Of a DNA stretch of 64,000 nt, positions 1 through 64,000 are shown piece by piece. The position numbers and the translations under genes were made by a program. The first letter of the stretch is position 1, and every line of letters begins with the position of its first letter. The notes under the pieces are model-generated. The model was not told the DNA's origin. It searched no databases and saw only the letters and a list, made by a program, of their open reading frames with translations. The stretch comes from Halarchaeum nitratireducens (GTDB lineage: Archaea; Halobacteriota; Halobacteria; Halobacteriales; Halobacteriaceae): assembly GCF_014647155.1 (NCBI RefSeq), contig NZ_BMOQ01000003.1, forward strand, positions 308,512-372,511, read 5' to 3'.

Positions 1-599
1 CGGAGACGGTTGAGCGACGTGATCGTGAGGCCGTGTTTCTCCGCGAGCGCCTCGAATCGGGGGTCGTCCGTGAGCGAGGTGAACTGTTCGTAGAGGCTTT
101 CGAGGCGTTCGGGGGGTTGCTCGGCGAGCCACGCCTGATCCTGGAGGCCCAGATAGCGCTCGCGTTCGTCGTCGACGACGTGCCGGATCGTGACGAGCGC
201 GACCTTCTCGATCGCGCGCTGACTGCCGAACGCCGTCAATTCGAGGTCGACCATCACGCCGAGCGCGCGGTCGCGCTGCCACGGCGTCACGTCGAGGTCG
301 TTACAGAGCGCGTGCGTGATCCGTAGCTTCTCCAGTCGGTGTTGGCGCGCGCCGTGTCCCTCCGTCGCGGGGTGGCGCTCCTCGTGGAGGCGTCGCAGGT
401 TCTCCGAGACGTCCGCTTCGGGCGAGCGCGCGCGGCCGATCTGCGTCGCGCTCGGGCTCGTCGGCCCCCATCGCCCGACCGTCGTGTCTCGCCTGTGCGC
501 CGCGCGCGCGAGCGCGCCGTCGCCCGGCCGCTGGCTGAACTGTTCCTCGTCGACCACCTCGAACTCGGGGGCCGACGTGGCGGCGTCGGTCATCGCCAT
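1..599 (-). CDS. rpoeps: DNA-directed RNA polymerase subunit epsilon, haloarchaeal type (3' end outside window)
   Basis: The first ~199 residues of this minus-strand gene are visible and the frame runs off the left edge of the window without a stop. The reading contains the stretches I know from the haloarchaeal protein annotated as polymerase subunit epsilon: WGPTSPSATQIGRARSPEA, VSENLRRLHEERHP, LTAFGSQRAIEKVALV and a T-I-R-H-V-V-D-D segment. The role in RNA polymerase is taken from the annotation of relatives; I see no catalytic motif. Two start codons are possible, ATG at 599 or 593; a TATA-like TTTATCC at 619-625 (minus strand) would fit a leaderless transcript from either. Confidence 0.85.
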   Translation of the reverse strand, partial: MAMTDAATSAPEFEVVDEEQFSQRPGDGALARAAHRRDTTVGRWGPTSPSATQIGRARSPEADVSENLRRLHEERHPATEGHGARQHRLEKLRITHALCNDLDVTPWQRDRALGVMVDLELTAFGSQRAIEKVALVTIRHVVDDERERYLGLQDQAWLAEQPPERLESLYEQFTSLTDDPRFEALAEKHGLTITSLNRL

Positions 600-659
600 C
601 CGCTATCGTGCGCAGACGGATAAACGCACGACTACCCGCAGTGAGAACGCGATAGAATC

Positions 660-683
660 GGGACGGCCCCGACGGGCCGTCCC
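660..683. terminator. Perfect GC-rich hairpin
   Basis: GGGACGGCCC and GGGCCGTCCC form a perfect 10-bp stem around the loop CGAC. It lies just past the stop (694-696) of the minus-strand frame described next and upstream of the epsilon promoter, so it could end a transcript arriving from the right. There is no clear T-tract after it, so the terminator role is inference. Confidence 0.45.
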
Positions 684-693
684 TCGCTCGTAT

Positions 694-905
694 CTATTGC
701 TTGTGGCGAGAAGCACTTAAAGATCGCTCGTACCCGGGCGGGACGCGGAAGACGGCGTACCAGACGACGATGGCGGCGGCGAGGCTTTCTCCGGCCGTTC
801 CGACGGCGAACGATACGGCGGCCGTACTATTCGCGAGGAGCGCGGCGGGGATGGCGACGAGCAGTCGGTCGTCCGTCTCCCGGTGTGGAGCCGTGGGCTC
901 AGCGT
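694..905 (-). pseudogene. Hydrophobic open frame without a start codon
   Basis: Minus-strand frame ending at TAG 694-696. It reads like a small two-helix membrane protein: a charged ETDDR start, a segment LLVAIPAALLANSTAAVSFA, a second segment AAAIVVWYAVF and the end RVPPGYERSL plus a short basic tail. No ATG, GTG or TTG is present in frame near the beginning of the good reading, and codon quality falls off to the right of about 905. It may be a remnant, a gene with a disrupted start, or chance. I do not recognise a family. Confidence 0.3.
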
Positions 906-1172
906 GGACACGCCCTCGTGGCTCCGTGCACTCGGTAGCCCGGCACCGCTCTGTTCTCCAACGTGTCCTTCCAGACCGCTCCGTGTTCCGCCTGTTCTCA
1001 CCGCCGTCCCGTCCGTCGTTTCTCCCCGCCGTGACCCGACGTCAATACGCGGCCGACTCGACCTCCCGAGGTGACCGCCGGCGATCGTCGCCGGAGCGGC
1101 GGGCCCTCGTATCGAGGGCGCGTCCCCACTTCGCCACGCCGGGATCCTACGACGGGACGGATCGTGGTCACC
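906..1172. other. Intergenic, nothing recognised
   Basis: Between the hydrophobic frame and the mrp promoter I see no gene, RNA or repeat. Long open frames on both strands cross this stretch but have poor protein character. Confidence 0.5.
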
Positions 1173-1178
1173 TTTATA
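1173..1178 (+). promoter_or_regulatory. TATA box of the mrp operon
   Basis: TTTATA lies 25-30 bases before GTG 1203, the normal spacing for a haloarchaeal leaderless transcript. This spacing is the reason for choosing GTG 1203 over upstream in-frame starts. Confidence 0.6.
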
Positions 1179-1202
1179 CTCGGACTCCCCTACGAGTCGA
1201 AC

Positions 1203-3569
1203 GTGCAATCGACACCCGACCTGTGGGTTCTCATCGCCGCGGTGGGGCTGCCGTTCGTCGCGGCGGCGGCCACGCCGCTCGTGGCGCGGGCCCTCGGGAA
1301 CCGGACTGCGTACTACGCGGCCGCGGTCGCCGCGGTCTGCTTCGGGTTGGTCGTCACGCTCGCCGGGACGCACGGCGGCGCGGCCGTCACGTGGGTCGGC
1401 CCGCTCTCCATCTCGCTCGGCTTCTACGTCGACGGGCTCGCCACGCTCGTCGGCGCGCTCGCCAGCGGCGTCGGCGTCCTCGTCTTCTGCTACTCCGCGG
1501 GGTACATGCGCGGCGAGCCCGGCCAGCCGAAGTATTACGCGACGATGCTCGCGTTCATGGGATCGATGCTCGGCGTCGTCTACGCCGGCGACCTCGTCGT
1601 CCTCTTCTGCTTCTGGGAGCTGACGAGCATCGCCTCCTTCCTCCTCGTCGGCCACTACTCGGACCGGCGGGAGTCGCGGTACGCCGCACGCAAAGCCATG
1701 CTCGTCACCGTCGGCGGCGGGCTGTTCATGCTCGTCGGCTTCGTGCTGTTGGCGAGCACCGTCGGCACCTACTCGCTGACGGCGATGCTCGCCGAGCCCG
1801 CCGCGACCCGCGCCGCCGTCGAGGGGGCCGGCTTGCTCCTGCCGATCCTCTCGCTCGTCGGGATCGGCGCGGCCGCCAAGTCCGCTCAGGTCCCCTTCCA
1901 CGTCTGGCTCCCGGACGCGATGGCCGCCCCGACGCCCGTCTCCGCCTTCCTCCACTCCGCGACGATGGTGAAGGCCGGCGTCTTCCTCCTCGGGCGCGTG
2001 CGTCCGATCCTCGTCGGCGGCGACTGGACGACCGCCTTCGTCGCGCTCGGCCTCCTCACGATGCTCGTCGCCGCGGTCCTCGCCGTCTGTGCGAGCGAGC
2101 TGAAGGAGCTGCTCGCGTACTCGACGGTGAGCCACCTCGGCCTCATCGTCGCCGGATTCGGCTTCTCGGGTGCGCTCGGCTCGGAGACCGCGGTCTTCCA
2201 CATTCTCAACCACGCCGCGTTCAAGGCCGCGCTCTTCCTCGTCGCCGGGATCGTCGCCCACGAGGCCGGCACGCGGGCGTTCGACGACCTCAGCGGCCTC
2301 CGACACGACCTCCCGATCACCGCGGGCGTCACCGTCGTCGCCGCGCTCGGCATGGGCGGCGTCCCCCCGTTCAACGGCTTCTACTCGAAGGAACTCCTCT
2401 TCGAGGCGAGCTACGAGTTCGCCCACCACGCCGGGGGGCTGGCGTGGCTCGCCCCCGTCGTCGCCGTCGTCGGCAGCGTCTTCACGCTCGCCTACTCGCT
2501 GCGCTTCCTCAGCATCTTCTTCGGCGAGCGCCCCGAGACGCTCGGGAGCGTCCACCGGGCGCCGTGGCCGATGACCGGCCCGCCGGTCGTCCTCGCCGCC
2601 ATTGCGGGCGTCATCGGCCTCGGCGGGATCACCGCCGCGCTCGGCGCGCCGCTCGCCCCCGTCGAGTCGTTCGTCGGCTGGGTCGTCGCCTCGACGCTCG
2701 GGCCCGACGCCGCCGGTCACGCCGCGAGCTTCCACTACTACCTCCCGACGTACGTCTCGCCCGCCGTCGTCATGAGCGCGCTCGCCATCGTCGGGGGCGT
2801 CGCCTGTTTCCTCCGCTGGCGCCGCGTCCGGTGGGCGACGCGCGGCCTGCTCGACGCGCTCCCGGTTCTGCGCGCCGACGGCTGGTACGACCGACTCGTC
2901 TACGGCGCGAACCACGCGAGCACGCGCGTCCAGCGCGCCCTCTGGACCGGCCACCTGCGGACGTACGCCGCGTGGACGTTCGTCGGTGCGGTCGCGCTCG
3001 CCGGCTTCGGCTACGTCGCAACCGGCGTCGCCGTCCCGAACGCCACGCCGTCGCTTGGCGCGACGCTCACGATCATCCTCGCCGTCGCTGCCGTCGCCGC
3101 CATCGCCGCCGTCCGCGCGCCCTCACACGTCGCGGGCGTCATGGCGCTCTCCGTCGTCGGCTTCGCCGTCACGGTCTTCTTCGTCCTCGCCAGCGCCCCC
3201 GACGTCGCGCTCACGCAGGTCGTCGTCGAGACGGTGACGTTCGTCGTCTTCCTCGTCATCCTCGACAAGCTCCCGAGCTACTACGGACGCATCGAGCGCT
3301 CGCGGGCCGCCCGCGACGTCGTCATCTCGGTGCTCGTCGGCGCGCTCGTCACCATCACGACGCTCGTCGCCACCGACGCGACGCCCGACGCGATCGCCTC
3401 CTACTTCGTGGAGAATACGGTCGAGCAGGCCGGTGGTCACAACATCGTGAACGTCATCCTCGTCGACTTCCGCGGCCTCGACACGCTCGGCGAGATCAGC
3501 GTCGTCGCCATGGCCGCCGTGACGGTGCTCACGCTCATCGTCATGCGTGAGCGAGGTGAGACGCCGTGA
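1203..3569 (+). CDS. mrpA: Mrp Na+/H+ antiporter subunit A
   Basis: 788-residue polytopic membrane protein, the largest subunit of the Mrp complex, which exchanges Na+ for H+ across the cytoplasmic membrane. The first ~500 residues resemble NuoL/MrpA: GFYVDGLATLVGALASGVG, the membrane glutamate in CFWELTSIASF (E139) and the lysine/histidine helices KSAQVPFHVWLPDAM and FLHSATMVKAG. The last ~200 residues carry the MbhD/MbhE-like extension (ASAPDVALTQVVVETVTF), so A is full length. The GTG start fits a TATA box at 1173-1178. The stop overlaps the start of a short frame (GTGA at 3566-3569) rather than mrpB directly. Confidence 0.93.
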   Translation: MQSTPDLWVLIAAVGLPFVAAAATPLVARALGNRTAYYAAAVAAVCFGLVVTLAGTHGGAAVTWVGPLSISLGFYVDGLATLVGALASGVGVLVFCYSAGYMRGEPGQPKYYATMLAFMGSMLGVVYAGDLVVLFCFWELTSIASFLLVGHYSDRRESRYAARKAMLVTVGGGLFMLVGFVLLASTVGTYSLTAMLAEPAATRAAVEGAGLLLPILSLVGIGAAAKSAQVPFHVWLPDAMAAPTPVSAFLHSATMVKAGVFLLGRVRPILVGGDWTTAFVALGLLTMLVAAVLAVCASELKELLAYSTVSHLGLIVAGFGFSGALGSETAVFHILNHAAFKAALFLVAGIVAHEAGTRAFDDLSGLRHDLPITAGVTVVAALGMGGVPPFNGFYSKELLFEASYEFAHHAGGLAWLAPVVAVVGSVFTLAYSLRFLSIFFGERPETLGSVHRAPWPMTGPPVVLAAIAGVIGLGGITAALGAPLAPVESFVGWVVASTLGPDAAGHAASFHYYLPTYVSPAVVMSALAIVGGVACFLRWRRVRWATRGLLDALPVLRADGWYDRLVYGANHASTRVQRALWTGHLRTYAAWTFVGAVALAGFGYVATGVAVPNATPSLGATLTIILAVAAVAAIAAVRAPSHVAGVMALSVVGFAVTVFFVLASAPDVALTQVVVETVTFVVFLVILDKLPSYYGRIERSRAARDVVISVLVGALVTITTLVATDATPDAIASYFVENTVEQAGGHNIVNVILVDFRGLDTLGEISVVAMAAVTVLTLIVMRERGETP

Positions 3570-3703
3570 GCCGAGACACCGAGCGACGCGAGGCGTCGCG
3601 ATCCGGCCGAGTCCACGCTCGCCACGCGGAGGTGGCTCGCGTGACTAGCGTCGGACCGACGGCCCGACTGAGTCACGCCGACCACACGGGGTGGTCCGCG
3701 TGA
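3566..3703 (+). CDS. Short Arg-rich frame between mrpA and mrpB (first)
   Basis: 45 codons if read from GTG 3566, which overlaps the mrpA stop by four bases; an internal GTG at 3641 gives 20 codons. It ends ...HTGWSA and its TGA overlaps the next GTG (3700). The product would be basic, unlike the acidic genes around it. A Shine-Dalgarno-like GGAGGTGG precedes GTG 3641 and lies in the 3' arm of a CCAC/GTGG hairpin. No homology recognised. It may serve to carry ribosomes from mrpA to mrpB rather than to make a useful protein; translation is not shown. Confidence 0.4.
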   Translation: MSRDTERREASRSGRVHARHAEVARVTSVGPTARLSHADHTGWSA

Positions 3704-3765
3704 CCGACGCCAGACGGCGGTCTGGCCGGGCCACACTCGCCACGCGGGGGTGGCTCGCGTGACCA
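3611..3765 (+). repeat. 59-bp tandem repeat of the mrpB start region, about 2.6 units
   Basis: Three degenerate copies of a block made of a CCAC...GTGG hairpin, a Shine-Dalgarno-like G run and CGCGTGAC end at GTG 3641, 3700 and 3759. The period is 59, one base short of a multiple of three, so a frame started at one GTG meets TGA exactly at the next GTG. Confidence 0.8.
3700..3762 (+). CDS. Short Arg-rich frame between mrpA and mrpB (second)
   Basis: 20 codons starting at the GTGA that ends the previous short frame and ending at the GTGA that starts mrpB. The peptide is Arg-rich and ends ...TRGWLA, close to the HTGWSA end of the previous one. It is preceded by GGGGTGG, again inside an ACCAC/GTGGT hairpin. 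The 59-bp repeat period (GTG at 3641, 3700, 3759) makes each unit exactly one such frame. Confidence 0.4.
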   Translation: MTDARRRSGRATLATRGWLA

Positions 3766-4238
3766 CCGTCATCCTGCGCACGATCACGCGCCTCGTTCTC
3801 CCGCTCGGGTTCGTCGTCTCCTTCGCGTTCTTCCTGCAGGGGCACAACCTCCCGGGCGGCGGCTTCATCGCCGGCGTGCTCACCGCCTCCGTCGTCGCGC
3901 TCGCCTACCTCGCGTACGGCCTCGACGTCGTCGAGGACGACGTCTTCGGCCGCGAGGTCGAGGCCGCGGTCGAACACGTCCAACACGGCGTCGTTCGGGA
4001 CTACCAGACGCTCTACGCGAGCGGGCTCGCCGTCGCCGTCGCCGGCGGCCTCGCCGCGATCGTCTACGGCTACCTCACGGACACGACCATTCCCTTCATG
4101 ACACAGACGTTCCGCTACGCGACCGTCCCGCTCTTCGGACACATCGAACTCGCCTCGGCGATCGTCTTCGACCTCGGCGTCTACGCCGTCGTCGTCGGCG
4201 CGCTCCTCACGATCATCTCGGTGGTGGGTGCGGAATGA
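3759..4238 (+). CDS. mrpB: Mrp Na+/H+ antiporter subunit B
   Basis: 159 residues, MnhB-domain protein with about four membrane segments; it contains the family stretch FFLQGHNLPGGGFIAGVLTA. It forms part of the Mrp membrane complex. GTG 3759 is chosen because it overlaps the preceding short frame by GTGA and follows a GGGGGTGG ribosome-binding sequence; GTG 3750 in the same frame is possible. Its stop overlaps mrpC (ATGA at 4235). Confidence 0.9.
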   Translation: MTTVILRTITRLVLPLGFVVSFAFFLQGHNLPGGGFIAGVLTASVVALAYLAYGLDVVEDDVFGREVEAAVEHVQHGVVRDYQTLYASGLAVAVAGGLAAIVYGYLTDTTIPFMTQTFRYATVPLFGHIELASAIVFDLGVYAVVVGALLTIISVVGAE

Positions 4239-4576
4239 CTGGTGACGCGGAAGTCGTCCTCGCGCTCGCCCTCGGCGTGCTGTTCGCCGCCGGGACGTTC
4301 CTCGTCCTGCGCCGCGACCTCGTGCGCGTCGTCTTCGGCGTGCTCGTGCTCTCGCAGGCGACGAACGTCTACCTCATCACGATGGGCGGCATCGGGGGCG
4401 TCGCGCCCATCCTCGGGCACGGCGGCGAGACCACCGATCCGCTCGTGCAGGCGCTCGTCCTCACCGCCGTCGTCATCGGCTTCGCCACGACGGCGCTCCT
4501 CCTCGTCCTCGTCTACCGGACGTACCAGGAGCACGGCTCGATCGACCTCGACGACATCCAGGGGGCGGTTCGATGA
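4235..4576 (+). CDS. mrpC: Mrp Na+/H+ antiporter subunit C
   Basis: 113 residues, NuoK-like with three membrane helices: LALGVLFAAGTFLVLRRDLV, VLSQATNVYLITMG and QALVLTAVVIGFATTALLLV. The TDPLVQALVLTAIVI-type stretch is typical of MnhC. Overlaps mrpB and mrpD by four bases on each side, so it is probably translated by coupling within the operon. Confidence 0.92.
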   Translation: MTGDAEVVLALALGVLFAAGTFLVLRRDLVRVVFGVLVLSQATNVYLITMGGIGGVAPILGHGGETTDPLVQALVLTAVVIGFATTALLLVLVYRTYQEHGSIDLDDIQGAVR

Positions 4577-6135
4577 CGACGACCCTCGTCGTCGCGCCGG
4601 TGCTCGTGGCGCTCGTCACCTCGATCACGTGCATCTTCGTCCGCTTCAACCCCCGCGTCCAGCGCGCGTGCAGCATCGTCGGCGTCGTCGGCTACAGCGC
4701 CGCCGTCTTCGCTCTCCTCGCGCGGGTCTGGCCCGCGGACACCCTCGCCTATCAGGTCGGCAACTGGCCCGCGCCGTACGGCATCACGCTCGTCGCCGAC
4801 CCACTCTCGGGCTTCATGCTCGCGCTCACGGCCGTCGTCGCGCCGCTCACGCTCGTCTACAGCGTTCGGCATCTGAAACCGCCCGGCCAGCGCGTCTCCT
4901 ACCACACGCTGTTCCACTTCCTCCTCGTCGGCGCCACGGGGGCCTTCCTCACTGGCGACCTGTTCAACCTCTTCGTCTGGTTCGAGGTGACGCTCATCGC
5001 CTCCTACGGCCTCGTCGCCTTCTACAGCGACAGCGACGGGACGCTCGCCGCGACGCGCTACGTCGTGCTCAACCTCGTCGGCTCCAGCCTGATGCTCCTC
5101 GCCGTCGGGGGCCTCTACGGCGTCACGGGCACGCTCAACATGGCCGACATGGCCCGCTGGCTCGCGGCGGCCTCCCCCGCGGAGGCGACGCCCGTCCTCG
5201 GGCTCTCGCTCCTCCTGCTTGCGGTCTTCGGACTGAAGGCCGGCCTCGTCCCCTTCCAGTGGTGGGTGCCCTCGGCGTACGCGGCCGCGCCCGCGCCCGC
5301 CGCGGCCATGCTCGCCGGCGTCGCCAAGAAGGTCGGCGTCTACGCGATCATCCGCGTCGGCTTCGTCGTCTTCGCCGCCGCCGATCCCACGTTCACGTTC
5401 GGCGGCCTCGCCGGAGACCTCTTCGCCGCCTACGGTCCCGTCCTCTTCGCGCTCGCCGGCGCGTCGATCCTCGTCGGCGGCCTCGCCGCGCTCGATCGCC
5501 CGACGTTCGAGGAGACGCTCGCTTACTCCAGTATCGGACAGGTGGGGTTCATCGTCCTCCCCCTGGCCGTCGCCGCTGCCGTCCCCACCCTTCGGACGGC
5601 CGGGGTCGCCGCCGCGCTCGTCTACGCGCTCAACCACGCGCTCGCCAAGCCCCTGCTCTTCCTCGTCGGGGGAATCGTCGAGGACGCGACGGGGACGACC
5701 GAGCTCGACGTTCTCGGCGGCCTCGCCGGCCGCTCGCCGACGCTCGCCGGAGTCTTCCTCGTCGGCGCGCTCTCACTCGTCGGCATCCCGCCCCTCGCCG
5801 GCTTCTTCGGAAAGCTCCTCGTCTTCCGCACGGCCGCGCTCGGCGACGCCGCCGTCGCGCTCGGCGTCGCCGTCCTCGGTGCCGTGCTCACCATCGCGTA
5901 CGTCTCCCGGACGTGGAACCGTGCGTTCTGGGGCGAGCGCACCGACGTCGTCGCGTCGATGACCGCCCCCGACCCGGTTCGGCTCGCCGTCGTCGTCGCG
6001 TTCGCGGGCTGTATCGTCGCCGTCGGCGTCGGTTTCGCTCCGGTCTACGGCCTCGCCGAGGCGGCGGGCCACGTCGCCACCGGTGCGGGCCGCGACGCGT
6101 ACATCCGTGCGGTGCTCGGAGGTGGTGTCGCGTGA
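4573..6135 (+). CDS. mrpD: Mrp Na+/H+ antiporter subunit D
   Basis: 520 residues, NuoN/MrpD-like proton-channel subunit with about 14 membrane helices. Visible family features are the NLFVWFEVTLIASYGLVAF helix with its membrane glutamate, FGLKAGLVPFQWWVPSAYAA with the channel lysine, and YALNHALAKPLLFLVGG. Length is normal. ATG 4573 overlaps mrpC; the end ...GGGVA with GGAGGTGG just before the stop feeds a 23-codon frame at 6132 rather than mrpE directly. Confidence 0.93.
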   Translation: MTTTLVVAPVLVALVTSITCIFVRFNPRVQRACSIVGVVGYSAAVFALLARVWPADTLAYQVGNWPAPYGITLVADPLSGFMLALTAVVAPLTLVYSVRHLKPPGQRVSYHTLFHFLLVGATGAFLTGDLFNLFVWFEVTLIASYGLVAFYSDSDGTLAATRYVVLNLVGSSLMLLAVGGLYGVTGTLNMADMARWLAAASPAEATPVLGLSLLLLAVFGLKAGLVPFQWWVPSAYAAAPAPAAAMLAGVAKKVGVYAIIRVGFVVFAAADPTFTFGGLAGDLFAAYGPVLFALAGASILVGGLAALDRPTFEETLAYSSIGQVGFIVLPLAVAAAVPTLRTAGVAAALVYALNHALAKPLLFLVGGIVEDATGTTELDVLGGLAGRSPTLAGVFLVGALSLVGIPPLAGFFGKLLVFRTAALGDAAVALGVAVLGAVLTIAYVSRTWNRAFWGERTDVVASMTAPDPVRLAVVVAFAGCIVAVGVGFAPVYGLAEAAGHVATGAGRDAYIRAVLGGGVA

Positions 6136-6203
6136 ATCGCGTCGGAGCGGCCGTCCGTCGGGTTCGTCCAGCCCACGCGCCCGACCGGGGGTGGTCGGCG
6201 TGA
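6132..6203 (+). CDS. Short Arg-rich frame between mrpD and mrpE
   Basis: 23 codons. Its GTG overlaps the mrpD stop (GTGA) and its TGA overlaps the mrpE GTG (GTGA at 6200). The peptide is basic and ends ...DRGWSA, matching the ends of the two short frames before mrpB. CCGACC and GGTCGG form a hairpin that holds the GGGGGTGG ribosome-binding sequence of mrpE. No homology; a coupling role is inference. Confidence 0.4.
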   Translation: MNRVGAAVRRVRPAHAPDRGWSA

Positions 6204-6853
6204 CGTCCGTCCCCCGCTGGGTGACGGCGGGCGTCGGCTTCGCCGTCGTCTGGATCTTCGTCGCGGAGGCCCCCGGGACGCTCCAGGGGATCGCCGCCGG
6301 CCTCGTCGCCGGTCTCGTCCTCTCGCTGCCCGTCGCGTACACCTTCCGCGTGCTCTTCCCGGGGCGCAGCGATCTCGGGCGGACGCCGACGCTCGTCCGC
6401 GCCGGCGTCGTCTACGTCCTCGACTTCCTGTACGAGCTCCTCACGGCGAACATCGACGTCGCAAAGCGCGTGCTCTCGCCGTCCCCCCGCCTCAATCCCG
6501 GCGTCGTCGTCGTCCCGCTGCGCGTCGAGAGCAACGCCGCGATCACGACGATCGCTAACTCCATCACGCTCACGCCCGGCACCCTGACCATGGACTACGA
6601 CGCGGAGGTGAACGCCCTCACCGTCCACGCGGTCGACATCGCGGACGTCGATGGGCTCGTCGCGCCGATCCGGCGCTGGGAGCGCTATGCCATCGACATC
6701 TTCGGCGAGGACGTCGACCCCGAGAGCGCGCCGCGCGATGCCGCCCTCGAAGGCGCGTGGGAGCCACCGGCGGACGGCGAAGGGGAGGCCGACGACACCG
6801 AGGACGCGGACGCCGATGGTTCGGATTCGGCGGATACGGGGGTGGAGCGATGA
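6200..6853 (+). CDS. mrpE: Mrp Na+/H+ antiporter subunit E
   Basis: 217 residues. Two N-terminal membrane helices (VTAGVGFAVVWIFVAEAPG, GIAAGLVAGLVLSLPVAYTF) are followed by the cytosolic MnhE core: LNPGVVVVPLRV, ITTIANSITLTPGTLTMDYD and LTVHAVD. The last ~40 residues are a very acidic tail rich in Asp, Glu and Ala, probably a haloadaptation and not conserved. GTG 6200 overlaps the preceding short frame; the stop overlaps mrpF (ATGA). Confidence 0.9.
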   Translation: MTSVPRWVTAGVGFAVVWIFVAEAPGTLQGIAAGLVAGLVLSLPVAYTFRVLFPGRSDLGRTPTLVRAGVVYVLDFLYELLTANIDVAKRVLSPSPRLNPGVVVVPLRVESNAAITTIANSITLTPGTLTMDYDAEVNALTVHAVDIADVDGLVAPIRRWERYAIDIFGEDVDPESAPRDAALEGAWEPPADGEGEADDTEDADADGSDSADTGVER

Positions 6854-7134
6854 ACGTCCCCGAACTCTACCACCTCGTCCTCGTCGCCTGCGGCGCGATC
6901 GCGGCGCTCTGCACGCTCGCCTGCACGTATCGCGTCGTCGTCGGCCCGACCGTCCCCGACCGGGCGGTCGCGCTCGACACGATCTCGACGTGCGTCGTCG
7001 GGATCGTCGTCGTCCACGCCTTGGAGGCCGATCGGTCGTTCTTCGTCCTCGTCGCCGTGATGCTCGCCATCGTCGGCTTCGTGACGACGGTCGTCGCCGC
7101 GAAGTACCTCACCGAGGGGGCGATCATCGAATGA
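6850..7134 (+). CDS. mrpF: Mrp Na+/H+ antiporter subunit F
   Basis: 94 residues, three membrane helices, MnhF family, with the typical YRVVVGPTVPDRAVALDTIS and a final helix VMLAIVGFVTTVVAAKYL. Overlaps mrpE and mrpG by four bases. A longer in-frame start upstream would add a non-family Arg/Gly stretch and is rejected. Confidence 0.92.
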   Translation: MNVPELYHLVLVACGAIAALCTLACTYRVVVGPTVPDRAVALDTISTCVVGIVVVHALEADRSFFVLVAVMLAIVGFVTTVVAAKYLTEGAIIE

Positions 7135-7523
7135 ACCTCTTCCTCTCCCTCGGCGCGTCCGTGGCCGTCGCCGCGACGGAAGGCGCCAGCGAAGCCGGCC
7201 ACGCCGCCGCCGGGCCCTCCGCGCTCCGACTCGCCGTCGTCGCCGCGCTCGTCGTCGTCGGGACGTTCTTCCTCTGCGTCGGCACGATCGGACTCCTGCG
7301 CTTCCCGGACGTCTACAACCGGATGCACGCCACCTCGAAGGCGACGACGCTCGGCGCGGCCTCCATGTTCCTCGCCGGCTTCGTCCGCTTCGGGCCGTTC
7401 GGCGCCGGGCTCACCTCTCTCGTCGGCATCGTCTTCCTCTTCGTCACCGCCCCCACGGGCGCACACCTCATCTCGCGGGCCGCCCGCAAGCTCGACGTCG
7501 GGATGTACGGCGACGAGGAGTAG
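7131..7523 (+). CDS. mrpG: Mrp Na+/H+ antiporter subunit G
   Basis: 130 residues, MnhG family, last gene of the operon. Core features are GTIGLLRFPDVYNRMHATSK and FLFVTAPTGAHLISRAA, with three membrane helices. The first ~30 residues are an extra Ala-rich stretch. With it the operon encodes all seven Mrp subunits in the standard A-G order, so a complete cation/proton exchanger is expected. Confidence 0.92.
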   Translation: MNLFLSLGASVAVAATEGASEAGHAAAGPSALRLAVVAALVVVGTFFLCVGTIGLLRFPDVYNRMHATSKATTLGAASMFLAGFVRFGPFGAGLTSLVGIVFLFVTAPTGAHLISRAARKLDVGMYGDEE

Positions 7524-7585
7524 CCCGCGCCGTCGCCGCCGCGAATCGAAACGGCTAAATTCGGAAGGCGACTACGCTGAAGTGA

Positions 7586-7670
7586 GCCGAGGTAGCCTAG
7601 CCTGGCCAAGGCGGTTGCCTCGAAAGCAACTGTCCACACGGACTCGTGAGTTCGAATCTCACCCTCGGCG
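7586..7670 (+). tRNA. tRNA-Ser (anticodon CGA)
   Basis: 85 bases without encoded CCA. Acceptor GCCGAGG pairs with CCTCGGC (7663-7669) and the discriminator is G. The anticodon stem GTTGC/GCAAC encloses loop CTCGAAA with anticodon CGA at 7621-7623, reading UCG. The long variable arm (about 7631-7647) and the GTTCGAATC T-loop are typical of a class II tRNA-Ser. A TATA-like CTAAAT at 7555-7560 sits about 28 bases upstream. No intron. Confidence 0.95.
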
Positions 7671-7725
7671 CTCCACGCTGTTTCCTCCCTCGGTCGTTCA
7701 CGCTCCGCTCACCTCGTGTCGATAC

Positions 7726-8097
7726 TCACCGCTCAGGCGTCTGGGCGAGTACCTCCCGGATCGCCGTCGCCACCTCCTCGAAGCGCGCCGTCGAGAGCGG
7801 ATCGGTCGTGACGAACACGCCGTGATCGGCGGTGATGACCCGGGTCAGCGCGCCGTCCTCGTGGCTGTGGATCGTGTACTCGTAGCCCCCGAGCTCGGAG
7901 TTCACACCGGTCTCGCGGCGTTCGAACCCGCGTCGCTCGTTCTCGACGAACGACGCCAGATCCGCAGACGCGTCCAGGTCCTCGCGCAAGTAGAGCTGTT
8001 CGTAGTCGTCCGCGGTGAAGTAGACGATGCTCCGAAGCGAATCGCCGATCGCGCTCCGACACGCGCGCCGCAGTTCCTCCCGTACCCTGTCGTTCAT
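7726..8097 (-). CDS. Haloarchaeal conserved protein (probably DUF7522)
   Basis: 123 residues, no membrane segments. The sequence (SLRSIVYFTADDYEQLYLRE, VNSELGGYEYTIHSHEDG, VITADHGVFVTTDPL) looks like a small haloarchaeal family I associate with DUF7522. Function unknown. It lies alone between the tRNA and the LeuA-type gene, which is on the same strand but about 130 bases away. Confidence 0.7.
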   Translation of the reverse strand: MNDRVREELRRACRSAIGDSLRSIVYFTADDYEQLYLREDLDASADLASFVENERRGFERRETGVNSELGGYEYTIHSHEDGALTRVITADHGVFVTTDPLSTARFEEVATAIREVLAQTPER

Positions 8098-8229
8098 GGC
8101 TCATCCGTGATACGCACTCCCACAGGTAAACGTATGGGGTGTCGTACCGTGGATAGCGGGGCGTCGGCGCGCCCTCACGCCGATCGCGCTCGCTCGCGTC
8201 CCGCCCTCTTCCCACCGATCGGAACGGGA

Positions 8230-9793
<1,564 letters not shown>

Positions 9794-9810
<17 letters not shown>

Positions 9811-9868
9811 GGCCAGCCGCCTTGCGGCGACTTCCCCTATCCTCCGACGTCGTCGTGTCTGACGTCAT
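9794..9868 (-). CDS. 24-codon leader frame before the LeuA/CimA-type gene
   Basis: ATG 9868 is preceded by GGAGGT at a 4-base distance and lies about 30 bases from a TATA-like TTTAAG (9896-9901, minus strand), so it is the first frame on the expected transcript. The peptide is rich in Thr, Ser and Arg and ends in REIRR; it has no run of Leu or Ile, so classical attenuation is unlikely. It overlaps GTG 9810 of the main gene, and a GCCGC/GCGGC hairpin sits inside it. Confidence 0.4.
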
Positions 9869-9989
9869 CGTACCTCCACCGACGGCGTCGAGCCTCTTAA
9901 ACCGGTCGGAACGGTCGGGAACGACCGTGATGGTACGCGGGCCCCACGCGTCGCTCGCCCCCGTCTCGCGTCCCGGGAATCCGCCTCGC

Positions 9990-10346
9990 CTACGCGTCCC
10001 GTCGCGTCACGCGCACCGTGTCGCCCACGGCGACGTCCGACGCCGCGCCCGCCGGGAGCTCGACGAGCCGATCTGCCGCCGCCGCGCCGAGGCCGGTCCA
10101 CGCCGACAGCGTCTCCGTCGCCTGCACCTCGTCGTCGACGAGCCAGAGGACGTCGATGTCGAAGGGGACGAACACCATGTGGACGTCGCGGCGCTTCCGC
10201 TCGTCGAACTCGAAGACGAGGGCGTAGTCCGACGGGACCGACGCCCGGAACATCAGTCCGCGGGCCCGGGCGAGGAACGACTCGGCGACGTCGACCGTCG
10301 CGGCGAGCGTTTCCGTCGCGCCGTCGCGGTCGTGGACGACGTGCAC
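9990..10346 (-). CDS. DUF192 family protein
   Basis: 118 residues, GTG start. It matches the DUF192 (UPF0127) core: ARARGLMFRAS, then YALVFEFDERKRRDVHMVFV with the conserved H-M, DIDVLWLVDDE and VLELPAG-type end (VELPAG). Function of the family is unknown. No signal peptide. It is divergent from the gene at 10429 and shares its upstream region. Confidence 0.88.
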   Translation of the reverse strand: MHVVHDRDGATETLAATVDVAESFLARARGLMFRASVPSDYALVFEFDERKRRDVHMVFVPFDIDVLWLVDDEVQATETLSAWTGLGAAAADRLVELPAGAASDVAVGDTVRVTRRDA

Positions 10347-10428
10347 GTCGGACGGGAGGAGGGCGACGCGCTTGGCTCTTCGGGGTGCGCGGAAAGGACT
10401 TTGACGCTCCCGTCGCGAGACGAAGCCG

Positions 10429-10971
10429 GTGAAGAAGACCCCGACCGGGACCGCCGTCGGCGTCGACGATCCCTACGCTCACGCCGGGGTCTGCGATCAC
10501 GTCACGGGCGACGGGAAGTGTCGATACGCCTTCGAGCACCCCGAGCACGACCGCGACTTCGCCGCTGAGCGCGCGGGCGACGACTACCACTGTCCGGTCG
10601 CCGCGGGCGACTGGGAGTGGCGCGACTGCCCGCACTACCGTTCGACCTCGACCGCCCGCGAGTGCGCGCGCTGCGGCCTCGAAGCGCGCCGCGACGCCCA
10701 CACGGACGCCCGCCCGCTCCTCGAAGAACACCACTTCTCTTACGCGGATGACCGGAGCGAGTCCGCGCACCGCGCGAACGGGGACGTCGACCACGAGATC
10801 ACGGTGACGCTCTGCCGGTGGTGTCACGCCGCCGTTCACGACTCGTGGGCGCGGATCGACGACGACGCGAGTCCGAGCCCCGACGCGCTCGCCGAAGCCG
10901 AGGACCGGCGGAGCGACGAACTCGACGAACTCGGCTTCGAGACGGCCGCGGAGCGACGCGACGACGAGTGA
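10429..10971 (+). CDS. Haloarchaeal HNH-like zinc protein (probably DUF7097)
   Basis: 180 residues. Cysteine and histidine pairs are spread through the protein: AGVCDH, DGKCRYAFEH, RDCPHYRS, RECARCGLEARR, LLEEHHFSY, and LCRWCHAAVHDSWARI. The last two resemble an HNH/zinc fold as in small nucleases or zinc-binding proteins. I associate it with DUF7097; activity is not known. GTG start with TTTGAC about 28 bases upstream. The C-terminal ~40 residues are a charged tail. Confidence 0.75.
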   Translation: MKKTPTGTAVGVDDPYAHAGVCDHVTGDGKCRYAFEHPEHDRDFAAERAGDDYHCPVAAGDWEWRDCPHYRSTSTARECARCGLEARRDAHTDARPLLEEHHFSYADDRSESAHRANGDVDHEITVTLCRWCHAAVHDSWARIDDDASPSPDALAEAEDRRSDELDELGFETAAERRDDE

Positions 10972-11168
10972 CGACGCCGCGATGCGCGCCGGCCGGACGC
11001 GCGCCGTCGGCTCTCGGGTCCCGGCCCGGCGCTACCTCGGGAAGTGGGCCGACGGCGTCCGGCGGCGGTGTCCCTCGCTCTCCCGTCGACTCCGCGTCGT
11101 CTGACGCCGGTCTCACGTTCCAACGCGACTACGAGGACTTTTTACGGCGACGGCCGATAGGGGACGCC

Positions 11169-11720
11169 ATGACGCGAATCGCCGTCGTGGACAACCACGG
11201 CCAGTTCACGCACCTGGAACACCGGGCGCTCCGCGATCTCGGCGTCGACACCGACCTCGTCGACAACGACACCGCGCCGAGCGACCTCGCCGCGTACGAC
11301 GGCCTCGTCCTCTCGGGCGGCCCGAGCATGGACCGCACCGGTCGCTGCGACGAGTACCTCTCCCTCGACGTTCCGATCCTCGGCATCTGTCTCGGGATGC
11401 AGTTCGTCGCCGCGGAGTACGGCGGCGACGTCGGCTCCGGCGACTACGGCGGCTACGCCGACGTCACGGTGGAGATCGTCGACGAGGACGACCCGCTCGT
11501 CGGCTCGCTCGCCCCCGAGACGCGCGTGTGGGCGAGTCACGCCGACGAAGTGACAGCGGTCCCCGACGGCTTCGCTCGCACCGCGACGAGCGACGTCTGC
11601 GACATCGAGGCCATGAGCGACACCGAGCGCGAGCGCTACGGCGTCCAGTGGCACCCGGAGGTCGCACACACCGAAGCCGGCGACGTCGTCTTCGAGAACT
11701 TCCTCGCGCGCTGCGAGTAG
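11169..11720 (+). CDS. guaAA: GMP synthase, glutamine amidotransferase subunit
   Basis: 183 residues, class I glutamine amidotransferase that delivers ammonia to the separate ATP-pyrophosphatase subunit for conversion of XMP to GMP, as in other archaea with split GuaA. The nucleophile is C74 in LGICLGMQFV, and the His-Glu pair is in YGVQWHPEVAHTE. LSGGPS and WASHADEV are also family features. ATG 11169 follows a TTTTTA box at the leaderless distance. The synthetase subunit is not in the window. Confidence 0.92.
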   Translation: MTRIAVVDNHGQFTHLEHRALRDLGVDTDLVDNDTAPSDLAAYDGLVLSGGPSMDRTGRCDEYLSLDVPILGICLGMQFVAAEYGGDVGSGDYGGYADVTVEIVDEDDPLVGSLAPETRVWASHADEVTAVPDGFARTATSDVCDIEAMSDTERERYGVQWHPEVAHTEAGDVVFENFLARCE

Positions 11721-11726
11721 GCGTCC

Positions 11727-13601
11727 ATGACCGAGACGCAGGGCGACCTCGCGGCGCTCTCGCGGTTCATCTTCCGCGCGCCGAACTGGTACGCCAGCCT
11801 CACCTTCGCCCTCCTCGTCGCCGCGCTGGCCGGCGTCGGCGCGTTCACCTCCTCGTTCCCCCTGGAGGACGCCTGGCAGGGAGTCTTCTTCATCGGGATC
11901 CCCACCGTCGTCGCCAGCCTCCTCACCACGCCGGTCGACGGCTGGCTCGACGGTCAACTCACGTACAACCGCTCGTCGCTCCTCGCGCTCTGCTGTGAGC
12001 TCATCGTCGTCGCGCTGCTCGCCGTCGCCAGCGTCCTCGCCGTCCTCACGCGCCTCGGGCAGAACTTCGTCTTCGACGTCCTCATCGCCGCGCTCGCGCT
12101 CGTCTTCGCCCTGCGCCTGCTCGTCGTGCTCGCCGTCTCGCGCAACAGCCTCCTGCTCGCCGCGATCCCCGCGAGCCTCCAGACCGGCACCGCGGGCGTT
12201 CTCCTCTTCGTCTACAGCGGGACGATGCGCTATCTCACCATCGACGTCCCGCTGCTCAACGCCTACCTCTCGCGCCCGCAGAGCGCGCCCTCGCGTCTCC
12301 TCCTCGTCACCCCCGACGACCTCCTCCTCCTCGTCGGCATGAGCGTCCTCTACGCGCTCGTCGCCTACGGGTTCGTCCGCACCATGGACCGACCGTGGCG
12401 ACAGAGTCTGGGGGTCTCGGGCCTCGACTTCCTCCGCGGGTTCATCGGCCACATCGCCGAGGGCACCCGCGAACTGGAGGACTTCTTCGAGCAGATCGGC
12501 GAGGACGCCATCGTTCCCGTCACCGTCCTCTCGTTCCGTCGCCCCGGCGGCGAGGAGAAAGCCCGCTTCGTCCTCCCGATGATCCACCCGGGCCCGATGG
12601 GCGAGATCGGCGGCGGCAACCTCCCCCAACGCGTCGCCGAGACCGCGACGGGCCTCGCCTTCCCGCCGCACGCCACCGCCGGCCACGACTTCAACCTCGT
12701 CACCGAACGCGAGGTCGATACGCTCGTCGACGCCGCCGAACGCGCCGCCGCGTCCATCGAGTACGACCGCGAGGCGACCCCCCGGATCCGCACCGCGCAC
12801 GGCGACGCCAGCCTCCTCGGACAGGGCTTCGGCGACGACGGCGCGCTCCTCGTCGCCACCTTCGCGCCCGGATTCGCCGACGACATCGAGTACGCCGTCG
12901 GCCTCGCCGCCGCCGCCGAAGCGCGCTGTGCCGGCCTCGACGACGTCCTCCTCGCCGACGCCCACAACTCGAACAACGGCCTCCAAGGCGACGATCTCGG
13001 CCACGTCGTCCCCGGCTCCCCCCGGTCGTTCAATCTCATCGAGGGGGCCGGCGACCTCGGCTCGCGCCTCGCCGACGCCGAGCGCGGGCCGCTCTCCCTC
13101 GGCGTCGCCTGGGATCGCACCGTCTGGACGCCACAGGAGGGTATCGGACCGCTCGGCGTTCGCGTCGCCGTCACCGATGTCGCGGGCACGAGAGCGTGCT
13201 ACGTCCTCGTCGACGGCAACAACATGGAACCCGGTCTCCGCGGCGACATCGTCGACGCGCTCGTCGACGCGCACGGCTTCGACCCCGACGCCGTCGAGAT
13301 CATGACGACCGACACCCACATCGTCAACACCGTCAAATCCGAGAATCAGGTCGGCGACGTCATCGACCAGCGCGAGCTCACGACTCTCGTCGGCGACCTC
13401 GCCGGCGACGCCGTCGCGGACCTCGAACCCGTCGAGGCCGGCATCGCCACCGAACACGCCGAAGTCACCGTCTTCGGCAACGACCGCACCGAGACGCTCG
13501 CCAGCCACGCCAACGCCGTCATCGCCCTCGGCAGCGTCCTCGGCGCCGTCGTCGTCGCCGCGACCGTGCTCGTCAGCGCGCTCATCTTCCTGCTCACCTG
13601 A
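11727..13601 (+). CDS. DUF2070 family membrane protein
   Basis: 624 residues. The first ~220 residues hold about six membrane helices (for example WYASLTFALLVAALAGVGAF), a soluble domain of ~370 residues follows with the conserved MIHPGPMGEIGGGNLP, LADAHNSNNG and TDTHIVNTV, and a final helix (VLGAVVVAATVLVSALIFLL) anchors the C-terminus. This is the layout of archaeal DUF2070 proteins. Biochemical function is unknown. It starts six bases after guaAA, so the two are likely co-transcribed. Confidence 0.88.
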   Translation: MTETQGDLAALSRFIFRAPNWYASLTFALLVAALAGVGAFTSSFPLEDAWQGVFFIGIPTVVASLLTTPVDGWLDGQLTYNRSSLLALCCELIVVALLAVASVLAVLTRLGQNFVFDVLIAALALVFALRLLVVLAVSRNSLLLAAIPASLQTGTAGVLLFVYSGTMRYLTIDVPLLNAYLSRPQSAPSRLLLVTPDDLLLLVGMSVLYALVAYGFVRTMDRPWRQSLGVSGLDFLRGFIGHIAEGTRELEDFFEQIGEDAIVPVTVLSFRRPGGEEKARFVLPMIHPGPMGEIGGGNLPQRVAETATGLAFPPHATAGHDFNLVTEREVDTLVDAAERAAASIEYDREATPRIRTAHGDASLLGQGFGDDGALLVATFAPGFADDIEYAVGLAAAAEARCAGLDDVLLADAHNSNNGLQGDDLGHVVPGSPRSFNLIEGAGDLGSRLADAERGPLSLGVAWDRTVWTPQEGIGPLGVRVAVTDVAGTRACYVLVDGNNMEPGLRGDIVDALVDAHGFDPDAVEIMTTDTHIVNTVKSENQVGDVIDQRELTTLVGDLAGDAVADLEPVEAGIATEHAEVTVFGNDRTETLASHANAVIALGSVLGAVVVAATVLVSALIFLLT

Positions 13602-13814
13602 ACTTCTTCGCCGCTCGGCTCTCACCCGACTGAGCGCGCCGATCCGCGGGTTCTTCAGTGACGATGGACCCACCGCTCCCCGTGTAGCGCCACGAAGACC
13701 GCGCGGGGGCCTCGCGAGACACCGGCCGACCGCCGCGCGCCGAGAGACGGCCGGCTGTTTCGCCACGCGCACGGCTCACGACACGAAAGAACCGCGAGAA
13801 CGCTGCGTCGCGAC

Positions 13815-14057
13815 CTACTCCTCGGCCGCGAACAGCTCGTCCACCGCCTCACGCCCGACACGCGCGGCGTCGTCCGCGAGCTCGTCCTCGTCGACGCCCG
13901 CTTCGGGCGCGTTCACGTAGACGTCCACCGTGAGCACGCCGTCCTCGAACGTCACCGCGACGTCGAGGTCGCGGACGTAGGATTGCTTCACCCGCGAGAA
14001 GAGATGGCCTTCTGCGGCTTCCGCGGCGGTTCGGACGACCGTCTCGTCGTCGACCAT
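13815..14057 (-). CDS. DUF3194 family protein
   Basis: 80 residues, small acidic protein with the pattern GHLFSRVKQSYVRDLDVAVT and DDAARVGREAVDELF. DUF3194 proteins regularly follow prefoldin beta in archaea, as here: the start is five bases after the pfdB stop. Function unknown; a link to prefoldin or the ribosomal cluster is suggested only by neighbourhood. Confidence 0.85.
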   Translation of the reverse strand: MVDDETVVRTAAEAAEGHLFSRVKQSYVRDLDVAVTFEDGVLTVDVYVNAPEAGVDEDELADDAARVGREAVDELFAAEE

Positions 14058-14061
14058 CGCC

Positions 14062-14442
14062 TTACGCGCCGCCGGGCCCGCCGCCCATCATGCCGCCCGC
14101 GCCGCCGAGCATGCCCTGCAGCTCCTCCTGGAGCTCCTCGAACTGGTCTTCGACGCGCGTCTCCTGTTTCTCCAGGGACTGCACGCGGATCTCGAGGTTG
14201 TCGACCTTCTCTTCGAGGTCCTCCGCGGCCTCGTCGTAGTCGGTCTGGACGAGGAGCTCGCCGACCTCGCGGTACATGACGGTGTCCTCGTCGATCTCGT
14301 CGAGCTCGTCGAGCGCCGTCTCGGCCTCGCTGAGCTGCGTCTCGGCCTGCTGCTTCTGCGCCGCGACCGTCTGGGCCTTCTCCTGAAGGTCCTGCAGCTC
14401 TTCGAGCTTCTCCTGCGCCTCGGGCGGAAGGTTGCCCTGCAT
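14062..14442 (-). CDS. pfdB: Prefoldin subunit beta
   Basis: 126 residues. Two long coiled-coil helices (residues ~8-50 and ~75-112) flank a short beta segment ([18 protein letters not shown]), the prefoldin beta layout. The protein forms the alpha2-beta4 hexamer that holds unfolded proteins for the thermosome. The Gly/Met-rich tail ([13 protein letters not shown]) resembles tails of haloarchaeal chaperone subunits. ATG 14442 is preferred over 14457 because TTTTTACC lies 28 bases upstream. Confidence 0.93.
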
Positions 14443-14633
14443 GCCCGAAACGTGCACGCCCGGAGGTAAAAACCCCCGCTTTGCCGGACGCCGTCGCTGG
14501 CGCTCGTCGGTCCGAAAACGCCGGTTGAGGGGGGAGAGGGGGAGTCGCGCGGACCGGGTCCGAGGAGTGCGGACCCGACCCGCCTATCGAACCGGCGCAC
14601 GGGACGATGCGCTCCACGCAAAAATAGCTAGAC

Positions 14634-14897
14634 CTATCTCCGCAGGGCCGCGTGAGTTCGCCCGGTCTCGTTCGCCCGCTCGGCGACGGCCACGAGCGTC
14701 GTCCACGTGTTCGTCCCGGCGCGCAGGGCGGTCAGGTCCGCCGCCGTCACCGCGACGCGTACCGTCTCGCCGTCGCGCTCGACGCTCGCTCGCGTCCGCT
14801 CGCTCTCGATGTCGCCGGCCTCGACGCGCACCGCGTCGGCGACGGCCGCGGCTACGCGCTCGGTCTCGTACGAGAAGACGAGTGACGTCCGATGCAT
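14634..14897 (-). CDS. pcc1: KEOPS complex subunit Pcc1
   Basis: 87 residues with the Pcc1 pattern: [40 protein letters not shown] and DLTALRAGTNTW. Pcc1 is the dimerising subunit of KEOPS, which makes t6A in tRNA. It lies next to rpoP and eL43 as in many archaea. ATG 14897 is chosen over 14906 from family length. Confidence 0.88.
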   Translation of the reverse strand: MHRTSLVFSYETERVAAAVADAVRVEAGDIESERTRASVERDGETVRVAVTAADLTALRAGTNTWTTLVAVAERANETGRTHAALRR

Positions 14898-14922
14898 CGC
14901 TCGCACGTCTCTCGACGGCGCG

Positions 14923-15057
14923 TTACTGGACGTCGACTTCCTTGACGTCGCGGCTGCGCTCCTTCAGCAGGACGCGGTGCCCGCAGTAGGGACAGCGGAC
15001 GCCGCCGTAGGCGTCCAGTTCGACGTCTCGCTTACAGCGGGAGCACTTGTACGACAT
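14923..15057 (-). CDS. rpoP: DNA-directed RNA polymerase subunit P
   Basis: 44 residues, archaeal Rpo12/RpoP. The zinc ribbon is C5-x2-C8 and C22-x2-C25 ([21 protein letters not shown]), followed by the basic end [13 protein letters not shown]. It anchors the Rpo3-Rpo10-Rpo11 platform. Only five bases separate it from the eL43 stop, so co-translation is likely. Length is normal. Confidence 0.95.
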
Positions 15058-15063
15058 CGACCG

Positions 15064-15351
15064 TTACGCCTCGGACTCCTCCTCGGCGAGGGCGGTCCGG
15101 ATGGAGCGCGTGACGGCCTCGCCCCCGGGCGTCGAGGGCCGGTACGCGCCGCCCGCGAACTTGTAACCGCACTTGCCGCACTGCCAGATGCCCGTCCCCT
15201 TGCGGTCGACGGCGTCGGAGCCACAGTCCGGACAGCTGTGGTCGTCGTTCGTGTCGCTCTCGATCTCGCTGACGCGGCGTCGTGCGACGCGACCGTAGCG
15301 CGCACCGAAGCGCCCCGCGCTACCGGTGTTGTTGGAGCCCTTGCTGGCCAT
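15064..15351 (-). CDS. rpl37ae: Large ribosomal subunit protein eL43 (L37Ae)
   Basis: 95 residues. Basic N-terminus [15 protein letters not shown] followed by a zinc ribbon with C40, C43, C58 and C61 ([30 protein letters not shown]). First gene of the eL43-rpoP-pcc1 block. Compared with most proteins in the window it is less acidic, as expected for an rRNA-binding protein. Confidence 0.95.
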
Positions 15352-15407
15352 GATATCGACCACTAGCTCCAGCGCGCACATAAGCCCTACGAGTCGACGA
15401 CCGCGCG

Positions 15408-16130
15408 CTATCCCGTGAGCTCCGCGTCCTCTAACGCCTCGTTGAGGTCGTCGCGGACGCGCTCGCCAGTCTCGCGGTCCATCGCCGTCGTGACGACGCG
15501 GTTCTCCTGCACGCTGGAGCCGTCGCGGATCAACAGCCGGACGTTCCCGTTGCCGTCCGCCCGCGTCACCTTCGCCCGGACGCCGCCGCGCGCGCCCGAC
15601 CCGCTCGCGTCGATCGGACCCGGGATCACCTTCTTCACGTGCGGGTGGGCGGCCACTTCCCGGATCGCGCGCTGGCCGACCCGACCACCGATCAGCGTGC
15701 TGTGCGTCCCGCCGATCTTCTCCGCGGGCGCCTTCTCCACGACGTCGAGCTCGCGCTCCCCGCGGCGTTCGACGACGGTCTCGACGGGGTCGTCGGCCGG
15801 CACGCGGTAGACGTCGTAGCGGAGGTCGGCGCGCACGGCCTGTACGACCGCCCGGTCGCCCGCGACGTACACCTCCTCGGGGCGTTTCCGGCGCACCTCG
15901 TCCGCGATCCGCCCCGCGAAGTTCCGGATCCGCCTGCCTTCGAGGTCGGCGTCCGCCTCCGGCGTCGTCGCGATGTCCGTCTGTCCTACCACCTCGTCCT
16001 CGTCGAGGAAGGTGAGCGTCGCGTGGTCGGGCGCGGCGTGGACGACGACGGCGTCCGCGTTGCGGGTCTCGCACACCAGGCAGTAGTCGCCCGGCTTCTC
16101 GAGTGGGGTCCCGCAACGCGAACACTCCAT
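15408..16130 (-). CDS. DUF2103 domain protein with N-terminal zinc ribbon
   Basis: 240 residues. An N-terminal zinc ribbon ([18 protein letters not shown]) is followed by a conserved archaeal domain with [20 protein letters not shown] and [12 protein letters not shown], which I assign to DUF2103. The C-terminal part ([20 protein letters not shown]) completes it. The role is unknown; a nucleic-acid link is suggested by the basic conserved patch but is inference. Confidence 0.8.
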
Positions 16131-16172
16131 GCCGGCGAGAACGCGGGCGTGACGTAAAACCGCCCTGCTTCC

Positions 16173-17549
16173 TCAGAGCGAGAGCGGCCCGCTCTTGAGG
16201 TACTCGCGCAGGAGAACGGTCGCGTAACTCCCCTTCGGGAGCGCGAACTCGAACGTGAGCGGATCGCGCTCGACCGTGAGGGCACTCCGAACGAGGATCG
16301 CGCGCCGCGTCCCCGTCGAGTCGAACGACCCCGGGAGGTCGAAGTCGGCGGGTTCGATTCCGACGTCCGCGCAGACCTCTCGCTCGATCTCGCCGGGTTC
16401 GCCCTCGCCGAACTCGGTGTCCGTACCGACGAGCGGCGCGGTGACGAACGCCCGCCCGCGTTCGAGGTGGCGGTTCACGACTTCCACGCGGCCCGCCGTG
16501 ACGCGCTGCGTCCGATCCGCGTCCGGAAGCACCGGTTCGCCGTCCGCGTCCGCGAAGCAGACGACGTCGCCCGCGACCGCCCGGTCGAACGGCAGACCGC
16601 GTTCGAGGCGCTCGGAGCAGATCCGATTGAACACGTACGATTGGGCGGCGTGGACGAAGAGCCGCTGGAGGTTCGACGGGAACGTCTCCAGGGCCTCGCG
16701 GAACTCCTCGGGACGCTCTCCCCCGTTCTCCGCGAGCGCGTTCAACACCGCGCGCTCGTAGCGCAGGCGTCGCGGGAAGCGCTCGATGGCCCCGCTCCAG
16801 TCGCGCGTCTCCTCGACGAACGACCGCGCCTCGCGCGTCTCCGGGGGCTCCGCCGTCGAGGGGTTCCCGACGTACGCCATCACCGCCCCCTCCCAGTCGC
16901 CGCGGAGGACCGCGAGGCCGACTTCGTGAGTCACGGGCCGATAGCTGCCGAAACGCTGTTGTCCGAAGAGGTTCGGGACCCCGACGCTCGTCGCGCCCTC
17001 GCCCGAACCGTCCGCGTGACCCTCCTCGCTCGCGTTCGCACTCGCCTCCCCGTTCGCACCGCCGAACGCCGCGAGGTCGCGCGTCACGTCGTCGACGGGG
17101 CCTGGATCGGCCTCGCGGACGACGATTCGGAACTCGTTCCCCCGGAGGTCGCCGAAGCGGATCGGGCGGCCCGCGCGTCCGACCACGTCGAGCTCCGCGT
17201 TCCCGATCTCCGGCAGGTCGTCGGGGGCGACGCCGCGCACGCTGAACAGCTGGGTCGTGACGGCGTTGCGGTCCTTCGTCCCCGCCCACGAGACGCGCTC
17301 GCGGCTGATCCCGAGCTTGTTCGAGAGGTCGCGAGCGAAGCCGTTCGTGTCCCAGTTCGTCAGCGTCGCGCGGAAGACGAGGTGCGGGTAGGCGCCCGCG
17401 TCGGCGTCCGCGGGCTCGGTGTCGAACGCTTCGAGCTCGCGCACGCGGAAGTCCGCGGCGGACTCCCGGAGCGACCCCCCGGTGCCGGGCGCGTCGCTCA
17501 CGTAGTAGTCGATCCCGACGGCGCGCTCGATCTCGTGGGCGGCGCGCAT
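16173..17549 (-). CDS. truD: tRNA pseudouridine(13) synthase TruD
   Basis: 458 residues. The catalytic aspartate D93 lies in [16 protein letters not shown]; other family stretches are [20 protein letters not shown] and [19 protein letters not shown]. TruD converts U13 of tRNA to pseudouridine. An acidic Gly/Ser/Ala-rich insert of about 25 residues lies before [12 protein letters not shown] 17549 shares one base with the pth2 stop (TGATG), showing an operon. Confidence 0.93.
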
Positions 17550-17887
17550 CAGTAGAGCGAGAGGTCGCCCGTGACGGCGTCCACCTCGTTGTCCTGCGCG
17601 GGTCCGACACCGCACGTCGTCGCCGTCCCCGAGTCGAGTTGCGTGCGCCCGGCGTCGCGGACGATCGACGTCGGGAGGCCGCGGCGCCGGGCGTTCTCAG
17701 CGACCTCGAGGAGCTCGGACTCGGAGCCGACCTTCACGACGATCTTCGGCTGGCCCGCGTCCCTCCACGCGCGCACCGCGTCCGGACCGGCGTTCTCCGC
17801 GGCGTTCATGGCGGCGTGCGCGACCTGCGCGGCGAGCTTCCCCCGCCCCATCCCGAGATCCGTCCGGGCGGCGATGACCTGCTTCAT
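17549..17887 (-). CDS. pth2: Peptidyl-tRNA hydrolase, archaeal type (Pth2)
   Basis: 112 residues. [27 protein letters not shown] and [20 protein letters not shown] are the standard Pth2 motifs. It frees tRNA from peptides dropped by the ribosome. ATG 17887 gives family length; an upstream start at 17932 would add 15 residues without similarity. Its stop overlaps the truD start by one base. Confidence 0.95.
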
Positions 17888-17985
17888 ACCCGAGGAAGCG
17901 ACCAAGGCGGCATAGGCGTGGCGACCCGCCACGGGAGCGGACGCAGAGAGGTTCGCTTAACACGCCCCGGCGTCTCCCCGTGCGT

Positions 17986-20025
17986 ATGATCCTCTCCGAC
18001 GCCGATCTCCTCGATCGCATGGAGTCCGGCGACCTCGTCGTCGAGCCGCTCGACGATCCCGAACTCCAGATCCAGCCCGCGAGCATCGACGTCCGGCTCG
18101 GCAAGCGCTTCCTCGAATTCCAACACGCGAACATCCCCTGTATCCACCCGACGGATCAGACGGAGGTCGAGGAGTACGTGAGCGAGACGTACGTCGAGGC
18201 CGACGAGGAGTTCATCCTCCACCCCGGTGACTTCGTCCTCGGAACGACGAAAGAGCGCGTCGAAGTCCCCCCGGACCTCGTCGCGCAGGTCGAGGGCCGC
18301 TCCTCGCTCGGCCGCCTCGCCGTCGTGGTGCATGCCTCCCTCCCCGCTGACGAGCAGATATTCCTCTGGACGCCCGAGGACGGCTTCGGGTTCCACCGTA
18401 TCGGTGACGTCGTCGCCGCGGAACCGAACGCGCACGCCGTCTCGTTCGATCCGAACTCGCTCGGAGTTCACACGTTCCCGATCACTGATTTCATTACGAA
18501 CCCCGCCAAGCGCGTCTTCGAGGTCACGCTTGACTCCGGCCGAACCGTCCGCGTGACGCGCGACCACAATCTCTTCACGCTGGACGAACGCGGCCGTACG
18601 GCGCGGCTCGCGAGCGAGGACGCGGTCGGCGAGTACGTGATGGTCCCGGGGACGCTTCCGAGCGCGTCCACGCCGGAGACAGAACTCGACTTGCTCGACG
18701 TGCTCGGCGATCACACCGACGACGTCACGGTCTACGCGACCGACGGCGTCGGGACGGTCGACTGGGAAGGGGTCCCCTCGGGGTCTCGACGGCATTATCG
18801 CTCTCGGGGCAGCGCTCCGCTCTCCGCGACGAAGCGGACGACGGTTCCGGCCGACGCGGAGCTCGCGTTCAAGGGGAGTGACACACGCCTCCCGAGGACG
18901 ATCCCCGTCACGCCCGAACTCGGGTGGCTACTCGGGTTCTACGTCGCGGAGGGGTACGCGAGGCGGAAACAAGTCGTGCTCGGTCAGAAGGAGCACGAGC
19001 CACTCGAGCGCGTCGCGGACTGGTTTGCCCGGTACGACACGCCAGTCTCTTGGTCGCAGACTTCGGACGGTGTCCACCAGCTGACGATCTGCTCCGCGCT
19101 CTGGTCCCGGATATTCCGAACCCTCGCAGCGGCCGGCTCGGAGAAAAACATCCCCGCACGCCTCTGGAACTGGTCGGACGAGGTCGTCGAGGCGTTCTAC
19201 GAGGGGCTCCTCGATGGGGATGGCCACCGAAGAGACGGACGCGATACGCTCTACACCGCGAATGAAGCCCTCGCCGACAGGGCGACCTATCTCGGGAGTC
19301 GCCTCGGCTACGCGACGTCGACGTACCACCGTCAGCGCGATAACGATGCGCAGAGCGACGAGTGGGCAGTCGACTTCTACGAGGATGCCCACAAACGCGG
19401 GCAGTACGTTCCGAACCCGTCCGCCCTCCTCCGAGATCTGCGCGAGGACGCCGGTCTCACCATGGCGGACGTCGCGGACGCCATCGGGCGTTCCTCGAAG
19501 TCGTCCGTCTCGAACGTCGAGAACCGAACGTACGACGTGGTCACACGCGAGACGCTCGCCCGACTCCGTGACTGCTACGCCGACCACGATGCCGACGTGA
19601 GTCGCCTCGACGCGATTCTCAATGGGAACGTCCGGTTCGACCGCGTGGAGTCCGTCGAGGACACCGGCCGCGTCGAGACGACGTACGACCTCGAAGTCCA
19701 GCCGCGGGGCCGGCGCGTGGAGAACTTCCTCGGTGGATTCGGTGGCGTGTTCCTCTCCAACACCGCCGGCTTCATCGACCCCGGTTTCCACGGCAAGATC
19801 ACGCTCGAACTCTCGAACCTCGGAACCGCACCTGTCGCGCTCACGCCCGACATGCGGATCAGCCAGCTCGTCTTCACGGAGCTCTCCTCGCCGGCCGAAC
19901 GACCCTACGGCGCCGCGCGCGGCTCGAAGTACCAGGACCAAGACGGCCCGCAGGCCTCGCGCATCCAGGGCGACGCGGAGTTCGGCGGCGACCAGTCCGG
20001 GGGCGGAGGCGGGGGGGACGCGTAG
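17986..20025 (+). CDS. dcd: dCTP deaminase precursor interrupted by an intein
   Basis: 679-residue precursor. Residues 1-117 and 593-679 join to a 204-residue dCTP deaminase, the enzyme that makes dUTP from dCTP. Host motifs are [14 protein letters not shown] before the insertion and [19 protein letters not shown] after it, with the catalytic glutamate in TLELSN. The intein (residues 118-592) therefore interrupts the active-site stretch between HA and TAG, so no activity is expected without splicing. ATG 17986 follows GCTTAAC at 17955-17961, a leaderless position. The end is a Gly/acidic tail. Confidence 0.95.
18337..19761 (+). mobile_element. Intein in Dcd, with LAGLIDADG endonuclease and helix-turn-helix
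   Basis: 475 residues (118-592 of the precursor). It starts with Ser ([11 protein letters not shown]), has block B TRDH (T191-H194), LAGLIDADG motifs [13 protein letters not shown] (312-324) and GLLDGDGH (407-414), KNIPARLW between them, block F TTYDLEV and the end GVFLSN followed by Thr. The residue before the final Asn is Ser instead of the usual His. Residues ~481-545 ([19 protein letters not shown] and on) form a Cro/XRE-like helix-turn-helix, perhaps a DNA-binding part of the homing enzyme. By eye the third codon positions are less GC-biased than in the host gene. Confidence 0.93.
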
Positions 20026-20931
20026 ATGCGCTTTCTCGAGGAGGTCGTCGTCGACGAGTTCCTCCCGACGTACCGCTCGCTGCTCGCGGCGGCGCTCCGG
20101 GAGCGCGGGCTCACCCAGCAGGCGGTCGCCGACCTGCTCGGGGTGAGCCAGAGCGCGGTCTCGAAGTACGCGAAGGGAGAGGTCGGGACGCGCGCGGAGA
20201 TAGAGACGGACGAGCGCGTCACCGATCACGTCGCGGAGGTGGCCGACGGCCTCGCGGACGGAACGCTCTCGCGCGTCGGCGCGCTCGCGGAGGCCGAGGC
20301 GCTCGTGCGCGACCTCGAAGCGCCGGGCGACGTGCTCGCGGACATCCACGCCGAGCAGATGCCCGAGCTCGCGGGGGCGGGCGTCGACTTCCGCGGGACG
20401 GGCGAGGGGGCGCTCCGGGAGCGCGAACACGTCCTCGCGGACCTCCGCCGCGGCGTCAAGTTCCTGGAGCGCGCCTCGGGGTTCGCCACGCTCATCCCCG
20501 CGGTCGGCTCGAACCTCGTCGAGTGTCTCCCGGACGCCGAGACGCCGGAGGACGTCGCTGGCGTCCCCGGGCGGATCTTCGACGTGATGGGACGGACGAC
20601 CGTCCCCTCGGACCCCGAGTTCGGCGTCTCCGCGCACGTCGCTACCGTGCTCCTCGCGGCCCGCGACGCCGGGAGCGACGCGCGCGCCGCGATCAACGTC
20701 GCGTACTCCCCCGACCTGATCGATTCCCTCGCCGAGGCGGGCTACGCCCCGGTCGAGTTCCCCGCGGAGTCCGAATCCGACGACACGCGAAGCGCGGTGC
20801 GCGACGCCGTCGCGGACGCGCCGGACACGCGCGCGCTCTACCAGACCGGCGGCTACGGCGTCGAACCCATCGTCTACGTGCTCGGCGACGACGCGCCGAG
20901 CGTCGCCGCGGCCGTCCGGTCCTTCTGCTGA
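20026..20931 (+). CDS. ThiR-type regulator: helix-turn-helix plus thiamine-phosphate synthase (ThiN) domain
   Basis: 301 residues. Residues ~28-52 (GLTQQAVADLLGVSQSAVSK) are a helix-turn-helix; the remainder from ~110 is a ThiN-like domain with ASGFATLIPAVGSNLVE, PGRIFDVMGR, INVAYSPDLID and TGGYGVEPIVYVLG. Such proteins sense thiamine phosphates and control thiamine genes in archaea. Its ATG directly follows the dcd stop (TAGATG), so it is probably in the same transcript. Confidence 0.88.
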   Translation: MRFLEEVVVDEFLPTYRSLLAAALRERGLTQQAVADLLGVSQSAVSKYAKGEVGTRAEIETDERVTDHVAEVADGLADGTLSRVGALAEAEALVRDLEAPGDVLADIHAEQMPELAGAGVDFRGTGEGALREREHVLADLRRGVKFLERASGFATLIPAVGSNLVECLPDAETPEDVAGVPGRIFDVMGRTTVPSDPEFGVSAHVATVLLAARDAGSDARAAINVAYSPDLIDSLAEAGYAPVEFPAESESDDTRSAVRDAVADAPDTRALYQTGGYGVEPIVYVLGDDAPSVAAAVRSFC

Positions 20932-20937
20932 TTCTGA

Positions 20938-21756
20938 CTACGAGGTGCCGACGCGCAAGAGCCCCCGCGGGCTGTGACACGCCCGATCGACGACGGTGAC
21001 GCGAAAGCCCGGTTCGTCGTCGTCGGTCGGTTCGAAGCGGACGTCCGCGCCCGGGCGTCGCCGTAGCAACTCGACCGCGAGCGGGAGCGTGAGCACCCGC
21101 TGACCGCGTCCGAGCGCGTAGCCGTCGAGGGCGACCGTCGGCGACTCCGCCGGGCCGTCGACGCGGTACGCGTCGAGCAGGCCGGCCGCCGCGACGCTGT
21201 CGAGGCTGTCCGTGAGCGCGTCGGTCGGCTCGGCGACGGGATCGAGTCGCCCCGCCGCCCGGTTCAGGACGACCTCCTGTTCGTGGACGCTCAGCATCTC
21301 GTCGAGCACCGCGCCCATGCTCCGCAGGAGGAGCAGACAGAGGTCGTCGGGGTCGTCGACGGTCTCCGCGGCGTCGAGGTAGGCGTCCATCACGGCGCGC
21401 TCCGCGTCGCGGAAGCCACCCCCCGAGAGCGTCTCGAAGACCGCGGCGGCGACCTCGTGGCAGAACTCGCTCCGGTCCGTCGGCGTGTGGACGGTGGCGT
21501 CGCCCGTCGGCTCCCGCGGAAGCTGTCGGACGATGACGTCCCGGTGTGGTAGGTGCGGGTCGTACTGCCGTAACTCCGCCCGGTAGGCGTCCACGAGGTC
21601 GGCGGCCTGCGTCGCCGTCCCGCGGTCCGGAAAGCGGCGATCGCCCGAGGGAATCGGCCGCTCCCCCGTTCGAGCGCACGCGAGGTAGTACGAGCCGTCG
21701 TCGCAGGCGTACCCTTCCAGGCGCTCGCGGATCTCGTCGAGTGTCCGCCCGACCAT
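20938..21756 (-). CDS. Haloarchaeal conserved protein (possibly DUF7551)
   Basis: 272 residues, soluble, acidic. The N-terminus DDGSYYLACARTGERPIPS and a C-terminal stretch AVELLRRRPGADVRFEPTDD are the recognisable parts; I weakly associate it with DUF7551/7552 proteins of unknown role. A palindrome like a DtxR-family iron operator lies about 45 bases upstream (21793-21808), which suggests metal control. Converges with the ThiR-type gene, six bases between stops. Confidence 0.6.
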   Translation of the reverse strand: MVGRTLDEIRERLEGYACDDGSYYLACARTGERPIPSGDRRFPDRGTATQAADLVDAYRAELRQYDPHLPHRDVIVRQLPREPTGDATVHTPTDRSEFCHEVAAAVFETLSGGGFRDAERAVMDAYLDAAETVDDPDDLCLLLLRSMGAVLDEMLSVHEQEVVLNRAAGRLDPVAEPTDALTDSLDSVAAAGLLDAYRVDGPAESPTVALDGYALGRGQRVLTLPLAVELLRRRPGADVRFEPTDDDEPGFRVTVVDRACHSPRGLLRVGTS

Positions 21757-21792
21757 CTACACCACCACCCGTTCCGAGTGTCGCGCCATGTG

Positions 21793-21808
21793 TTTAGGCT
21801 AGCCTAAA
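21793..21808. promoter_or_regulatory. DtxR/IdeR-like palindrome
   Basis: TTTAGGCTAGCCTAAA is a perfect 16-bp palindrome. It closely resembles the iron-box half sites (TTAGG/CCTAA) bound by DtxR-family metalloregulators; haloarchaea have such regulators (SirR, Idr). It lies upstream of the minus-strand gene starting at 21756 and partly covers a possible TATA (TTTTAGG). Binding is inferred. Confidence 0.6.
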
Positions 21809-21834
21809 ACGTAATGGGTGTTGTGGTCCCGGAC

Positions 21835-22596
21835 TCACTCGCCGTCCGCGAGCGCGCCCTCCCTGAGGCGACGCTCCGCGGCTTCGAGCGCCGCGTCGCG
21901 GTCGAACTCCGCGACGATCGCCTCCAACTCCTCGCGCGACGACCCCGCGAGGTCGCGCGCGTGGCGCGTGACGTTCGGGAGCGCGCGCAGGATGTTGTCG
22001 ACGATGGGGACCGCGGCGGTCCGGGCGCTCCGCGAGAGCGGGTTCAGGTCGATCACGATCTCCGTCTTCCCCATCTCGCCCAGCGCCTCCGCGCGGTCGC
22101 CGTCTTCGAGGGGCACGAGCACGACGTCGGCGTCGTAGATCCCGTCCGCGTCGACCTTCGCGCGCTCGTGGGAGAGCCCGGGGATGCGCGCGTCCGCCGT
22201 CAGCCCCTTCACCTCCGTCGCGCCGTGCTCGCGGAGGTGGTCGGCGATGGCCTGCACACGCTCTGCCGTCCGTCCGAAGAGGTTCACCTCGATGTCGGCA
22301 CCGGTCGCGCCGGCCAGGGCCACCACTTCCTCGGGCACCAGCGCCGCGACGTTCCCGTTCACGCTGATCACGGGGTGTTCGGCGAGCAGGAAGTGCGCCG
22401 CCGCCGCGCGCGCCGCCCGATCCGCGCTCGGGATCGTCTCCTCGCCGAGCAGGTAGTCGAAGGCCTCCCCGCGCCCCTCCGCGATCAGCCCCTGCGTGCT
22501 CGTGATCCCCTTCTCCACGCCGTCCTCGATTCGGTGGCGTGTCACCAGTGACTGATATCGGGGGTGGTCCTCCGGGACGTCGACCTCGTCGCTCAT
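21835..22596 (-). CDS. 4-phosphopantoate--beta-alanine ligase (archaeal phosphopantothenate synthetase)
   Basis: 253 residues. EDHPRYQSLVTRHRIEDGVE, QGLIAEGRGEAFDYLLGEET, HPVISVNGNVAALVPEEVV, EVNLFGRTAERV and TEIVIDLNPLSRSARTA are signature stretches of this archaeal family. It joins 4-phosphopantoate to beta-alanine in CoA synthesis. The preceding enzyme, pantoate kinase, is encoded directly upstream. ATG 22596 is chosen; the start at 22623 adds a non-family peptide. Confidence 0.93.
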   Translation of the reverse strand: MSDEVDVPEDHPRYQSLVTRHRIEDGVEKGITSTQGLIAEGRGEAFDYLLGEETIPSADRAARAAAAHFLLAEHPVISVNGNVAALVPEEVVALAGATGADIEVNLFGRTAERVQAIADHLREHGATEVKGLTADARIPGLSHERAKVDADGIYDADVVLVPLEDGDRAEALGEMGKTEIVIDLNPLSRSARTAAVPIVDNILRALPNVTRHARDLAGSSREELEAIVAEFDRDAALEAAERRLREGALADGE

Positions 22597-22674
22597 ACCC
22601 TCGGTTCGGCCGCGTACCGTCAAAAGCGCCGCGTCTCTCGCTCCCGACTCCTCGTCTTACCCGGGGTCGTCGCC

Positions 22675-23508
22675 TTACTCGCCCGTGAGACTCGCGCCCG
22701 CGTCGTGCACGCGCGTCATTGCCGCATCGTACCCCGCGTCGCTCAGCCCGTGTCCGAGCGCGAACACCGTGTGTCCGAGCATCGCCATCGACGCCTCGCC
22801 GCCCGCCTCGACGACGTCCGCGACGATCTGCTCGACCTCCGGCGTGAGGAGATCCGCCTCCTCCGCGAACCGCCGCGACTCCCGGACGAACCCCTCGATC
22901 GTCGGCCGCTCGCGCAGCGACTCCAGCGCCCGCACGCCGGCCGACGACAGCCGTGCCGTCGAGCCCGCGAGCACGTCCGCCGTCGAGAGCTCGCCGAGCG
23001 AGACGTACTCGATCCGGCCCGTCGCCGGCACGCCGTCGAGCTGCCCGTGGGGCGGCGCCCCCGGATCGAGGCGGATCGGGACGCCGCCGCGCGCTTGGGC
23101 GACCACGTCGCCGAGCCCGGTCCCCGCCGCGACTTCGCCCTCGTGAGCGAGTCGCACGAGGTCGTTCTCCGAGCGCCCCGTCTCGAACGCGCCGTTCGCC
23201 GCTAGCGCCGCGCCGAGCGCGATCCCGCCCGAGACGCCGAAGCCCGCCCCCACCGGGAGGTCGGTCGACGCCGTCACCGACGCGGTGGCGTCGAGCGCGT
23301 CCAACACGTGTTCGGCCGCTGGCACGGTCGTCTCGCGGCCGTTCAGCGTCACCGTCCGCTCGCTCGCCGGCGCGACCCGGACCCTGACGCCGTCCGCGAG
23401 CGTCACGCCCGCCCCCCGCGACCCGGTCTTCGCCGGCGTCCCGGCCCGGTGGACGGAGAAGAATCCCGTGATGTGTCCGGGGACGAACGCCGCGGCCTCG
23501 TCGATCAT
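22675..23508 (-). CDS. Pantoate kinase
   Basis: 277 residues, GHMP-kinase fold. AFVPGHITGFFSVHRA at the start, the ATP loop PVGAGFGVSGG (85-95) and EVAAGTGLGDVVAQARGGVP are typical of archaeal PoK, which phosphorylates pantoate in place of the bacterial pathway order. It forms a two-gene unit with the phosphopantothenate synthetase 78 bases downstream. Confidence 0.92.
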   Translation of the reverse strand: MIDEAAAFVPGHITGFFSVHRAGTPAKTGSRGAGVTLADGVRVRVAPASERTVTLNGRETTVPAAEHVLDALDATASVTASTDLPVGAGFGVSGGIALGAALAANGAFETGRSENDLVRLAHEGEVAAGTGLGDVVAQARGGVPIRLDPGAPPHGQLDGVPATGRIEYVSLGELSTADVLAGSTARLSSAGVRALESLRERPTIEGFVRESRRFAEEADLLTPEVEQIVADVVEAGGEASMAMLGHTVFALGHGLSDAGYDAAMTRVHDAGASLTGE

Positions 23509-24008
23509 CGTTCCGTGGTGAGTGCGGCCCCCGGTTAAGGCTTGCAGTTCGTCCCGACCGCCGCGGTGCGCGACCAGTACGCCCGTCGATCTGTCGTCCC
23601 GCCGCCAAAACCGTCATCCGCGCGGTCGAAGTAGCGACACCAGCCCGCGACCGGAGGCGTCGATTGTCGGAGCTCCCGCGCGAGACGGATTACGACGACC
23701 GTAGAATCCGGTCACTCCTTCGAGGGGGGAGCCATCGACCACCGGGGGAACGCGGCGGGGCCGTCTCGGCCTCGTTGCGTCCGCACTCGTGCGGTCGTTC
23801 CCTTCCCGGCCCGGGGTCGTCACACGTCCGAGGCACCGCAGACCGCAAAACCGCGAGCGACCGCCACGTCAGAGACGTCGCCGGCGCGGATCGGAGCGAC
23901 GTGAACGTGGTTCGACGTGCGCGCCTCTGCGGGGGCCGGTGTCGATCTCGCGGGACCCCGCTCGGTCCGTTCCGCTTCACTCCCCGCTCCCGCCCGCCGG
24001 GCCACGCC
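23509..24008. other. Intergenic, no gene recognised
   Basis: About 500 bases with no convincing coding frame on either strand. Only a short hairpin CCGCAC-TC-GTGCGG (23781-23794) stands out. It merges into the aspS tail repeats at 24009. Confidence 0.5.
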
Positions 24009-24281
24009 GTCGCCTTACGGCGACAGGCGCTGCCGATCGCGTGAGACACGCTTCGCGTGCCTCACTGGCTCGTCAACGTGCTCGCCTCACGGCGAGAGCC
24101 GGTTCCGGTCGCGGAAGACGCTGGGGCGTCTTCTCGGCTCAGCAGGTCTTCGTCTACGGACTCAGAGGCTGCCGGTCTCGCGGGAACAACGAGAGACTCG
24201 CTACGCTCACCTCTCTGGCTCCCGCTCGCCGGACCGCGTCCAGCCCTACGGGCTGAGACGCTGCCGGTCTCGCGGGAACAG
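24009..24281 (-). repeat. Four degenerate copies of the aspS 3' end with hairpins
   Basis: The last ~10 codons of aspS ([11 protein letters not shown] and stop) recur three times downstream: LFPRDRQPLSP with stop at 24154, VFRDRNRLSP with stop at 24087 and [10 protein letters not shown] with stop at 24015. The stops are TAG, TAG, TGA and TAA. In three of the four copies the stop lies in the loop of a stem: CAGCCC/GGGCTG (24241-24255), CTCGCC/GGCGAG (24081-24096), GTCGCC/GGCGAC (24009-24024). Other hairpins fill the spacers, for example GAAGACGC/GCGTCTTC at 24114-24133. Confidence 0.85.
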
Positions 24282-25547
24282 CACCGCCTCCCGGATGTTC
24301 TCCAAGCCGAGCATCGTCATGATGAGGCGCTCGACGCCGTACGCCCACCCCGCGTGGGGCGGCATGCCGTATTTGAACATCTTCGTGTAGTAGTCGAACT
24401 GCTCCGGGTCGAGCCCTTGCTGTTCGAAGCCCTCGACGAGCGCCCCGTAGCGGTGCTCGCGCTGCCCGCCGGAGACGAGCTCCATGCGGGGGTGCATCAG
24501 GTCGAACCCCTTCGAGGTCGTGGGGTCGTCCTCGTAGTCCTGGATGTAGAACGGCTTGATCTCGCTCGGCCAGTCCGTGATGAAGTAGTGTCCGCCGACG
24601 TCGTCGCCGAGCGCGCGCTCGGCCTCCGTCGAGAGGTCGTCGCCGTAGACGAGCTGCTCGTCGAGCTCGCCCGTCGCGTTGATGCGCTCGATGGCCTCCT
24701 CGTAGGTGAGCCGCGGGAAGTCGCCGTCCGGCGTCTCGAAGTCGTCGTAGCCGAGCAGGTCGAGCTCCTCGGTGCAGTTCTCGGCGACGGCCTCGTAGGC
24801 CGCCTTCAGCGTGCCCTCACAGACGTCCATCGCCTCCTCGTGGTCGATGAACGCGGACTCGAAGTCGATCATCGTCGCCTCGTTCAGGTGTCGGGGCGTG
24901 TTGTGCTCCTCCGCGCGGAAGATCGGGCCGACCTCGAAGACGCGCTCCAGCCCGGAGCCGACCATCAGCTGCTTGAAGAGCTGCGGGCTCTGGTTCATGA
25001 ACGCCTCCTCGCCGAAGTACGTGATCGGGAAGAGCTCCGTACCGCCCTCGGTGCCGGTGGCGACGATCTTCGGCGTGTTGATCTCCGTGCTGCCGATGCT
25101 TCGGAAGTAGTCGCGGACCGCGCGCAGGACCTCGGCTCGGATCTCGAAGATCGCCTGTACCTCCTTCTTCCGGAGGTCGAGCGTCCGGTTGTCGAGGCGC
25201 GTCGAGAGGTCGGCGTCGACCTTCCCGGAGGGGTCGAGGGGGAGCTCCGCGTCCGCCTCGTTCAGGACCTCCACCGACCCGGGGAGCATCTCGACGCCCG
25301 TCGGGGCGCGATCCTCCGCCTCCACCTCGCCGGTGACGCTGATGACGGACTCGCGGTGGACGTTGAGCCCCGTCTCGACGAGGTCCTCGTCCATCTCGTC
25401 CTTCTCGAACTTCACTTGGATCTTGCCGGACTTGTCTCGGAGGATGAGGAAGGCGATCCCGCCGAGGTCGCGGACCTCGTGAACCCACCCGGCGACCGTC
25501 ACGTGGTCGCCCGGTTCGGCGTCTGCCGTGTACGTTCTCTCGTCCAT
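24246..25547 (-). CDS. aspS: Aspartyl-tRNA synthetase, archaeal type
   Basis: 433 residues, class II synthetase. An N-terminal OB domain ([20 protein letters not shown]) binds the anticodon; motif 2 is [20 protein letters not shown] and motif 3 [14 protein letters not shown]. The archaeal form may also charge tRNA-Asn, which cannot be decided here. ATG 25547 follows TTTAAG at the leaderless distance. The 3' end is unusual: its last codons are repeated downstream (24009-24245). Confidence 0.95.
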
Positions 25548-25608
25548 ACGCGCCCATATCGGCGTGGCGCGCTTAAATGCCGCCCTTCGCGTCGGCGGGG
25601 ACGTCCGC

Positions 25609-26319
25609 CTATCGCGCGGCCTTCCCGTCGCGGGCGCCCTCGACCGTCTCGCGGACCGCCTCACACCCCTCCTCGTGGAGCAGGTCCCCGACGACGACGA
25701 CGTCCGAGCGCTGGCCCATCAGGTAGGCGTCGTCGTAGTCGTGGATGCCGCCGCCGTAGAACAGCGTCGCCTCCTCCAGAGCGTCGTAGGCCGCCGCGAC
25801 CTTCTCGGGATCGCCGAGCGTTCCCGAGTACTCGACGTAGACGACGTCCTGTCCGAGCATCCGCTCCGCGACTTCCGCGTACGCCGCGATGTCGTCCGCG
25901 TTCTGCTCGCAGTCGGCGTCCGTGAGCTCGGCGACGGAGGCCTCCGGGTTCAGGACGATGTAGGCCTCGGTCGCGGTACGCGCCCAGTCGACGTCGTCGA
26001 TGCGGACCCACTCCTTGTGCGCGCCCGTGATCCACGCGACGTCGCCCGCGTTCATTACGACCGGAACGAGATAGCCGTCGAGCGCGTCGTCCTCGACGAC
26101 GACCGCGGGGTTCGACGGCTCCTGATAGAGCGGGACGTCGTGCGTCCGGCAGGCGTCGATGACGCGGCGCATCTTGTCGCTCGTCACGTCGAGGGTGCCG
26201 CCGATCTCGATGGCGTCCGTCCCGGTCTCGCAGACGTCGTCGAAGGTCTCGCCGTCGACGAGGTCCTTGTCCGGGTCGACCTTGAGGACGTGGTCCCAGT
26301 CGGCCCACGGGGAGTGCAT
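25609..26319 (-). CDS. Geranylgeranylglyceryl phosphate synthase
   Basis: 236 residues, TIM-barrel enzyme forming the first ether bond of archaeal lipids from glycerol 1-phosphate and geranylgeranyl diphosphate. Diagnostic stretches are [43 protein letters not shown] and [20 protein letters not shown] at 26327-26334 is too close (about 10 bases) to ATG 26319 to serve a leaderless start, so the real promoter is unclear. Confidence 0.94.
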
Positions 26320-26494
26320 GCTCGGGGTATAAATCCGGGCCAGCAAAACCCCTTCGGACCGCCGGCTCGGCGCGCTCGCCGGCACGAACGCCGCCCGCGC
26401 CCGTCCGCTCGCGGTGTCCGCCCGCCCGCCGTCGTTCGGGCGCCGCGCGCCGAACGGTAACCCCTTTACTCGCACCGCCCCGACGTTCACCCGA

Positions 26495-27091
26495 ATGCCG
26501 GTCATCGACTGCGACCCCGACGCGGCCCGCACGCGCCTCGACGAGGCGGGCGCGACGTTCGCCGAGGGGAACACCGAGCACGAGCGCTGGCGGGCGACGC
26601 TCGGCGACGCGAGCGCCGTCGCCTACGACGATCAGGTGGTCGTGCAGGGCGCACGCCCTGCGGACGTCACCGCCGTCCTCCGCGAGCACGGCGGCCGCGT
26701 CCACGCGTACTTCGACGGCGCGTCCCGGGGTAACCCCGGCCCCGCGGCGGTCGGTTGGGTGCTCGTCTCGCCCGGCGACGGCATCGTCGCCGAGGGGTCG
26801 GAGACGATCGGGTCGACGACGAACAACCGCGCGGAGTACGACGCGCTCATCACCGTCCTCGAGGCCGCGACCGACTTCGGCTTCGACGAGATCGAGATCC
26901 GCGGGGACTCTCAACTCGTCGCCAAGCAGGTGACGGGCGCGTGGGACACGAACGACCCCGCCCTCCGCGAGCGTCGTGTGCGCGTCCGGGAACTGCTGGG
27001 CGAGTTCGACGACTGGTCGATCACGCACGTCCCCCGGGAAGTGAACGAGCGCGCGGACGACCTGGCGAACGAGGCGCTCGATCGTGCCTGA
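26495..27091 (+). CDS. rnhA: Ribonuclease HI
   Basis: 198 residues. The C-terminal RNase H fold shows the catalytic acids in [28 protein letters not shown] and [13 protein letters not shown], and the last in [11 protein letters not shown]. The N-terminal ~65 residues are the extra domain seen in haloarchaeal RnhA. It removes RNA from RNA-DNA hybrids. ATG 26495 follows CTTTACT about 29 bases upstream. Its end overlaps the next gene by eight bases. Confidence 0.93.
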
Positions 27092-27632
27092 GCTATCCGC
27101 GGAGACGGTCGCCGAGGCCGAACGTCTCACCCGTCTCGCTCTGCGCGCGAGCGACCCCGACGAGGCCGACGCCTATCGATCGGAGCGCGACGCCCTGCTC
27201 GCCGAGGCGGGGTACGCGGCCCGCGAGCGCGAGGACGGCGGCACCGTCACGCTCGTCTGCTACCCCGAAGCGTGGCTCGACGAGGCGGGGACGATCCGGA
27301 TGGACCGCTTCGACCCCGAGGAGGCCGTCGAGCGCCCCCTCGGCGGCCCGGGCGACCCCGACGAGTGGGACGAGGTCGCCACGCACAACCGCGGGATCGC
27401 CCGCGCGGTCCACGAGGCGCACGGGAGCGTCCACGGCGAGACGGTGACGGCGCTCGCCGACTTCGCCAGCAATCACTACGCGAAGCCGATCGAGGCGCTC
27501 ACGCGCGACGAGCTCGACGAGTTCCGCGAGGAGTACCTCGTGCGCAACGCGTGGCCGAGCGACGCACAGCTTGATCGGCTCTCAGAGTCGCTGCGCTACG
27601 CGTTCGCACTCGTAGACGAAGAGGTGCCGTAG
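27084..27632 (+). CDS. RnhA operon protein (DUF7108-like)
   Basis: 182 residues, GTG start inside the rnhA 3' end. Haloarchaeal proteins with LVCYPEAWLDEAG, THNRGIARAVHEAHG and NHYAKPIEALTRDELDEF are annotated as the rnhA operon protein; function is unknown. The C-terminal part resembles a small helical domain found alone in other haloarchaeal proteins. Translational coupling with rnhA is likely from the 8-base overlap. Confidence 0.85.
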   Translation: MPELSAETVAEAERLTRLALRASDPDEADAYRSERDALLAEAGYAAREREDGGTVTLVCYPEAWLDEAGTIRMDRFDPEEAVERPLGGPGDPDEWDEVATHNRGIARAVHEAHGSVHGETVTALADFASNHYAKPIEALTRDELDEFREEYLVRNAWPSDAQLDRLSESLRYAFALVDEEVP

Positions 27633-27653
27633 CGGGACGTCCGCACCGCCCCG

Positions 27654-28007
27654 TTATTCGTACTCGGCGACGACGTCGCGGATCCGCGCGGCGCGCTCGC
27701 CGGTCGCGACGAACTTCTCGAGCGCCCACGAGAGGTCGTCGAAGACGGCCTCGACGCCGGCGTCCGTCAGCGCGTACTGGTTGGTCCGCTTGTCGAGTTC
27801 GCTTTTCTCGACCATCCCCTCCTCGACGAGGTCGTCGAGGTTCGGGTAGAGTCGGCCGTGGTTGACTTCCTCGCCGTAGTACTCTTCGAGCTCCCGCTTG
27901 ACCGCGAGCCCGTATCGTGGTTCTTCGGCGAGGACCACGAGGATGTTCTTCTGGAACGCTGTCAGATCGCGGACGCCGGTACGCGCCGCGCGTTGTGCCT
28001 CTGACAT
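27654..28007 (-). CDS. PadR-like transcriptional regulator
   Basis: 117 residues. Winged helix with the PadR pattern LTAFQKNILVVLAEEPRYGL, EEVNHGRLYPNLDDLVEEG and NQYALTDAGVEAV, then a C-terminal helix for dimerisation. ATG 28007 lies about 28 bases from TTTAAATA (28032-28039, minus strand). The target is unknown; ppa is divergent on the other side of the shared 110-base upstream region. Confidence 0.85.
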   Translation of the reverse strand: MSEAQRAARTGVRDLTAFQKNILVVLAEEPRYGLAVKRELEEYYGEEVNHGRLYPNLDDLVEEGMVEKSELDKRTNQYALTDAGVEAVFDDLSWALEKFVATGERAARIRDVVAEYE

Positions 28008-28120
28008 AGTTGTACTTAATGACACAGACGGTATTTAAACGCTTCTCACGATTCCGGCGTTGAGTCCCGCTCCGGTGACCCGAAAGGCCCTTTACGGCGT
28101 CAATCGCACACCAAATCGTT

Positions 28121-28651
28121 ATGGTCAACCTCTGGGAAGACCTCGAAACCGGACCCGACGCGCCCGACACCGTCTACGCGGTCGTCGAGTGTCTGAAGGG
28201 CGAGCGCAACAAGTACGAGTACGATAAGGACATCCCGGGCACGGTGCTCGATCGCGTCCTCCACAGCAACGTCCACTACCCCTCGGACTACGGCTTCATG
28301 CCGCAGACCTACTACGACGACGGGGACCCCTTCGACGTCCTCGTCCTCGTGAAAGATCAGACGTTCCCCGAGTGCGTCATCGAAGCTCGCCCCGTCGCCC
28401 TCATGCGGATGGACGACGACGGCGAGAAGGACGACAAGGTCATCGCCGTCCCCGAGGAGGACCCGCGCTACGACCACATCACCGACGTTGAGGACCTCAC
28501 CGAGCAGAAGAAGGCCGAGATCGCCGAGTTCTTCGAGACCTACAAGAACCTCGAGGAGGGCAAGGAGGTCTCCGTCGGCGACTGGGAGGACGCGCAGACG
28601 GCGAAGGACGCCATCGAGCACGCCCAGCACCTCTACGACGAGAACTTCTAA
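28121..28651 (+). CDS. ppa: Inorganic pyrophosphatase
   Basis: 176 residues, family I soluble pyrophosphatase. The metal-binding stretch DYGFMPQTYYDDGDPFDVLV with D-x-D-P-x-D-V, ERNKYEYDKD and the H-Y-P-S-D-Y-G segment are all present. It drives biosynthetic reactions by hydrolysing pyrophosphate. Normal length; a CTTTACGG box about 28 bases upstream fits a leaderless start. Confidence 0.96.
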   Translation: MVNLWEDLETGPDAPDTVYAVVECLKGERNKYEYDKDIPGTVLDRVLHSNVHYPSDYGFMPQTYYDDGDPFDVLVLVKDQTFPECVIEARPVALMRMDDDGEKDDKVIAVPEEDPRYDHITDVEDLTEQKKAEIAEFFETYKNLEEGKEVSVGDWEDAQTAKDAIEHAQHLYDENF

Positions 28652-28774
28652 CGCACCCGCCCCGCTTCTTTGTGCCGCGTCGTGGCGCCGATTACCATCG
28701 GGTATCCGCCGCCGGCACGCCGATGAGGTATGCGCATGGGTAATACTTTGGGCGTGGCGGCCCGACGGTCGCGT

Positions 28775-28909
28775 ATGTCCACGAACCGTCCCGCGGTCGG
28801 CCTCGATCACCTCACCGTCGTCCCGACGAACTACGACGACGACGCCGACGACGCCGCCGACGCCGACGACACCGCGGACGGGGACGCCACCGCTACCGAC
28901 GACGTATAA
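28775..28909 (+). CDS. 44-residue acidic haloarchaeal protein
   Basis: Small frame with a well-conserved-looking start (RPAVGLDHLTVVPTNY) followed by an Asp/Ala-rich tail. TAATACTTT lies about 28 bases before the ATG, so it is probably a real leaderless gene. Function unknown. Its last eight codons and stop are copied in the 47-bp repeat immediately downstream. Confidence 0.6.
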   Translation: MSTNRPAVGLDHLTVVPTNYDDDADDAADADDTADGDATATDDV

Positions 28910-28980
28910 CGTCGCGTCGCTGCTGCCCCGTCGCCACCGCCACCGACGACGTATAACGTCGCGTCGCTGCTGCCCCGTCG
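28887..28980 (+). repeat. 47-bp tandem repeat copying the 3' end of the preceding gene
   Basis: Two copies (28887-28933 and 28934-28980) differ by one base, with a few bases of a third. Each carries the codons for ATATDDV and the TAA, and each contains CGACGT-ATA-ACGTCG, a hairpin with the stop codon at its loop. Confidence 0.9.
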
Positions 28981-29112
28981 CCACCGATCGCCGTCCGTGG
29001 CTCGCCTCCCGCCGCGCCGCTCCCGTTTCGCTCGTCGGCGACCCGCTCGTAGACAGGGGCGAAAGCCGACGCGAACGAACGTTCTTAAGCCGCGCGAGCG
29101 GACAAAGGCGAT
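28981..29112. other. Intergenic, promoter of the next gene only
   Basis: No gene seen. GTTCTTAAG near 29081-29089 is a plausible TATA for the phosphodiesterase gene at 29113. Confidence 0.4.
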
Positions 29113-30462
29113 ATGGGACTCTTCGACCGACTCCGCGGCGACGACGGTCCGCGGGTCGCGTTCATCGGAATCGACGGCGTGCCCTACTCGCTCGTCGCGG
29201 ACCACCCCGAGGTGTTCGAGAACCTCACGGCGATGGCACAGGACGGTGCCGGTGGCGCCATCGAGAGCATCGTGCCTCCCGAATCCAGCGCCTGCTGGCC
29301 CTCCCTCACGACCGGCGTCAACCCCGGCAAGACGGGCGTATACGGCTTTCAGGACCGAGAGACCGGGACGTACGACACGTACGTCCCGATGGGCCGCGAC
29401 GTACAGGCGACCCGTCTCTGGGATCGCGTCACCGACGCCGACCGGCGCGCCTCCGTGTTCAACGTCCCCGTCACCTTCCCGCCCCAGCGCAACGTCGACC
29501 GGATGGTCTCGGGGTTCCTCTCCCCTGGCGTGAAGAAGGCCTCCCACCCGAGCGACGTCGGCGACTACCTCGACGAGCTGGGGTATCGCATCGACGTCAA
29601 CGCCAAACTCGGTCACGACGAGGACAAGACGGAGTTCGTCGAGGACGCCCACCACACCCTCGACAAGCGCTACGAGGCCTTCGACCACTACCTCACGGGG
29701 GACGACTGGGACCTCTTCTTCGGCGTCTTCATGACGACCGACCGGGTCAACCACTTCCTCTTCGAGGACTACGAGCGCGACGGCGAGAACAAAGAGGAAT
29801 TCCTCGACTTCTACGATCAGGTCGACGACTACATCGGGAAGCTCCGCGAGGCCGCGCCCGACGACGTGACCTTCGTCGTCGCCTCCGATCACGGCTTCAC
29901 GACGCTCGACTACGAGGTCCACCTCAACCACTGGCTCGAAGAGCGCGGGTGGCTCTCCTTCGAGGACGACGAGCACGACAGCCTCGCTGACATCGACGAC
30001 GACACGCGCGCGTACGCTTTCGTTCCCGGGCGCTTCTACCTCAACCTCGAGGGGCGCGAGCCGCGCGGAAGCGTCGCACAGGAGGACTACTACGAGGTCC
30101 GCGACGAGCTGAAGGCCGAGATCGAGGCGCTCGAAGGACCGAACGGCGAACCGGTCGTCGCGCGCGTCGTCGAGAAGGAGGACGCCTTCGCGGGCGATCA
30201 CGACGAGATCGCGCCAGACCTCGTCGCCATCCCGAACCACGGGTTCGACCTGAAGGCCGGCTTCCGCGGGAGCGAGACGGTCTTCGATAAGGGCCCGCGC
30301 AACGGGATGCACTCCTTCGACAACGCGACGCTCGTCACCGACGCGCCCGAGGTCGCCATCGACGAGGCCAACCTCTTCGATCTGACGCCGACGATGCTCG
30401 ACCTCCTCGACATCGACTTCGACGCCACCGACTTCGACGGCGGTAGCCTCGTCAAGGGCTGA
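29113..30462 (+). CDS. Alkaline phosphatase superfamily phosphodiesterase
   Basis: 449 residues. FIGIDGVPYSLV supplies the first metal-binding Asp, SSACWPSLTTGVNPGKTGVY the region with the nucleophile, and VVASDHGFTTLDYEVHLNHW the Asp-His pair; HSFDNATLV gives a late metal His. This is the type I phosphodiesterase/nucleotide pyrophosphatase fold. No signal peptide, so it acts inside the cell. The substrate is unknown; relatives often sit near glycan or phosphonate genes, which is not evident here. Confidence 0.88.
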   Translation: MGLFDRLRGDDGPRVAFIGIDGVPYSLVADHPEVFENLTAMAQDGAGGAIESIVPPESSACWPSLTTGVNPGKTGVYGFQDRETGTYDTYVPMGRDVQATRLWDRVTDADRRASVFNVPVTFPPQRNVDRMVSGFLSPGVKKASHPSDVGDYLDELGYRIDVNAKLGHDEDKTEFVEDAHHTLDKRYEAFDHYLTGDDWDLFFGVFMTTDRVNHFLFEDYERDGENKEEFLDFYDQVDDYIGKLREAAPDDVTFVVASDHGFTTLDYEVHLNHWLEERGWLSFEDDEHDSLADIDDDTRAYAFVPGRFYLNLEGREPRGSVAQEDYYEVRDELKAEIEALEGPNGEPVVARVVEKEDAFAGDHDEIAPDLVAIPNHGFDLKAGFRGSETVFDKGPRNGMHSFDNATLVTDAPEVAIDEANLFDLTPTMLDLLDIDFDATDFDGGSLVKG

Positions 30463-30493
30463 GCCCGGCCGCTACGTCCGCGCCGACGCCCCC

Positions 30494-30667
30494 GTGGCGC
30501 TCGACGTGGACGGCGACGGTCGCGCGGATCGCCTCGGCCGCGACACCGCGCTCGCCTTCGACTATCGGACGGGCGTCGTCGCGGTCGTCCCGCCGGGTCC
30601 GCGTGGCGTCGGCGACGTCGGGCGGCTGAGCGAGACCTCGGCGGGGTGGGCGGCGCGCGGCGAGTGA
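30494..30667 (+). CDS. Short haloarchaeal-looking frame, start unclear
   Basis: 57 residues from GTG 30494; the good reading continues upstream (GRYVRADAP) without a start codon, overlapping the end of the phosphodiesterase. It reads ALDVDGDGRADRL, LAFDYRTGVVAVVPPGPRGV and SETSAGW, which has the codon bias and acidic/hydrophobic pattern of a real protein. It may be a small gene with an odd start or a remnant. Family not recognised. Confidence 0.4.
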   Translation: MALDVDGDGRADRLGRDTALAFDYRTGVVAVVPPGPRGVGDVGRLSETSAGWAARGE

Positions 30668-30702
30668 GAAACCCCCATTTAGCCCGAGCGCTAACGTCGA
30701 GT

Positions 30703-31131
30703 ATGCTCACAGAGGAGATCGCCGATCCAGCGGCGACAGCCCCGGAGGCGCTCCGAACCCAGTATCTGGCCGCGCTCACGGCCGTCATTGAGGAACGCGG
30801 GATCGAGCCCGTCGCCGCGGAGACGGACCTCTCGACCGAACGCGTCGAGGTGATCCTCGACAACCCCGACGACGTGACCCTCGCGGAGGCCGCGGCCGTC
30901 CTGTCCTGTTCGCCGGACTATCCCGCGGCCGACGACTACTTGCTCGAAGTCCGGGATCACCTGATGCTCCAGATGAGCTCCGCGGTCGTCGACATCGGCG
31001 CGCTCCAGCGCGCCATCGACACCGATCTCGACCCGAAGGTGCTCCAGCAGAAGGTCGAGGGGCGCCGCGAGATGACGCTCGCGGAGTACGCGCGCGTCGT
31101 TCACCACCTCGCGGTCGAGAACCCGTGGTGA
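30703..31131 (+). CDS. DUF5791 family protein
   Basis: 142 residues, mostly helical. Haloarchaeal family with the stretch ALRTQYLAALTAVIEERGIE, a helix-turn-helix-like TDLSTERVEVILDN and RREMTLAEYARVVHHLAVEN at the end. Function unknown. ATTTAGCC about 25 bases upstream supports ATG 30703. The stop overlaps possible GTG starts of the next gene. Confidence 0.82.
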   Translation: MLTEEIADPAATAPEALRTQYLAALTAVIEERGIEPVAAETDLSTERVEVILDNPDDVTLAEAAAVLSCSPDYPAADDYLLEVRDHLMLQMSSAVVDIGALQRAIDTDLDPKVLQQKVEGRREMTLAEYARVVHHLAVENPW

Positions 31132-31133
31132 CG

Positions 31134-32021
31134 ATGCGGGTCGCCATCCTCGGCTGCGGCTACGTCGGCCTCGAACTCGGCCGCCAGCTCGCCGCGACCG
31201 GCCACGAACCGATCGGCGTTCGGCGCTCCGACGACGGCCTCGCGGCGATCCGCGAGGCGGGCTTCGACGCCGTGCGCGCGGACGTGACGGACGCCGAGAG
31301 CCTCGATGCCGTCCCGGACGTCGACGCGGTCGTCTTCGCCGCCTCCTCGGGCGGGCGCGACGCCGACGCCGCCCGACAGGTCTACGTCGAGGGTCTGCGC
31401 ACCGCGATCGACGCCTTCGGCGAGCGCGAGCACGCGCCGACCCAGCTCGTCTACACGTCGAGCACGGGGGTCTACGGCGACCACGACGGGGAGTGGGTGG
31501 ACGAGGACACGCCCCTCCGGCCGACGACGGAGAAGACCGAGGTGCTCGTCGAGGCCGAGCGCGTCGCCCGCGAGCGCCCGGCCGAACACGGGATGGCGGG
31601 GCGCGTCGTCCGTTTCGCCGGCCTCTACGGCCCCGATCGCTACCGGCTGGAACGCTACACCACGGGTTCGGTCGTCGAGGGGTACCTGAACATGCTCCAC
31701 CGCGACGACGCCGCGGGGATCGTCCGCTTCGCGCTGACGGAGACGGACGAACCGCTGTTGCTCGCGGTGGACGACGAGCCGGTGGATCGGCGCGATCTCG
31801 CGGCGTGGCTGGCGGACGCGTGTGGCGTCGCGCGGCCGGCGACGGTCCCGCGGGCCGACCGCCTCGCCGCCGACGACCTCTCCGAGGCGGCGCGCCGGCG
31901 ACTCACGACCAGTAAGCGCTGCTCGAACGCGTTGGTGCGCGATCTCGGCTACGAGTACGCGTATCCGACGTACCGCGAGGGGTACATGGACGCGGTCCGT
32001 GCGTACCGGGCCGGACGATAA
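31134..32021 (+). CDS. NAD(P)-dependent epimerase/dehydratase-like SDR protein
   Basis: 295 residues, Rossmann fold with GCGYVGLELGRQLAATGH as nucleotide loop, VYTSSTGVYGDHDGEWVDED carrying the serine/tyrosine region, and RVVRFAGLYGPDR. It is an atypical extended SDR; the usual YxxxK pair is not evident, so catalytic activity is uncertain. ATG 31134 is used; GTG 31128 overlaps the previous stop as GTGA and is equally possible. Confidence 0.82.
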   Translation: MRVAILGCGYVGLELGRQLAATGHEPIGVRRSDDGLAAIREAGFDAVRADVTDAESLDAVPDVDAVVFAASSGGRDADAARQVYVEGLRTAIDAFGEREHAPTQLVYTSSTGVYGDHDGEWVDEDTPLRPTTEKTEVLVEAERVARERPAEHGMAGRVVRFAGLYGPDRYRLERYTTGSVVEGYLNMLHRDDAAGIVRFALTETDEPLLLAVDDEPVDRRDLAAWLADACGVARPATVPRADRLAADDLSEAARRRLTTSKRCSNALVRDLGYEYAYPTYREGYMDAVRAYRAGR

Positions 32022-32088
32022 CGCGTTCGTCGTCGGCCGGCGCGCCCGCTTCGCCCGACTTTTTGCCGTCGGCGCGCCCACGCCCCGT

Positions 32089-33180
32089 ATGGAGTACACG
32101 CAGGAGCGGGTGGCGACGCTCCACGACTACGGCGGGGCGGCCCCGGACGCCCCCGTGGGCCGCACGACGGTGATCGTCCCGATGACCGAACGGGAGTACG
32201 CGGGGCTGGCCGCCGAGGGCGTCCTCTCGACGCTCGCGTCGCTCGACCCTGAGCGCGTGCTCGTGCCGCTTCGCGCCCCGGCCGAGCGCGTCCCGGCCTT
32301 CTGCGACTGGCTCGACGGCTTCGATCTCCCCCTGGAGGTGCTCTGGTGTTCAGGGACGCGCCTCGCCGACCTGTTGGACGGGGTCGGTCTCGACGGCGAG
32401 ACGGGCAAGGGCCGGGACATCTGGCTGGCGCTCGGGCTCGCGGCCGACTCGGCGCACGTCGCCCTCCACGACGCGGACGCGGAGAGCTACAGCGAGCGCG
32501 ACGTGCCGAAACTCCTCGCGCCGCTCGCCGGCGACTTCGACTTCACGAAGGGGTATTACGCCCGCGTGGAGTCCGGCCGGCTCTACGGGCGGCTCTTTCG
32601 GCTCTTCTACGAGCCGCTGATCGCGGCGCTCGCCGACCGCCACGATCACGAGATCCTCGACTATCTCGGCGCGTTCCGCTACGCGCTCGCCGGCGAGTGC
32701 GCGATGACCGGCGACGTCGCGCGCTCGCTGCGCGTCCAGCGGCGCTGGGGGCTCGAAGTCGGGACGCTCGGCGAGGCCTACCGGACGACCGGACCCGACG
32801 GCGTCGCGCAGGTGGACCTCGGGTTCTACGAACACGACCACCGCGCCGTCTCGGGCCCCACGGGGCTCGGCGACATGAGCGAGGGCGTCGGCGACGCGCT
32901 CCTCCGCGTGGTCGAGGAGGCGGGCGTCAGCCCGGAGTACGACACGCTCCCGGAGCGCTACGTCGCGGCCGCCGAGCGTTTCGAGCGCGGCTACGCGGCC
33001 GACGCGGCGTTCAACGGGTTCGCGCACGACGCGGCCGCCGAGCGCGAACAGGTCGAGACGTACCGTGCGGCCGTGAGCGAACCGGGGCCCGACACCCGCC
33101 TCCCCGCGTGGGACGACGCGCCGCTCTCGATCGCGGAGGTCCGCGAGGCCGCCGCGGCGGACCTCGACGCGGTACGTTGA
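32089..33180 (+). CDS. Family 2-like glycosyltransferase (GpgS-like)
   Basis: 363 residues. VIVPMTEREYAGLAAEGVL starts a GT-A fold, GETGKGRDIWLALGLA and VALHDADAESYSERDV hold a D-A-D, and the long C-terminal half resembles glucosyl-3-phosphoglycerate synthase-type enzymes (GYYARVESGRLYGRLFRLFY). A compatible-solute or glycan role is possible but the product is not proven. ATG 32089 follows TTTTTG at the leaderless distance. Confidence 0.8.
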   Translation: MEYTQERVATLHDYGGAAPDAPVGRTTVIVPMTEREYAGLAAEGVLSTLASLDPERVLVPLRAPAERVPAFCDWLDGFDLPLEVLWCSGTRLADLLDGVGLDGETGKGRDIWLALGLAADSAHVALHDADAESYSERDVPKLLAPLAGDFDFTKGYYARVESGRLYGRLFRLFYEPLIAALADRHDHEILDYLGAFRYALAGECAMTGDVARSLRVQRRWGLEVGTLGEAYRTTGPDGVAQVDLGFYEHDHRAVSGPTGLGDMSEGVGDALLRVVEEAGVSPEYDTLPERYVAAAERFERGYAADAAFNGFAHDAAAEREQVETYRAAVSEPGPDTRLPAWDDAPLSIAEVREAAAADLDAVR

Positions 33181-33206
33181 AGCGCCCGCGACGCCCACTC
33201 CCCTCC

Positions 33207-33734
33207 ATGTCCCTCGATTCAGACGAACTCGCGGGCGTCTGCGACCTCTTCGGCGGCCTGACACGCGAGGAGCTCGCCGGTGCCGTCGCCGATCTCGCCG
33301 CGCGCCGGGGGGACGATCACGACCGCGAGTCGCACGATCGGGCCGTCGCGGACGCCCGCGAGGCGTACGCGCTCCTCGAAGTCGATCCGGCGGGCCTCGG
33401 GACGCTCGACGCCGACGCATCTCTCCTCGTCCCCGGGCCGCGGGCGTTCCCGGTGACCCCCGAGGGCGGCGAGGACCTCCCTCACCTGCTCGACGCACCG
33501 CGGCGCGACGTGCCGAGCGACGCCGTCGAGACGGCGCTCCGCGCGCGCCTCGCGGCCGACGTCGCCGCGCTCGATGAGAGCGGAGGCGACGCGGACGGCG
33601 AGGACGAGAGCGGGGACGAGGCGGGGATCGAGGCGCCCGACCCGGCGGTGTTGATCGACGTCACGTACGACGCCGCGGCGCTGACCGGGACCGACTTCAC
33701 CGACGTCCGGGAGCGCATCGCCGATGCGCGGTGA
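33207..33734 (+). CDS. Haloarchaeal conserved protein (probably DUF7109)
   Basis: 175 residues, acidic, no membrane segments. Recognisable parts are DELAGVCDLFGGLTREEL, LLVPGPRAFPVTP and VLIDVTYDAAALTGTDFTDV. I associate it with DUF7109, function unknown. An acidic low-complexity linker (about residues 121-140) separates two conserved parts. Overlaps by a few bases the possible upstream start of the Nudix gene. Confidence 0.7.
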   Translation: MSLDSDELAGVCDLFGGLTREELAGAVADLAARRGDDHDRESHDRAVADAREAYALLEVDPAGLGTLDADASLLVPGPRAFPVTPEGGEDLPHLLDAPRRDVPSDAVETALRARLAADVAALDESGGDADGEDESGDEAGIEAPDPAVLIDVTYDAAALTGTDFTDVRERIADAR

Positions 33735-33780
33735 CGCGTCCCGAGGAACGATTAAGGGGGCGAGGCGTCTGCACACCGGC

Positions 33781-34374
33781 ATGGACCTCGGTCGCATCGC
33801 CACCCGCCGTCCCGAGACGAGCGCGGGCGCGGAGCGCGAGGCGGCCGTCCTCGTCCCGGTCGTCGAGGCGTCCGACGGTCCCGCGCTCCTCTTCACGAAG
33901 CGCGCGGATCACCTCGGCGAACATCCGGGACAGATGAGCTTTCCCGGGGGCGGCCGCGAACCGAGCGACGCCGACGCGACCGCGACGGCGCTCCGAGAGG
34001 CCGACGAGGAGATCGGTCTCCGCCCCGAGGAGGCGCGCGTCGTCGGACGCCTCGACGACATCGAGACGGTGACCGATTACGCGATCACGCCCATCGTCGC
34101 TCGCGTTCCCGACCGGACGTACGACCCGGATCGCCGCGAGGTGGCGGAGATCGCCGTCCTCCCGCTCGCGGCCCTGCTCGACCCCGCGAACCACGAACTG
34201 GAGCGCCGCGACCACCCCGAATACGGCGAGCTCGACGTTCACTTCTTCCGGGTCGACGGATACACCGTCTGGGGAGCGACCGGGCGCATCCTCGTCCAGT
34301 TCCTCGAACTCGCTTGCGGGTGGGAGCGACCGACGACGCCGGATCGCGTCGTCGATCCCGACGCCGAGCCGTGA
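33781..34374 (+). CDS. Nudix hydrolase, CoA pyrophosphatase-like
   Basis: 197 residues. The Nudix box is intact: GGGREPSDADATATALREAD followed by EEIGL. The preceding LLFTKRADHLGEHPGQMSFP, with the L-x-x-H-x-G-Q-x-x-F-P-G pattern, is typical of the CoA-pyrophosphatase subgroup (UPF0035/NudL). ATG 33781 follows GATTAAGG at about 30 bases. Confidence 0.9.
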   Translation: MDLGRIATRRPETSAGAEREAAVLVPVVEASDGPALLFTKRADHLGEHPGQMSFPGGGREPSDADATATALREADEEIGLRPEEARVVGRLDDIETVTDYAITPIVARVPDRTYDPDRREVAEIAVLPLAALLDPANHELERRDHPEYGELDVHFFRVDGYTVWGATGRILVQFLELACGWERPTTPDRVVDPDAEP

Positions 34375-34417
34375 ATCCGCTACGCTTTTGCCGGGACGCG
34401 GCCTAGTGCGGACGTAC

Positions 34418-34459
34418 ATGGTCGCCCAGACGAGTGGTCGCGTTCCAGCACCGTTCTGA
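34418..34459 (+). CDS. 13-codon leaderless frame before the DUF7388 gene
   Basis: ATG 34418 sits about 30 bases after CTTTTG (34385-34390), the position expected for the transcript start. The frame ends at TGA 34457 and is in the same phase as the main gene starting at GTG 34511. No homology; it may be a translated leader or a chance ATG. Confidence 0.3.
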   Translation: MVAQTSGRVPAPF

Positions 34460-34510
34460 GACCGCAGCCGTGAGCGAGACACGTCGCCGACGCGTCGCGG
34501 AGGGCACAGC

Positions 34511-35290
34511 GTGCTGAGCGCCGCGGCCCGCGCCCGCGAGACCGGCATCGACGCGGTGGCGCTGAAGCCGATGGAGTGCGACGTCAGCGTCGCCGCCGAC
34601 CTCCCCTTCGACACGGTCGTCATCGACTACGAGGGTCGCGCGCACCTCCCCGAATCGGACGTCCTCGCCGACATCGCGGCCCGGCGCGACCTCCGGCTCA
34701 CCACGCCCGTTCGGGCGGCGGGGTTCGACCCGCTCGGCGACGACGAGCTCGCCGCGACGCTCCCGGAGGACGCCGGCCGCGTTCTCGTCGCCGGCCACGG
34801 CGCGTACCTCGACGACGACGAGCAGGAGAAGCGCATCGCGCCGCGCCTCGGCGCGGCCGTCGAGGCCTACCCGGACGCGTGGGTCGGCACCGAGGGTATC
34901 GAGCGCGTCGCGCTCGCCACCGGCGCCGGTCAGTTCGAACTGCTCTCGCGCTCGACCGACCGCGACCTCCGCGCGCTCCGCGTGGCGGGCTACGAGGGGC
35001 AGGTCTCGCTCTACGCACCCGTCGTTCTCGACGACGACGAGGAGGCCATCTTGGACGCGCTCGGCGACTACACGGCTCGACGCGGTCCCGTCCGGCGAGC
35101 GCTCCCGGACGACGCCGCGACTGACGGGTCGGCGACCGGCCGTGCCCGCGAGGTGCTCTCCGCCGCCGTGCGCGACTACGCGCTCGTCGGTGACGCCGAG
35201 ACGGTCGGCGAGCGCGTCGCGGAACTGAAGGACGCCGGCGCGGACACTGTCGTCGGCTACCCCGCCCGCGGCCCCGACGCGTTCCGCTAG
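34511..35290 (+). CDS. Haloarchaeal conserved protein (probably DUF7388)
   Basis: 259 residues. ETGIDAVALKPMECDV, FDTVVIDYEGRAHLPESD and RVLVAGHGAYLDDDEQEKRI suggest an alpha/beta (TIM-barrel-like) fold, and the family is widespread in haloarchaea. Function unknown. The GTG start matches the usual N-terminus of relatives. The stop TAG is part of CTAG, which is also the stop of the convergent gene on the other strand. Confidence 0.75.
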   Translation: MLSAAARARETGIDAVALKPMECDVSVAADLPFDTVVIDYEGRAHLPESDVLADIAARRDLRLTTPVRAAGFDPLGDDELAATLPEDAGRVLVAGHGAYLDDDEQEKRIAPRLGAAVEAYPDAWVGTEGIERVALATGAGQFELLSRSTDRDLRALRVAGYEGQVSLYAPVVLDDDEEAILDALGDYTARRGPVRRALPDDAATDGSATGRAREVLSAAVRDYALVGDAETVGERVAELKDAGADTVVGYPARGPDAFR

Positions 35291-35445
35291 TCGAGCACGA
35301 GATACGTCCGCTCGCCGTCGCGTTCGAAGTGCGCGTCGCGCCCGCGGACGAACGAGCGCACCCACGCGAACGACGCCTCCGTGACGTCGATTCGCGCTTC
35401 CTCACGACTCGACTCCCCGACGACGGCCGCTCCATCGGCACTCAT
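35287..35445 (-). CDS. 52-residue hypothetical protein
   Basis: Small acidic protein with EARIDVTEASFAWVRSFVRG and RDGERTYLVLD, which has the look of a conserved haloarchaeal mini-protein; I do not recognise the family. It converges with the previous gene and the two stops share the palindrome CTAG (35287-35290). Confidence 0.65.
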   Translation of the reverse strand: MSADGAAVVGESSREEARIDVTEASFAWVRSFVRGRDAHFERDGERTYLVLD

Positions 35446-35548
35446 ACACCGGCCTACGATCCCTCGTTGCTAACAGCTCACCCGTGCGCGTGGTGAAAGT
35501 GAAAGTGGTCGCGTCGTGGCCTCAGACCCCGGTCCTCCGGTCACGTAT

Positions 35549-35566
35549 CAGTATAATTTTATTTCC
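35549..35566 (+). promoter_or_regulatory. AT-rich promoter candidate
   Basis: AGTATAATTTTATTTCC is a rare AT-rich patch and the likely TATA region for the transcript that starts with the 36-codon frame at 35652 and continues into the oxidoreductase at 35759. Confidence 0.4.
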
Positions 35567-35651
35567 TCTCCGCTCAACCGGGGGTTCGCACGCACCGAGC
35601 ACGCCGCGCGACCGTGTCCGTTGAAGTGGCCGCCGCGCCACCCCATCGGAT

Positions 35652-35762
35652 ATGCACGGACACGGACGCGCGGGCGACGGGCGGCGGGCCCCGGGACGGC
35701 CGGGTAGTCGGGCGTCGACGGGACGGCCGGGTGGTCGCGCGTCGACGGGGTGGCCGCGATGA
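35652..35762 (+). CDS. 36-codon Arg/Gly-rich frame before the oxidoreductase
   Basis: Starts at ATG 35652 and ends with CGATGA, where the TGA overlaps the ATG of the next gene by four bases. Its second half is made of a 27-bp repeat read as GRPGSRAST, GRPGGRAST and GWPR. The end TGWPR resembles the TGWSA/RGWLA ends of the short frames in the mrp operon. Product would be strongly basic. Translation is inferred from the overlap only. Confidence 0.4.
   Translation: MHGHGRAGDGRRAPGRPGSRASTGRPGGRASTGWPR
35693..35746 (+). repeat. 27-bp tandem repeat upstream of a start codon
   Basis: Two copies (35693-35719, 35720-35746) and a partial third running into GGGGTGGCCGCGATGAC, the ribosome-binding site and start of the next gene. 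Length 27 keeps the reading frame of the 36-codon upstream frame. Confidence 0.85.
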
Positions 35763-36811
35763 CGGCGCGCTCGGTCGCGGTCGTCGGCGGCGGCGCGGTC
35801 GGACTGACGGCCGCGTACGATCTCGCTTGTCGGGACGCGGACGTGACGCTGTACGAGCGCGACGACCTCGGGGCTGGGAGCACGTCGCGCGCGGCCGGCA
35901 TCGCGTACGACGCCTACGCGGAGGACGTCGACGTCGCGCTCGCCGAGCGCGCAATCGAGCGCTTTCGCTCCTTCTCGGGCGAACGCGACTTCCGCTTCGC
36001 ACGCACGCCGTACCTCTGGTTCGCAACGGAGGGCGGAGCGGCCGCGGGCGCGATCCGGGAACAAGTCGAGCGAATGCGCCACCACGACCGCGACGTCGAA
36101 CTCGTCGACGCCGAGGCGATCCGACGGCGGTTTCCGGTGTTGCGCGCGGACGACGTCGTCGTCGCCGGCCTCGCGCGGACGGCGGGTACGGTCGATCCTG
36201 CGGGCTACGTCGACCTGCTCGCGGCGAAGGCCCGCGACGCGGGCGCGGACGTGCGAACGCACACGACCGCGTCCGTCGCCCTCGACCCGCCCCGGGTGAA
36301 CGGCGCGGCGTACGACGCGGTCGTCGTCGCCGCGGGCGCGTGGACGGGCGACGTACTCGCGGACGCGGGCGTCTCCGTGCCCGTGGAGCCGTATCGCGTC
36401 CAGGCGGCCGTCGCCGGCGGGCCGGCGATCCCGATCCTCTACGACGCGACGCGGGAGTACTACGCCCGGCCGCACGCGCAGGGGATCATCGCGGGCGACG
36501 GCGTCACGACGCCGGTCGATCCCGACGACTACGACGGCGAGGCCGACGACGCGTTCCGCGATCGGATCGTCGAGCGCCTCCGCGAGCGCGTCGTGAACGC
36601 GAACGTCCCGATCGAGCGCTCGTGGGCGGGCGTCTGTGCGCGGACGCCGGACAACGATCCCCTGCTCGGCGAGGTCGCGGACGGTCTCTACGTCGGGGCC
36701 GGGTGGAACGGTCACGGGCTGATGCGCGCGCCGGCCGCCGGCGAGCGACTCGCGGAAGACGTGTTGGGAGAACGTGACGGCGTCGGCGCGTTCGATCCGA
36801 CGCGGTTCTGA
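35759..36811 (+). CDS. FAD-dependent oxidoreductase (DAO family)
   Basis: 350 residues. The FAD-binding loop is SVAVVGGGAVGLTAAYDLA, followed by YERDDLGAGSTSRAAGIAYD; the substrate domain includes RTAGTVDPAGYVDLLAAKA and the end WAGVCARTPDNDPLLGEV and LYVGAGWNGHGLMRAPAAGE is typical of glycine/sarcosine/D-amino acid oxidase-type enzymes. The amine substrate is unknown. ATG 35759 overlaps the upstream 36-codon frame. Confidence 0.88.
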   Translation: MTARSVAVVGGGAVGLTAAYDLACRDADVTLYERDDLGAGSTSRAAGIAYDAYAEDVDVALAERAIERFRSFSGERDFRFARTPYLWFATEGGAAAGAIREQVERMRHHDRDVELVDAEAIRRRFPVLRADDVVVAGLARTAGTVDPAGYVDLLAAKARDAGADVRTHTTASVALDPPRVNGAAYDAVVVAAGAWTGDVLADAGVSVPVEPYRVQAAVAGGPAIPILYDATREYYARPHAQGIIAGDGVTTPVDPDDYDGEADDAFRDRIVERLRERVVNANVPIERSWAGVCARTPDNDPLLGEVADGLYVGAGWNGHGLMRAPAAGERLAEDVLGERDGVGAFDPTRF

Positions 36812-36855
36812 ACCGGTTCGATGCGGGTGACGCGGCGCCCGTCCGGGGTTCCCCG

Positions 36856-37251
36856 CTACTCGATGGCGACGGCGTCGCCCTTCGGCACGTAGACGTGGAG
36901 CGTCCCGTCGTCTCGGAGCTCGGCGCGCGCGCCCGGATCGTCGACCGCGGCGTCCGCCGGTAGCTCCGCGTGACCGTCGAGCGCGAGGCCGCGGCCGGCG
37001 AGCAGCGTCCGGAACCCGTCGCGATACTCCCGGTACCGATCGAAGTGAACGGTGACGCCCCCGTCCTCCGCCGTGACCTCGACGTCTCGGGTCTCGACGC
37101 CCGGCGCGTCGAAGACGAGGAGGTACTCGTCGTCGCTTTCGAGGACGTCGACGGCGAGCGCGGTGCGCTCTTGGACGCGGCTCATCGCGCGACCGACGCG
37201 CTTCAGAACGGCGCGACTCGCGGCCGCGCCGTACGTCACGAGGTCGCTCAC
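36856..37251 (-). CDS. Hsp20/alpha-crystallin family protein
   Basis: 131 residues. After a helical N-terminus (AASRAVLKRVGRAMSRVQER) an alpha-crystallin domain reads YLLVFDAPGVETRDVEVTAE, LPADAAVDDPGARAELRDDG and LHVYVPKG. GTG 37251 overlaps the stop of the zinc-ribbon gene as GTGA, so the two are translated together. A small heat-shock chaperone role is likely; the usual I-x-I tail motif is reduced to VAIE. Confidence 0.85.
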   Translation of the reverse strand: MSDLVTYGAAASRAVLKRVGRAMSRVQERTALAVDVLESDDEYLLVFDAPGVETRDVEVTAEDGGVTVHFDRYREYRDGFRTLLAGRGLALDGHAELPADAAVDDPGARAELRDDGTLHVYVPKGDAVAIE

Positions 37252-37406
37252 AGTTCGATCTCCGCGAGCGACGTCTCCGACCCGCAGTAGGGACACCGGA
37301 GGTCGGCGGTCGAGACGTCGTCCGGGACGTCGTACGTGTAGTGGAGTTCCGCCATGTCGAGCTCGCAGTCGTCGGCCGTGCACTCGACTTCCATCGTCGC
37401 GGGCAT
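37248..37406 (-). CDS. Small zinc-ribbon protein (probably DUF7559)
   Basis: 52 residues with ECTADDCELDMAELHYTYDV and RCPYCGSETSLAEIEL: two CxxxxC/CxxC-type pairs for one zinc. A common haloarchaeal mini-protein I associate with DUF7559. ATG 37406 or the internal ATG 37394 may be the start. First gene of a two-gene operon with the Hsp20 protein. Confidence 0.8.
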   Translation of the reverse strand: MPATMEVECTADDCELDMAELHYTYDVPDDVSTADLRCPYCGSETSLAEIEL

Positions 37407-37523
37407 GCTCGTGCGTTCGCCCGGGAGGTCAATAAACACGCGGGCTTCCGCGGATTCGGCCGGTCCGCTCGCGCGGCGCGCCGCGACGGTCGCGTTTTTA
37501 CGCGTCGAACCCCTTCCCCGCTC

Positions 37524-39218
37524 ATGACCGACCCCGCGACGCTTTCCGTGACCATCGTGGACGGCTACGTCGACGAGCCGGCCCACTTCGGGGTGCCGCC
37601 GTACATCTCCACCTATCCGCGCTACACGGCGGGTGCGCTCCGTGAGGCGGGCGTCCCCGAGTCGCAGATCACCTACCACACGATCGACGCGCTCCGCGAC
37701 GACCGCTCGCGCTGGCTGGACGTCGAGGACGCGGACCTCATGATCTACCTCGGCGGGATGACGGTTCCGGGGAAATACGTGGGTGGCACGCCCGCCGAAC
37801 CCGACGAGGTGCGCGAACTCGCGTGGACGGCGAACGGCACCTCGCTGATGGGCGGCCCGATCAGGTTCGGCGTCGGCGAGGAGAACGCGGGCGCGCAGGA
37901 CATGGCGCGCGACGACCTCGACTTCGACTTCCTCGCTATGGCGGACGTCGAGGCGGCCGCCCACGACCTCGTTGCGAGCGGTCTCGAGGGATTCGAGGAC
38001 CGCTATCGGGACAACGCGGAACTCGATCGTTGGGCGGAGGCGGGTGCGTTCGTCGTCGAGCAACACCCGAACCACCCGGAGTACCTCATCGCGGAACTCG
38101 AAACCTCCCGGGGCTGTGCGTACCGCTGTTCGTTCTGCACGGAGCCGATGTACGGCGACCCGGACTTCCGGACGCCCGACTCCGTCGTCTCCGAGGTCGC
38201 CGCGCTCGCGGACGCCGGCGTGAACGACTTCCGCATCGGCCGGCAGGCCGACATCCTCGCCTATGGGGGGGACGGCGAGGCGCCGAACCCCGACGCCCTC
38301 CGCGAGCTCTACGGCGGCATCCGCGCGGCCGTCCCGGACCTCGGGACGCTCCACCTCGACAACATGAACCCGGTGACCATCGTGGACTATCCCGAGAAGT
38401 CCCGCGAGGCGATCCGAGTCATCGCCGAGCACAACACGCCGGGCGACACCGCGGCCTTCGGCCTCGAATCCGCGGACCCCGTCGTCCAGGAGGAGAACAA
38501 CCTCCTCGTGGACGCCGACGAGTGCCTTGAGGCCGTCCGCATCGTCAACGAGGAGGGCGGTTGGCGGCCCGGCGAGTCGGAGAAAGTCGGCCCCTCGACG
38601 GGCGACGAGGTGAGCCGTCTCCCCAAGCTCCTCCCCGGCATCAATCTCCTGCACGGGCTGAAGGGCGAACGCGAGGAGACCTACGAGCACAACAGGCGCT
38701 TCCTCGAACGCGTCTACGAGGCGGGGCTGATGCTCCGCCGTATCAACATCCGGCAGGTGATGGCGTTCGAGGGGACGGAGATGGCGGAGACGGGCGCGGA
38801 CGTGGCGAGGCAGAACAAGAAGCGCTTCAAGCGATACAAGAGCGCGGTCCGCGAGGAGGTCGACCAGCCGATGCTCGAACGCGTCTGTCCGCCTGGCACC
38901 GTGTTGGAGGACGTCCACTTCGAGTACCACCAGGACGGGAAGACCTTCGGGCGCTCGCTCGGGACGTACGCGCTCCTCGTCGCCGTCCCCGGTGAACGCG
39001 AGCTCGGGACCGTCACGGACGTCGCCGTCACCGATCACGGCTATCGCTCCGTCACCGGCGTCCCCCATCCCCTCGACCTCAACGAGGCGTCGATGGACGA
39101 GCTCCGTGCGCTCCCCGGCGTCGGTTCGGGCACCGCCGGCGACATCGTCGTCAACCGCCCGTACGAGACCCCGGCGGAGGCACCGGGGGACGCCGACCTC
39201 GCGCGCTTCACCCGCTAG
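37524..39218 (+). CDS. Radical SAM protein with C-terminal helix-hairpin-helix
   Basis: 564 residues. The cluster motif is C198-x3-C202-x2-C205 (SRGCAYRCSFC), preceded by a ~190-residue B12-binding-like N-terminal region (YLGGMTVPGKYVGGTP) and followed by the radical SAM barrel (FGLESADPVVQEENN, LKGEREETYEHNRRFL). The last ~60 residues form a helix-hairpin-helix (LNEASMDELRALPGVGSGTA) that may bind nucleic acid. A haloarchaeal/archaeal family of unknown reaction. ATG 37524 follows GTTTTTACG at the leaderless distance. Confidence 0.9.
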   Translation: MTDPATLSVTIVDGYVDEPAHFGVPPYISTYPRYTAGALREAGVPESQITYHTIDALRDDRSRWLDVEDADLMIYLGGMTVPGKYVGGTPAEPDEVRELAWTANGTSLMGGPIRFGVGEENAGAQDMARDDLDFDFLAMADVEAAAHDLVASGLEGFEDRYRDNAELDRWAEAGAFVVEQHPNHPEYLIAELETSRGCAYRCSFCTEPMYGDPDFRTPDSVVSEVAALADAGVNDFRIGRQADILAYGGDGEAPNPDALRELYGGIRAAVPDLGTLHLDNMNPVTIVDYPEKSREAIRVIAEHNTPGDTAAFGLESADPVVQEENNLLVDADECLEAVRIVNEEGGWRPGESEKVGPSTGDEVSRLPKLLPGINLLHGLKGEREETYEHNRRFLERVYEAGLMLRRINIRQVMAFEGTEMAETGADVARQNKKRFKRYKSAVREEVDQPMLERVCPPGTVLEDVHFEYHQDGKTFGRSLGTYALLVAVPGERELGTVTDVAVTDHGYRSVTGVPHPLDLNEASMDELRALPGVGSGTAGDIVVNRPYETPAEAPGDADLARFTR

Positions 39219-39271
39219 GGGTGGGGTAGAACTATTATGGACGATGCCGATGCTCCCACGAGGGTCTCACA

Positions 39272-39712
39272 GTGGAAATCTCCGATCAGCTCCTCTGTCT
39301 GTTCAACGCCGAAGTTACCGTCAGCGACGACGAGTACGTCGTCCGCGTCCCGACAAGCGAGATCGAGGCCGGTGCCGTCGATCCCGGTGAGGTGTACCGC
39401 GTCGCGCTCATCGAACGCGACGACGACGGGGCGAGCGCCGACTCATCGAGCGATGCCGCTTCGAGTGGCTCCACGCCCGCGACGGGTGACGCCACCGGCG
39501 GGGGGCCACAGCCCCCCGTCGAGGAGGGCGAGATCCGGTACGTCGAGATCGAGGACATCGGCAAGCAGGGCGACGGTATCGCCCGCGTCGAACGCGGCTA
39601 CGTCATCATCGTCCCCGACGTCGAGATCGGCGATCGCGTCAAAGTCGAGATCACACAGGTGAAGTCCAACTTCGCGGTCGGCGAGACCATCGAGGACGAC
39701 GCCGACGCCTGA
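39272..39712 (+). CDS. TRAM domain protein
   Basis: 146 residues, GTG start. The C-terminal TRAM domain (residues ~85-140) reads YVEIEDIGKQGDGIARVERG and VPDVEIGDRVKVEITQV and likely binds RNA; archaeal TRAM proteins can act as RNA chaperones. The N-terminal ~50 residues (MEISDQLLCLFNAEV) are conserved in haloarchaea, and an acidic Ser-rich linker joins the parts. Confidence 0.88.
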   Translation: MEISDQLLCLFNAEVTVSDDEYVVRVPTSEIEAGAVDPGEVYRVALIERDDDGASADSSSDAASSGSTPATGDATGGGPQPPVEEGEIRYVEIEDIGKQGDGIARVERGYVIIVPDVEIGDRVKVEITQVKSNFAVGETIEDDADA

Positions 39713-39769
39713 CCGTCCGATCTCCGTACCCGCACCGTCTCCGTCTTCCCCCCGCCGCTCGCGGGGGGT

Positions 39770-40435
39770 CTACCCCTCGTATCGCGTCCCGTCCGGCCGC
39801 TTTGCGCCCTCGGAGTCGTGGACGACCGTCTCGCCGGGGTCGGGATCGACGGGCGCGTACGCGTCGCGGACGTCGATCGCCTCCTCTAACTCCGTCACGG
39901 CGCGCTCCTTGAGCGCCGCGGCGAGCTCCTCGGCGTCGGCCCGCGAGATGTCGCGGCCGAGTCCCTCGCACTCGTGGGCGCGAACCATCCCCGCCTCGTC
40001 GACGGCCTCGCCCATCGGCTGGCTCGTGCCGCCGAGCGCCACCGAGAACGGGTAGGTCCGACAGATGAGCGGTCGGTGGTCGTGGACGGTACAGGCGCCG
40101 GTTCCCGCGGAGTCGCTCGTCGCGCTCCCCTCCTCCTCGTAGAAGGTACAGTCCCCGCAGTCGTCGGTCTGCAGGGCCCACTCGAACGTTTCCCCGGCCC
40201 CGTCGGCGTCGAGGCCGTACGGCATCGGGCGCGCGACGTCGCGCCACTCCAACGTCTCGGCGTCGGCTATCGCTCGGGCCTCGTCCGGGAACACCGTCGC
40301 CGTGTGCTCCTCGCCCACGCCCTTACAGCACCCGCCACAGCGCGTGCACTCGAAGCCGATCGCCTCGATGGCGTCCGCGAGCGCGGCCACGTCCAACTCC
40401 CGCGCGCGCTCGAGCTCGTCTTCGAGGCGTTCCAT
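39770..40435 (-). CDS. YkgJ family cysteine-cluster protein
   Basis: 221 residues. Cysteine groups FECTRCGGCCKGVG, TDDCGDCTFY, ACTVHDHRPLICRTYPF and AHECEGLG match the YkgJ/UPF0153 pattern, probably binding zinc or an iron-sulfur cluster. Function unknown. ATG 40435 is chosen from family length; 40462 would add nine residues. Confidence 0.88.
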   Translation of the reverse strand: MERLEDELERARELDVAALADAIEAIGFECTRCGGCCKGVGEEHTATVFPDEARAIADAETLEWRDVARPMPYGLDADGAGETFEWALQTDDCGDCTFYEEEGSATSDSAGTGACTVHDHRPLICRTYPFSVALGGTSQPMGEAVDEAGMVRAHECEGLGRDISRADAEELAAALKERAVTELEEAIDVRDAYAPVDPDPGETVVHDSEGAKRPDGTRYEG

Positions 40436-40523
40436 GCGCACGGATCGGCGCTCGACCGCCAAAAGCCTCCCGTGTCCCCCGGCTCTCGACGCCGAGCCGC
40501 GCGGCGCGCGCCGTGTCGTGCTC

Positions 40524-41279
40524 TCAGGCGCGATATCGCGGCCCGTCCGGCGTCTCCTCGCGCGTCACGCGTCCCTCGACGACGAGCTTGTCGAGGTGTG
40601 CGCGGACGGTGGCGGCGGCGAGGGACCGGAACGCACCGAGGTCGCGGTCGTAGACGGCCTCGACGATCTCGGGGACGGTCCGTGCGCCGCCCGCCACGGC
40701 CGCACGGACGTCCCGGTCGCGCTCGCGGCGGTGCGCGACGACCGCGGCGAGGCGTTCGCGCGGGCGGTCGATCGGGTCGCCGTGTCCGGGGTAGAGCGTT
40801 CCCGGATCGCGGGCGTAGAGCCGCCGGAGGCTCGTGAGGTACGCCCGTAGGTCGCCCTCGTCGGCGATGGCGGTGCTCCCGCGCGCGCGACAGCAGTCGC
40901 CGACGAGGGCGGCGTCGCCGCACACGAACGCGACGTGATCGGGCGCGTGGCCGGGCGTCGCCACGACGTCGAGCGGTCCCACCGAGTCGCCCTCGCGGTA
41001 CGTCCGATCGGGAGCGACGCCGGTGGCGTCGGCGAAGCGATCGGCGTAGGGGGCGTACGCCCAGACGGTGGCCCCGTTCCGCTCGGCGTAGCGCGCGAGC
41101 GCGCCCACGTGATCCGGGTGCGTGTGCGTGGCGACGACGTGTTCGATCCCGCCGACGCCGTCCAGTCGAGCGCAGCGCGCGGCGGGATCGACGAGGACGG
41201 TATCGACGACGTACGCGTTCGTCCGGCCGCTCGGGACGCGGCGGTCGACGGGGACGGGGACGCGCTCGATGCCGGACAC
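40524..41279 (-). CDS. Metallo-beta-lactamase fold hydrolase with winged-helix tail
   Basis: 251 residues. The metal motif is H52-x-H54-x-D56-H57 (ATHTHPDHVGAL), with further ligands expected in TPGHAPDHV, ALVGDCC and LYPGHGDP. The last ~60 residues (VYDRDLGAFRSLAAATVRAH) form a winged helix as in LACTB2-like enzymes, which cleave RNA or small thioesters. The substrate is unknown. Eight bases separate its start from the stop of the next minus-strand gene. Confidence 0.88.
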   Translation of the reverse strand: MSGIERVPVPVDRRVPSGRTNAYVVDTVLVDPAARCARLDGVGGIEHVVATHTHPDHVGALARYAERNGATVWAYAPYADRFADATGVAPDRTYREGDSVGPLDVVATPGHAPDHVAFVCGDAALVGDCCRARGSTAIADEGDLRAYLTSLRRLYARDPGTLYPGHGDPIDRPRERLAAVVAHRRERDRDVRAAVAGGARTVPEIVEAVYDRDLGAFRSLAAATVRAHLDKLVVEGRVTREETPDGPRYRA

Positions 41280-41286
41280 GCGCCGG

Positions 41287-41556
41287 TCAGTGATCGAGGA
41301 AGTAGACCTGCTTGCGCGCGTCGCGGAAGCTGTACCGCGAGTCGACGAGATCAGCCTCGTCGAGGCGGTTGAGGGCGTATCGGACGGTTCGATCCGGCAG
41401 CAGCGACTCCTCGGCGAGCTGGCCCTGTGAGAGGGGCTCCTCGGTTTCGAGGACTTTCGCCACGAGCTTCGCGCTCGGCGGGAGTTCGCGGAGCCGCTCG
41501 CGGAACTCCTCGTCGTCTTTTATCGGTGATGGTCGCTGCTCTCCCGTCGTACTCAT
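41287..41556 (-). CDS. Winged-helix transcriptional regulator (MarR/TrmB-like)
   Basis: 89 residues: RLRELPPSAKLVAKVLETEE, then LAEESLLPDRTVRYALNRLD as recognition helix and KQVYFLDH. Typical short haloarchaeal winged-helix regulator. TTTATC at 41581-41586 (minus strand) is its TATA, 27 bases from ATG 41556, and a perfect palindrome (41610-41628) lies just upstream, a likely operator for itself or a partner. Confidence 0.85.
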   Translation of the reverse strand: MSTTGEQRPSPIKDDEEFRERLRELPPSAKLVAKVLETEEPLSQGQLAEESLLPDRTVRYALNRLDEADLVDSRYSFRDARKQVYFLDH

Positions 41557-41609
41557 GGCAGTAAATCGCACACACCCGTAGATAAAGGTTGGTACTTCGA
41601 ACGACGGCT

Positions 41610-41628
41610 ACCTTATACTGTATAAGGT
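41610..41628. promoter_or_regulatory. Palindromic operator candidate
   Basis: ACCTTATAC-T-GTATAAGGT: perfect 9-bp arms around one base. It lies in the divergent region between the regulator (start 41556) and the methyltransferase (start 41734), about 27 bases upstream of the regulator's TATA. Confidence 0.65.
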
Positions 41629-41733
41629 CGTACCAGTGAGCCGCACGCGTCGTCGTCGGACGACCGTCGCGGGGTCCCCCGACGCGCATCCAGTATCGTT
41701 TTACATTCCCGCAGATGTAGAGTCGTGTAGACC

Positions 41734-42438
41734 GTGAAGGGACAGGAGTGGTACCAGGCCGACGAGGTCGCGGCGGAGTACGAGGACAAGCGGTTCTCCG
41801 GCGGCGGCCGGCTCATCGACCGCCGCGAGAAGCAGGCCGTCCTCGACGCCCTCGGCCCACTCGACGGCAAGCGGGTGCTCGAAGTCGCGTGCGGGACCGG
41901 CCGATTCACCGTCCTCTGCGCTCAACGGGGGGCCGACATCACCGGGATGGACATCTCCGCCGCGATGCTCCGCGAGGGGCGCACGAAGGCCCGTCAGGTC
42001 GGCGTCGACGACCACCTGGAGTTCATGCGGGGCGACGCCGCCCGACTCCCCTTCCCCGACGACCACTTCGACGCCGTCTTCGCCATGCGGTTCTTCCACC
42101 TCGCCGACACCCCCGCGAAGTTCCTCAGCGAGATGGCGCGCGTCTCGAAGGGCGACGTCTTCTTCGACACCTTCAACCGATACAGCACGCGCTCGCTCTA
42201 CAACTCCCTCCTCCCGATGGGGTCCCGGCTCTACTCGACGAGCGAAGTCCGCGACCTCCTCGGGGGCGCCGGCCTCACGCTTCGCAGCGACGCCCACGAC
42301 TTCGTCCTCCCGTACGGCTTCTACCGGAAGCTCCCCGGGTGGCTCGCCGACCCCATCCGCGACGCCGACGTCGCCGTCGGCGACACCCCGTTCGGCGATC
42401 GCCTCGCGTCCGTCTCCTACTGGCACGCGCACGTCTGA
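41734..42438 (+). CDS. Class I SAM-dependent methyltransferase
   Basis: 234 residues. Motif I is RVLEVACGTGRFTVLCAQRG, the acidic loop MDISAAML, and the post-motif stretch FPDDHFDAVFAMRFFHL. The substrate is unknown. It starts with GTG after TTTTACATT about 30 bases upstream and is followed 45 bases later by a glycosyltransferase; this pair is probably one transcription unit, which hints at surface glycan or lipid modification. Confidence 0.88.
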   Translation: MKGQEWYQADEVAAEYEDKRFSGGGRLIDRREKQAVLDALGPLDGKRVLEVACGTGRFTVLCAQRGADITGMDISAAMLREGRTKARQVGVDDHLEFMRGDAARLPFPDDHFDAVFAMRFFHLADTPAKFLSEMARVSKGDVFFDTFNRYSTRSLYNSLLPMGSRLYSTSEVRDLLGGAGLTLRSDAHDFVLPYGFYRKLPGWLADPIRDADVAVGDTPFGDRLASVSYWHAHV

Positions 42439-42483
42439 CGCCGTGTCGCGTCGCTTTTACGCCCGGCCCCGTTCGGTAGGGCT

Positions 42484-43404
42484 ATGGAGTTATCGGTGGT
42501 CGTCCCCACCCTGAACGCGCGCCGCCGTCTCGCGCGCGCCCTCGACGCCCTCGATACGCACCTCCCCGACGTCGAGGTCGTCGTCGTCAACGGCCCGTCG
42601 AGCGACGGGACCTCGGGGCTCGTCCGCGACCACCCGGCCGCCGACGTCCTCCTCGAAATTCCCGAACGGAACCTCAACGCCTCCCGAAACGCCGGACTCG
42701 CGGCCGCGACGGGCGACGTCGTCGCGTTCGTCGATCACCGCTCGGTCGTCCGTGAAGGGTGGTACGACGCGCTCGCGGCGGCGATCGAGGCGGGCGCGGA
42801 CGTCGTCACCGGCCCCGTCCACCGCGCCGTCTCCGGCGGCGTCACGACGGAGGAGTGCGAACGCGAGACCGTCGCCGGCCGCGACGTCCGCTACTTCGAC
42901 GGCGGGAACGTCGCGTTCACGCGCGCGGCCGCCGAGGCCCTCGACGGCTTCGACGAGTACCTGGAGACCGGCGCGGCCCGCGACGCCGCCCACCGCCTCG
43001 CGGGCCTCGACACGCGCGTCGTCTGGGAACCCGCCTTCGCCGTCCTCCGCGCGGACGGCGACGACGTGCCCGACCGCGTCGCCGAGACCCCGGAGGGGTC
43101 CGCGACGGGCCTCAAGTACCGCGCGCTCGCCTACCGCCTCGCTAAGAACTACGGCGTCAGTCTCTCCGTCGCGTGGCGCGCCGTCCGCCACGCGCTCCGC
43201 GAGGCGGGCGCCGCGGCGCGCGACGTGCTCGACGGCGACGAGACCCCGTCGTCGTGGCTCTCGCGGGGACGCGCGGTCCTGACGAACGCCGTCAGCGGTG
43301 TCGAGGCCGGCCTCCGCGCCCGCCGACGTGACCGGACGCCGACTCGGAACCCGAACGGCGTCTCCTCGCGGATGGACCGCGCGATGTCCCGCTACGACCT
43401 GTAG
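42484..43404 (+). CDS. Family 2 glycosyltransferase
   Basis: 306 residues. LSVVVPTLNARRRLARALDA and VVVVNGPSSDGTSGLV mark the GT-A nucleotide-sugar fold; the usual D-x-D is replaced by VDHRS (residues ~80-84), so the metal site is unusual. YFDGGNVAFTRAAAEALDGF is the acceptor-side motif. The C-terminal ~90 residues are helical and basic. No membrane helix. Confidence 0.85.
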   Translation: MELSVVVPTLNARRRLARALDALDTHLPDVEVVVVNGPSSDGTSGLVRDHPAADVLLEIPERNLNASRNAGLAAATGDVVAFVDHRSVVREGWYDALAAAIEAGADVVTGPVHRAVSGGVTTEECERETVAGRDVRYFDGGNVAFTRAAAEALDGFDEYLETGAARDAAHRLAGLDTRVVWEPAFAVLRADGDDVPDRVAETPEGSATGLKYRALAYRLAKNYGVSLSVAWRAVRHALREAGAAARDVLDGDETPSSWLSRGRAVLTNAVSGVEAGLRARRRDRTPTRNPNGVSSRMDRAMSRYDL

Positions 43405-43459
43405 CCGCCATGCTGACCCGCGCTCGTACCGCTCGTGCGTTCTTTCACAGCACGTGCCG

Positions 43460-43472
43460 CGAAAACTATATG
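43460..43472 (+). promoter_or_regulatory. Heat-shock-type promoter of the thermosome-like gene
   Basis: CGAAAA directly followed by CTATATG: a purine-rich BRE and TATA centred about 30 bases from ATG 43499. Haloarchaeal cct genes have CGAA-type BRE elements before their TATA boxes, so heat-shock control may be retained. Confidence 0.55.
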
Positions 43473-43498
43473 TGGAACTGCGAGCCTTCCGGTCATCC

Positions 43499-44311
43499 AT
43501 GTCCCATCAGGGTACCCGAAGTCCGGTGTTCATCCTCGGTGACGACGCCCGGCGCACCCGCGGGCGCGACGCGCAGACGGCGAACATCGCCGCCGGGAAG
43601 GCGGTCGCCGACGCGGTTCGCACGACCCTCGGCCCCCGCGGCATGGACAAGATGCTCGTCGACTCGACGGGTACCGTCGTCATCACGAACGACGGCGTGA
43701 CCATCCTGGCGGAGATGGACATCGAACACCCCACCGCGCAGATGCTCGTCGAAGACGCCGACCTCGGATACGCCGAGTCCGTCCGTGTCGAACGCTACGG
43801 CGAGGACGACCTCGCGCTCGTCGAAGGCGGGGCCGACGCCAGCACCGTCACTCTCCTCGTCCGCGGCAGCACCGAACACGTCCTCGACGAACTCGAACGC
43901 GCCATCGGCGACGCCCTCGACGTCGTCGCCGTCGCTCTCGACGACGGCGTCGTCGTCCCCGGCGCCGGCTACGTCGAGATCGTCGTCGCCGACCGCATCC
44001 GCGACGAGGCCGCGCGCATCGACGGCCGTGCGCAGCTCGCCGCCGAGGCCTTCGCCGACGCCCTCGACGTCCTCCCGCGCACCCTCGCCGAGAACACCGG
44101 CATGGACCCCATCGACGCCCTCGTCGACCTCCGCGCCGAGAACGAGACCGGCCGCGCCGGCGTCGTCACCGTCGGCGACCGCGGCGAGATCGGCGACCCG
44201 GTCGCGCACGGCGTGCTCGACCCCGCCGCCGTCAAGCACGAAGCGCTCGCCGCCGCGACCGAGGCCGCGACCATGATCGTCCGCATCGACGACGTGATCG
44301 CCGCCGAGTAA
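43499..44311 (+). CDS. Internally deleted thermosome (Cct) subunit
   Basis: 270 residues against ~550 for a normal subunit. Residues 1-85 match the N-terminal equatorial part ([42 protein letters not shown]), then jump at ADLGYAESV to the part after the apical domain ([63 protein letters not shown]). About 265 residues, including the catalytic GDGTT motif, both intermediate segments and the apical domain, are missing in frame; the Gly/Met tail is also absent. PGAGYVE replaces the usual GGGAPE. The sequence is diverged but open, so it is not a recent break. It cannot be an ATPase; a regulatory or decoy role is speculation. Confidence 0.88.
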
Positions 44312-44601
44312 CGCGGCGTCTGCCGTCGGCGGCGGGACGTCGCTCCCGCGAGGCCGGGCGAACGCATCTCGTTCGCAGACCCCGCGACTCCCCGGCCCGC
44401 GCAGCGTCGAAAGACGCACTCCGCCTCCGAACCGTTCGCCGGTCGCTCCTCGTTCTCTGCGGCGGGCCCGCACCCTCGTCCTTGACGCGCCCGGTGTCCG
44501 CCTTCACCCGCGCGGGCGTCGAACGCCCCGGGGTTCGCCGCGCGGCGTCGGGCCGGCCGCGGCCCGTGTCCCTAAGACGATCCTCGCCGTACCGTGGCGT
44601 G
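44312..44601. other. Intergenic, one hairpin
   Basis: No gene seen in ~290 bases. GCGAACG-CATCT-CGTTCGC (44358-44376) is a perfect 7-bp stem, perhaps a terminator of the thermosome-like gene. CCTAAGACG before 44602 may hold the next TATA. Confidence 0.4.
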
Positions 44602-45915
44602 ATGTCGGATCGACTCGGCATGCCGTCCGCGGTCTCCATCGCGCTCGGCGGGATGATCGGCGGCGGGATCTTCTCGGTACTCGGCGTCGTCGCGCGGATC
44701 GCCGGCACGCGGACGTGGCTCGCGTTCGTCGTCGCCGGCGTCGTCGCGCTCTGCGCGGGCTACTCGTACAATCGACTCAACGCGGTGTCCGACCGGACCG
44801 GCGCGTCGGTCACGTTCGTCCAGCGCTACACGAACAACACGACGATCGCGGGGATGGTCGGGTGGACGCTGCTCTTCGGCTACATCGGCTCGATGGCGAT
44901 GTACGCCTACGCCTTCGGCGAGTACTCCGTCGGTCTCCTCGGACTCCGCGAGACGCTGGGTGGGCTCGCGCGACCGCTCGTCTCCGCGCTCGCCGTCGTC
45001 GGCTTCGTCGCGCTCAACCGCATGGGCGCGCGCGCAACCGGTACCGCGGAGAACGTCCTCGTCGCCGCGAAGATGGCCGTCCTGCTCGGGTTCGGTGTCC
45101 TCGCGGCGGTCTACGGGCACGCGAACGGCCTGCTCGACTTCGGTATCACCGGGGCCGCGACGGTCGCGCCGGTCGTCGCCGCCGGCGTCTCCTTCGTCGC
45201 CTTCCAGGGGTGGCAGCTGCTCTTCTACGATCGGGAGAGCATCGCTGACCCCGAGACGACGATCCCGCGCGCCGTCTACGTCGCCGTCCCGGTCGCCGTC
45301 GCCACGTACGTCCTCGTCGGCGTCACGACGACGAGTCTCCTCACGCCCGCGCAGATCGCCCAGTACGGCGAGATCGCGCTGGCGAAGGCCGCCCAACCGG
45401 TCCTCGGATCGCTCGGGTTCACGATCATCGCCGTCGCGGCGGTCGTCTCGACGGGGAGCGCGATCAACGCGACACTCTTCTCCGCCGCCCACTTCGCGGA
45501 CGGGATGACCGACGAGAACGTCCTCCCGGACCGTATTGCTTCGAGCGACGGCGACGGCGTCCCCCAGCGCACCGTCCTTCTCCTCGGGATCGTCACGCTC
45601 GGGCTCACCGTCTACGGCACGCTCGACGGGATCACGGCGCTCGCGTCCTTCGCCTTCCTCGTCGTCTTCGGCACCATGAGCGCGCTCGCGTTCGCCGAGC
45701 GCGACCGCGACCGGGTCCATCCGCTCCCGCCGCTCCTCGGGGCCGTCGGCGCCGCCTGTCTCTTCCCGCTGCTCTGCTACCACCTCGCGGTCCACGAACC
45801 ACAGACCTTCGGCTTCGTCGTCCTCACCCTCGCCGCCGTCTTCGTCGTCGAACTCACCTACTTCGAGCGCACCCGCCTCGCTCGCGTCGCCAAGCGGGCC
45901 GAGGACCGACTGTGA
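44602..45915 (+). CDS. APC family permease
   Basis: 437 residues, about 12 membrane helices. The first helix has the APC motif SIALGGMIGGGIFSVLGVV with its broken glycine-rich centre; VSFVAFQGWQLLFYDRESIA and TIPRAVYVAVPVAVATYVLV are further family parts. It should import an amino acid or amine; specificity cannot be read from sequence. No partner gene nearby. Confidence 0.88.
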   Translation: MSDRLGMPSAVSIALGGMIGGGIFSVLGVVARIAGTRTWLAFVVAGVVALCAGYSYNRLNAVSDRTGASVTFVQRYTNNTTIAGMVGWTLLFGYIGSMAMYAYAFGEYSVGLLGLRETLGGLARPLVSALAVVGFVALNRMGARATGTAENVLVAAKMAVLLGFGVLAAVYGHANGLLDFGITGAATVAPVVAAGVSFVAFQGWQLLFYDRESIADPETTIPRAVYVAVPVAVATYVLVGVTTTSLLTPAQIAQYGEIALAKAAQPVLGSLGFTIIAVAAVVSTGSAINATLFSAAHFADGMTDENVLPDRIASSDGDGVPQRTVLLLGIVTLGLTVYGTLDGITALASFAFLVVFGTMSALAFAERDRDRVHPLPPLLGAVGAACLFPLLCYHLAVHEPQTFGFVVLTLAAVFVVELTYFERTRLARVAKRAEDRL

Positions 45916-46059
45916 ACCGCCCCCGGACCGCCCACCGTCGCGTTCTCTCGGCGGTCCTCGCCGCCACGGGATCGCGCGTCCGGTGTGGGGACCGGGGGCT
46001 CGACGCTCCGACGACCGCCGACCGTTCGAGCGCGATCCCCCCGAGACCCGCCCCGTCTC

Positions 46060-46797
46060 TCACATCCGCTCGGGGTGGAGTCGTCGCGCCAGTGCCTCGA
46101 TCCCATCAATGAGCGCCGGACTCGGCTGATTGAGGAGCGCGTCGTCGAGGACGTGCACCTCGGCGTCGAGGCGCCAACCGCGCGCGTCGAAGTCCGGCCG
46201 AGCGCGGCCGTCCCGACCGCCACGCCCGCAGTAGTGCGCGACGACGTGGTCGGGGCCGGCGGCCTCGACCGTCTCCCGTTCGACCTCGCGCGAGCGGTCT
46301 CCCGGGTCGACGAAGGGGTGGCGTCCGCCCGCCGCCCGCACGGCGTCCGGGACCCAGTTTCCCGCCGCCATCGGCGGATCGTCCCACTCCTCGCAGTAGA
46401 CGACCGGCCGTGTGGCCCCCTCGACGGCCGTACGTATCGCCGCGACGCGCTCGCGGCAGTCGGCTTCGAGGCGCTCGCCGGCGGCGGCCCTGCCCACGTC
46501 GTCGCCCCGGATCGCGAACCCCGCGAGGACGTCGTCGAGGCGCGTCGGTTCGCGGTGTCGGACGTCGTGTCCCCGAGCGGCGAGTTCGTCTCGGACGTCG
46601 CGCTGGAGGGCGTCGCCGGTGAGGACGACGTCGGGATCGCACTCGGCGACTCGGTCGTAGTCGGGGTTCAGCCAGCCGCCGACCGGGGGCGCATCGATGT
46701 CCACGGTCGCGTTGTGCGTCACGCCGACGAGATCGGCTCCGGCACCGAGCGCGACGACGGTCGCCGTCGCGGCCGGCGCGAGCGAACAGACTCTCAC
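46060..46797 (-). CDS. Cobalamin-binding/helical-backbone metal receptor protein
   Basis: 245 residues, GTG start. It has the BtuF-like fold: RVCSLAPAATATVVALGAGA, LVGVTHNATVDIDAPPVGGW, YDRVAECDPDVVLTGDALQR and VVYCEEWDDPPMAAGNWVPD. There is no signal peptide or lipobox, so unlike true transporter receptors it may act inside the cell, or be a relative with another ligand. Divergent from tfb. Confidence 0.82.
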   Translation of the reverse strand: MRVCSLAPAATATVVALGAGADLVGVTHNATVDIDAPPVGGWLNPDYDRVAECDPDVVLTGDALQRDVRDELAARGHDVRHREPTRLDDVLAGFAIRGDDVGRAAAGERLEADCRERVAAIRTAVEGATRPVVYCEEWDDPPMAAGNWVPDAVRAAGGRHPFVDPGDRSREVERETVEAAGPDHVVAHYCGRGGRDGRARPDFDARGWRLDAEVHVLDDALLNQPSPALIDGIEALARRLHPERM

Positions 46798-46921
46798 GAA
46801 CGATACTGCCGTATGTGGCGCCTACGCATACCGCTGTCGGTCTATTACGGAACCGTTAAGTGCGTTTTGCGAAAAGAAAGGCGTCACGACGATTTCCGGG
46901 TTTTCCGGGGGCACACGCAGT

Positions 46922-47890
46922 ATGCAAAACGCACGCACCAGAGCACGACAGCGCGGAGAGCGCGAAACGGAGCAGGAAGACACCACCGAATCGACCGACG
47001 AATGCCCCGAGTGCGGCGGCCTCGTCGTCGCCGACGAGGAGCACGGCGAGTCCGTCTGTATGGACTGCGGTCTCGTCGTCGACGAGGACGACATCGATCG
47101 CGGCCCCGAGTGGCGCGCGTTCGACTCGCAGGAGAAGGACCAGAAGAGTCGGGTGGGAGCGCCGACGACGAACACGATGCACGACAAGGGGCTCTCGACG
47201 AACATCGACTGGCGCGATAAGGACGCCTACGGTAACAGCCTCTCCTCGAATCAGCGCCAGAAGATGCAGCGCCTGCGCAAGTGGAACGAGCGCTTTCGCA
47301 CCCGCGACGCCAAGGAGCGCAACCTGAAGCAGGCACTCGGCGAGATCGACCGGATGGCGAGCGCGCTCGGCCTCCCCGACAACGTCCGGGAGACCGCCTC
47401 CGTCATCTACCGCCGCGCGCTGGAGGAGGACCTCCTCCCCGGTCGCTCCATCGAGGGGGTCTCCACCTCCTGCGTCTACGCCGCCGCCCGACAGGCCGGC
47501 GTCCCGCGCAGCCTCGACGAGATCACCGACGTCTCGCGCGTCGAGAAGGCCGAGATCGCCCGCACGTACCGCTACGTGATCCGAGAGCTCGGCCTCGAAG
47601 TCCGCCCCGCGGACCCCGAGAGCTACGTCCCGCGCTTCGCGTCCTCCCTCGGTCTCAGCGACGAGGCCGAACACCGCGCCCGCGACCTGCTGAAGACCGC
47701 GAAGGACAAGGGCGTTCACTCCGGGAAGTCGCCGGTCGGTCTCGCCGCCGCCGCCGTCTACGCCGCCGCGCTCCTCACCAACGAGAAGACGACGCAGGCG
47801 AAGGTCAGCGAGGTCGCCGACATCAGCGAAGTGACGATCCGCAACCGCTACCACGAGCTCCTCGAAGCCGAGGACACCCTCCCGGCGTAA
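46922..47890 (+). CDS. tfb: Transcription initiation factor TFB
   Basis: 322 residues. N-terminal zinc ribbon C28, C31, C46, C49 (ECPECGGLVV, SVCMDCGLVV), the B-finger region, then two cyclin-like repeats (about 127-205 and 221-300) with NVRETASVIYRRALEEDLLP, SVEGVSTSCVYAAARQ-type helices and a recognition helix EVADISEVTIRNRYHELLEA that reads the BRE. Recruits RNA polymerase with TBP. Haloarchaea have several TFBs; which one this is cannot be said. A TTAAGTG at ~46854 may be its TATA. Confidence 0.95.
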   Translation: MQNARTRARQRGERETEQEDTTESTDECPECGGLVVADEEHGESVCMDCGLVVDEDDIDRGPEWRAFDSQEKDQKSRVGAPTTNTMHDKGLSTNIDWRDKDAYGNSLSSNQRQKMQRLRKWNERFRTRDAKERNLKQALGEIDRMASALGLPDNVRETASVIYRRALEEDLLPGRSIEGVSTSCVYAAARQAGVPRSLDEITDVSRVEKAEIARTYRYVIRELGLEVRPADPESYVPRFASSLGLSDEAEHRARDLLKTAKDKGVHSGKSPVGLAAAAVYAAALLTNEKTTQAKVSEVADISEVTIRNRYHELLEAEDTLPA

Positions 47891-48001
47891 CCCTCCGCGT
47901 CTTCCGTCGCGTCTCGTCGCCTCGATCCTCTCGGACGCCCACCGCGTAGCCGCGCCTCCCCCGACCACCGCTTTTAGGCCGTGGCCCGCGAACGCGGGGC
48001 C

Positions 48002-48364
48002 GTGAACACTCCCGCCCGCCACGTCCGCGCCGCGGTCTTCGTCCTGGGAGCGCTCCTCGCCGGTGCGCTCGCCGCCGTCGTCTCGACCGTCGCGCCCGCG
48101 CCGTTCCCGTTCGCCGTCGGCTTCGCCGTCGCCGTCCCCGTCATGGACGTCGCGCTCAACCCCGAGACGGTCCCCGCGGAACGCGACCGCGCGATCGCGC
48201 ACGGCATCGTCGCCGGGCTCGCCGGGATCGTCGTCGGCTGTGCCGTCGGCGCGCTGACTCTCGCGCTCGCGTTCGGCGAGTACGCCACGATCGGCCTCAC
48301 CGCCGCGGCGACGTTCCTCGCGGCCGAATACGGCGGGCGCGTCGTCCTCGGCCGCGTCCCGTGA
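48002..48364 (+). CDS. Small membrane protein
   Basis: 120 residues, GTG start with CTTTTAGG 29 bases upstream. Four hydrophobic segments: AAVFVLGALLAGALAAVVST, FPFAVGFAVAVPVMDVAL, GIVAGLAGIVVGCAVGALTL and TIGLTAAATFLAAEYGG. No family recognised; likely a haloarchaeal hypothetical in the cytoplasmic membrane. Confidence 0.65.
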   Translation: MNTPARHVRAAVFVLGALLAGALAAVVSTVAPAPFPFAVGFAVAVPVMDVALNPETVPAERDRAIAHGIVAGLAGIVVGCAVGALTLALAFGEYATIGLTAAATFLAAEYGGRVVLGRVP

Positions 48365-48394
48365 TCCGCGGACGGCGGACGCGCCCGCTTCAGC

Positions 48395-49288
48395 TCACGA
48401 CACGAGCGTGAGGGCGTCGTCGACGGCCGCCGCGATCGCCGCGCGCGCGCCCTCGTCGAGCTCGACAAGCGGCGGCCGGACCGCGTCCTCGTCGATCCGT
48501 CCGCGCGCCGCGAGCGCCGCCTTGGTCGCCGGCGCGAAGCCGTGATCCGCACAGAACGAGAACAGCGGCTTGAGTCCACCGCGGTGGAGTTCGCGCGCCC
48601 GCTCGTCGTCGCCCGCGTTCAGCGCGTCACGAACGGCTGCGAACACCTCCGGCACCGCGTTCGAGAGCGCGTTGATCCCGCCCGTCGCCCCCATCAGTCC
48701 CGCGGGGACGAGCTGGTCGTCGACGCCCTGGTACACCGCGAAGTCGTCCGGCGCCGCCGCGAGGACGTCGGTCACGTAGCCGAAGTCGCCGCTCGAATCC
48801 TTCAGCCCGTGGACGTCGTCGCGGTCGGCGAGCTCGACGACGGTCTCGACCGGGATCTCGCTTCCCGTACACGCCGGGATGTTGTAGAGATAGAGCGGCA
48901 GGGGGCTCCGGTCGGCGACGCGGCGGAGGAAGCGGGCGTTCCCGTCGGCCGCGTTCGCGGTGTGGAAGTAGGGGACGACGACGAGACCCGCGTCCGCGCC
49001 CGACTCCGCGGCGTCGGTCAGCGCCGAGACGGTGTCCGGGACGGACGTCGCGCCCGCCCCGGCGATCACCGTCGCGTCGTCTCCCGCCACCGCCCGCACG
49101 CGCTCGACGACCGCCCGGTTCTCCTCGCGCGTCAGGCTCGCAAACTCGCCCGTGGTCCCGGAGGGGACGAACCCGTCCAGGCCGGCATCGCGGACGCTAC
49201 GAACCACGGATTCGAGCCCGTCGTAGTCGATCTCTCCCTCGGCGTCCATCGGCGTGACGAGCGGACAGAACACGTCGGTTTCGCGCAT
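48395..49288 (-). CDS. Dihydrodipicolinate synthase/KDG aldolase family protein
   Basis: 297 residues, class I aldolase barrel. FVPSGTTGEFASL, the tyrosine in LPLYLYNIPACTG and the Schiff-base lysine in VHGLKDSSGDF are present. Members split pyruvate-containing sugar acids or make dihydrodipicolinate; haloarchaeal relatives are often KDG aldolases. No sugar-acid or lysine genes adjoin, so the reaction stays open. ATG 49288 follows CGTTATG at the leaderless distance. Confidence 0.88.
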   Translation of the reverse strand: MRETDVFCPLVTPMDAEGEIDYDGLESVVRSVRDAGLDGFVPSGTTGEFASLTREENRAVVERVRAVAGDDATVIAGAGATSVPDTVSALTDAAESGADAGLVVVPYFHTANAADGNARFLRRVADRSPLPLYLYNIPACTGSEIPVETVVELADRDDVHGLKDSSGDFGYVTDVLAAAPDDFAVYQGVDDQLVPAGLMGATGGINALSNAVPEVFAAVRDALNAGDDERARELHRGGLKPLFSFCADHGFAPATKAALAARGRIDEDAVRPPLVELDEGARAAIAAAVDDALTLVS

Positions 49289-49366
49289 ACCCGAGGGTGA
49301 GCGTCTCGGCACATAACGATTCTGCCGCGCGCGGCGGCCGACGCGAACCCGAAGGCGGCGACGGCG

Positions 49367-50506
49367 TTACTCGACGTAGTCGATGTCGCGGCCGCTCCCG
49401 CTCGTCTCGAGTTCGGCGTCGTCGCTGTGGCCGTAGATCTGCGGCGACTCGACGCCGGTGACGACGACCATCGTGCGCATCTCGCCGTCGAGCTCCTCGT
49501 CCACCGACGTCCCCCAGATGATGCGCGCGTCCGGGTCGATGCGGTCGTAGATCTCCTCGACGACGCCCTCCGCCTCTTCGATGCTCATGTCCGGCCCACC
49601 GGTGACGTTCACGAGCGCGGAGTTCGCCTGCCCGATGTCCACGTCGAGCAACGGACTCCGGAGCGCGCTCTTGACCGAGTCGACGGCCTTGGAGTCGCTA
49701 TCGGACTCCCCGAGGCCGATCATGGCGACCCCGCCCTTCTCCATGACGGTGCGCACGTCCGCGAAGTCGAGGTTGACGAGGCCGGGTTTCGTGATGAGCT
49801 CGGTGATCCCCTTCACGGAGCGCATGAGCACCTCGTCGGAGACCTTGAACGCCTGTCGGACCGGGAGCTTACCCACGGAGTCGAGCAGGCGGTCGTTCGG
49901 GACGACGATAACTGTGTCAGAAACGTCGCGCAGGCGTTCGAGGCCGGCCTCGGCGTTGTTCCGTCGCACTTCGCCCTCCGCGGTGAACGGCGTCGTGACG
50001 ATGCTGATGGTGAGCGCGCCGGCCTCCCGGGCGGCCTCGGCGACGACGGGGGCGCTCCCCGTGCCGGTCCCGCCGCCCAAGCCCGCGGTGACGAAGACCA
50101 TATCGGAGCCGGCGATGGCCTCCTTGATGTCGTCTTGGGACTCCAGTGCAGCCTCCTCACCGACCTGCGGGAGCGACCCGGCACCGCGTCCGCGGGTCTT
50201 CTCCTGACCGATGAGGATCTTCGTGTCCGCCTCGATGTCGACGAGGTGTTGGACGTCCGTGTTCGCGGCGACCAGCTTCGCCCCCTCGATTCCCTCCTCG
50301 AACATCCGGTTGACGGTGTTCGATCCGGCGCCGCCGCAGCCGACGACCGTGATGTTCGTCTGGAGCTCTTCGAGTACCCCGAGCAGCTCCTCGTCAGACA
50401 TCCGCCCGGAGTCGCCCCCACCGCCGTCTGTGTCGGGGGAGACGCCCGTGGAGGACGCGTCGTCCTCCTCGGCCTCGTCGATTGCGTCCTGCACGATGGA
50501 GTCCAT
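49367..50506 (-). CDS. ftsZ1: Cell division protein FtsZ1
   Basis: 379 residues, tubulin-like GTPase that forms the division ring. The GTP signature GGGTGTG is at residues 144-150; [35 protein letters not shown] and [20 protein letters not shown] match haloarchaeal FtsZ1. The first ~45 residues are the acidic N-terminal extension with [14 protein letters not shown], the last ~15 a short acidic tail. TAATTAAAC at ~50528-50536, over the end of dtdA, gives ftsZ1 its own promoter. Confidence 0.95.
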
Positions 50507-50532
50507 TTGCCTATACAGTAAACGAGAAGTGT

Positions 50533-51918
50533 TTAATTACCTTTTCCCTCGCTCGGGTCCGCGAGCCCGTACGTCTCCGTCCGCTCGCGCGCGACGTCGG
50601 CGGGCGCGATCGTCTCGCCGTCCACCTCGACTGCCTCCCCGTTCGCCAGCCGACCGAACTTCGGCCCCTCCGGAACGCCGCGTTCGGCCGCCGCCGCGGG
50701 GTCGAACCCGGTGTCGGTGATCTGGACCGACCGGTCCGCGCGCGTCACCTCGTCGTACTTCTCACGCAGCAGCGCCGCGAGCGCGTCGACGTACGCGTCG
50801 TACGCCGCCGTGTCGGGAACCGCGAGCGCGCCGGCGACGCGGTTACCGTTCTCCTCCGTCGTGTACGCCAGTGTGCGCTCGCGCGCCGCCGCGCGCGCCG
50901 CGTCCGGATCGACGCTGTGCGCGTCCGCCCAGAGGGCGTCCGGGTGGTCGACGACGACGTAGTCCGCGGTCGCGTCCGCCGCCCGCGCCGGATCGCCGAA
51001 GCGCAGGCCGTCGTCGACGCTCCCGAGCTCGGTTTCGAGCGCCGCGACGAGATCGAGGGCGACGCCCGTCGTCTCGCGGAGCCACGTCTCGCTCATGACC
51101 CCGTAGCCCGCCTCGTCGATCACGTCGCGGAGCCGCGGCTTCTCGCCGTCGACGACGGCGCGCGTCGCGCCGCTCGCGGCGAAGACGCGCTCGATCACGT
51201 CCCGGTGCTCCCGCGGGTCGCCGAGGTCGTCGAGACACCAGTCCGCGGCGACGTGCCCGACAGCCCAGTCCGTCTCCTCGACGATCCGGGTGGGGCGCGG
51301 GACGTAGTGCCCGCCGCCGAACGCCGCGACCGCGCGCTCGGTGTCGGGGGCGACGCCGCGGAGGTCCAAGACGGCGTCCGCCACCGCCGCCGCGCCGGCG
51401 TCATCCGTCCACTCGGCCTCGGTGGAGCCGAGTTCGACGAACATCGAGGGCGCGCCGACCGACGTCGGCCCGTGGTGCGTGCACTCCATCCCGACGTCGT
51501 ACCCCTCGGGGGCGTGGTCGGCGAGCGCGCGCACGACCGCGCGGTGGGCGTTCGGGCACGCCTCGGCGAGCGCGCGATCCGACCCGCCGTGTTCCGCCGC
51601 GCCGAAGTTGCCCGTGAAGTGGGCGGTCAGGAGCGGGCCGGTCTCGCCGGCGTGGCGCGACGCGAAGACGAGGCAGTCCGGGTCGTCGAACGCCGCGGCG
51701 ACCCCGTCGAGTTCGAGGTGCCACGGCTCGAACTCCGCGAGCTCGAACCCCTCGGTGGCGTAGCGGGCGACGGGAGCCGGACCGTCGCCAGCGCCCGTGC
51801 CCGAACCCGACGCCCCGTCTCCGTCGTCGACTCGCTCCCAGTCGGCGCGCTCGCGTAGCTGTTCGCCGATCCGTACCGACGCGCTGTCCGCGCGACTCAC
51901 GACGATCCCGACGGTCAT
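50533..51918 (-). CDS. dtdA: D-aminoacyl-tRNA deacylase (DtdA)
   Basis: 461 residues, archaeal type DTD2/GEK1. [40 protein letters not shown] and [17 protein letters not shown] are signature stretches with the zinc histidines. It frees D-amino acids from mischarged tRNA. Downstream by 26 bases is ftsZ1. The C-terminal ~120 residues are a haloarchaeal extension ([18 protein letters not shown] at the end). Confidence 0.93.
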
Positions 51919-52016
51919 ATCGGGCGAACGGCGCGGGCGCGCTTAGGACCGTCGAGTCTCGGCCAGCGGGTGGTGGAATGAACGCGCTTACAAGAGCGCT
52001 CTCGCTACGCGCAGGC

Positions 52017-53153
52017 ATGTACCCCGGTCTCGCGCCGGCGCTCCTCTCCGCGACGGCCGACCGCTCGCTCCTCCTGCTCGGCGCGTTCGCGCTCCTCCTG
52101 CTCGGCGCGGAGGTCTTCACGAACGGCGTCGAGTGGCTCGGCCACCGCCTCGGCGTCAGCGAGTCCGCCACGGGGAGCATCCTCGCGGCCGTCGGCACCG
52201 CGCTCCCCGAGACCCTCATCCCCGTCATCGCCATCCTCCACGGGGGCGAGGAGGCCGCACACGTCGGCGTCGGCGCGATCCTCGGCGCGCCGTTCATGCT
52301 CGCCACCATCGCCATGTTCCTCGTCGGCGCGAGCGTCCTCCACTTCCGCGACCGGCGGACGTTCGGCGACGAGATGCACTTCAACGACGCCGCGACCCGC
52401 CGCGACCTCTCCTTCTTCCTCGTGGGCTACGTCGTCGCGTTCGCCGCGGCGTTCGTCCACTCCCGCCCCGTCGAGTACGCCATGGGCGCGCTCCTCCTCC
52501 TCCTCTACCTCGTCTACCTCGTCCGCTCGCTCCGCAGCGGCGAACTCGCCGAGAGCGAGGACATCGACGCGCTCCACCTCGGCCTCCTCGTCGAGCGCGC
52601 CCTCGCCGCGGTCGGCTACGACCCGCGCGAGCACGGCGAGAACCCCCGGCTCGCCCTCGTCGCCGGCCAGACGGCGTTCGCGCTCGTGATCATCGTCACC
52701 GGGGCGCATCTCTTCGTCAGCGAGGTCCAGTGGCTCTCCACGCACGTCCTCGACGTCCCCATCGCCATCGTGGCGCTCCTCATCGCGCCGCTCGCCACCG
52801 AACTCCCGGAGAAGTTCAACTCCATCCTCTGGATCTCGCGCGACAAGGACACGCTCGCGCTCGGCAACATCACGGGCGCGATGGCGTTCCAAGGGACGCT
52901 CCCCGTCACCCTCGGCATCGTCTTCACCGATTGGGACCTCTCGCTCGCGTGGGGGACGTCCGGCTTCCTCAACGCCCTCTCGGTCGTCCTCGCGGTCGTC
53001 TCCGGGGGGATCCTCTACCTCCGCGCGCGCTCCGCCGCCGAGCGTCCGATGAAGCCCCGCCCCTTCCTGATCGGCGGACTCCTCTACGCCGTCTTCATCG
53101 CCGTCGTCGTCTACTTCGTGCTCGCCCTCGGCGTCACCGCCGGCGGCCACTGA
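52017..53153 (+). CDS. Na+/Ca2+ exchanger family membrane protein
   Basis: 378 residues, about ten helices, with the two inverted alpha repeats [17 protein letters not shown] and [16 protein letters not shown] that hold the ion-binding glutamates. It should exchange Ca2+ (or another cation) for Na+. Two starts are possible: ATG 52017 with GCTTACAAG at -27, or ATG 51978 with CTTAGGACC further upstream, which would add 13 residues. Confidence 0.9.
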
Positions 53154-53226
53154 CGCCGCGACCGCCGCCGACGGGTCGCCGCCGCGCGAGCGGGGGACTT
53201 TTGCCGCCGGGCGTCCCCGGACCGCC

Positions 53227-54024
53227 ATGGACGTCTACGGACTGATCGGCAACCCCGTGGGGCACTCGCTCTCCCCGCCGATGCACGAGGCCGCGTACGC
53301 CGAGCGCGGCATGGACGCGCGCTACGTCACGCTCGAACCCGACGCCGCCGACGGCGCGGCCGCGATCGACGCCGCCGACACGCTCGACCTCGCCGGTCTC
53401 AACGTCACCATCCCGTTTAAGCGGGACGCCCTCGACGCCGTCGAGCCCGACGACCTCGCCCGCCGCGTCGGCGCGGTCAACACCGTCGACTTCTCCGGGC
53501 CGGTCCCGACGGGACACAACACCGACGTCGCGGGCGTCAGACGCTCCTTCGAGCGCTTCGACGTCCCTCTCGCGGGCGCCGACGCGGTGCTCGTCGGCGC
53601 GGGCGGGGCGGCGAGAGCGGCCGCCGTCGCGCTCGTCGAGGACGGCGCGAGCGTCCACGTCGCTAATCGGACCGTCGAGCGCGCCGAGGCCCTCGCGGAC
53701 GACGTCGGCGGGACGGCGTCCGGTCTCGACACCCTCCCCGACGTGCTCGCGGACGCGGACGTCCTCGTGAACGCGACGAGCGTCGGCATGGCGGAGGACG
53801 TCTCGCCCGTTCCCGCGGCGGCGCTCCACGCCGATCTCGCCGTGCTCGACGCCGTTTACTCGCCGCTCGACACGCGCCTCCTCCGCGAGGCCGCCGCGGC
53901 GGGCGCGACGACCATCGACGGCGCGTGGATGCTCCTCTATCAGGGCGTCGCCGCCTTCGAGCGCTGGACGGGGAGCGACGCGCCCGTCGACGCGATGAAC
54001 GACGCGCTTCGGGACCGGGTTTAA
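53227..54024 (+). CDS. aroE: Shikimate dehydrogenase
   Basis: 265 residues. [20 protein letters not shown] binds shikimate, the lysine is in [15 protein letters not shown], the aspartate in [13 protein letters not shown], and [20 protein letters not shown] is the NADPH loop; [15 protein letters not shown] closes the family pattern. It reduces 3-dehydroshikimate in aromatic amino acid synthesis. No other aro gene in the window. Confidence 0.95.
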
Positions 54025-54050
54025 GTCATCTCCGGGTGTTAGCCGGGTGT

Positions 54051-54791
54051 ATGAGCCTCATCTCGAAGCTGAAGACGGTGCTCGGACTCGGCACCGAGGG
54101 GTCCGGCCGGGGTCACGACGTCGCCGTTACCGAGACGGACGACCACGTCGACGAACCGCCCGCCGCGGCGACGGACGCCGCGGCGTCAACGGAGTCCCTC
54201 GTCGAGGAGTCGGTCGAGGCGGGAGAACCCGCATCGCCCGCAGAGGCGGCCGAGCCGGCCGAGGCCGCCGGACCCGGTGCGGACGACGTGACGACCGACG
54301 TCGACGCCGTCGACCCGACCGCGGCGGACGCTGCGAGCGACGCCGACGGCGAGCAGGAGGGCGGCGACTCCGAGGCCACGGACGCCACCGAGAGCGACGA
54401 CGCGTCGGCTTCCCCGTCGGCCGCGGGGACGGACGCCGCGGCGTCAACGGAATCCCTCGTCGACGACGCCGTCGAGGAGGCCGACCCCGAGTCCCCCGCG
54501 GACGCCGCCGAACCCGCGGAGGCCGCCGGGCCGAGCGAGGTCGACATGGAGACCGACATCGAGGACGTCGATCCCGACGCGGGCGACGACGTCCCCGACA
54601 CCGAGGGCGCCGAGTCCGTCGAGATCATCTCCGGCGTCGGCCCCGCGTACGCGGAGCGCCTCGCCGACGCCGGCGTCGAGACCGTGGCCGATCTCGCCGC
54701 GGCCGACGTCGCCGACCTCGCCGACGAGATCGGTCTCTCGCCCAAGCGCGTCGGCCGCTGGGTGGACGACGCGACCGATCGACTCGACTGA
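54051..54791 (+). CDS. Acidic repeat protein with C-terminal helix-hairpin-helix
   Basis: 246 residues. After MSLISKLKTVLGLG comes a long Ala/Glu/Asp/Ser-rich region with two similar ~57-residue blocks, each starting TDAAASTESLV and ending near the D-V-D-P stretch; the DNA of the block starts is nearly identical. The last ~55 residues are a helix-hairpin-helix (SVEIISGVGPAYAERLADAG, IGLSPKRVGRWVDDA), suggesting DNA or protein binding. The function is unknown. Its stop shares a base with the Rieske gene start. Confidence 0.82.
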   Translation: MSLISKLKTVLGLGTEGSGRGHDVAVTETDDHVDEPPAAATDAAASTESLVEESVEAGEPASPAEAAEPAEAAGPGADDVTTDVDAVDPTAADAASDADGEQEGGDSEATDATESDDASASPSAAGTDAAASTESLVDDAVEEADPESPADAAEPAEAAGPSEVDMETDIEDVDPDAGDDVPDTEGAESVEIISGVGPAYAERLADAGVETVADLAAADVADLADEIGLSPKRVGRWVDDATDRLD

Positions 54792-55219
54792 TGGCCCCGG
54801 GCACCCGGCTGGTCGACCTCGACGACGTCCCGCCCGACTCGACGCTCCTCGTCACGCTCCGGAACGCCGCGGGCGAGGAGGTCGAGTTCGTCCTCGTGCG
54901 CGTCGGCGGCGGCGAGGTCGCCGCGTGGCGCAACGTCTGTCCCCACTGGACGGACGTCCGCTTCGACACGGGCGACGGGGCCACGATCCGCGACGACGAC
55001 CTCGTCTGCGGGAAACACGGGGCGACCTTCGACCGCGATAGCGGCTACTGCGACTTCGGACCGCCCGAGGGCGCGACGCTCGACGAGGCGGCCGTCGCGG
55101 TCGCCGACGGCGCCGTCCACCTCGTCGACGGCGACTACGACTTCGTTCGCGTCGGCGAGAGCGAGGCCCACGCGGGGCGCGATCGCTCGACGAACCCCGG
55201 CGAACGCCTCGGGTTCTAG
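54791..55219 (+). CDS. Rieske-type [2Fe-2S] protein
   Basis: 142 residues. The cluster ligands are C50-P-H52 and C73-G-K-H76 (WRNVCPHWTDVRF, LVCGKHGATFD). No signal sequence, so it is a cytosolic electron carrier of the small-ferredoxin Rieske kind. ATG 54791 overlaps the previous stop (TGATG), implying co-expression with the HhH protein. Its TAG shares CTAG (55216-55219) with the convergent gene. Confidence 0.9.
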   Translation: MAPGTRLVDLDDVPPDSTLLVTLRNAAGEEVEFVLVRVGGGEVAAWRNVCPHWTDVRFDTGDGATIRDDDLVCGKHGATFDRDSGYCDFGPPEGATLDEAAVAVADGAVHLVDGDYDFVRVGESEAHAGRDRSTNPGERLGF

Positions 55220-55506
55220 TCCTCGACGACGAACGCGGGTTCCTCGATGCCCTCGTGTTTGCACTCCGGACAGCGCGAGGGGAGGTTCAGCGGGTCGTCG
55301 AACCCGGTGAAACCGCACTCGCGGCACTCGGGTGGGCGGACGAGCAGTTCCTCGTTCGGGGCGCCCCGGACGGACTGTGCGACGTGCTCGACGTGTCCGA
55401 GCGCGGCGTGCGGCGTCACCTCGAACCGCTCGGCGAGCGAACTCGGCGTCTCCGGTCCCTCGTGAAGCGCGTCGGCGATGCGCTCGCGCGTCGTCCGTGA
55501 CTCCAT
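55216..55506 (-). CDS. Predicted transcriptional regulator, HTH fused to zinc ribbon
   Basis: 96 residues. TRERIADALHEGPETPSSLA with the next helix forms a winged helix, and PECRECGFTGFDDPLNLPSR followed by CPECKHEG is a zinc ribbon with four cysteines. This is the archaeal HTH-Zn-ribbon family (COG3357-like). The regulated genes are unknown. Confidence 0.88.
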   Translation of the reverse strand: MESRTTRERIADALHEGPETPSSLAERFEVTPHAALGHVEHVAQSVRGAPNEELLVRPPECRECGFTGFDDPLNLPSRCPECKHEGIEEPAFVVED

Positions 55507-55600
55507 ACGCCCACCTGGGGCGTCTCGGGGTTTAGCGCTAGCGGTGATCTGTCGGATGGGGAGCAAAAAGGACTTACCGACCGCGATGATCGGTGAGCGT

Positions 55601-56569
55601 ATGAAAGCCGTCGTGCTGGCGGGCGGGTACGCGACGCGTCTCTGGCCCATCACCAAGAACCGCCCGAAGATGTTCCTCCCCGTCGGCGAGTCCACCGTCA
55701 TCGATCGGATATTCGACGAGCTGGAGGCCGACGACCGGATCGACGAGGTGTTCGTCTCGACGAACGAGCGCTTCGCCGACGACTTCCGTTACCACCTCGC
55801 CGACTCGGAGTACGAGAAGCCGACGCTCTCCGTGGAGGAGACCAGCGAGGAGGACGAGAAGTTCGGCGTCGTCGGCGCGCTCGCGCAGCTCTTCGAGCGC
55901 GAGAACGTCGCGGACGACACGCTCGTCATCGCCGGCGACAACCTCATCAGCTTCGACGTCTCTGACTTCCTCGACTTCTTCGAGTCGAAGGAAGCGCCGA
56001 CGCTCGCCGCGTACGACGTCGGCAGCTACGAGCGCGCGAAGTCCTACGGACTCGTCGACCTCGACGGCGACGAAGTCGTCGACTTCCAAGAGAAACCGGA
56101 CGACCCGAAGAGCACGCTCGTCTCCATCGCCTGCTACGCCTTCCCGGCGGACGTCGTGCCGCTCTTCGAGACGTATCTCAGCGAAGGCGAGAACCCCGAC
56201 GAGCCCGGGTGGTTCATCCAGTGGCTGCAGGGTCGCACCGGCGTCCACGCCTACACCTTCGAGGGCGCGTGGTTCGACATCGGGACGCCCGAGTCCTACC
56301 TCGACGCCGTCGCGTGGACCCTCGGCGGCGACTCGCTCGTCGAGGACGACGCCACCGTCAAGAACACCATCGTCGGCGACGACGTCCACGTCATGGGCGG
56401 GGCGGAGGTGGTCGACTCCAGTCTCGATCGCGCTGTCGTCTTCCCGGACGCCAGCCTCTACGAGTGCGACGTTCGAAACTCCATCATCGATCGCGACACC
56501 CGCCTGGAGAACATCGACTTCTCGGGCGCGCTCGTCGGCGCACACACGCACATCACGAACGAAGAATAG
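55601..56569 (+). CDS. Sugar-phosphate nucleotidyltransferase
   Basis: 322 residues. The nucleotide loop AVVLAGGYATRLWPITKNRP with KMFLPVG, the metal/uridine acids in TLVIAGDNLISFDVSDF, and W-F-D-I-G-T-P-E-S-Y are typical. The last ~70 residues read as a left-handed hexapeptide repeat helix (VGDDVHVMGGAEVVDSSLDR). Makes an NDP-sugar (probably UDP- or dTDP-glucose type) for glycans. CTTACC about 29 bases upstream supports ATG 55601. Confidence 0.9.
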   Translation: MKAVVLAGGYATRLWPITKNRPKMFLPVGESTVIDRIFDELEADDRIDEVFVSTNERFADDFRYHLADSEYEKPTLSVEETSEEDEKFGVVGALAQLFERENVADDTLVIAGDNLISFDVSDFLDFFESKEAPTLAAYDVGSYERAKSYGLVDLDGDEVVDFQEKPDDPKSTLVSIACYAFPADVVPLFETYLSEGENPDEPGWFIQWLQGRTGVHAYTFEGAWFDIGTPESYLDAVAWTLGGDSLVEDDATVKNTIVGDDVHVMGGAEVVDSSLDRAVVFPDASLYECDVRNSIIDRDTRLENIDFSGALVGAHTHITNEE

Positions 56570-56574
56570 CGGGC

Positions 56575-57642
56575 CTACTCCTTCTCCATCAGCATCACGT
56601 CGTGGAACTCGATCCGCGCCCCGCCCTCGGCGGCGTCCGCGAGTCGCATCTCCCAGCCGTGCTCGGACGCGACCGTCCCGACGATGTGGAGACCGTAGTG
56701 TCCGCCGATCGGCCCGTCGCCCGTCACCGCCTCGGCCTTCACGTCGTCGTCGAACCCCGGCCCGTCGTCGGCGACGTAGAACCCCCGTCCGTCGTCGAGC
56801 ACGTCGACGCGGACCGTCACGTCGTCGCCGCCGTGCTCCACCGCGTTGCGAAAGAGGTTCTCGAAGAGCTGCCGAAGCCGGCTCCGACTCGCCCGCACCT
56901 GCCACGCCCCATCGGGGAGCGTCAGCGTCGCGTTCCGCGTCGCCACCGTCTCCCACGCCGCCCGCCCGATCGCGTGGAGTAAGAGCGTGTCGGGTGCCCG
57001 CGCCTCCCCCTCGTCGCGGGCGCGCGCCAGCATGTCCTCGATGATCGTGTCGATCCGATCTAGCGATTCGTCGACGGTGTCGAAGAACTCCTCGCGCTCC
57101 GCGGTGTCGTCCGCGTGGCGGCCGAGCGCGAGTTGCGCCTTCGCCACCTGAAGCGGATTGCGCAGGTCGTGCGAGAGCACGTCCGCGAACTCCTCCAGTT
57201 CCGCCTTCTGCTCGCGGAGCGTCGCCTCGCGGTGTTTGCGCTCCGTGATGTCCGTGAACATTCCGGTGAACACCCGCTCGCCGTCGTACTCGTGGGTTCG
57301 GATGCTCACGGAGACGGGGACCTCGTGGCCGTCCTTGTGGAGCGCCGGGAGCTCCGTCCCGTTCCAGTCGATGTGCCGCTCGCCCGTCTCGACGAACGCG
57401 TCCAGCCCGTTCTGGTGCGCCGAGCGCAGCCGCTCGGGGATGATCGTCATCTTCGAGCTCCCGATCAGCTCCTCGGGCGTGTAGCCGAGGATCCGCTCGA
57501 TCGACGGATTGGCGAACAGCACGACGCTGTCCGTGTCGATCGTCAGTATCCCCTGTGAACTGTTCTCGACGAGCACGCGAAGGAACTCCGACTCATCGCG
57601 GAGCGATCCTCCGTCCCGAACGAAATCGGCGACGTCCCCCAT
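56575..57642 (-). CDS. PAS-domain sensor histidine kinase
   Basis: 355 residues, soluble. A PAS domain (residues ~20-135: FLRVLVENSSQGILTIDTDS, MFTDITERKHREATL) is followed by the phosphoacceptor H158 in FADVLSHDLRNPLQVAKAQL and the ATPase boxes NLFRNAVEHGG, VADDGPGFDDD and GGHYGLHIVGTV. No membrane segment and no receiver domain; the partner regulator is not nearby. Converges with the nucleotidyltransferase, five bases apart. Confidence 0.92.
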   Translation of the reverse strand: MGDVADFVRDGGSLRDESEFLRVLVENSSQGILTIDTDSVVLFANPSIERILGYTPEELIGSSKMTIIPERLRSAHQNGLDAFVETGERHIDWNGTELPALHKDGHEVPVSVSIRTHEYDGERVFTGMFTDITERKHREATLREQKAELEEFADVLSHDLRNPLQVAKAQLALGRHADDTAEREEFFDTVDESLDRIDTIIEDMLARARDEGEARAPDTLLLHAIGRAAWETVATRNATLTLPDGAWQVRASRSRLRQLFENLFRNAVEHGGDDVTVRVDVLDDGRGFYVADDGPGFDDDVKAEAVTGDGPIGGHYGLHIVGTVASEHGWEMRLADAAEGGARIEFHDVMLMEKE

Positions 57643-57772
57643 ACCGACGTACTCGGCGCAGTGGCGGTTAGGGTTTCCGGACCGACGCTTCTCGTCGCCG
57701 AGGCGTCCGCACCGCCCCGATCTCGAAAGAACCGGACTGACGAGACGGCGCACGGAGCGCGCCGGGCGGCGA

Positions 57773-58537
57773 TCACGCGAGCCGCGCGTCGGTGATCTCG
57801 ACGTGACCGCGGTTCCCCTCCCAGACGGTGTCGTACGCCAATTCGATCGGACGATCCATGTGCGGGCCGTCGGTGACGAACGTCTCGAACTCGCCCCCCT
57901 CACCGAGCGGGTGGACGCCGTACTCGTCGTTGAGCGCGCCGAGTTCGTCGAGCGCGCCCCGATCGAGCGTCCGGCCGAGCCACGATTCGTCGAGGCCGTA
58001 CGCGGCGACTTGGAGGATCGTGATCTCGAATCCCGCATCGAGCATCGCCTCGCCGAGCTCGCGCGGGTCCTCCCCCCAGAGCGGCGCGAACACCTCGCAG
58101 CCGAGCCGATCGGCCATCGCCTCGATGCGCGAGGTCTGGAACTCGCTCTCGATCGCGCCCGCGGTGACGCCCGCGAGCCCCCCCTCCAAGTCGTCGGTGA
58201 GGCCGCGCAGTGCGCGCTCCAGCGGTTCGAGCTCGGCGTCGCCCTGCGCGCTCGCGTCTACCGCGTTCGGCGCGTCGAAGTCGTCGGGACGGACGTTCAC
58301 GTGCTCGATGCCGATGCTCTCCGCCGCGAGGCTCGTGAGGCGCGTCGCCGGCACGTGGTACATGTAGGAGTCCTCGCTCGGGTGGACCGTGAGCAGGCGC
58401 GTGACGTTCATGTCCGCCCGCAGGGCCTCGTAGAGCGCCCAGCTGGAGTCCTTCCCGCCGGAGAACAGCGCCACCCACTCGCCGCCGCTCGCGCCCCCGC
58501 CGCTCGCGCTTCCGCCGTTCGCGTCGCCGTCGTGCAT
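57773..58537 (-). CDS. Diphthine--ammonia ligase (Dph6-like)
   Basis: 254 residues. PP-loop ATPase with WVALFSGGKDSSWALYEALR; GIESEF-type region AGAIESEFQTSRIEAMADRL and FAPLWGEDPRELGEAMLDAG are diagnostic of the archaeal family that makes the last step of diphthamide on EF-2. The first ~20 residues are a Gly/Ser-rich extension; a start further in is possible. Confidence 0.9.
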   Translation of the reverse strand: MHDGDANGGSASGGGASGGEWVALFSGGKDSSWALYEALRADMNVTRLLTVHPSEDSYMYHVPATRLTSLAAESIGIEHVNVRPDDFDAPNAVDASAQGDAELEPLERALRGLTDDLEGGLAGVTAGAIESEFQTSRIEAMADRLGCEVFAPLWGEDPRELGEAMLDAGFEITILQVAAYGLDESWLGRTLDRGALDELGALNDEYGVHPLGEGGEFETFVTDGPHMDRPIELAYDTVWEGNRGHVEITDARLA

Positions 58538-58573
58538 ACGCCCCCGTACGCGCCGACGGCTAAAGGTCCCGCG

Positions 58574-59707
58574 CTACGGCGTCTCGTCGCGGCCGCGGTC
58601 GCGGTCGTCGGCGGTGAGCCGACTCGACACCCGGATGCCGACGAGGCTGACGAGGACGCCGAGCAACACGTACGCCGTGAGGCGCTCCTCGGGCGAGATG
58701 GCCCCCGCCGTGACGAGCGGGAACGCGGGCGTGTGCACGGGCGGGATGACACCCGCCTGCTCGACGAAGTACGCGCTGAACCCCCGGACGACGAGGCCGA
58801 CCGCGATCGCGCCGAAGGGGAGGTTGAGGTAGGAGGCGCGCACCCCCTCCTCCCGGATGAACTCGTCGATGAGCCGACCGGTCGCACCCGCGAGCGCGGC
58901 GAGCGCGAGCCACGGCACGCTGTGATAGACGAACGCCATCGCGGCGACGAACGCGCCCGCGTCGCCGAGCCCCGAGACGCCGAGCGCGCCCGCGAACGCC
59001 CCGACGAGCGTCAGCCCGACCGCGATGACGTAGGTGACGATGGAGACCCGCCCCGAGTAGAGCGCCTCGCGGGCCTGCGTCGAGAGGCTTCCGAGACGCT
59101 CGTCGACGCTCAACCCCTTGTAGAGGAGGAACGCACCGATGACGGCCGTGATCGAGGCGATGGCGAGCGCGAGGCTCCCCGTGACCGTGAGGAGGACGGG
59201 GAAGACGAGGAGGACGACCCCGAGGGGAACGAGAACGCTCTCGCGGAGCTCCTCGTCGGCGAGGAACTGCTTCAGGAGGTAATACGTGCTCTCGATGTCG
59301 CGGGCCTGCCGGACGACGACGCGGTCGACGGCGTCCACGGGGACTCGGCTCTCCACGATGGGGACGACGCCCCCATCGCCCGCGGTGTCGATCACGACCA
59401 CCGCCGTGTCCGGGTCGTGCGCGGCGACGAGCTCGTCGAGCTGCGCGGCGAGCGCGCGATCCGCCCCGACGGCGGTGTCCGCCGACCCCGAAACGACCGC
59501 GACGACGGCCTCGCCGTCGCCGTCCTCGACGTCCGCACCGACCCGCAACGCCTCCAAGAGGCAGTTGACGGTCGCGTCCTCGGGGTCGTGACGCCCGAGG
59601 TCGAGGACCAGAGACTCGACGGCGTCCCGGCCGACGACCGGCGGCGCCACTCCCGTCGACCGGGCGACGTCACCCGCGCGGTCGACGCACACGACCAACG
59701 TACGCAT
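58574..59707 (-). CDS. DUF373 family membrane protein
   Basis: 377 residues. The soluble N-terminal half has RTLVVCVDRAGDVARSTG, ATVNCLLEALRVGADVEDGD and RQARDIESTYYLLKQFLADE; the C-terminal half has about six membrane helices beginning at VLVPLGVVLLVFPVLLTVTG. This is the archaeal DUF373 layout; function unknown. ATG 59707 matches the family N-terminus (the upstream start adds 14 basic residues). Confidence 0.9.
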   Translation of the reverse strand: MRTLVVCVDRAGDVARSTGVAPPVVGRDAVESLVLDLGRHDPEDATVNCLLEALRVGADVEDGDGEAVVAVVSGSADTAVGADRALAAQLDELVAAHDPDTAVVVIDTAGDGGVVPIVESRVPVDAVDRVVVRQARDIESTYYLLKQFLADEELRESVLVPLGVVLLVFPVLLTVTGSLALAIASITAVIGAFLLYKGLSVDERLGSLSTQAREALYSGRVSIVTYVIAVGLTLVGAFAGALGVSGLGDAGAFVAAMAFVYHSVPWLALAALAGATGRLIDEFIREEGVRASYLNLPFGAIAVGLVVRGFSAYFVEQAGVIPPVHTPAFPLVTAGAISPEERLTAYVLLGVLVSLVGIRVSSRLTADDRDRGRDETP

Positions 59708-59776
59708 CGAACGGTTCGACCGTCGCGCGCGGCGCGTAAAAAGACTCACATCGTCGCCTCGCGCGCCGCACGCGCG

Positions 59777-60778
59777 TCAGCGGAGACGGAACCCCGCGTC
59801 GTCGTCGCCGGCGAGCGCGTCCGCGACGCCGGCACCCGCGGCCCGCGCGAGCGCGCGCCCGCCGCCCTGCAGCCGGCGGATCAGGCCGGGCGACGCGTGG
59901 AACGCCTCCACCGTCACCTCGTGGCCCAGCTCGTCGGCGAGCGCGTCCTCGGCGTCGCGCGCCGTCCCGATCTCGTCCACGAGGCCGCGCGATTCCGCCT
60001 CGGTGCCGAGGAAGACGCGCGCCTCCGTCTCCCGGACGGTCTCCGGATCGAGGCCGCGGCCCGCCGCGACCCGCTCGACGAAGTCGTCGTAGTAGTCGTC
60101 GACGATCCCCTGGAGGTACGATCGGTCGTCCTCGTCGAGCTCCTTGAGCGGCTGGCCCGCGTCCTTGTACTTCCCCGCGGCGAAGCGCTCGTACGAGACG
60201 CCGAGCTCCTCCGCGAGCTCCGTCGCGTTCACCGTCGAGCCGATCACGCCGATGCTTCCGACGAGGCTGCCCTCGCGGGCGAACAGCCGATCGCACGCAG
60301 ACGCGATCCAGTAGCCGCCGCTCGCACACTGGTCGGTCGCGTAGGCGACGACCGGCCCGTCGAAGCGCTCTACGGCGAGCCGGATGTCGTCGCTCGGCAC
60401 GATCTCGCCCCCCGGCGTGTTCAGCGCCACGAGCAGGCCCTCGACGTTCCGATCGTTGTCCGCCCGCTCGATCTGTTCGACGACGGCGTCGGCCGGCGGC
60501 GTCACCACGCCGCCCGTCACCCCGCCCGTGCTCCCGTCGCGGCTGATCGGCCCCTCGACTGCGACTTCCGCGACGTCGTACGCGGCGAACCACCGCCGAC
60601 CGACGCGCGCGGCCGCCCGCGCGACGACGACCCCGAGTCCGAGGACGAGCAGGACGCCGAGCAGGTCGGCGACGTCCCTCGGCACCCGCACGAAGACGGT
60701 CCAGCCGACGACGAGCGCGACGAAGACGGCTCCCAGCACGAGGAGAGCCCGCCCGGCTCGCTTCCCGAAGGTGTCCAT
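59777..60778 (-). CDS. sppA: Signal peptide peptidase SppA (peptidase S49)
   Basis: 333 residues. Two N-terminal membrane segments (ALLVLGAVFVALVVGWTVFV, LLGVLLVLGLGVVVA), then a crotonase-like protease domain: the nucleophile is S153 in DQCASGGYWIAS and the base lysine K203 or K205 in AAGKYKDAG. It cleaves leftover signal peptides in the membrane. An Ala-rich C-terminal segment follows. It is in the same direction as DUF373 and Dph6. Confidence 0.92.
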   Translation of the reverse strand: MDTFGKRAGRALLVLGAVFVALVVGWTVFVRVPRDVADLLGVLLVLGLGVVVARAAARVGRRWFAAYDVAEVAVEGPISRDGSTGGVTGGVVTPPADAVVEQIERADNDRNVEGLLVALNTPGGEIVPSDDIRLAVERFDGPVVAYATDQCASGGYWIASACDRLFAREGSLVGSIGVIGSTVNATELAEELGVSYERFAAGKYKDAGQPLKELDEDDRSYLQGIVDDYYDDFVERVAAGRGLDPETVRETEARVFLGTEAESRGLVDEIGTARDAEDALADELGHEVTVEAFHASPGLIRRLQGGGRALARAAGAGVADALAGDDDAGFRLR

Positions 60779-60901
60779 ATCGCCTCTCGGGGTCGCGAGT
60801 CACCTAAACGCACGGGTCACGCGTCAAGCGTTACGCGGAGCGTCGCGTGGCCACTACCGATCGGGTGAAAAACGGGAAAACGTCGCGTCGGCGTCGGAGG
60901 C

Positions 60902-61801
60902 TTACAGCAGGCCCGACTTCTGGAGCTTGCGGAGGTCCTCGGTGTCGACCGTCTCGCCCTCCTTGAACCGCTCGTAGATCTCCTCGGCCTCTTCGCGGGC
61001 CTCCTCCTGCTTCGCGGCGCGCTCGTCCTTGCGCTCTTCTTCCTCCTGCTTGTCGAGTTCGCGCAGGCGCTTCTGGACGCGGACGAACGCCTCGTGGTGG
61101 GCGTCGGCGGACTCCTGAGCCTCGACGAAGCTCTCGTGCATCTCGTCGGCCTCGTCGCGGATGTCGTCGGCCTCCCGATAGGCCTCGATCATCTGGTTGT
61201 GGTGCTGCTGGGCCTCGTCGGCGAGCTCCGTGACCTTCTCGTGGTGGTTCGAGGCCTCGGCGCGGACCTCCTCGGCCTCGTCGACGAGGTCTTCGAGGTC
61301 GTCGTTGTCCTCGAGGGTCTCCTTGCGCGTCTGGTACTCCTCGCGCTTGTTCTCGATCTTCTCGATGAGCTCGCGCTCGTCCTCGGGAGAGAGGACCTCG
61401 GTCTGCTGTTTGAACTCCAGCTGCTCGATGTCCTCTTTGAGCTCGTCGAGGTCCTTGCCCTCGTCGAGTTCGAGATCGCCCTTGCGCTCGTCGACCTTGT
61501 CGAAGAGCTCGTTGGCCTTCGCGTTCAGCTCGTTGCGCTGCTCCTTGTGCTCTTGGACGCGCTCGTTGAGCTCGTCGCGCTTCTCGCGGTGTTCCTGGGC
61601 CTCGTCGACCTTCTCGCGCGTCTTGGCGTTGAGGTCGTCGCGGTCGGAGGCGCGCGAAGAAGCGAGTTGGTTGAGTTCGTTACGTCGGTCGCGGAACTGA
61701 CCCGCCTTCTTGATGAGCTGCCCCTTGGACTTCTCCTGGAGCTCTTCGTCGGTGATCAGTTCGTCCGCGTCGGATACTTCGAGAGTTGCTTCCTCTACCA
61801 T
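60902..61801 (-). CDS. Archaeal coiled-coil protein (COG1340-like)
   Basis: 299 residues, predicted almost entirely coiled coil from Lys/Glu/Gln-rich heptads (GQLIKKAGQFRDRRNELNQL, EKRDELNERVQEHKEQRNEL, RVQKRLRELDKQEEEERKDE). Relatives are sometimes labelled phosphoserine phosphatase, but no phosphatase motif is visible. Only a structural role can be suggested. ATG 61801 is overlapped by the end of a 32-codon upstream frame, and a TATA (61956-61962) implies an unusually long leader. Confidence 0.85.
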   Translation of the reverse strand: MVEEATLEVSDADELITDEELQEKSKGQLIKKAGQFRDRRNELNQLASSRASDRDDLNAKTREKVDEAQEHREKRDELNERVQEHKEQRNELNAKANELFDKVDERKGDLELDEGKDLDELKEDIEQLEFKQQTEVLSPEDERELIEKIENKREEYQTRKETLEDNDDLEDLVDEAEEVRAEASNHHEKVTELADEAQQHHNQMIEAYREADDIRDEADEMHESFVEAQESADAHHEAFVRVQKRLRELDKQEEEERKDERAAKQEEAREEAEEIYERFKEGETVDTEDLRKLQKSGLL

Positions 61802-61893
61802 TGTTTGATCCTCGGTTCCATTCCGCCGGAGCGTCGCGTACGGCGACCGCTCGTCGTGTCCTGTTGCCCGTCGTAAGGAGAGCGTCGGTTCAT
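61795..61893 (-). CDS. 32-codon Arg-rich frame overlapping the coiled-coil gene start
   Basis: ATG 61893 to TAG 61795-61797, the stop lying over the second codon of the next gene. The peptide contains RRTRRSGGMEPRIKQW near its end and is basic, unlike the acidic protein that follows. It would fit a translation-coupling role, like the other short frames before mrpB, mrpE and the oxidoreductase at 35759. Confidence 0.35.
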   Translation of the reverse strand: MNRRSPYDGQQDTTSGRRTRRSGGMEPRIKQW

Positions 61894-62077
61894 TCTCGAG
61901 CGGTGCTGACGAACGCCCGCAGCGTTCTGGTACCAGACTGTACGTCGTTTCCGCACTTAAAGTTTCCGCTGTCTGAGGTGTTGTAAACAGCTAGCACACC
62001 ACGCGTACGTACCGCCTTCGCCGGTCCCCGTCGCGCCGAACGGACGGACTGAAATAGCCCCGCGGGCTACGCGGCGT
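61894..62077. promoter_or_regulatory. Divergent promoter region
   Basis: Holds CTTTAAG (61956-61962, minus strand) for the coiled-coil transcript and GAAATAGC near 62051 for the DUF371 gene. No gene or RNA seen. Confidence 0.5.
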
Positions 62078-62494
62078 ATGCACCGCGAGGTCGTCCGCGC
62101 GTCCGGTCACGGGAACGTCACCGCCGCGCACGCGAGCACGTTCGAAGTCACGACCGACGACTACCTCACGCCCGCCGGCGACTGCATCCTCGCCGTGGAG
62201 GCCGATCGCGCCCCCGCCGACTTCGACGAGGCGTTCGTCGCCGCCGCGAGCGACGCCGACGCGACCATCACGGCGACGCTCGAAGCCGGCGGGCACGAAC
62301 ACACCGTCACGGGACGCGGCGACCCCGCGCTCACCTACGCGAGCGACCGCTCCATGGTCGGGCGCACGAGCGACTACGTCGACGACCGGACGATCCTCCT
62401 CGACGCAACGCACGCCGCCGAGGGAATCGATCGCGGCCTCGTCAGCGCGCTCGCCGACGGCGCCGAGGCGACGGTCACGCTCACCGTCGACTAG
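62078..62494 (+). CDS. DUF371 family protein
   Basis: 138 residues. VRASGHGNVTAAHASTFEVT, YLTPAGDCILAVEADRAP and HEHTVTGRGDPALTYASDRS match archaeal DUF371; the domain resembles a small beta-rich fold of unknown role. ATG 62078 lies about 26 bases after an AT-rich GAAATAGC. Confidence 0.9.
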   Translation: MHREVVRASGHGNVTAAHASTFEVTTDDYLTPAGDCILAVEADRAPADFDEAFVAAASDADATITATLEAGGHEHTVTGRGDPALTYASDRSMVGRTSDYVDDRTILLDATHAAEGIDRGLVSALADGAEATVTLTVD

Positions 62495-62497
62495 GCG

Positions 62498-63802
62498 TTA
62501 CGCCGTCGCGTCCTCGATGGCCCGGTCGAGGTCCGCGAGGACGTCCTCGGGGTCCTCGATGCCGACGGAGAGCCGCACCATGTCCGGCGTGACGCCCGCG
62601 GCCTCCTGTTCTTCCTCCGTGAGTTGCTGGTGCGTCGTGCTCGCCGGGTGGATGATGAGCGTCTTCGCGTCGCCGACGTTCGCCAGCAGCGACGCCATCT
62701 CCGCGTTCTCCACGGTCGCGCGCGCGGCGTCGTAGCCCGCCGCGAGGCCGAACGTGATCATGCCGCCGTAGCCGCCGTCCAGGTACTCGCTCGCCGTCTC
62801 GTGGGTCTCGTGGGAGTCGAGGCCGGGGTAGTTCACCCACGCGACGTCGTCGTGATCGTCGAGGTACTCCGCGACGATCGCGGCGTTCTCGCAGTGGCGC
62901 TCCATCCGCAGGGGGAGCGTCTGGACGCCCTGGAGGGTCTGCCACGCGTCGAAGGGCGATTGCTGATTGCCCAGATCGCGGAGGCCGCGCGCGATCGCGG
63001 CGTACGTGAACGCGGCGTCGCCGAAGCGCTCGGCGAAGTTCACGCCGTGGTAGGCGGGGTTGTCCGCGCCGACCTCCGGGTAGTCGTCCGCGTGCGCCGC
63101 CCAGTCGAAGTTCCCCGAGTCGACGATCGCGCCGCCGACCGTGGTGCCGGCGCCGTGGAGCCACTTCGTCGTGGAGTGCCAGACGAGGTCCGCGCCGTGT
63201 TCGATCGGGTTGCAGAGATACGGCGTGGCGAAGGTATTGTCGACGAGCAGCGGCGTGTCGTGCTCGTGGGCCACCTCGGCGATCGCCTCGATGTCCGGCG
63301 TGACGAGCGCGGGGTTGCCGATCGTCTCCAGGTGGACGAACGCGGTGTCCTCGTCGATCGCCTCGGCGTACGCCTCGACGTCCAGCGTGTCCACGAACCG
63401 CGTGGTGACGCCGCGGCGCTCGACGGTGTGCGTGAGGTACGTGTACGTGCCGCCGTAGAGCGCCGAGGCGGAGACGATGTTGTCCCCGGCCTCCGCGAGG
63501 ATGAACGTCGCGAGGTTGAGTGCGCCCATTCCTGAGGCGGTCGCCACCGCGCCGACCCCGCCTTCGAGCGCCGCGAGGCGCTCCTGCAACACGTCCACCG
63601 TCGGGTTCATCAACCGCGCGTAGATGTGGCCCGGTTTCTCCAGGGCGAACTGCCCCGCGGCGTCCTCCGCGTCGTCGAACTCGTAGGACGTCGTCTGGTA
63701 GATGGGCGTCGCCCGCGCCCCGGTCACCGGATCGGGTTTCGCGCCCGCGTGAACGCTCGTCGTGCGCAGTCCTCGCTCGCCGTCGGCTCCGTCCTCGGCC
63801 AT
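62498..63802 (-). CDS. O-acetylhomoserine sulfhydrylase (Cys/Met metabolism PLP enzyme)
   Basis: 434 residues. TTSVHAGAKPDPVTGARATP, YARLMNPTVDVLQERLAALE, GMGALNLATFILAEAGDN, the PLP lysine in WHSTTKWLHGAG and FVHLETIGNPALVTPDI identify the family; the length and the EWH-like insert around DDYPEVGADNPAYHG favour O-acetylhomoserine aminocarboxypropyltransferase. It makes homocysteine from O-acetylhomoserine and sulfide. ATG 63802 is preceded by TTTTGC at about 25 bases. A homoserine acetyltransferase may lie beyond the right edge, which cannot be seen. Confidence 0.92.
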   Translation of the reverse strand: MAEDGADGERGLRTTSVHAGAKPDPVTGARATPIYQTTSYEFDDAEDAAGQFALEKPGHIYARLMNPTVDVLQERLAALEGGVGAVATASGMGALNLATFILAEAGDNIVSASALYGGTYTYLTHTVERRGVTTRFVDTLDVEAYAEAIDEDTAFVHLETIGNPALVTPDIEAIAEVAHEHDTPLLVDNTFATPYLCNPIEHGADLVWHSTTKWLHGAGTTVGGAIVDSGNFDWAAHADDYPEVGADNPAYHGVNFAERFGDAAFTYAAIARGLRDLGNQQSPFDAWQTLQGVQTLPLRMERHCENAAIVAEYLDDHDDVAWVNYPGLDSHETHETASEYLDGGYGGMITFGLAAGYDAARATVENAEMASLLANVGDAKTLIIHPASTTHQQLTEEEQEAAGVTPDMVRLSVGIEDPEDVLADLDRAIEDATA

Positions 63803-63855
63803 ACCGGCGCAATTTGAGAGGACGAGCAAAAGTCTGTCCCACGACCTTTTACTGC

Positions 63856-63997
63856 GAGCGCCCTTCGGACGCTCTGGTAAAAGCTCGGCCACCGTAGGAA
63901 GCGAGGCTTCCTACTGTTCAGTCAGAACGCGGGGCGTTCTGACGACAAAAGCCGTCGTCGGGTGCTTCGCACCCTCTTCGGCCTCGCCTTCGGCGAG
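63856..63997. repeat. Array of six short GC-rich hairpins
   Basis: In 142 bases: GAGCG/CGCTC (63856-63874), GTAGGAAGC-GAG-GCTTCCTAC (63894-63914), GTCAGAACGC-GGG-GCGTTCTGAC (63921-63943), GACGAC/GTCGTC (63941-63959), GGGTGC-TTC-GCACCC (63960-63974) and CTCGCC-TTC-GGCGAG (63983-63997). Stems are mostly perfect with 3-base loops but differ in sequence. No gene is visible here. Confidence 0.75.
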
Positions 63998-64000
63998 CGA

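Follow-up and report, generated by a model that had tools for sequence, protein, structure and literature searches.

The window analysed here, a stretch of 64,000 nucleotides, belongs to a Halarchaeum genome, in which it lies on a contig of 441 kb, and carries on its plus strand a gene for a FAD-dependent oxidoreductase of the DAO family (35759-36811, 350 aa; PF01266, E=1.1e-60). Directly in front of this gene lies an ATG frame of 36 codons (35652-35762, plus strand), which reads MHGHGRAGDGRRAPGRPGSRASTGRPGGRASTGWPR and terminates with TGA. This stop codon (35760-35762) overlaps the oxidoreductase ATG at 35759 in the sequence ATGA (35759-35762). We refer to the frame as a mini-cistron, which is probably leaderless; its start and reading frame are kept in congeneric species, while the peptide is not conserved.

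Anatomy of the mini-cistron and its putative promoter

A Shine-Dalgarno-like motif, GGGGTGG (35747-35753, plus strand), is found 5 nt upstream of the oxidoreductase ATG. The 3′ end of the 16S rRNA carries the CACCUCC region, and alignment of the motif to it by hand gave a pairing with two G.U wobbles. In other genera this site is stronger, with GGAGG in most of their loci, whereas the Halarchaeum site leans on wobble pairs.

Tandem Repeats Finder reported a 27-bp unit in 2.4 copies (score 102) at 35692-35756 on the plus strand. The two full copies (35692-35718 and 35719-35745) are in frame and differ at 2 of 27 positions; the remaining part is an 11-bp partial match, which continues into GGGGTGG. 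The original prediction, a 36-codon frame with an in-frame 27-bp repeat that overlaps the oxidoreductase ATG by four bases and extends its repeat into the ribosome-binding site, is thereby confirmed in its anatomy. Short repeat-containing ORFs with a 4-base overlap to a gene start are also known from the mycobacterial interspersed repetitive units (MIRUs; reviewed in PMC12548453), but those are mobile and dispersed. When 35500-35800 was searched against the whole genome, only matches of 24-37 nt and no second copy turned up elsewhere, so the repeat is a local duplication and 35652-35762 has no dispersed copies at other gene starts. A MIRU-like mobile element was ruled out on this basis. The top-scoring tandem repeat of the window is a different one, a near-perfect 47-bp repeat (2.2 copies, 98%) at 28885-28986, which contains GTATAACGTCGCGTCG.

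A TATA-like box, GTTGAAGTG (35620-35628, plus strand), is located about 31 bp upstream of the mini-cistron ATG, which is the position of a leaderless promoter, and TTGAAGTG was found at this distance in all four Halarchaeum genomes. From this spacing we infer that the transcript would begin at or beside the ATG at 35652. A position weight matrix (PWM) trained on 393 called genes, which peaks 30-31 bp ahead of start codons, gave 3.9 for the mini-cistron ATG and -6.2 for the oxidoreductase ATG, compared to 90% and 95% quantiles of 2.7 and 4.5 for random ATGs. The box at 35620 is thus modest by its score, and its conservation is the stronger argument. A higher value (4.7) was obtained for an AT-rich box at 35555, which is not conserved and at whose expected transcript start no ATG lies. 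The surrounding AT-rich stretch, GTATCAGTATAATTTTATTTCC (35540-35590), occurs in the window species only and is absent from the three congeners; it is possibly an extra promoter or an insertion. The initial choice of 35549-35566 as promoter is consequently not supported, since this segment is missing in three congeners and the conserved box is the one at 35620-35628.

Conservation of the coupling in Halarchaeum and across the order

The comparison within the genus comprised the four available Halarchaeum genomes, i.e. the window species, G001, G002 and H. rubridurum (G003); the closest relatives in the genome collection are H. rubridurum JCM 16108 and H. acidiphilum MH1-52-1. All four share TATGCACG around the mini-cistron ATG. 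The frame has 36 codons in the window species, 31 in H. rubridurum, 16 in G001 and 13 in G002, and in each case it ends on the oxidoreductase start, while the peptides vary both in length and in composition. Only the window species carries the 27-bp duplication; H. rubridurum possesses one copy of the unit together with a different in-frame duplication of 15 bp, and both lengths are multiples of three. In Halarchaeum the coupling is therefore kept while the peptide is not. The peptide ending STGWPR is common only to the window species and H. rubridurum, and its tryptophan arises where the mini-cistron frame runs through the GGTGG of the ribosome-binding-like site. As the congeners have other lengths and sequences, the earlier reading of the repeat and the Arg/Gly composition as parts of the design did not hold, and we regard both as incidental. 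The H. acidiphilum oxidoreductase ortholog (L023, contig C82 of G001) matches as two overlapping pieces, residues 1-213 and 204-350, which suggests that either the gene itself or its draft assembly contains a frame break.

These comparisons bear on two explanations in which the product itself matters. The frame might encode a functional small basic protein: it is open, its position is conserved, and some coupled short frames in the contigs sampled below are true small proteins. However, a Pfam search with the mini-cistron peptide gave no match, and a sequence that drifts between 13 and 36 codons in a single genus and tolerates tandem duplications is hardly compatible with this idea, which we consider highly improbable; a functional Arg/Gly peptide was rejected, as the sequence is neither matched in Pfam nor conserved. 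Alternatively, an Arg/Gly-rich leader peptide could sense amino acids or the substrate of the enzyme by attenuation or ribosome stalling. A short frame directly upstream of a metabolic gene would suit such a role, as would the conserved start and end codons in the window species and H. rubridurum. Against this, the peptides vary in length and composition across congeners and genera, the RNA fold of 35652-35800 is not better than those of shuffled sequences (z=-0.87), and no Rfam family matched at the mini-cistron. Neither conserved regulatory codons nor alternative RNA structures, the features of an attenuator, were found there, and regulation by a leader peptide appears quite unlikely. Elsewhere in the window, a leuA-Halobacteria RNA (RF03001) was detected on the minus strand at 9799-9851 with 69 bits against a threshold of 48 bits.

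A further explanation requires no function of the short frame at all. It could be an open frame arisen by chance in GC-rich DNA and left unused, with the oxidoreductase read from an ordinary leader on a transcript that starts at about 35586 from the AT-rich promoter at 35549-35566. Chance frames are indeed common in this GC-rich genus. Of 298 genes whose start reads NTGA in two sampled Halarchaeum contigs, 98 are preceded by an ATG frame of 10 codons or more that ends there, and among promoter-less out-of-frame ATGs 12 of 48 are coupled. The oxidoreductase start reads ATGA, therefore every frame in that phase stops there. A stop-start overlap at a single locus is weak evidence and not beyond chance, and the AT-rich segment exceeds the 35620 box in PWM score. 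What speaks against a chance frame is that ATG, box and phase are kept in four species whose frames differ in length, and that three of these species lack the AT-rich segment; that the coupled pattern recurs in four other genera; and that Shine-Dalgarno-driven initiation at a 5′-UTR was non-functional in Haloferax (PMC3986360). We hold this explanation to be unlikely, and overlap, conservation and promoter position, as read from the genomes, are together far beyond chance.

The recurrence was observed in a sample of 151 haloarchaeal oxidoreductase orthologs, whose upstream regions were classified with the box called by a fixed pattern. A leaderless-type box directly on the in-frame start was present in 27 of these, whereas in 14 the box belongs to an out-of-frame ATG whose frame of 10-41 codons ends on the oxidoreductase start via ATGA, GTGA or TGATG. 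The 14 coupled loci span five genera: Halarchaeum, g23 and g42 with four each, and g20 and g75 with one each. L054 has one more box-bearing out-of-frame ATG, located 143 nt upstream, which is uncoupled. Considering non-operon loci, out-of-frame ATGs are coupled in 14/14 cases with a box and in 5/31 without, which gives p=7e-8 in Fisher's test when ancestry is ignored and about 0.16^5 = 1e-4 when each genus is counted once. In the three genera with four members each, twelve different lengths were observed, all in phase; for the nine net differences this corresponds to (1/3)^9 = 5e-5.

A similar picture was obtained at other genes in about 0.82 Mb, sampled as stretches from two Halarchaeum genomes. 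Where a gene had no direct promoter, 15/20 promoter-bearing out-of-frame ATGs were coupled as against 12/48 controls (p=1.8e-4), though these counts are not all independent, because the two contigs are partly syntenic and some of the frames encode genuine small proteins (judged by eye as ribosomal L39e-like or zinc-ribbon). In the window genome alone the ratio was 8/9 to 4/20 (p=9e-4). One example is located in the window itself, where a second, probably leaderless mini-cistron, MRRRHIRQYRS (46794-46829, minus strand), has a GTGA overlap with a BtuF-like gene (46060-46797, minus strand). Its phase and 11-codon length are kept in H. rubridurum and G001, and in G002 a shifted GTG frame still ends on the BtuF-like start (TAGTG). 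Another putatively leaderless mini-cistron, MIETTVQTRVRAA with 13 codons, precedes a mutS-like gene (L175:10783-13508, minus strand), and its start and end are conserved in four species. At both genes, which were named by inspection of their sequences, the coupling is kept in 4/4 Halarchaeum species. A further orthologous pair, L175 (G000 C3:256548, plus strand) and L191 (G003 C4:184771, minus strand), comprises frames of 49 and 29 codons that both stop on the same gene start. The overlap measures 8 bases in one species and 4 bases in the other, so the coupling appears to be kept through a frame change. The proposal that the short frame is by design coupled to the oxidoreductase is supported by conservation, phase and promoter position, and the expected similar frames were encountered elsewhere in the genome, for instance before the BtuF-like and mutS-like genes. 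A TGW/RGW ending as general signature did not stand, as most promoter-bearing coupled frames lack it.

Probable origin from a creatininase cistron

In most other orthologs the oxidoreductase lies behind a full-length gene, which is a creatininase in 53 loci, typically with overlapping stop and start codons. In g23, the promoter and start regions of the mini-cistrons share a mean identity of 59% over 44 comparisons with creatininase starts of sister species, compared to 25% for a small null consisting of the only two other box-ATG sites found. An example of such a mini-cistron start is MSRTYLHEHTTTT, compared to MSRTSHSRRATT and MSCTNPHESATAT; at the protein level, MSRTYLHEHTTTTAAD can be placed alongside MSRTSHSRRATTAN, MSCTNPHESATAT and MPPTHLERATSGS. 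In g42, two regions match the creatininase of a congener, the tail (GGAGGTCCACCGCTGATGCGC versus GGAGGACCACCGCTGATGCGC) as well as the promoter (CTAAGTG-GACGGCCGTGA). With promoter and start matched in g23 and promoter and tail in g42, these mini-cistrons are most plausibly creatininase genes of which only the ends are left, i.e. the putative collapsed form of a first cistron that leads the operon in sister species.

For Halarchaeum, the comparison was made with the creatininase start of G008, another genus of the same family, and 0.006-0.10 of null promoters scored as high. The homology is suggestive, and an origin from a collapsed creatininase is likely here as well, though less certain than in g23 and g42. 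An element further upstream, GGTGAAAGTGAAAGTG (35492-35507, plus strand), is conserved family-wide in front of the oxidoreductase gene or its creatininase-led operon. The pattern GTGAAAGTGAAA has only 4 occurrences in the 3.14-Mb genome, with 1 for the reversed pattern as control; in its distal position it precedes the creatininase-oxidoreductase operon of G008 and, in relatives without a creatininase at this place, the oxidoreductase itself. The loss of creatininase from the Halarchaeum genomes was considered as a marker of the collapse and proved uninformative, since other creatininase genes are present.

A proposed translation relay and its relatives

We propose that 35652-35762 is a leaderless mini-cistron which passes ribosomes on to the oxidoreductase by termination-reinitiation and thereby serves as a translation relay, and we assign to this reading a probability of roughly 0.8. 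Transcription would begin at or adjoining the ATG at 35652, and a ribosome would initiate at the 5′-terminal AUG and translate a short, dispensable frame. At the UGA it would halt and reinitiate on the overlapping oxidoreductase AUG, aided by the Shine-Dalgarno-like GGGGTGG. Selection would then act only on the start, the frame, the lack of stop codons and the stop-start overlap, and the peptide could drift, including in-frame tandem duplications such as the one of 27 bp. A gene that starts within such a transcript and lacks its own leaderless AUG would depend on another, translated cistron to bring ribosomes, and the mini-cistron may supply this. In g23 and g42, the relay would have arisen when the leaderless creatininase cistron at the head of the creatininase-oxidoreductase operon collapsed.

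Several published observations agree with this mechanism. Leaderless mRNAs make up 72% of the protein-coding transcripts in Haloferax volcanii (PMC4983044); in this species, a Shine-Dalgarno motif did not drive initiation at a 5′-UTR (PMC3986360), and 9/9 tested gene pairs were strictly coupled by termination-reinitiation (Huber et al. 2019, PMC6728339). A 'delivery' role of short upstream ORFs has been discussed in a review (PMC12548453), and mycobacteria possess coupled leaderless small ORFs whose peptides are not conserved (Shell et al. 2015, PMC4633059).

The mycobacterial small ORFs are the closest relatives. They share the leaderless start, a size of 5-50 codons and the RTGA junction, and in both systems start and coupling are kept without conservation of the peptide, with leaderlessness deduced from the sequence in the haloarchaeal case. 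With 36 codons and ATGA the frame of the window species falls within these limits, as do those of its congeners (13-36 codons in the four species). The haloarchaeal mini-cistrons differ in belonging to archaea, in having ATGA as well as TGATG junctions, in a putative origin that can be traced to a collapsed first gene and in being described from sequence. The termination-reinitiation pairs of H. volcanii have the same ATGA or TGATG overlap and a Shine-Dalgarno-like motif before the downstream start. Both features are present here (ATGA; GGGGTGG at 35747-35753, Shine-Dalgarno-like by wobble only), but those pairs consist of full-length genes, whereas our upstream cistrons have 10-41 codons and no apparent function of the product. 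Frames of 15-31 codons were also reported upstream of H. volcanii genes (Babski et al. 2016, PMC4983044); in contrast, these are internal to leaders of 150-250 nt, have low isoelectric points and were not defined by a coupling overlap. In E. coli mRNAs, ribosomes bind to 5′-terminal uAUGs, which can have an effect on the gene that follows (Beck et al. 2016, PMC4965119), yet the downstream genes also have conventional Shine-Dalgarno leaders, and these uAUGs are defined without reference to a conserved stop-start overlap.

Coupled leaderless small ORFs in mycobacteria and reinitiation in Haloferax are already known; the new part is the proposed origin by collapse of a cistron. Our literature search, which covered papers outside subscription access, found neither the haloarchaeal form nor such an origin described. 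We suggest, at about even odds, a more general rule. Because leaderless starts are common and Shine-Dalgarno-driven initiation in 5′-UTRs is apparently weak in haloarchaea, a gene that needs termination-reinitiation could not simply lose its upstream partner; when the partner is deleted, a minimal leaderless stub in phase would be kept as a relay for ribosome delivery. Such stubs would have arisen repeatedly before the oxidoreductase and would be common at gene starts throughout the genome.

If this is true, haloarchaea possess an archaeal counterpart of the mycobacterial coupled leaderless small ORFs with a traceable origin, namely a first cistron of which start and stop are left. Many of the short frames that lie unannotated at the starts of haloarchaeal genes would then be initiation devices and not small proteins, with consequences for the annotation of start sites and the interpretation of small-proteome data.
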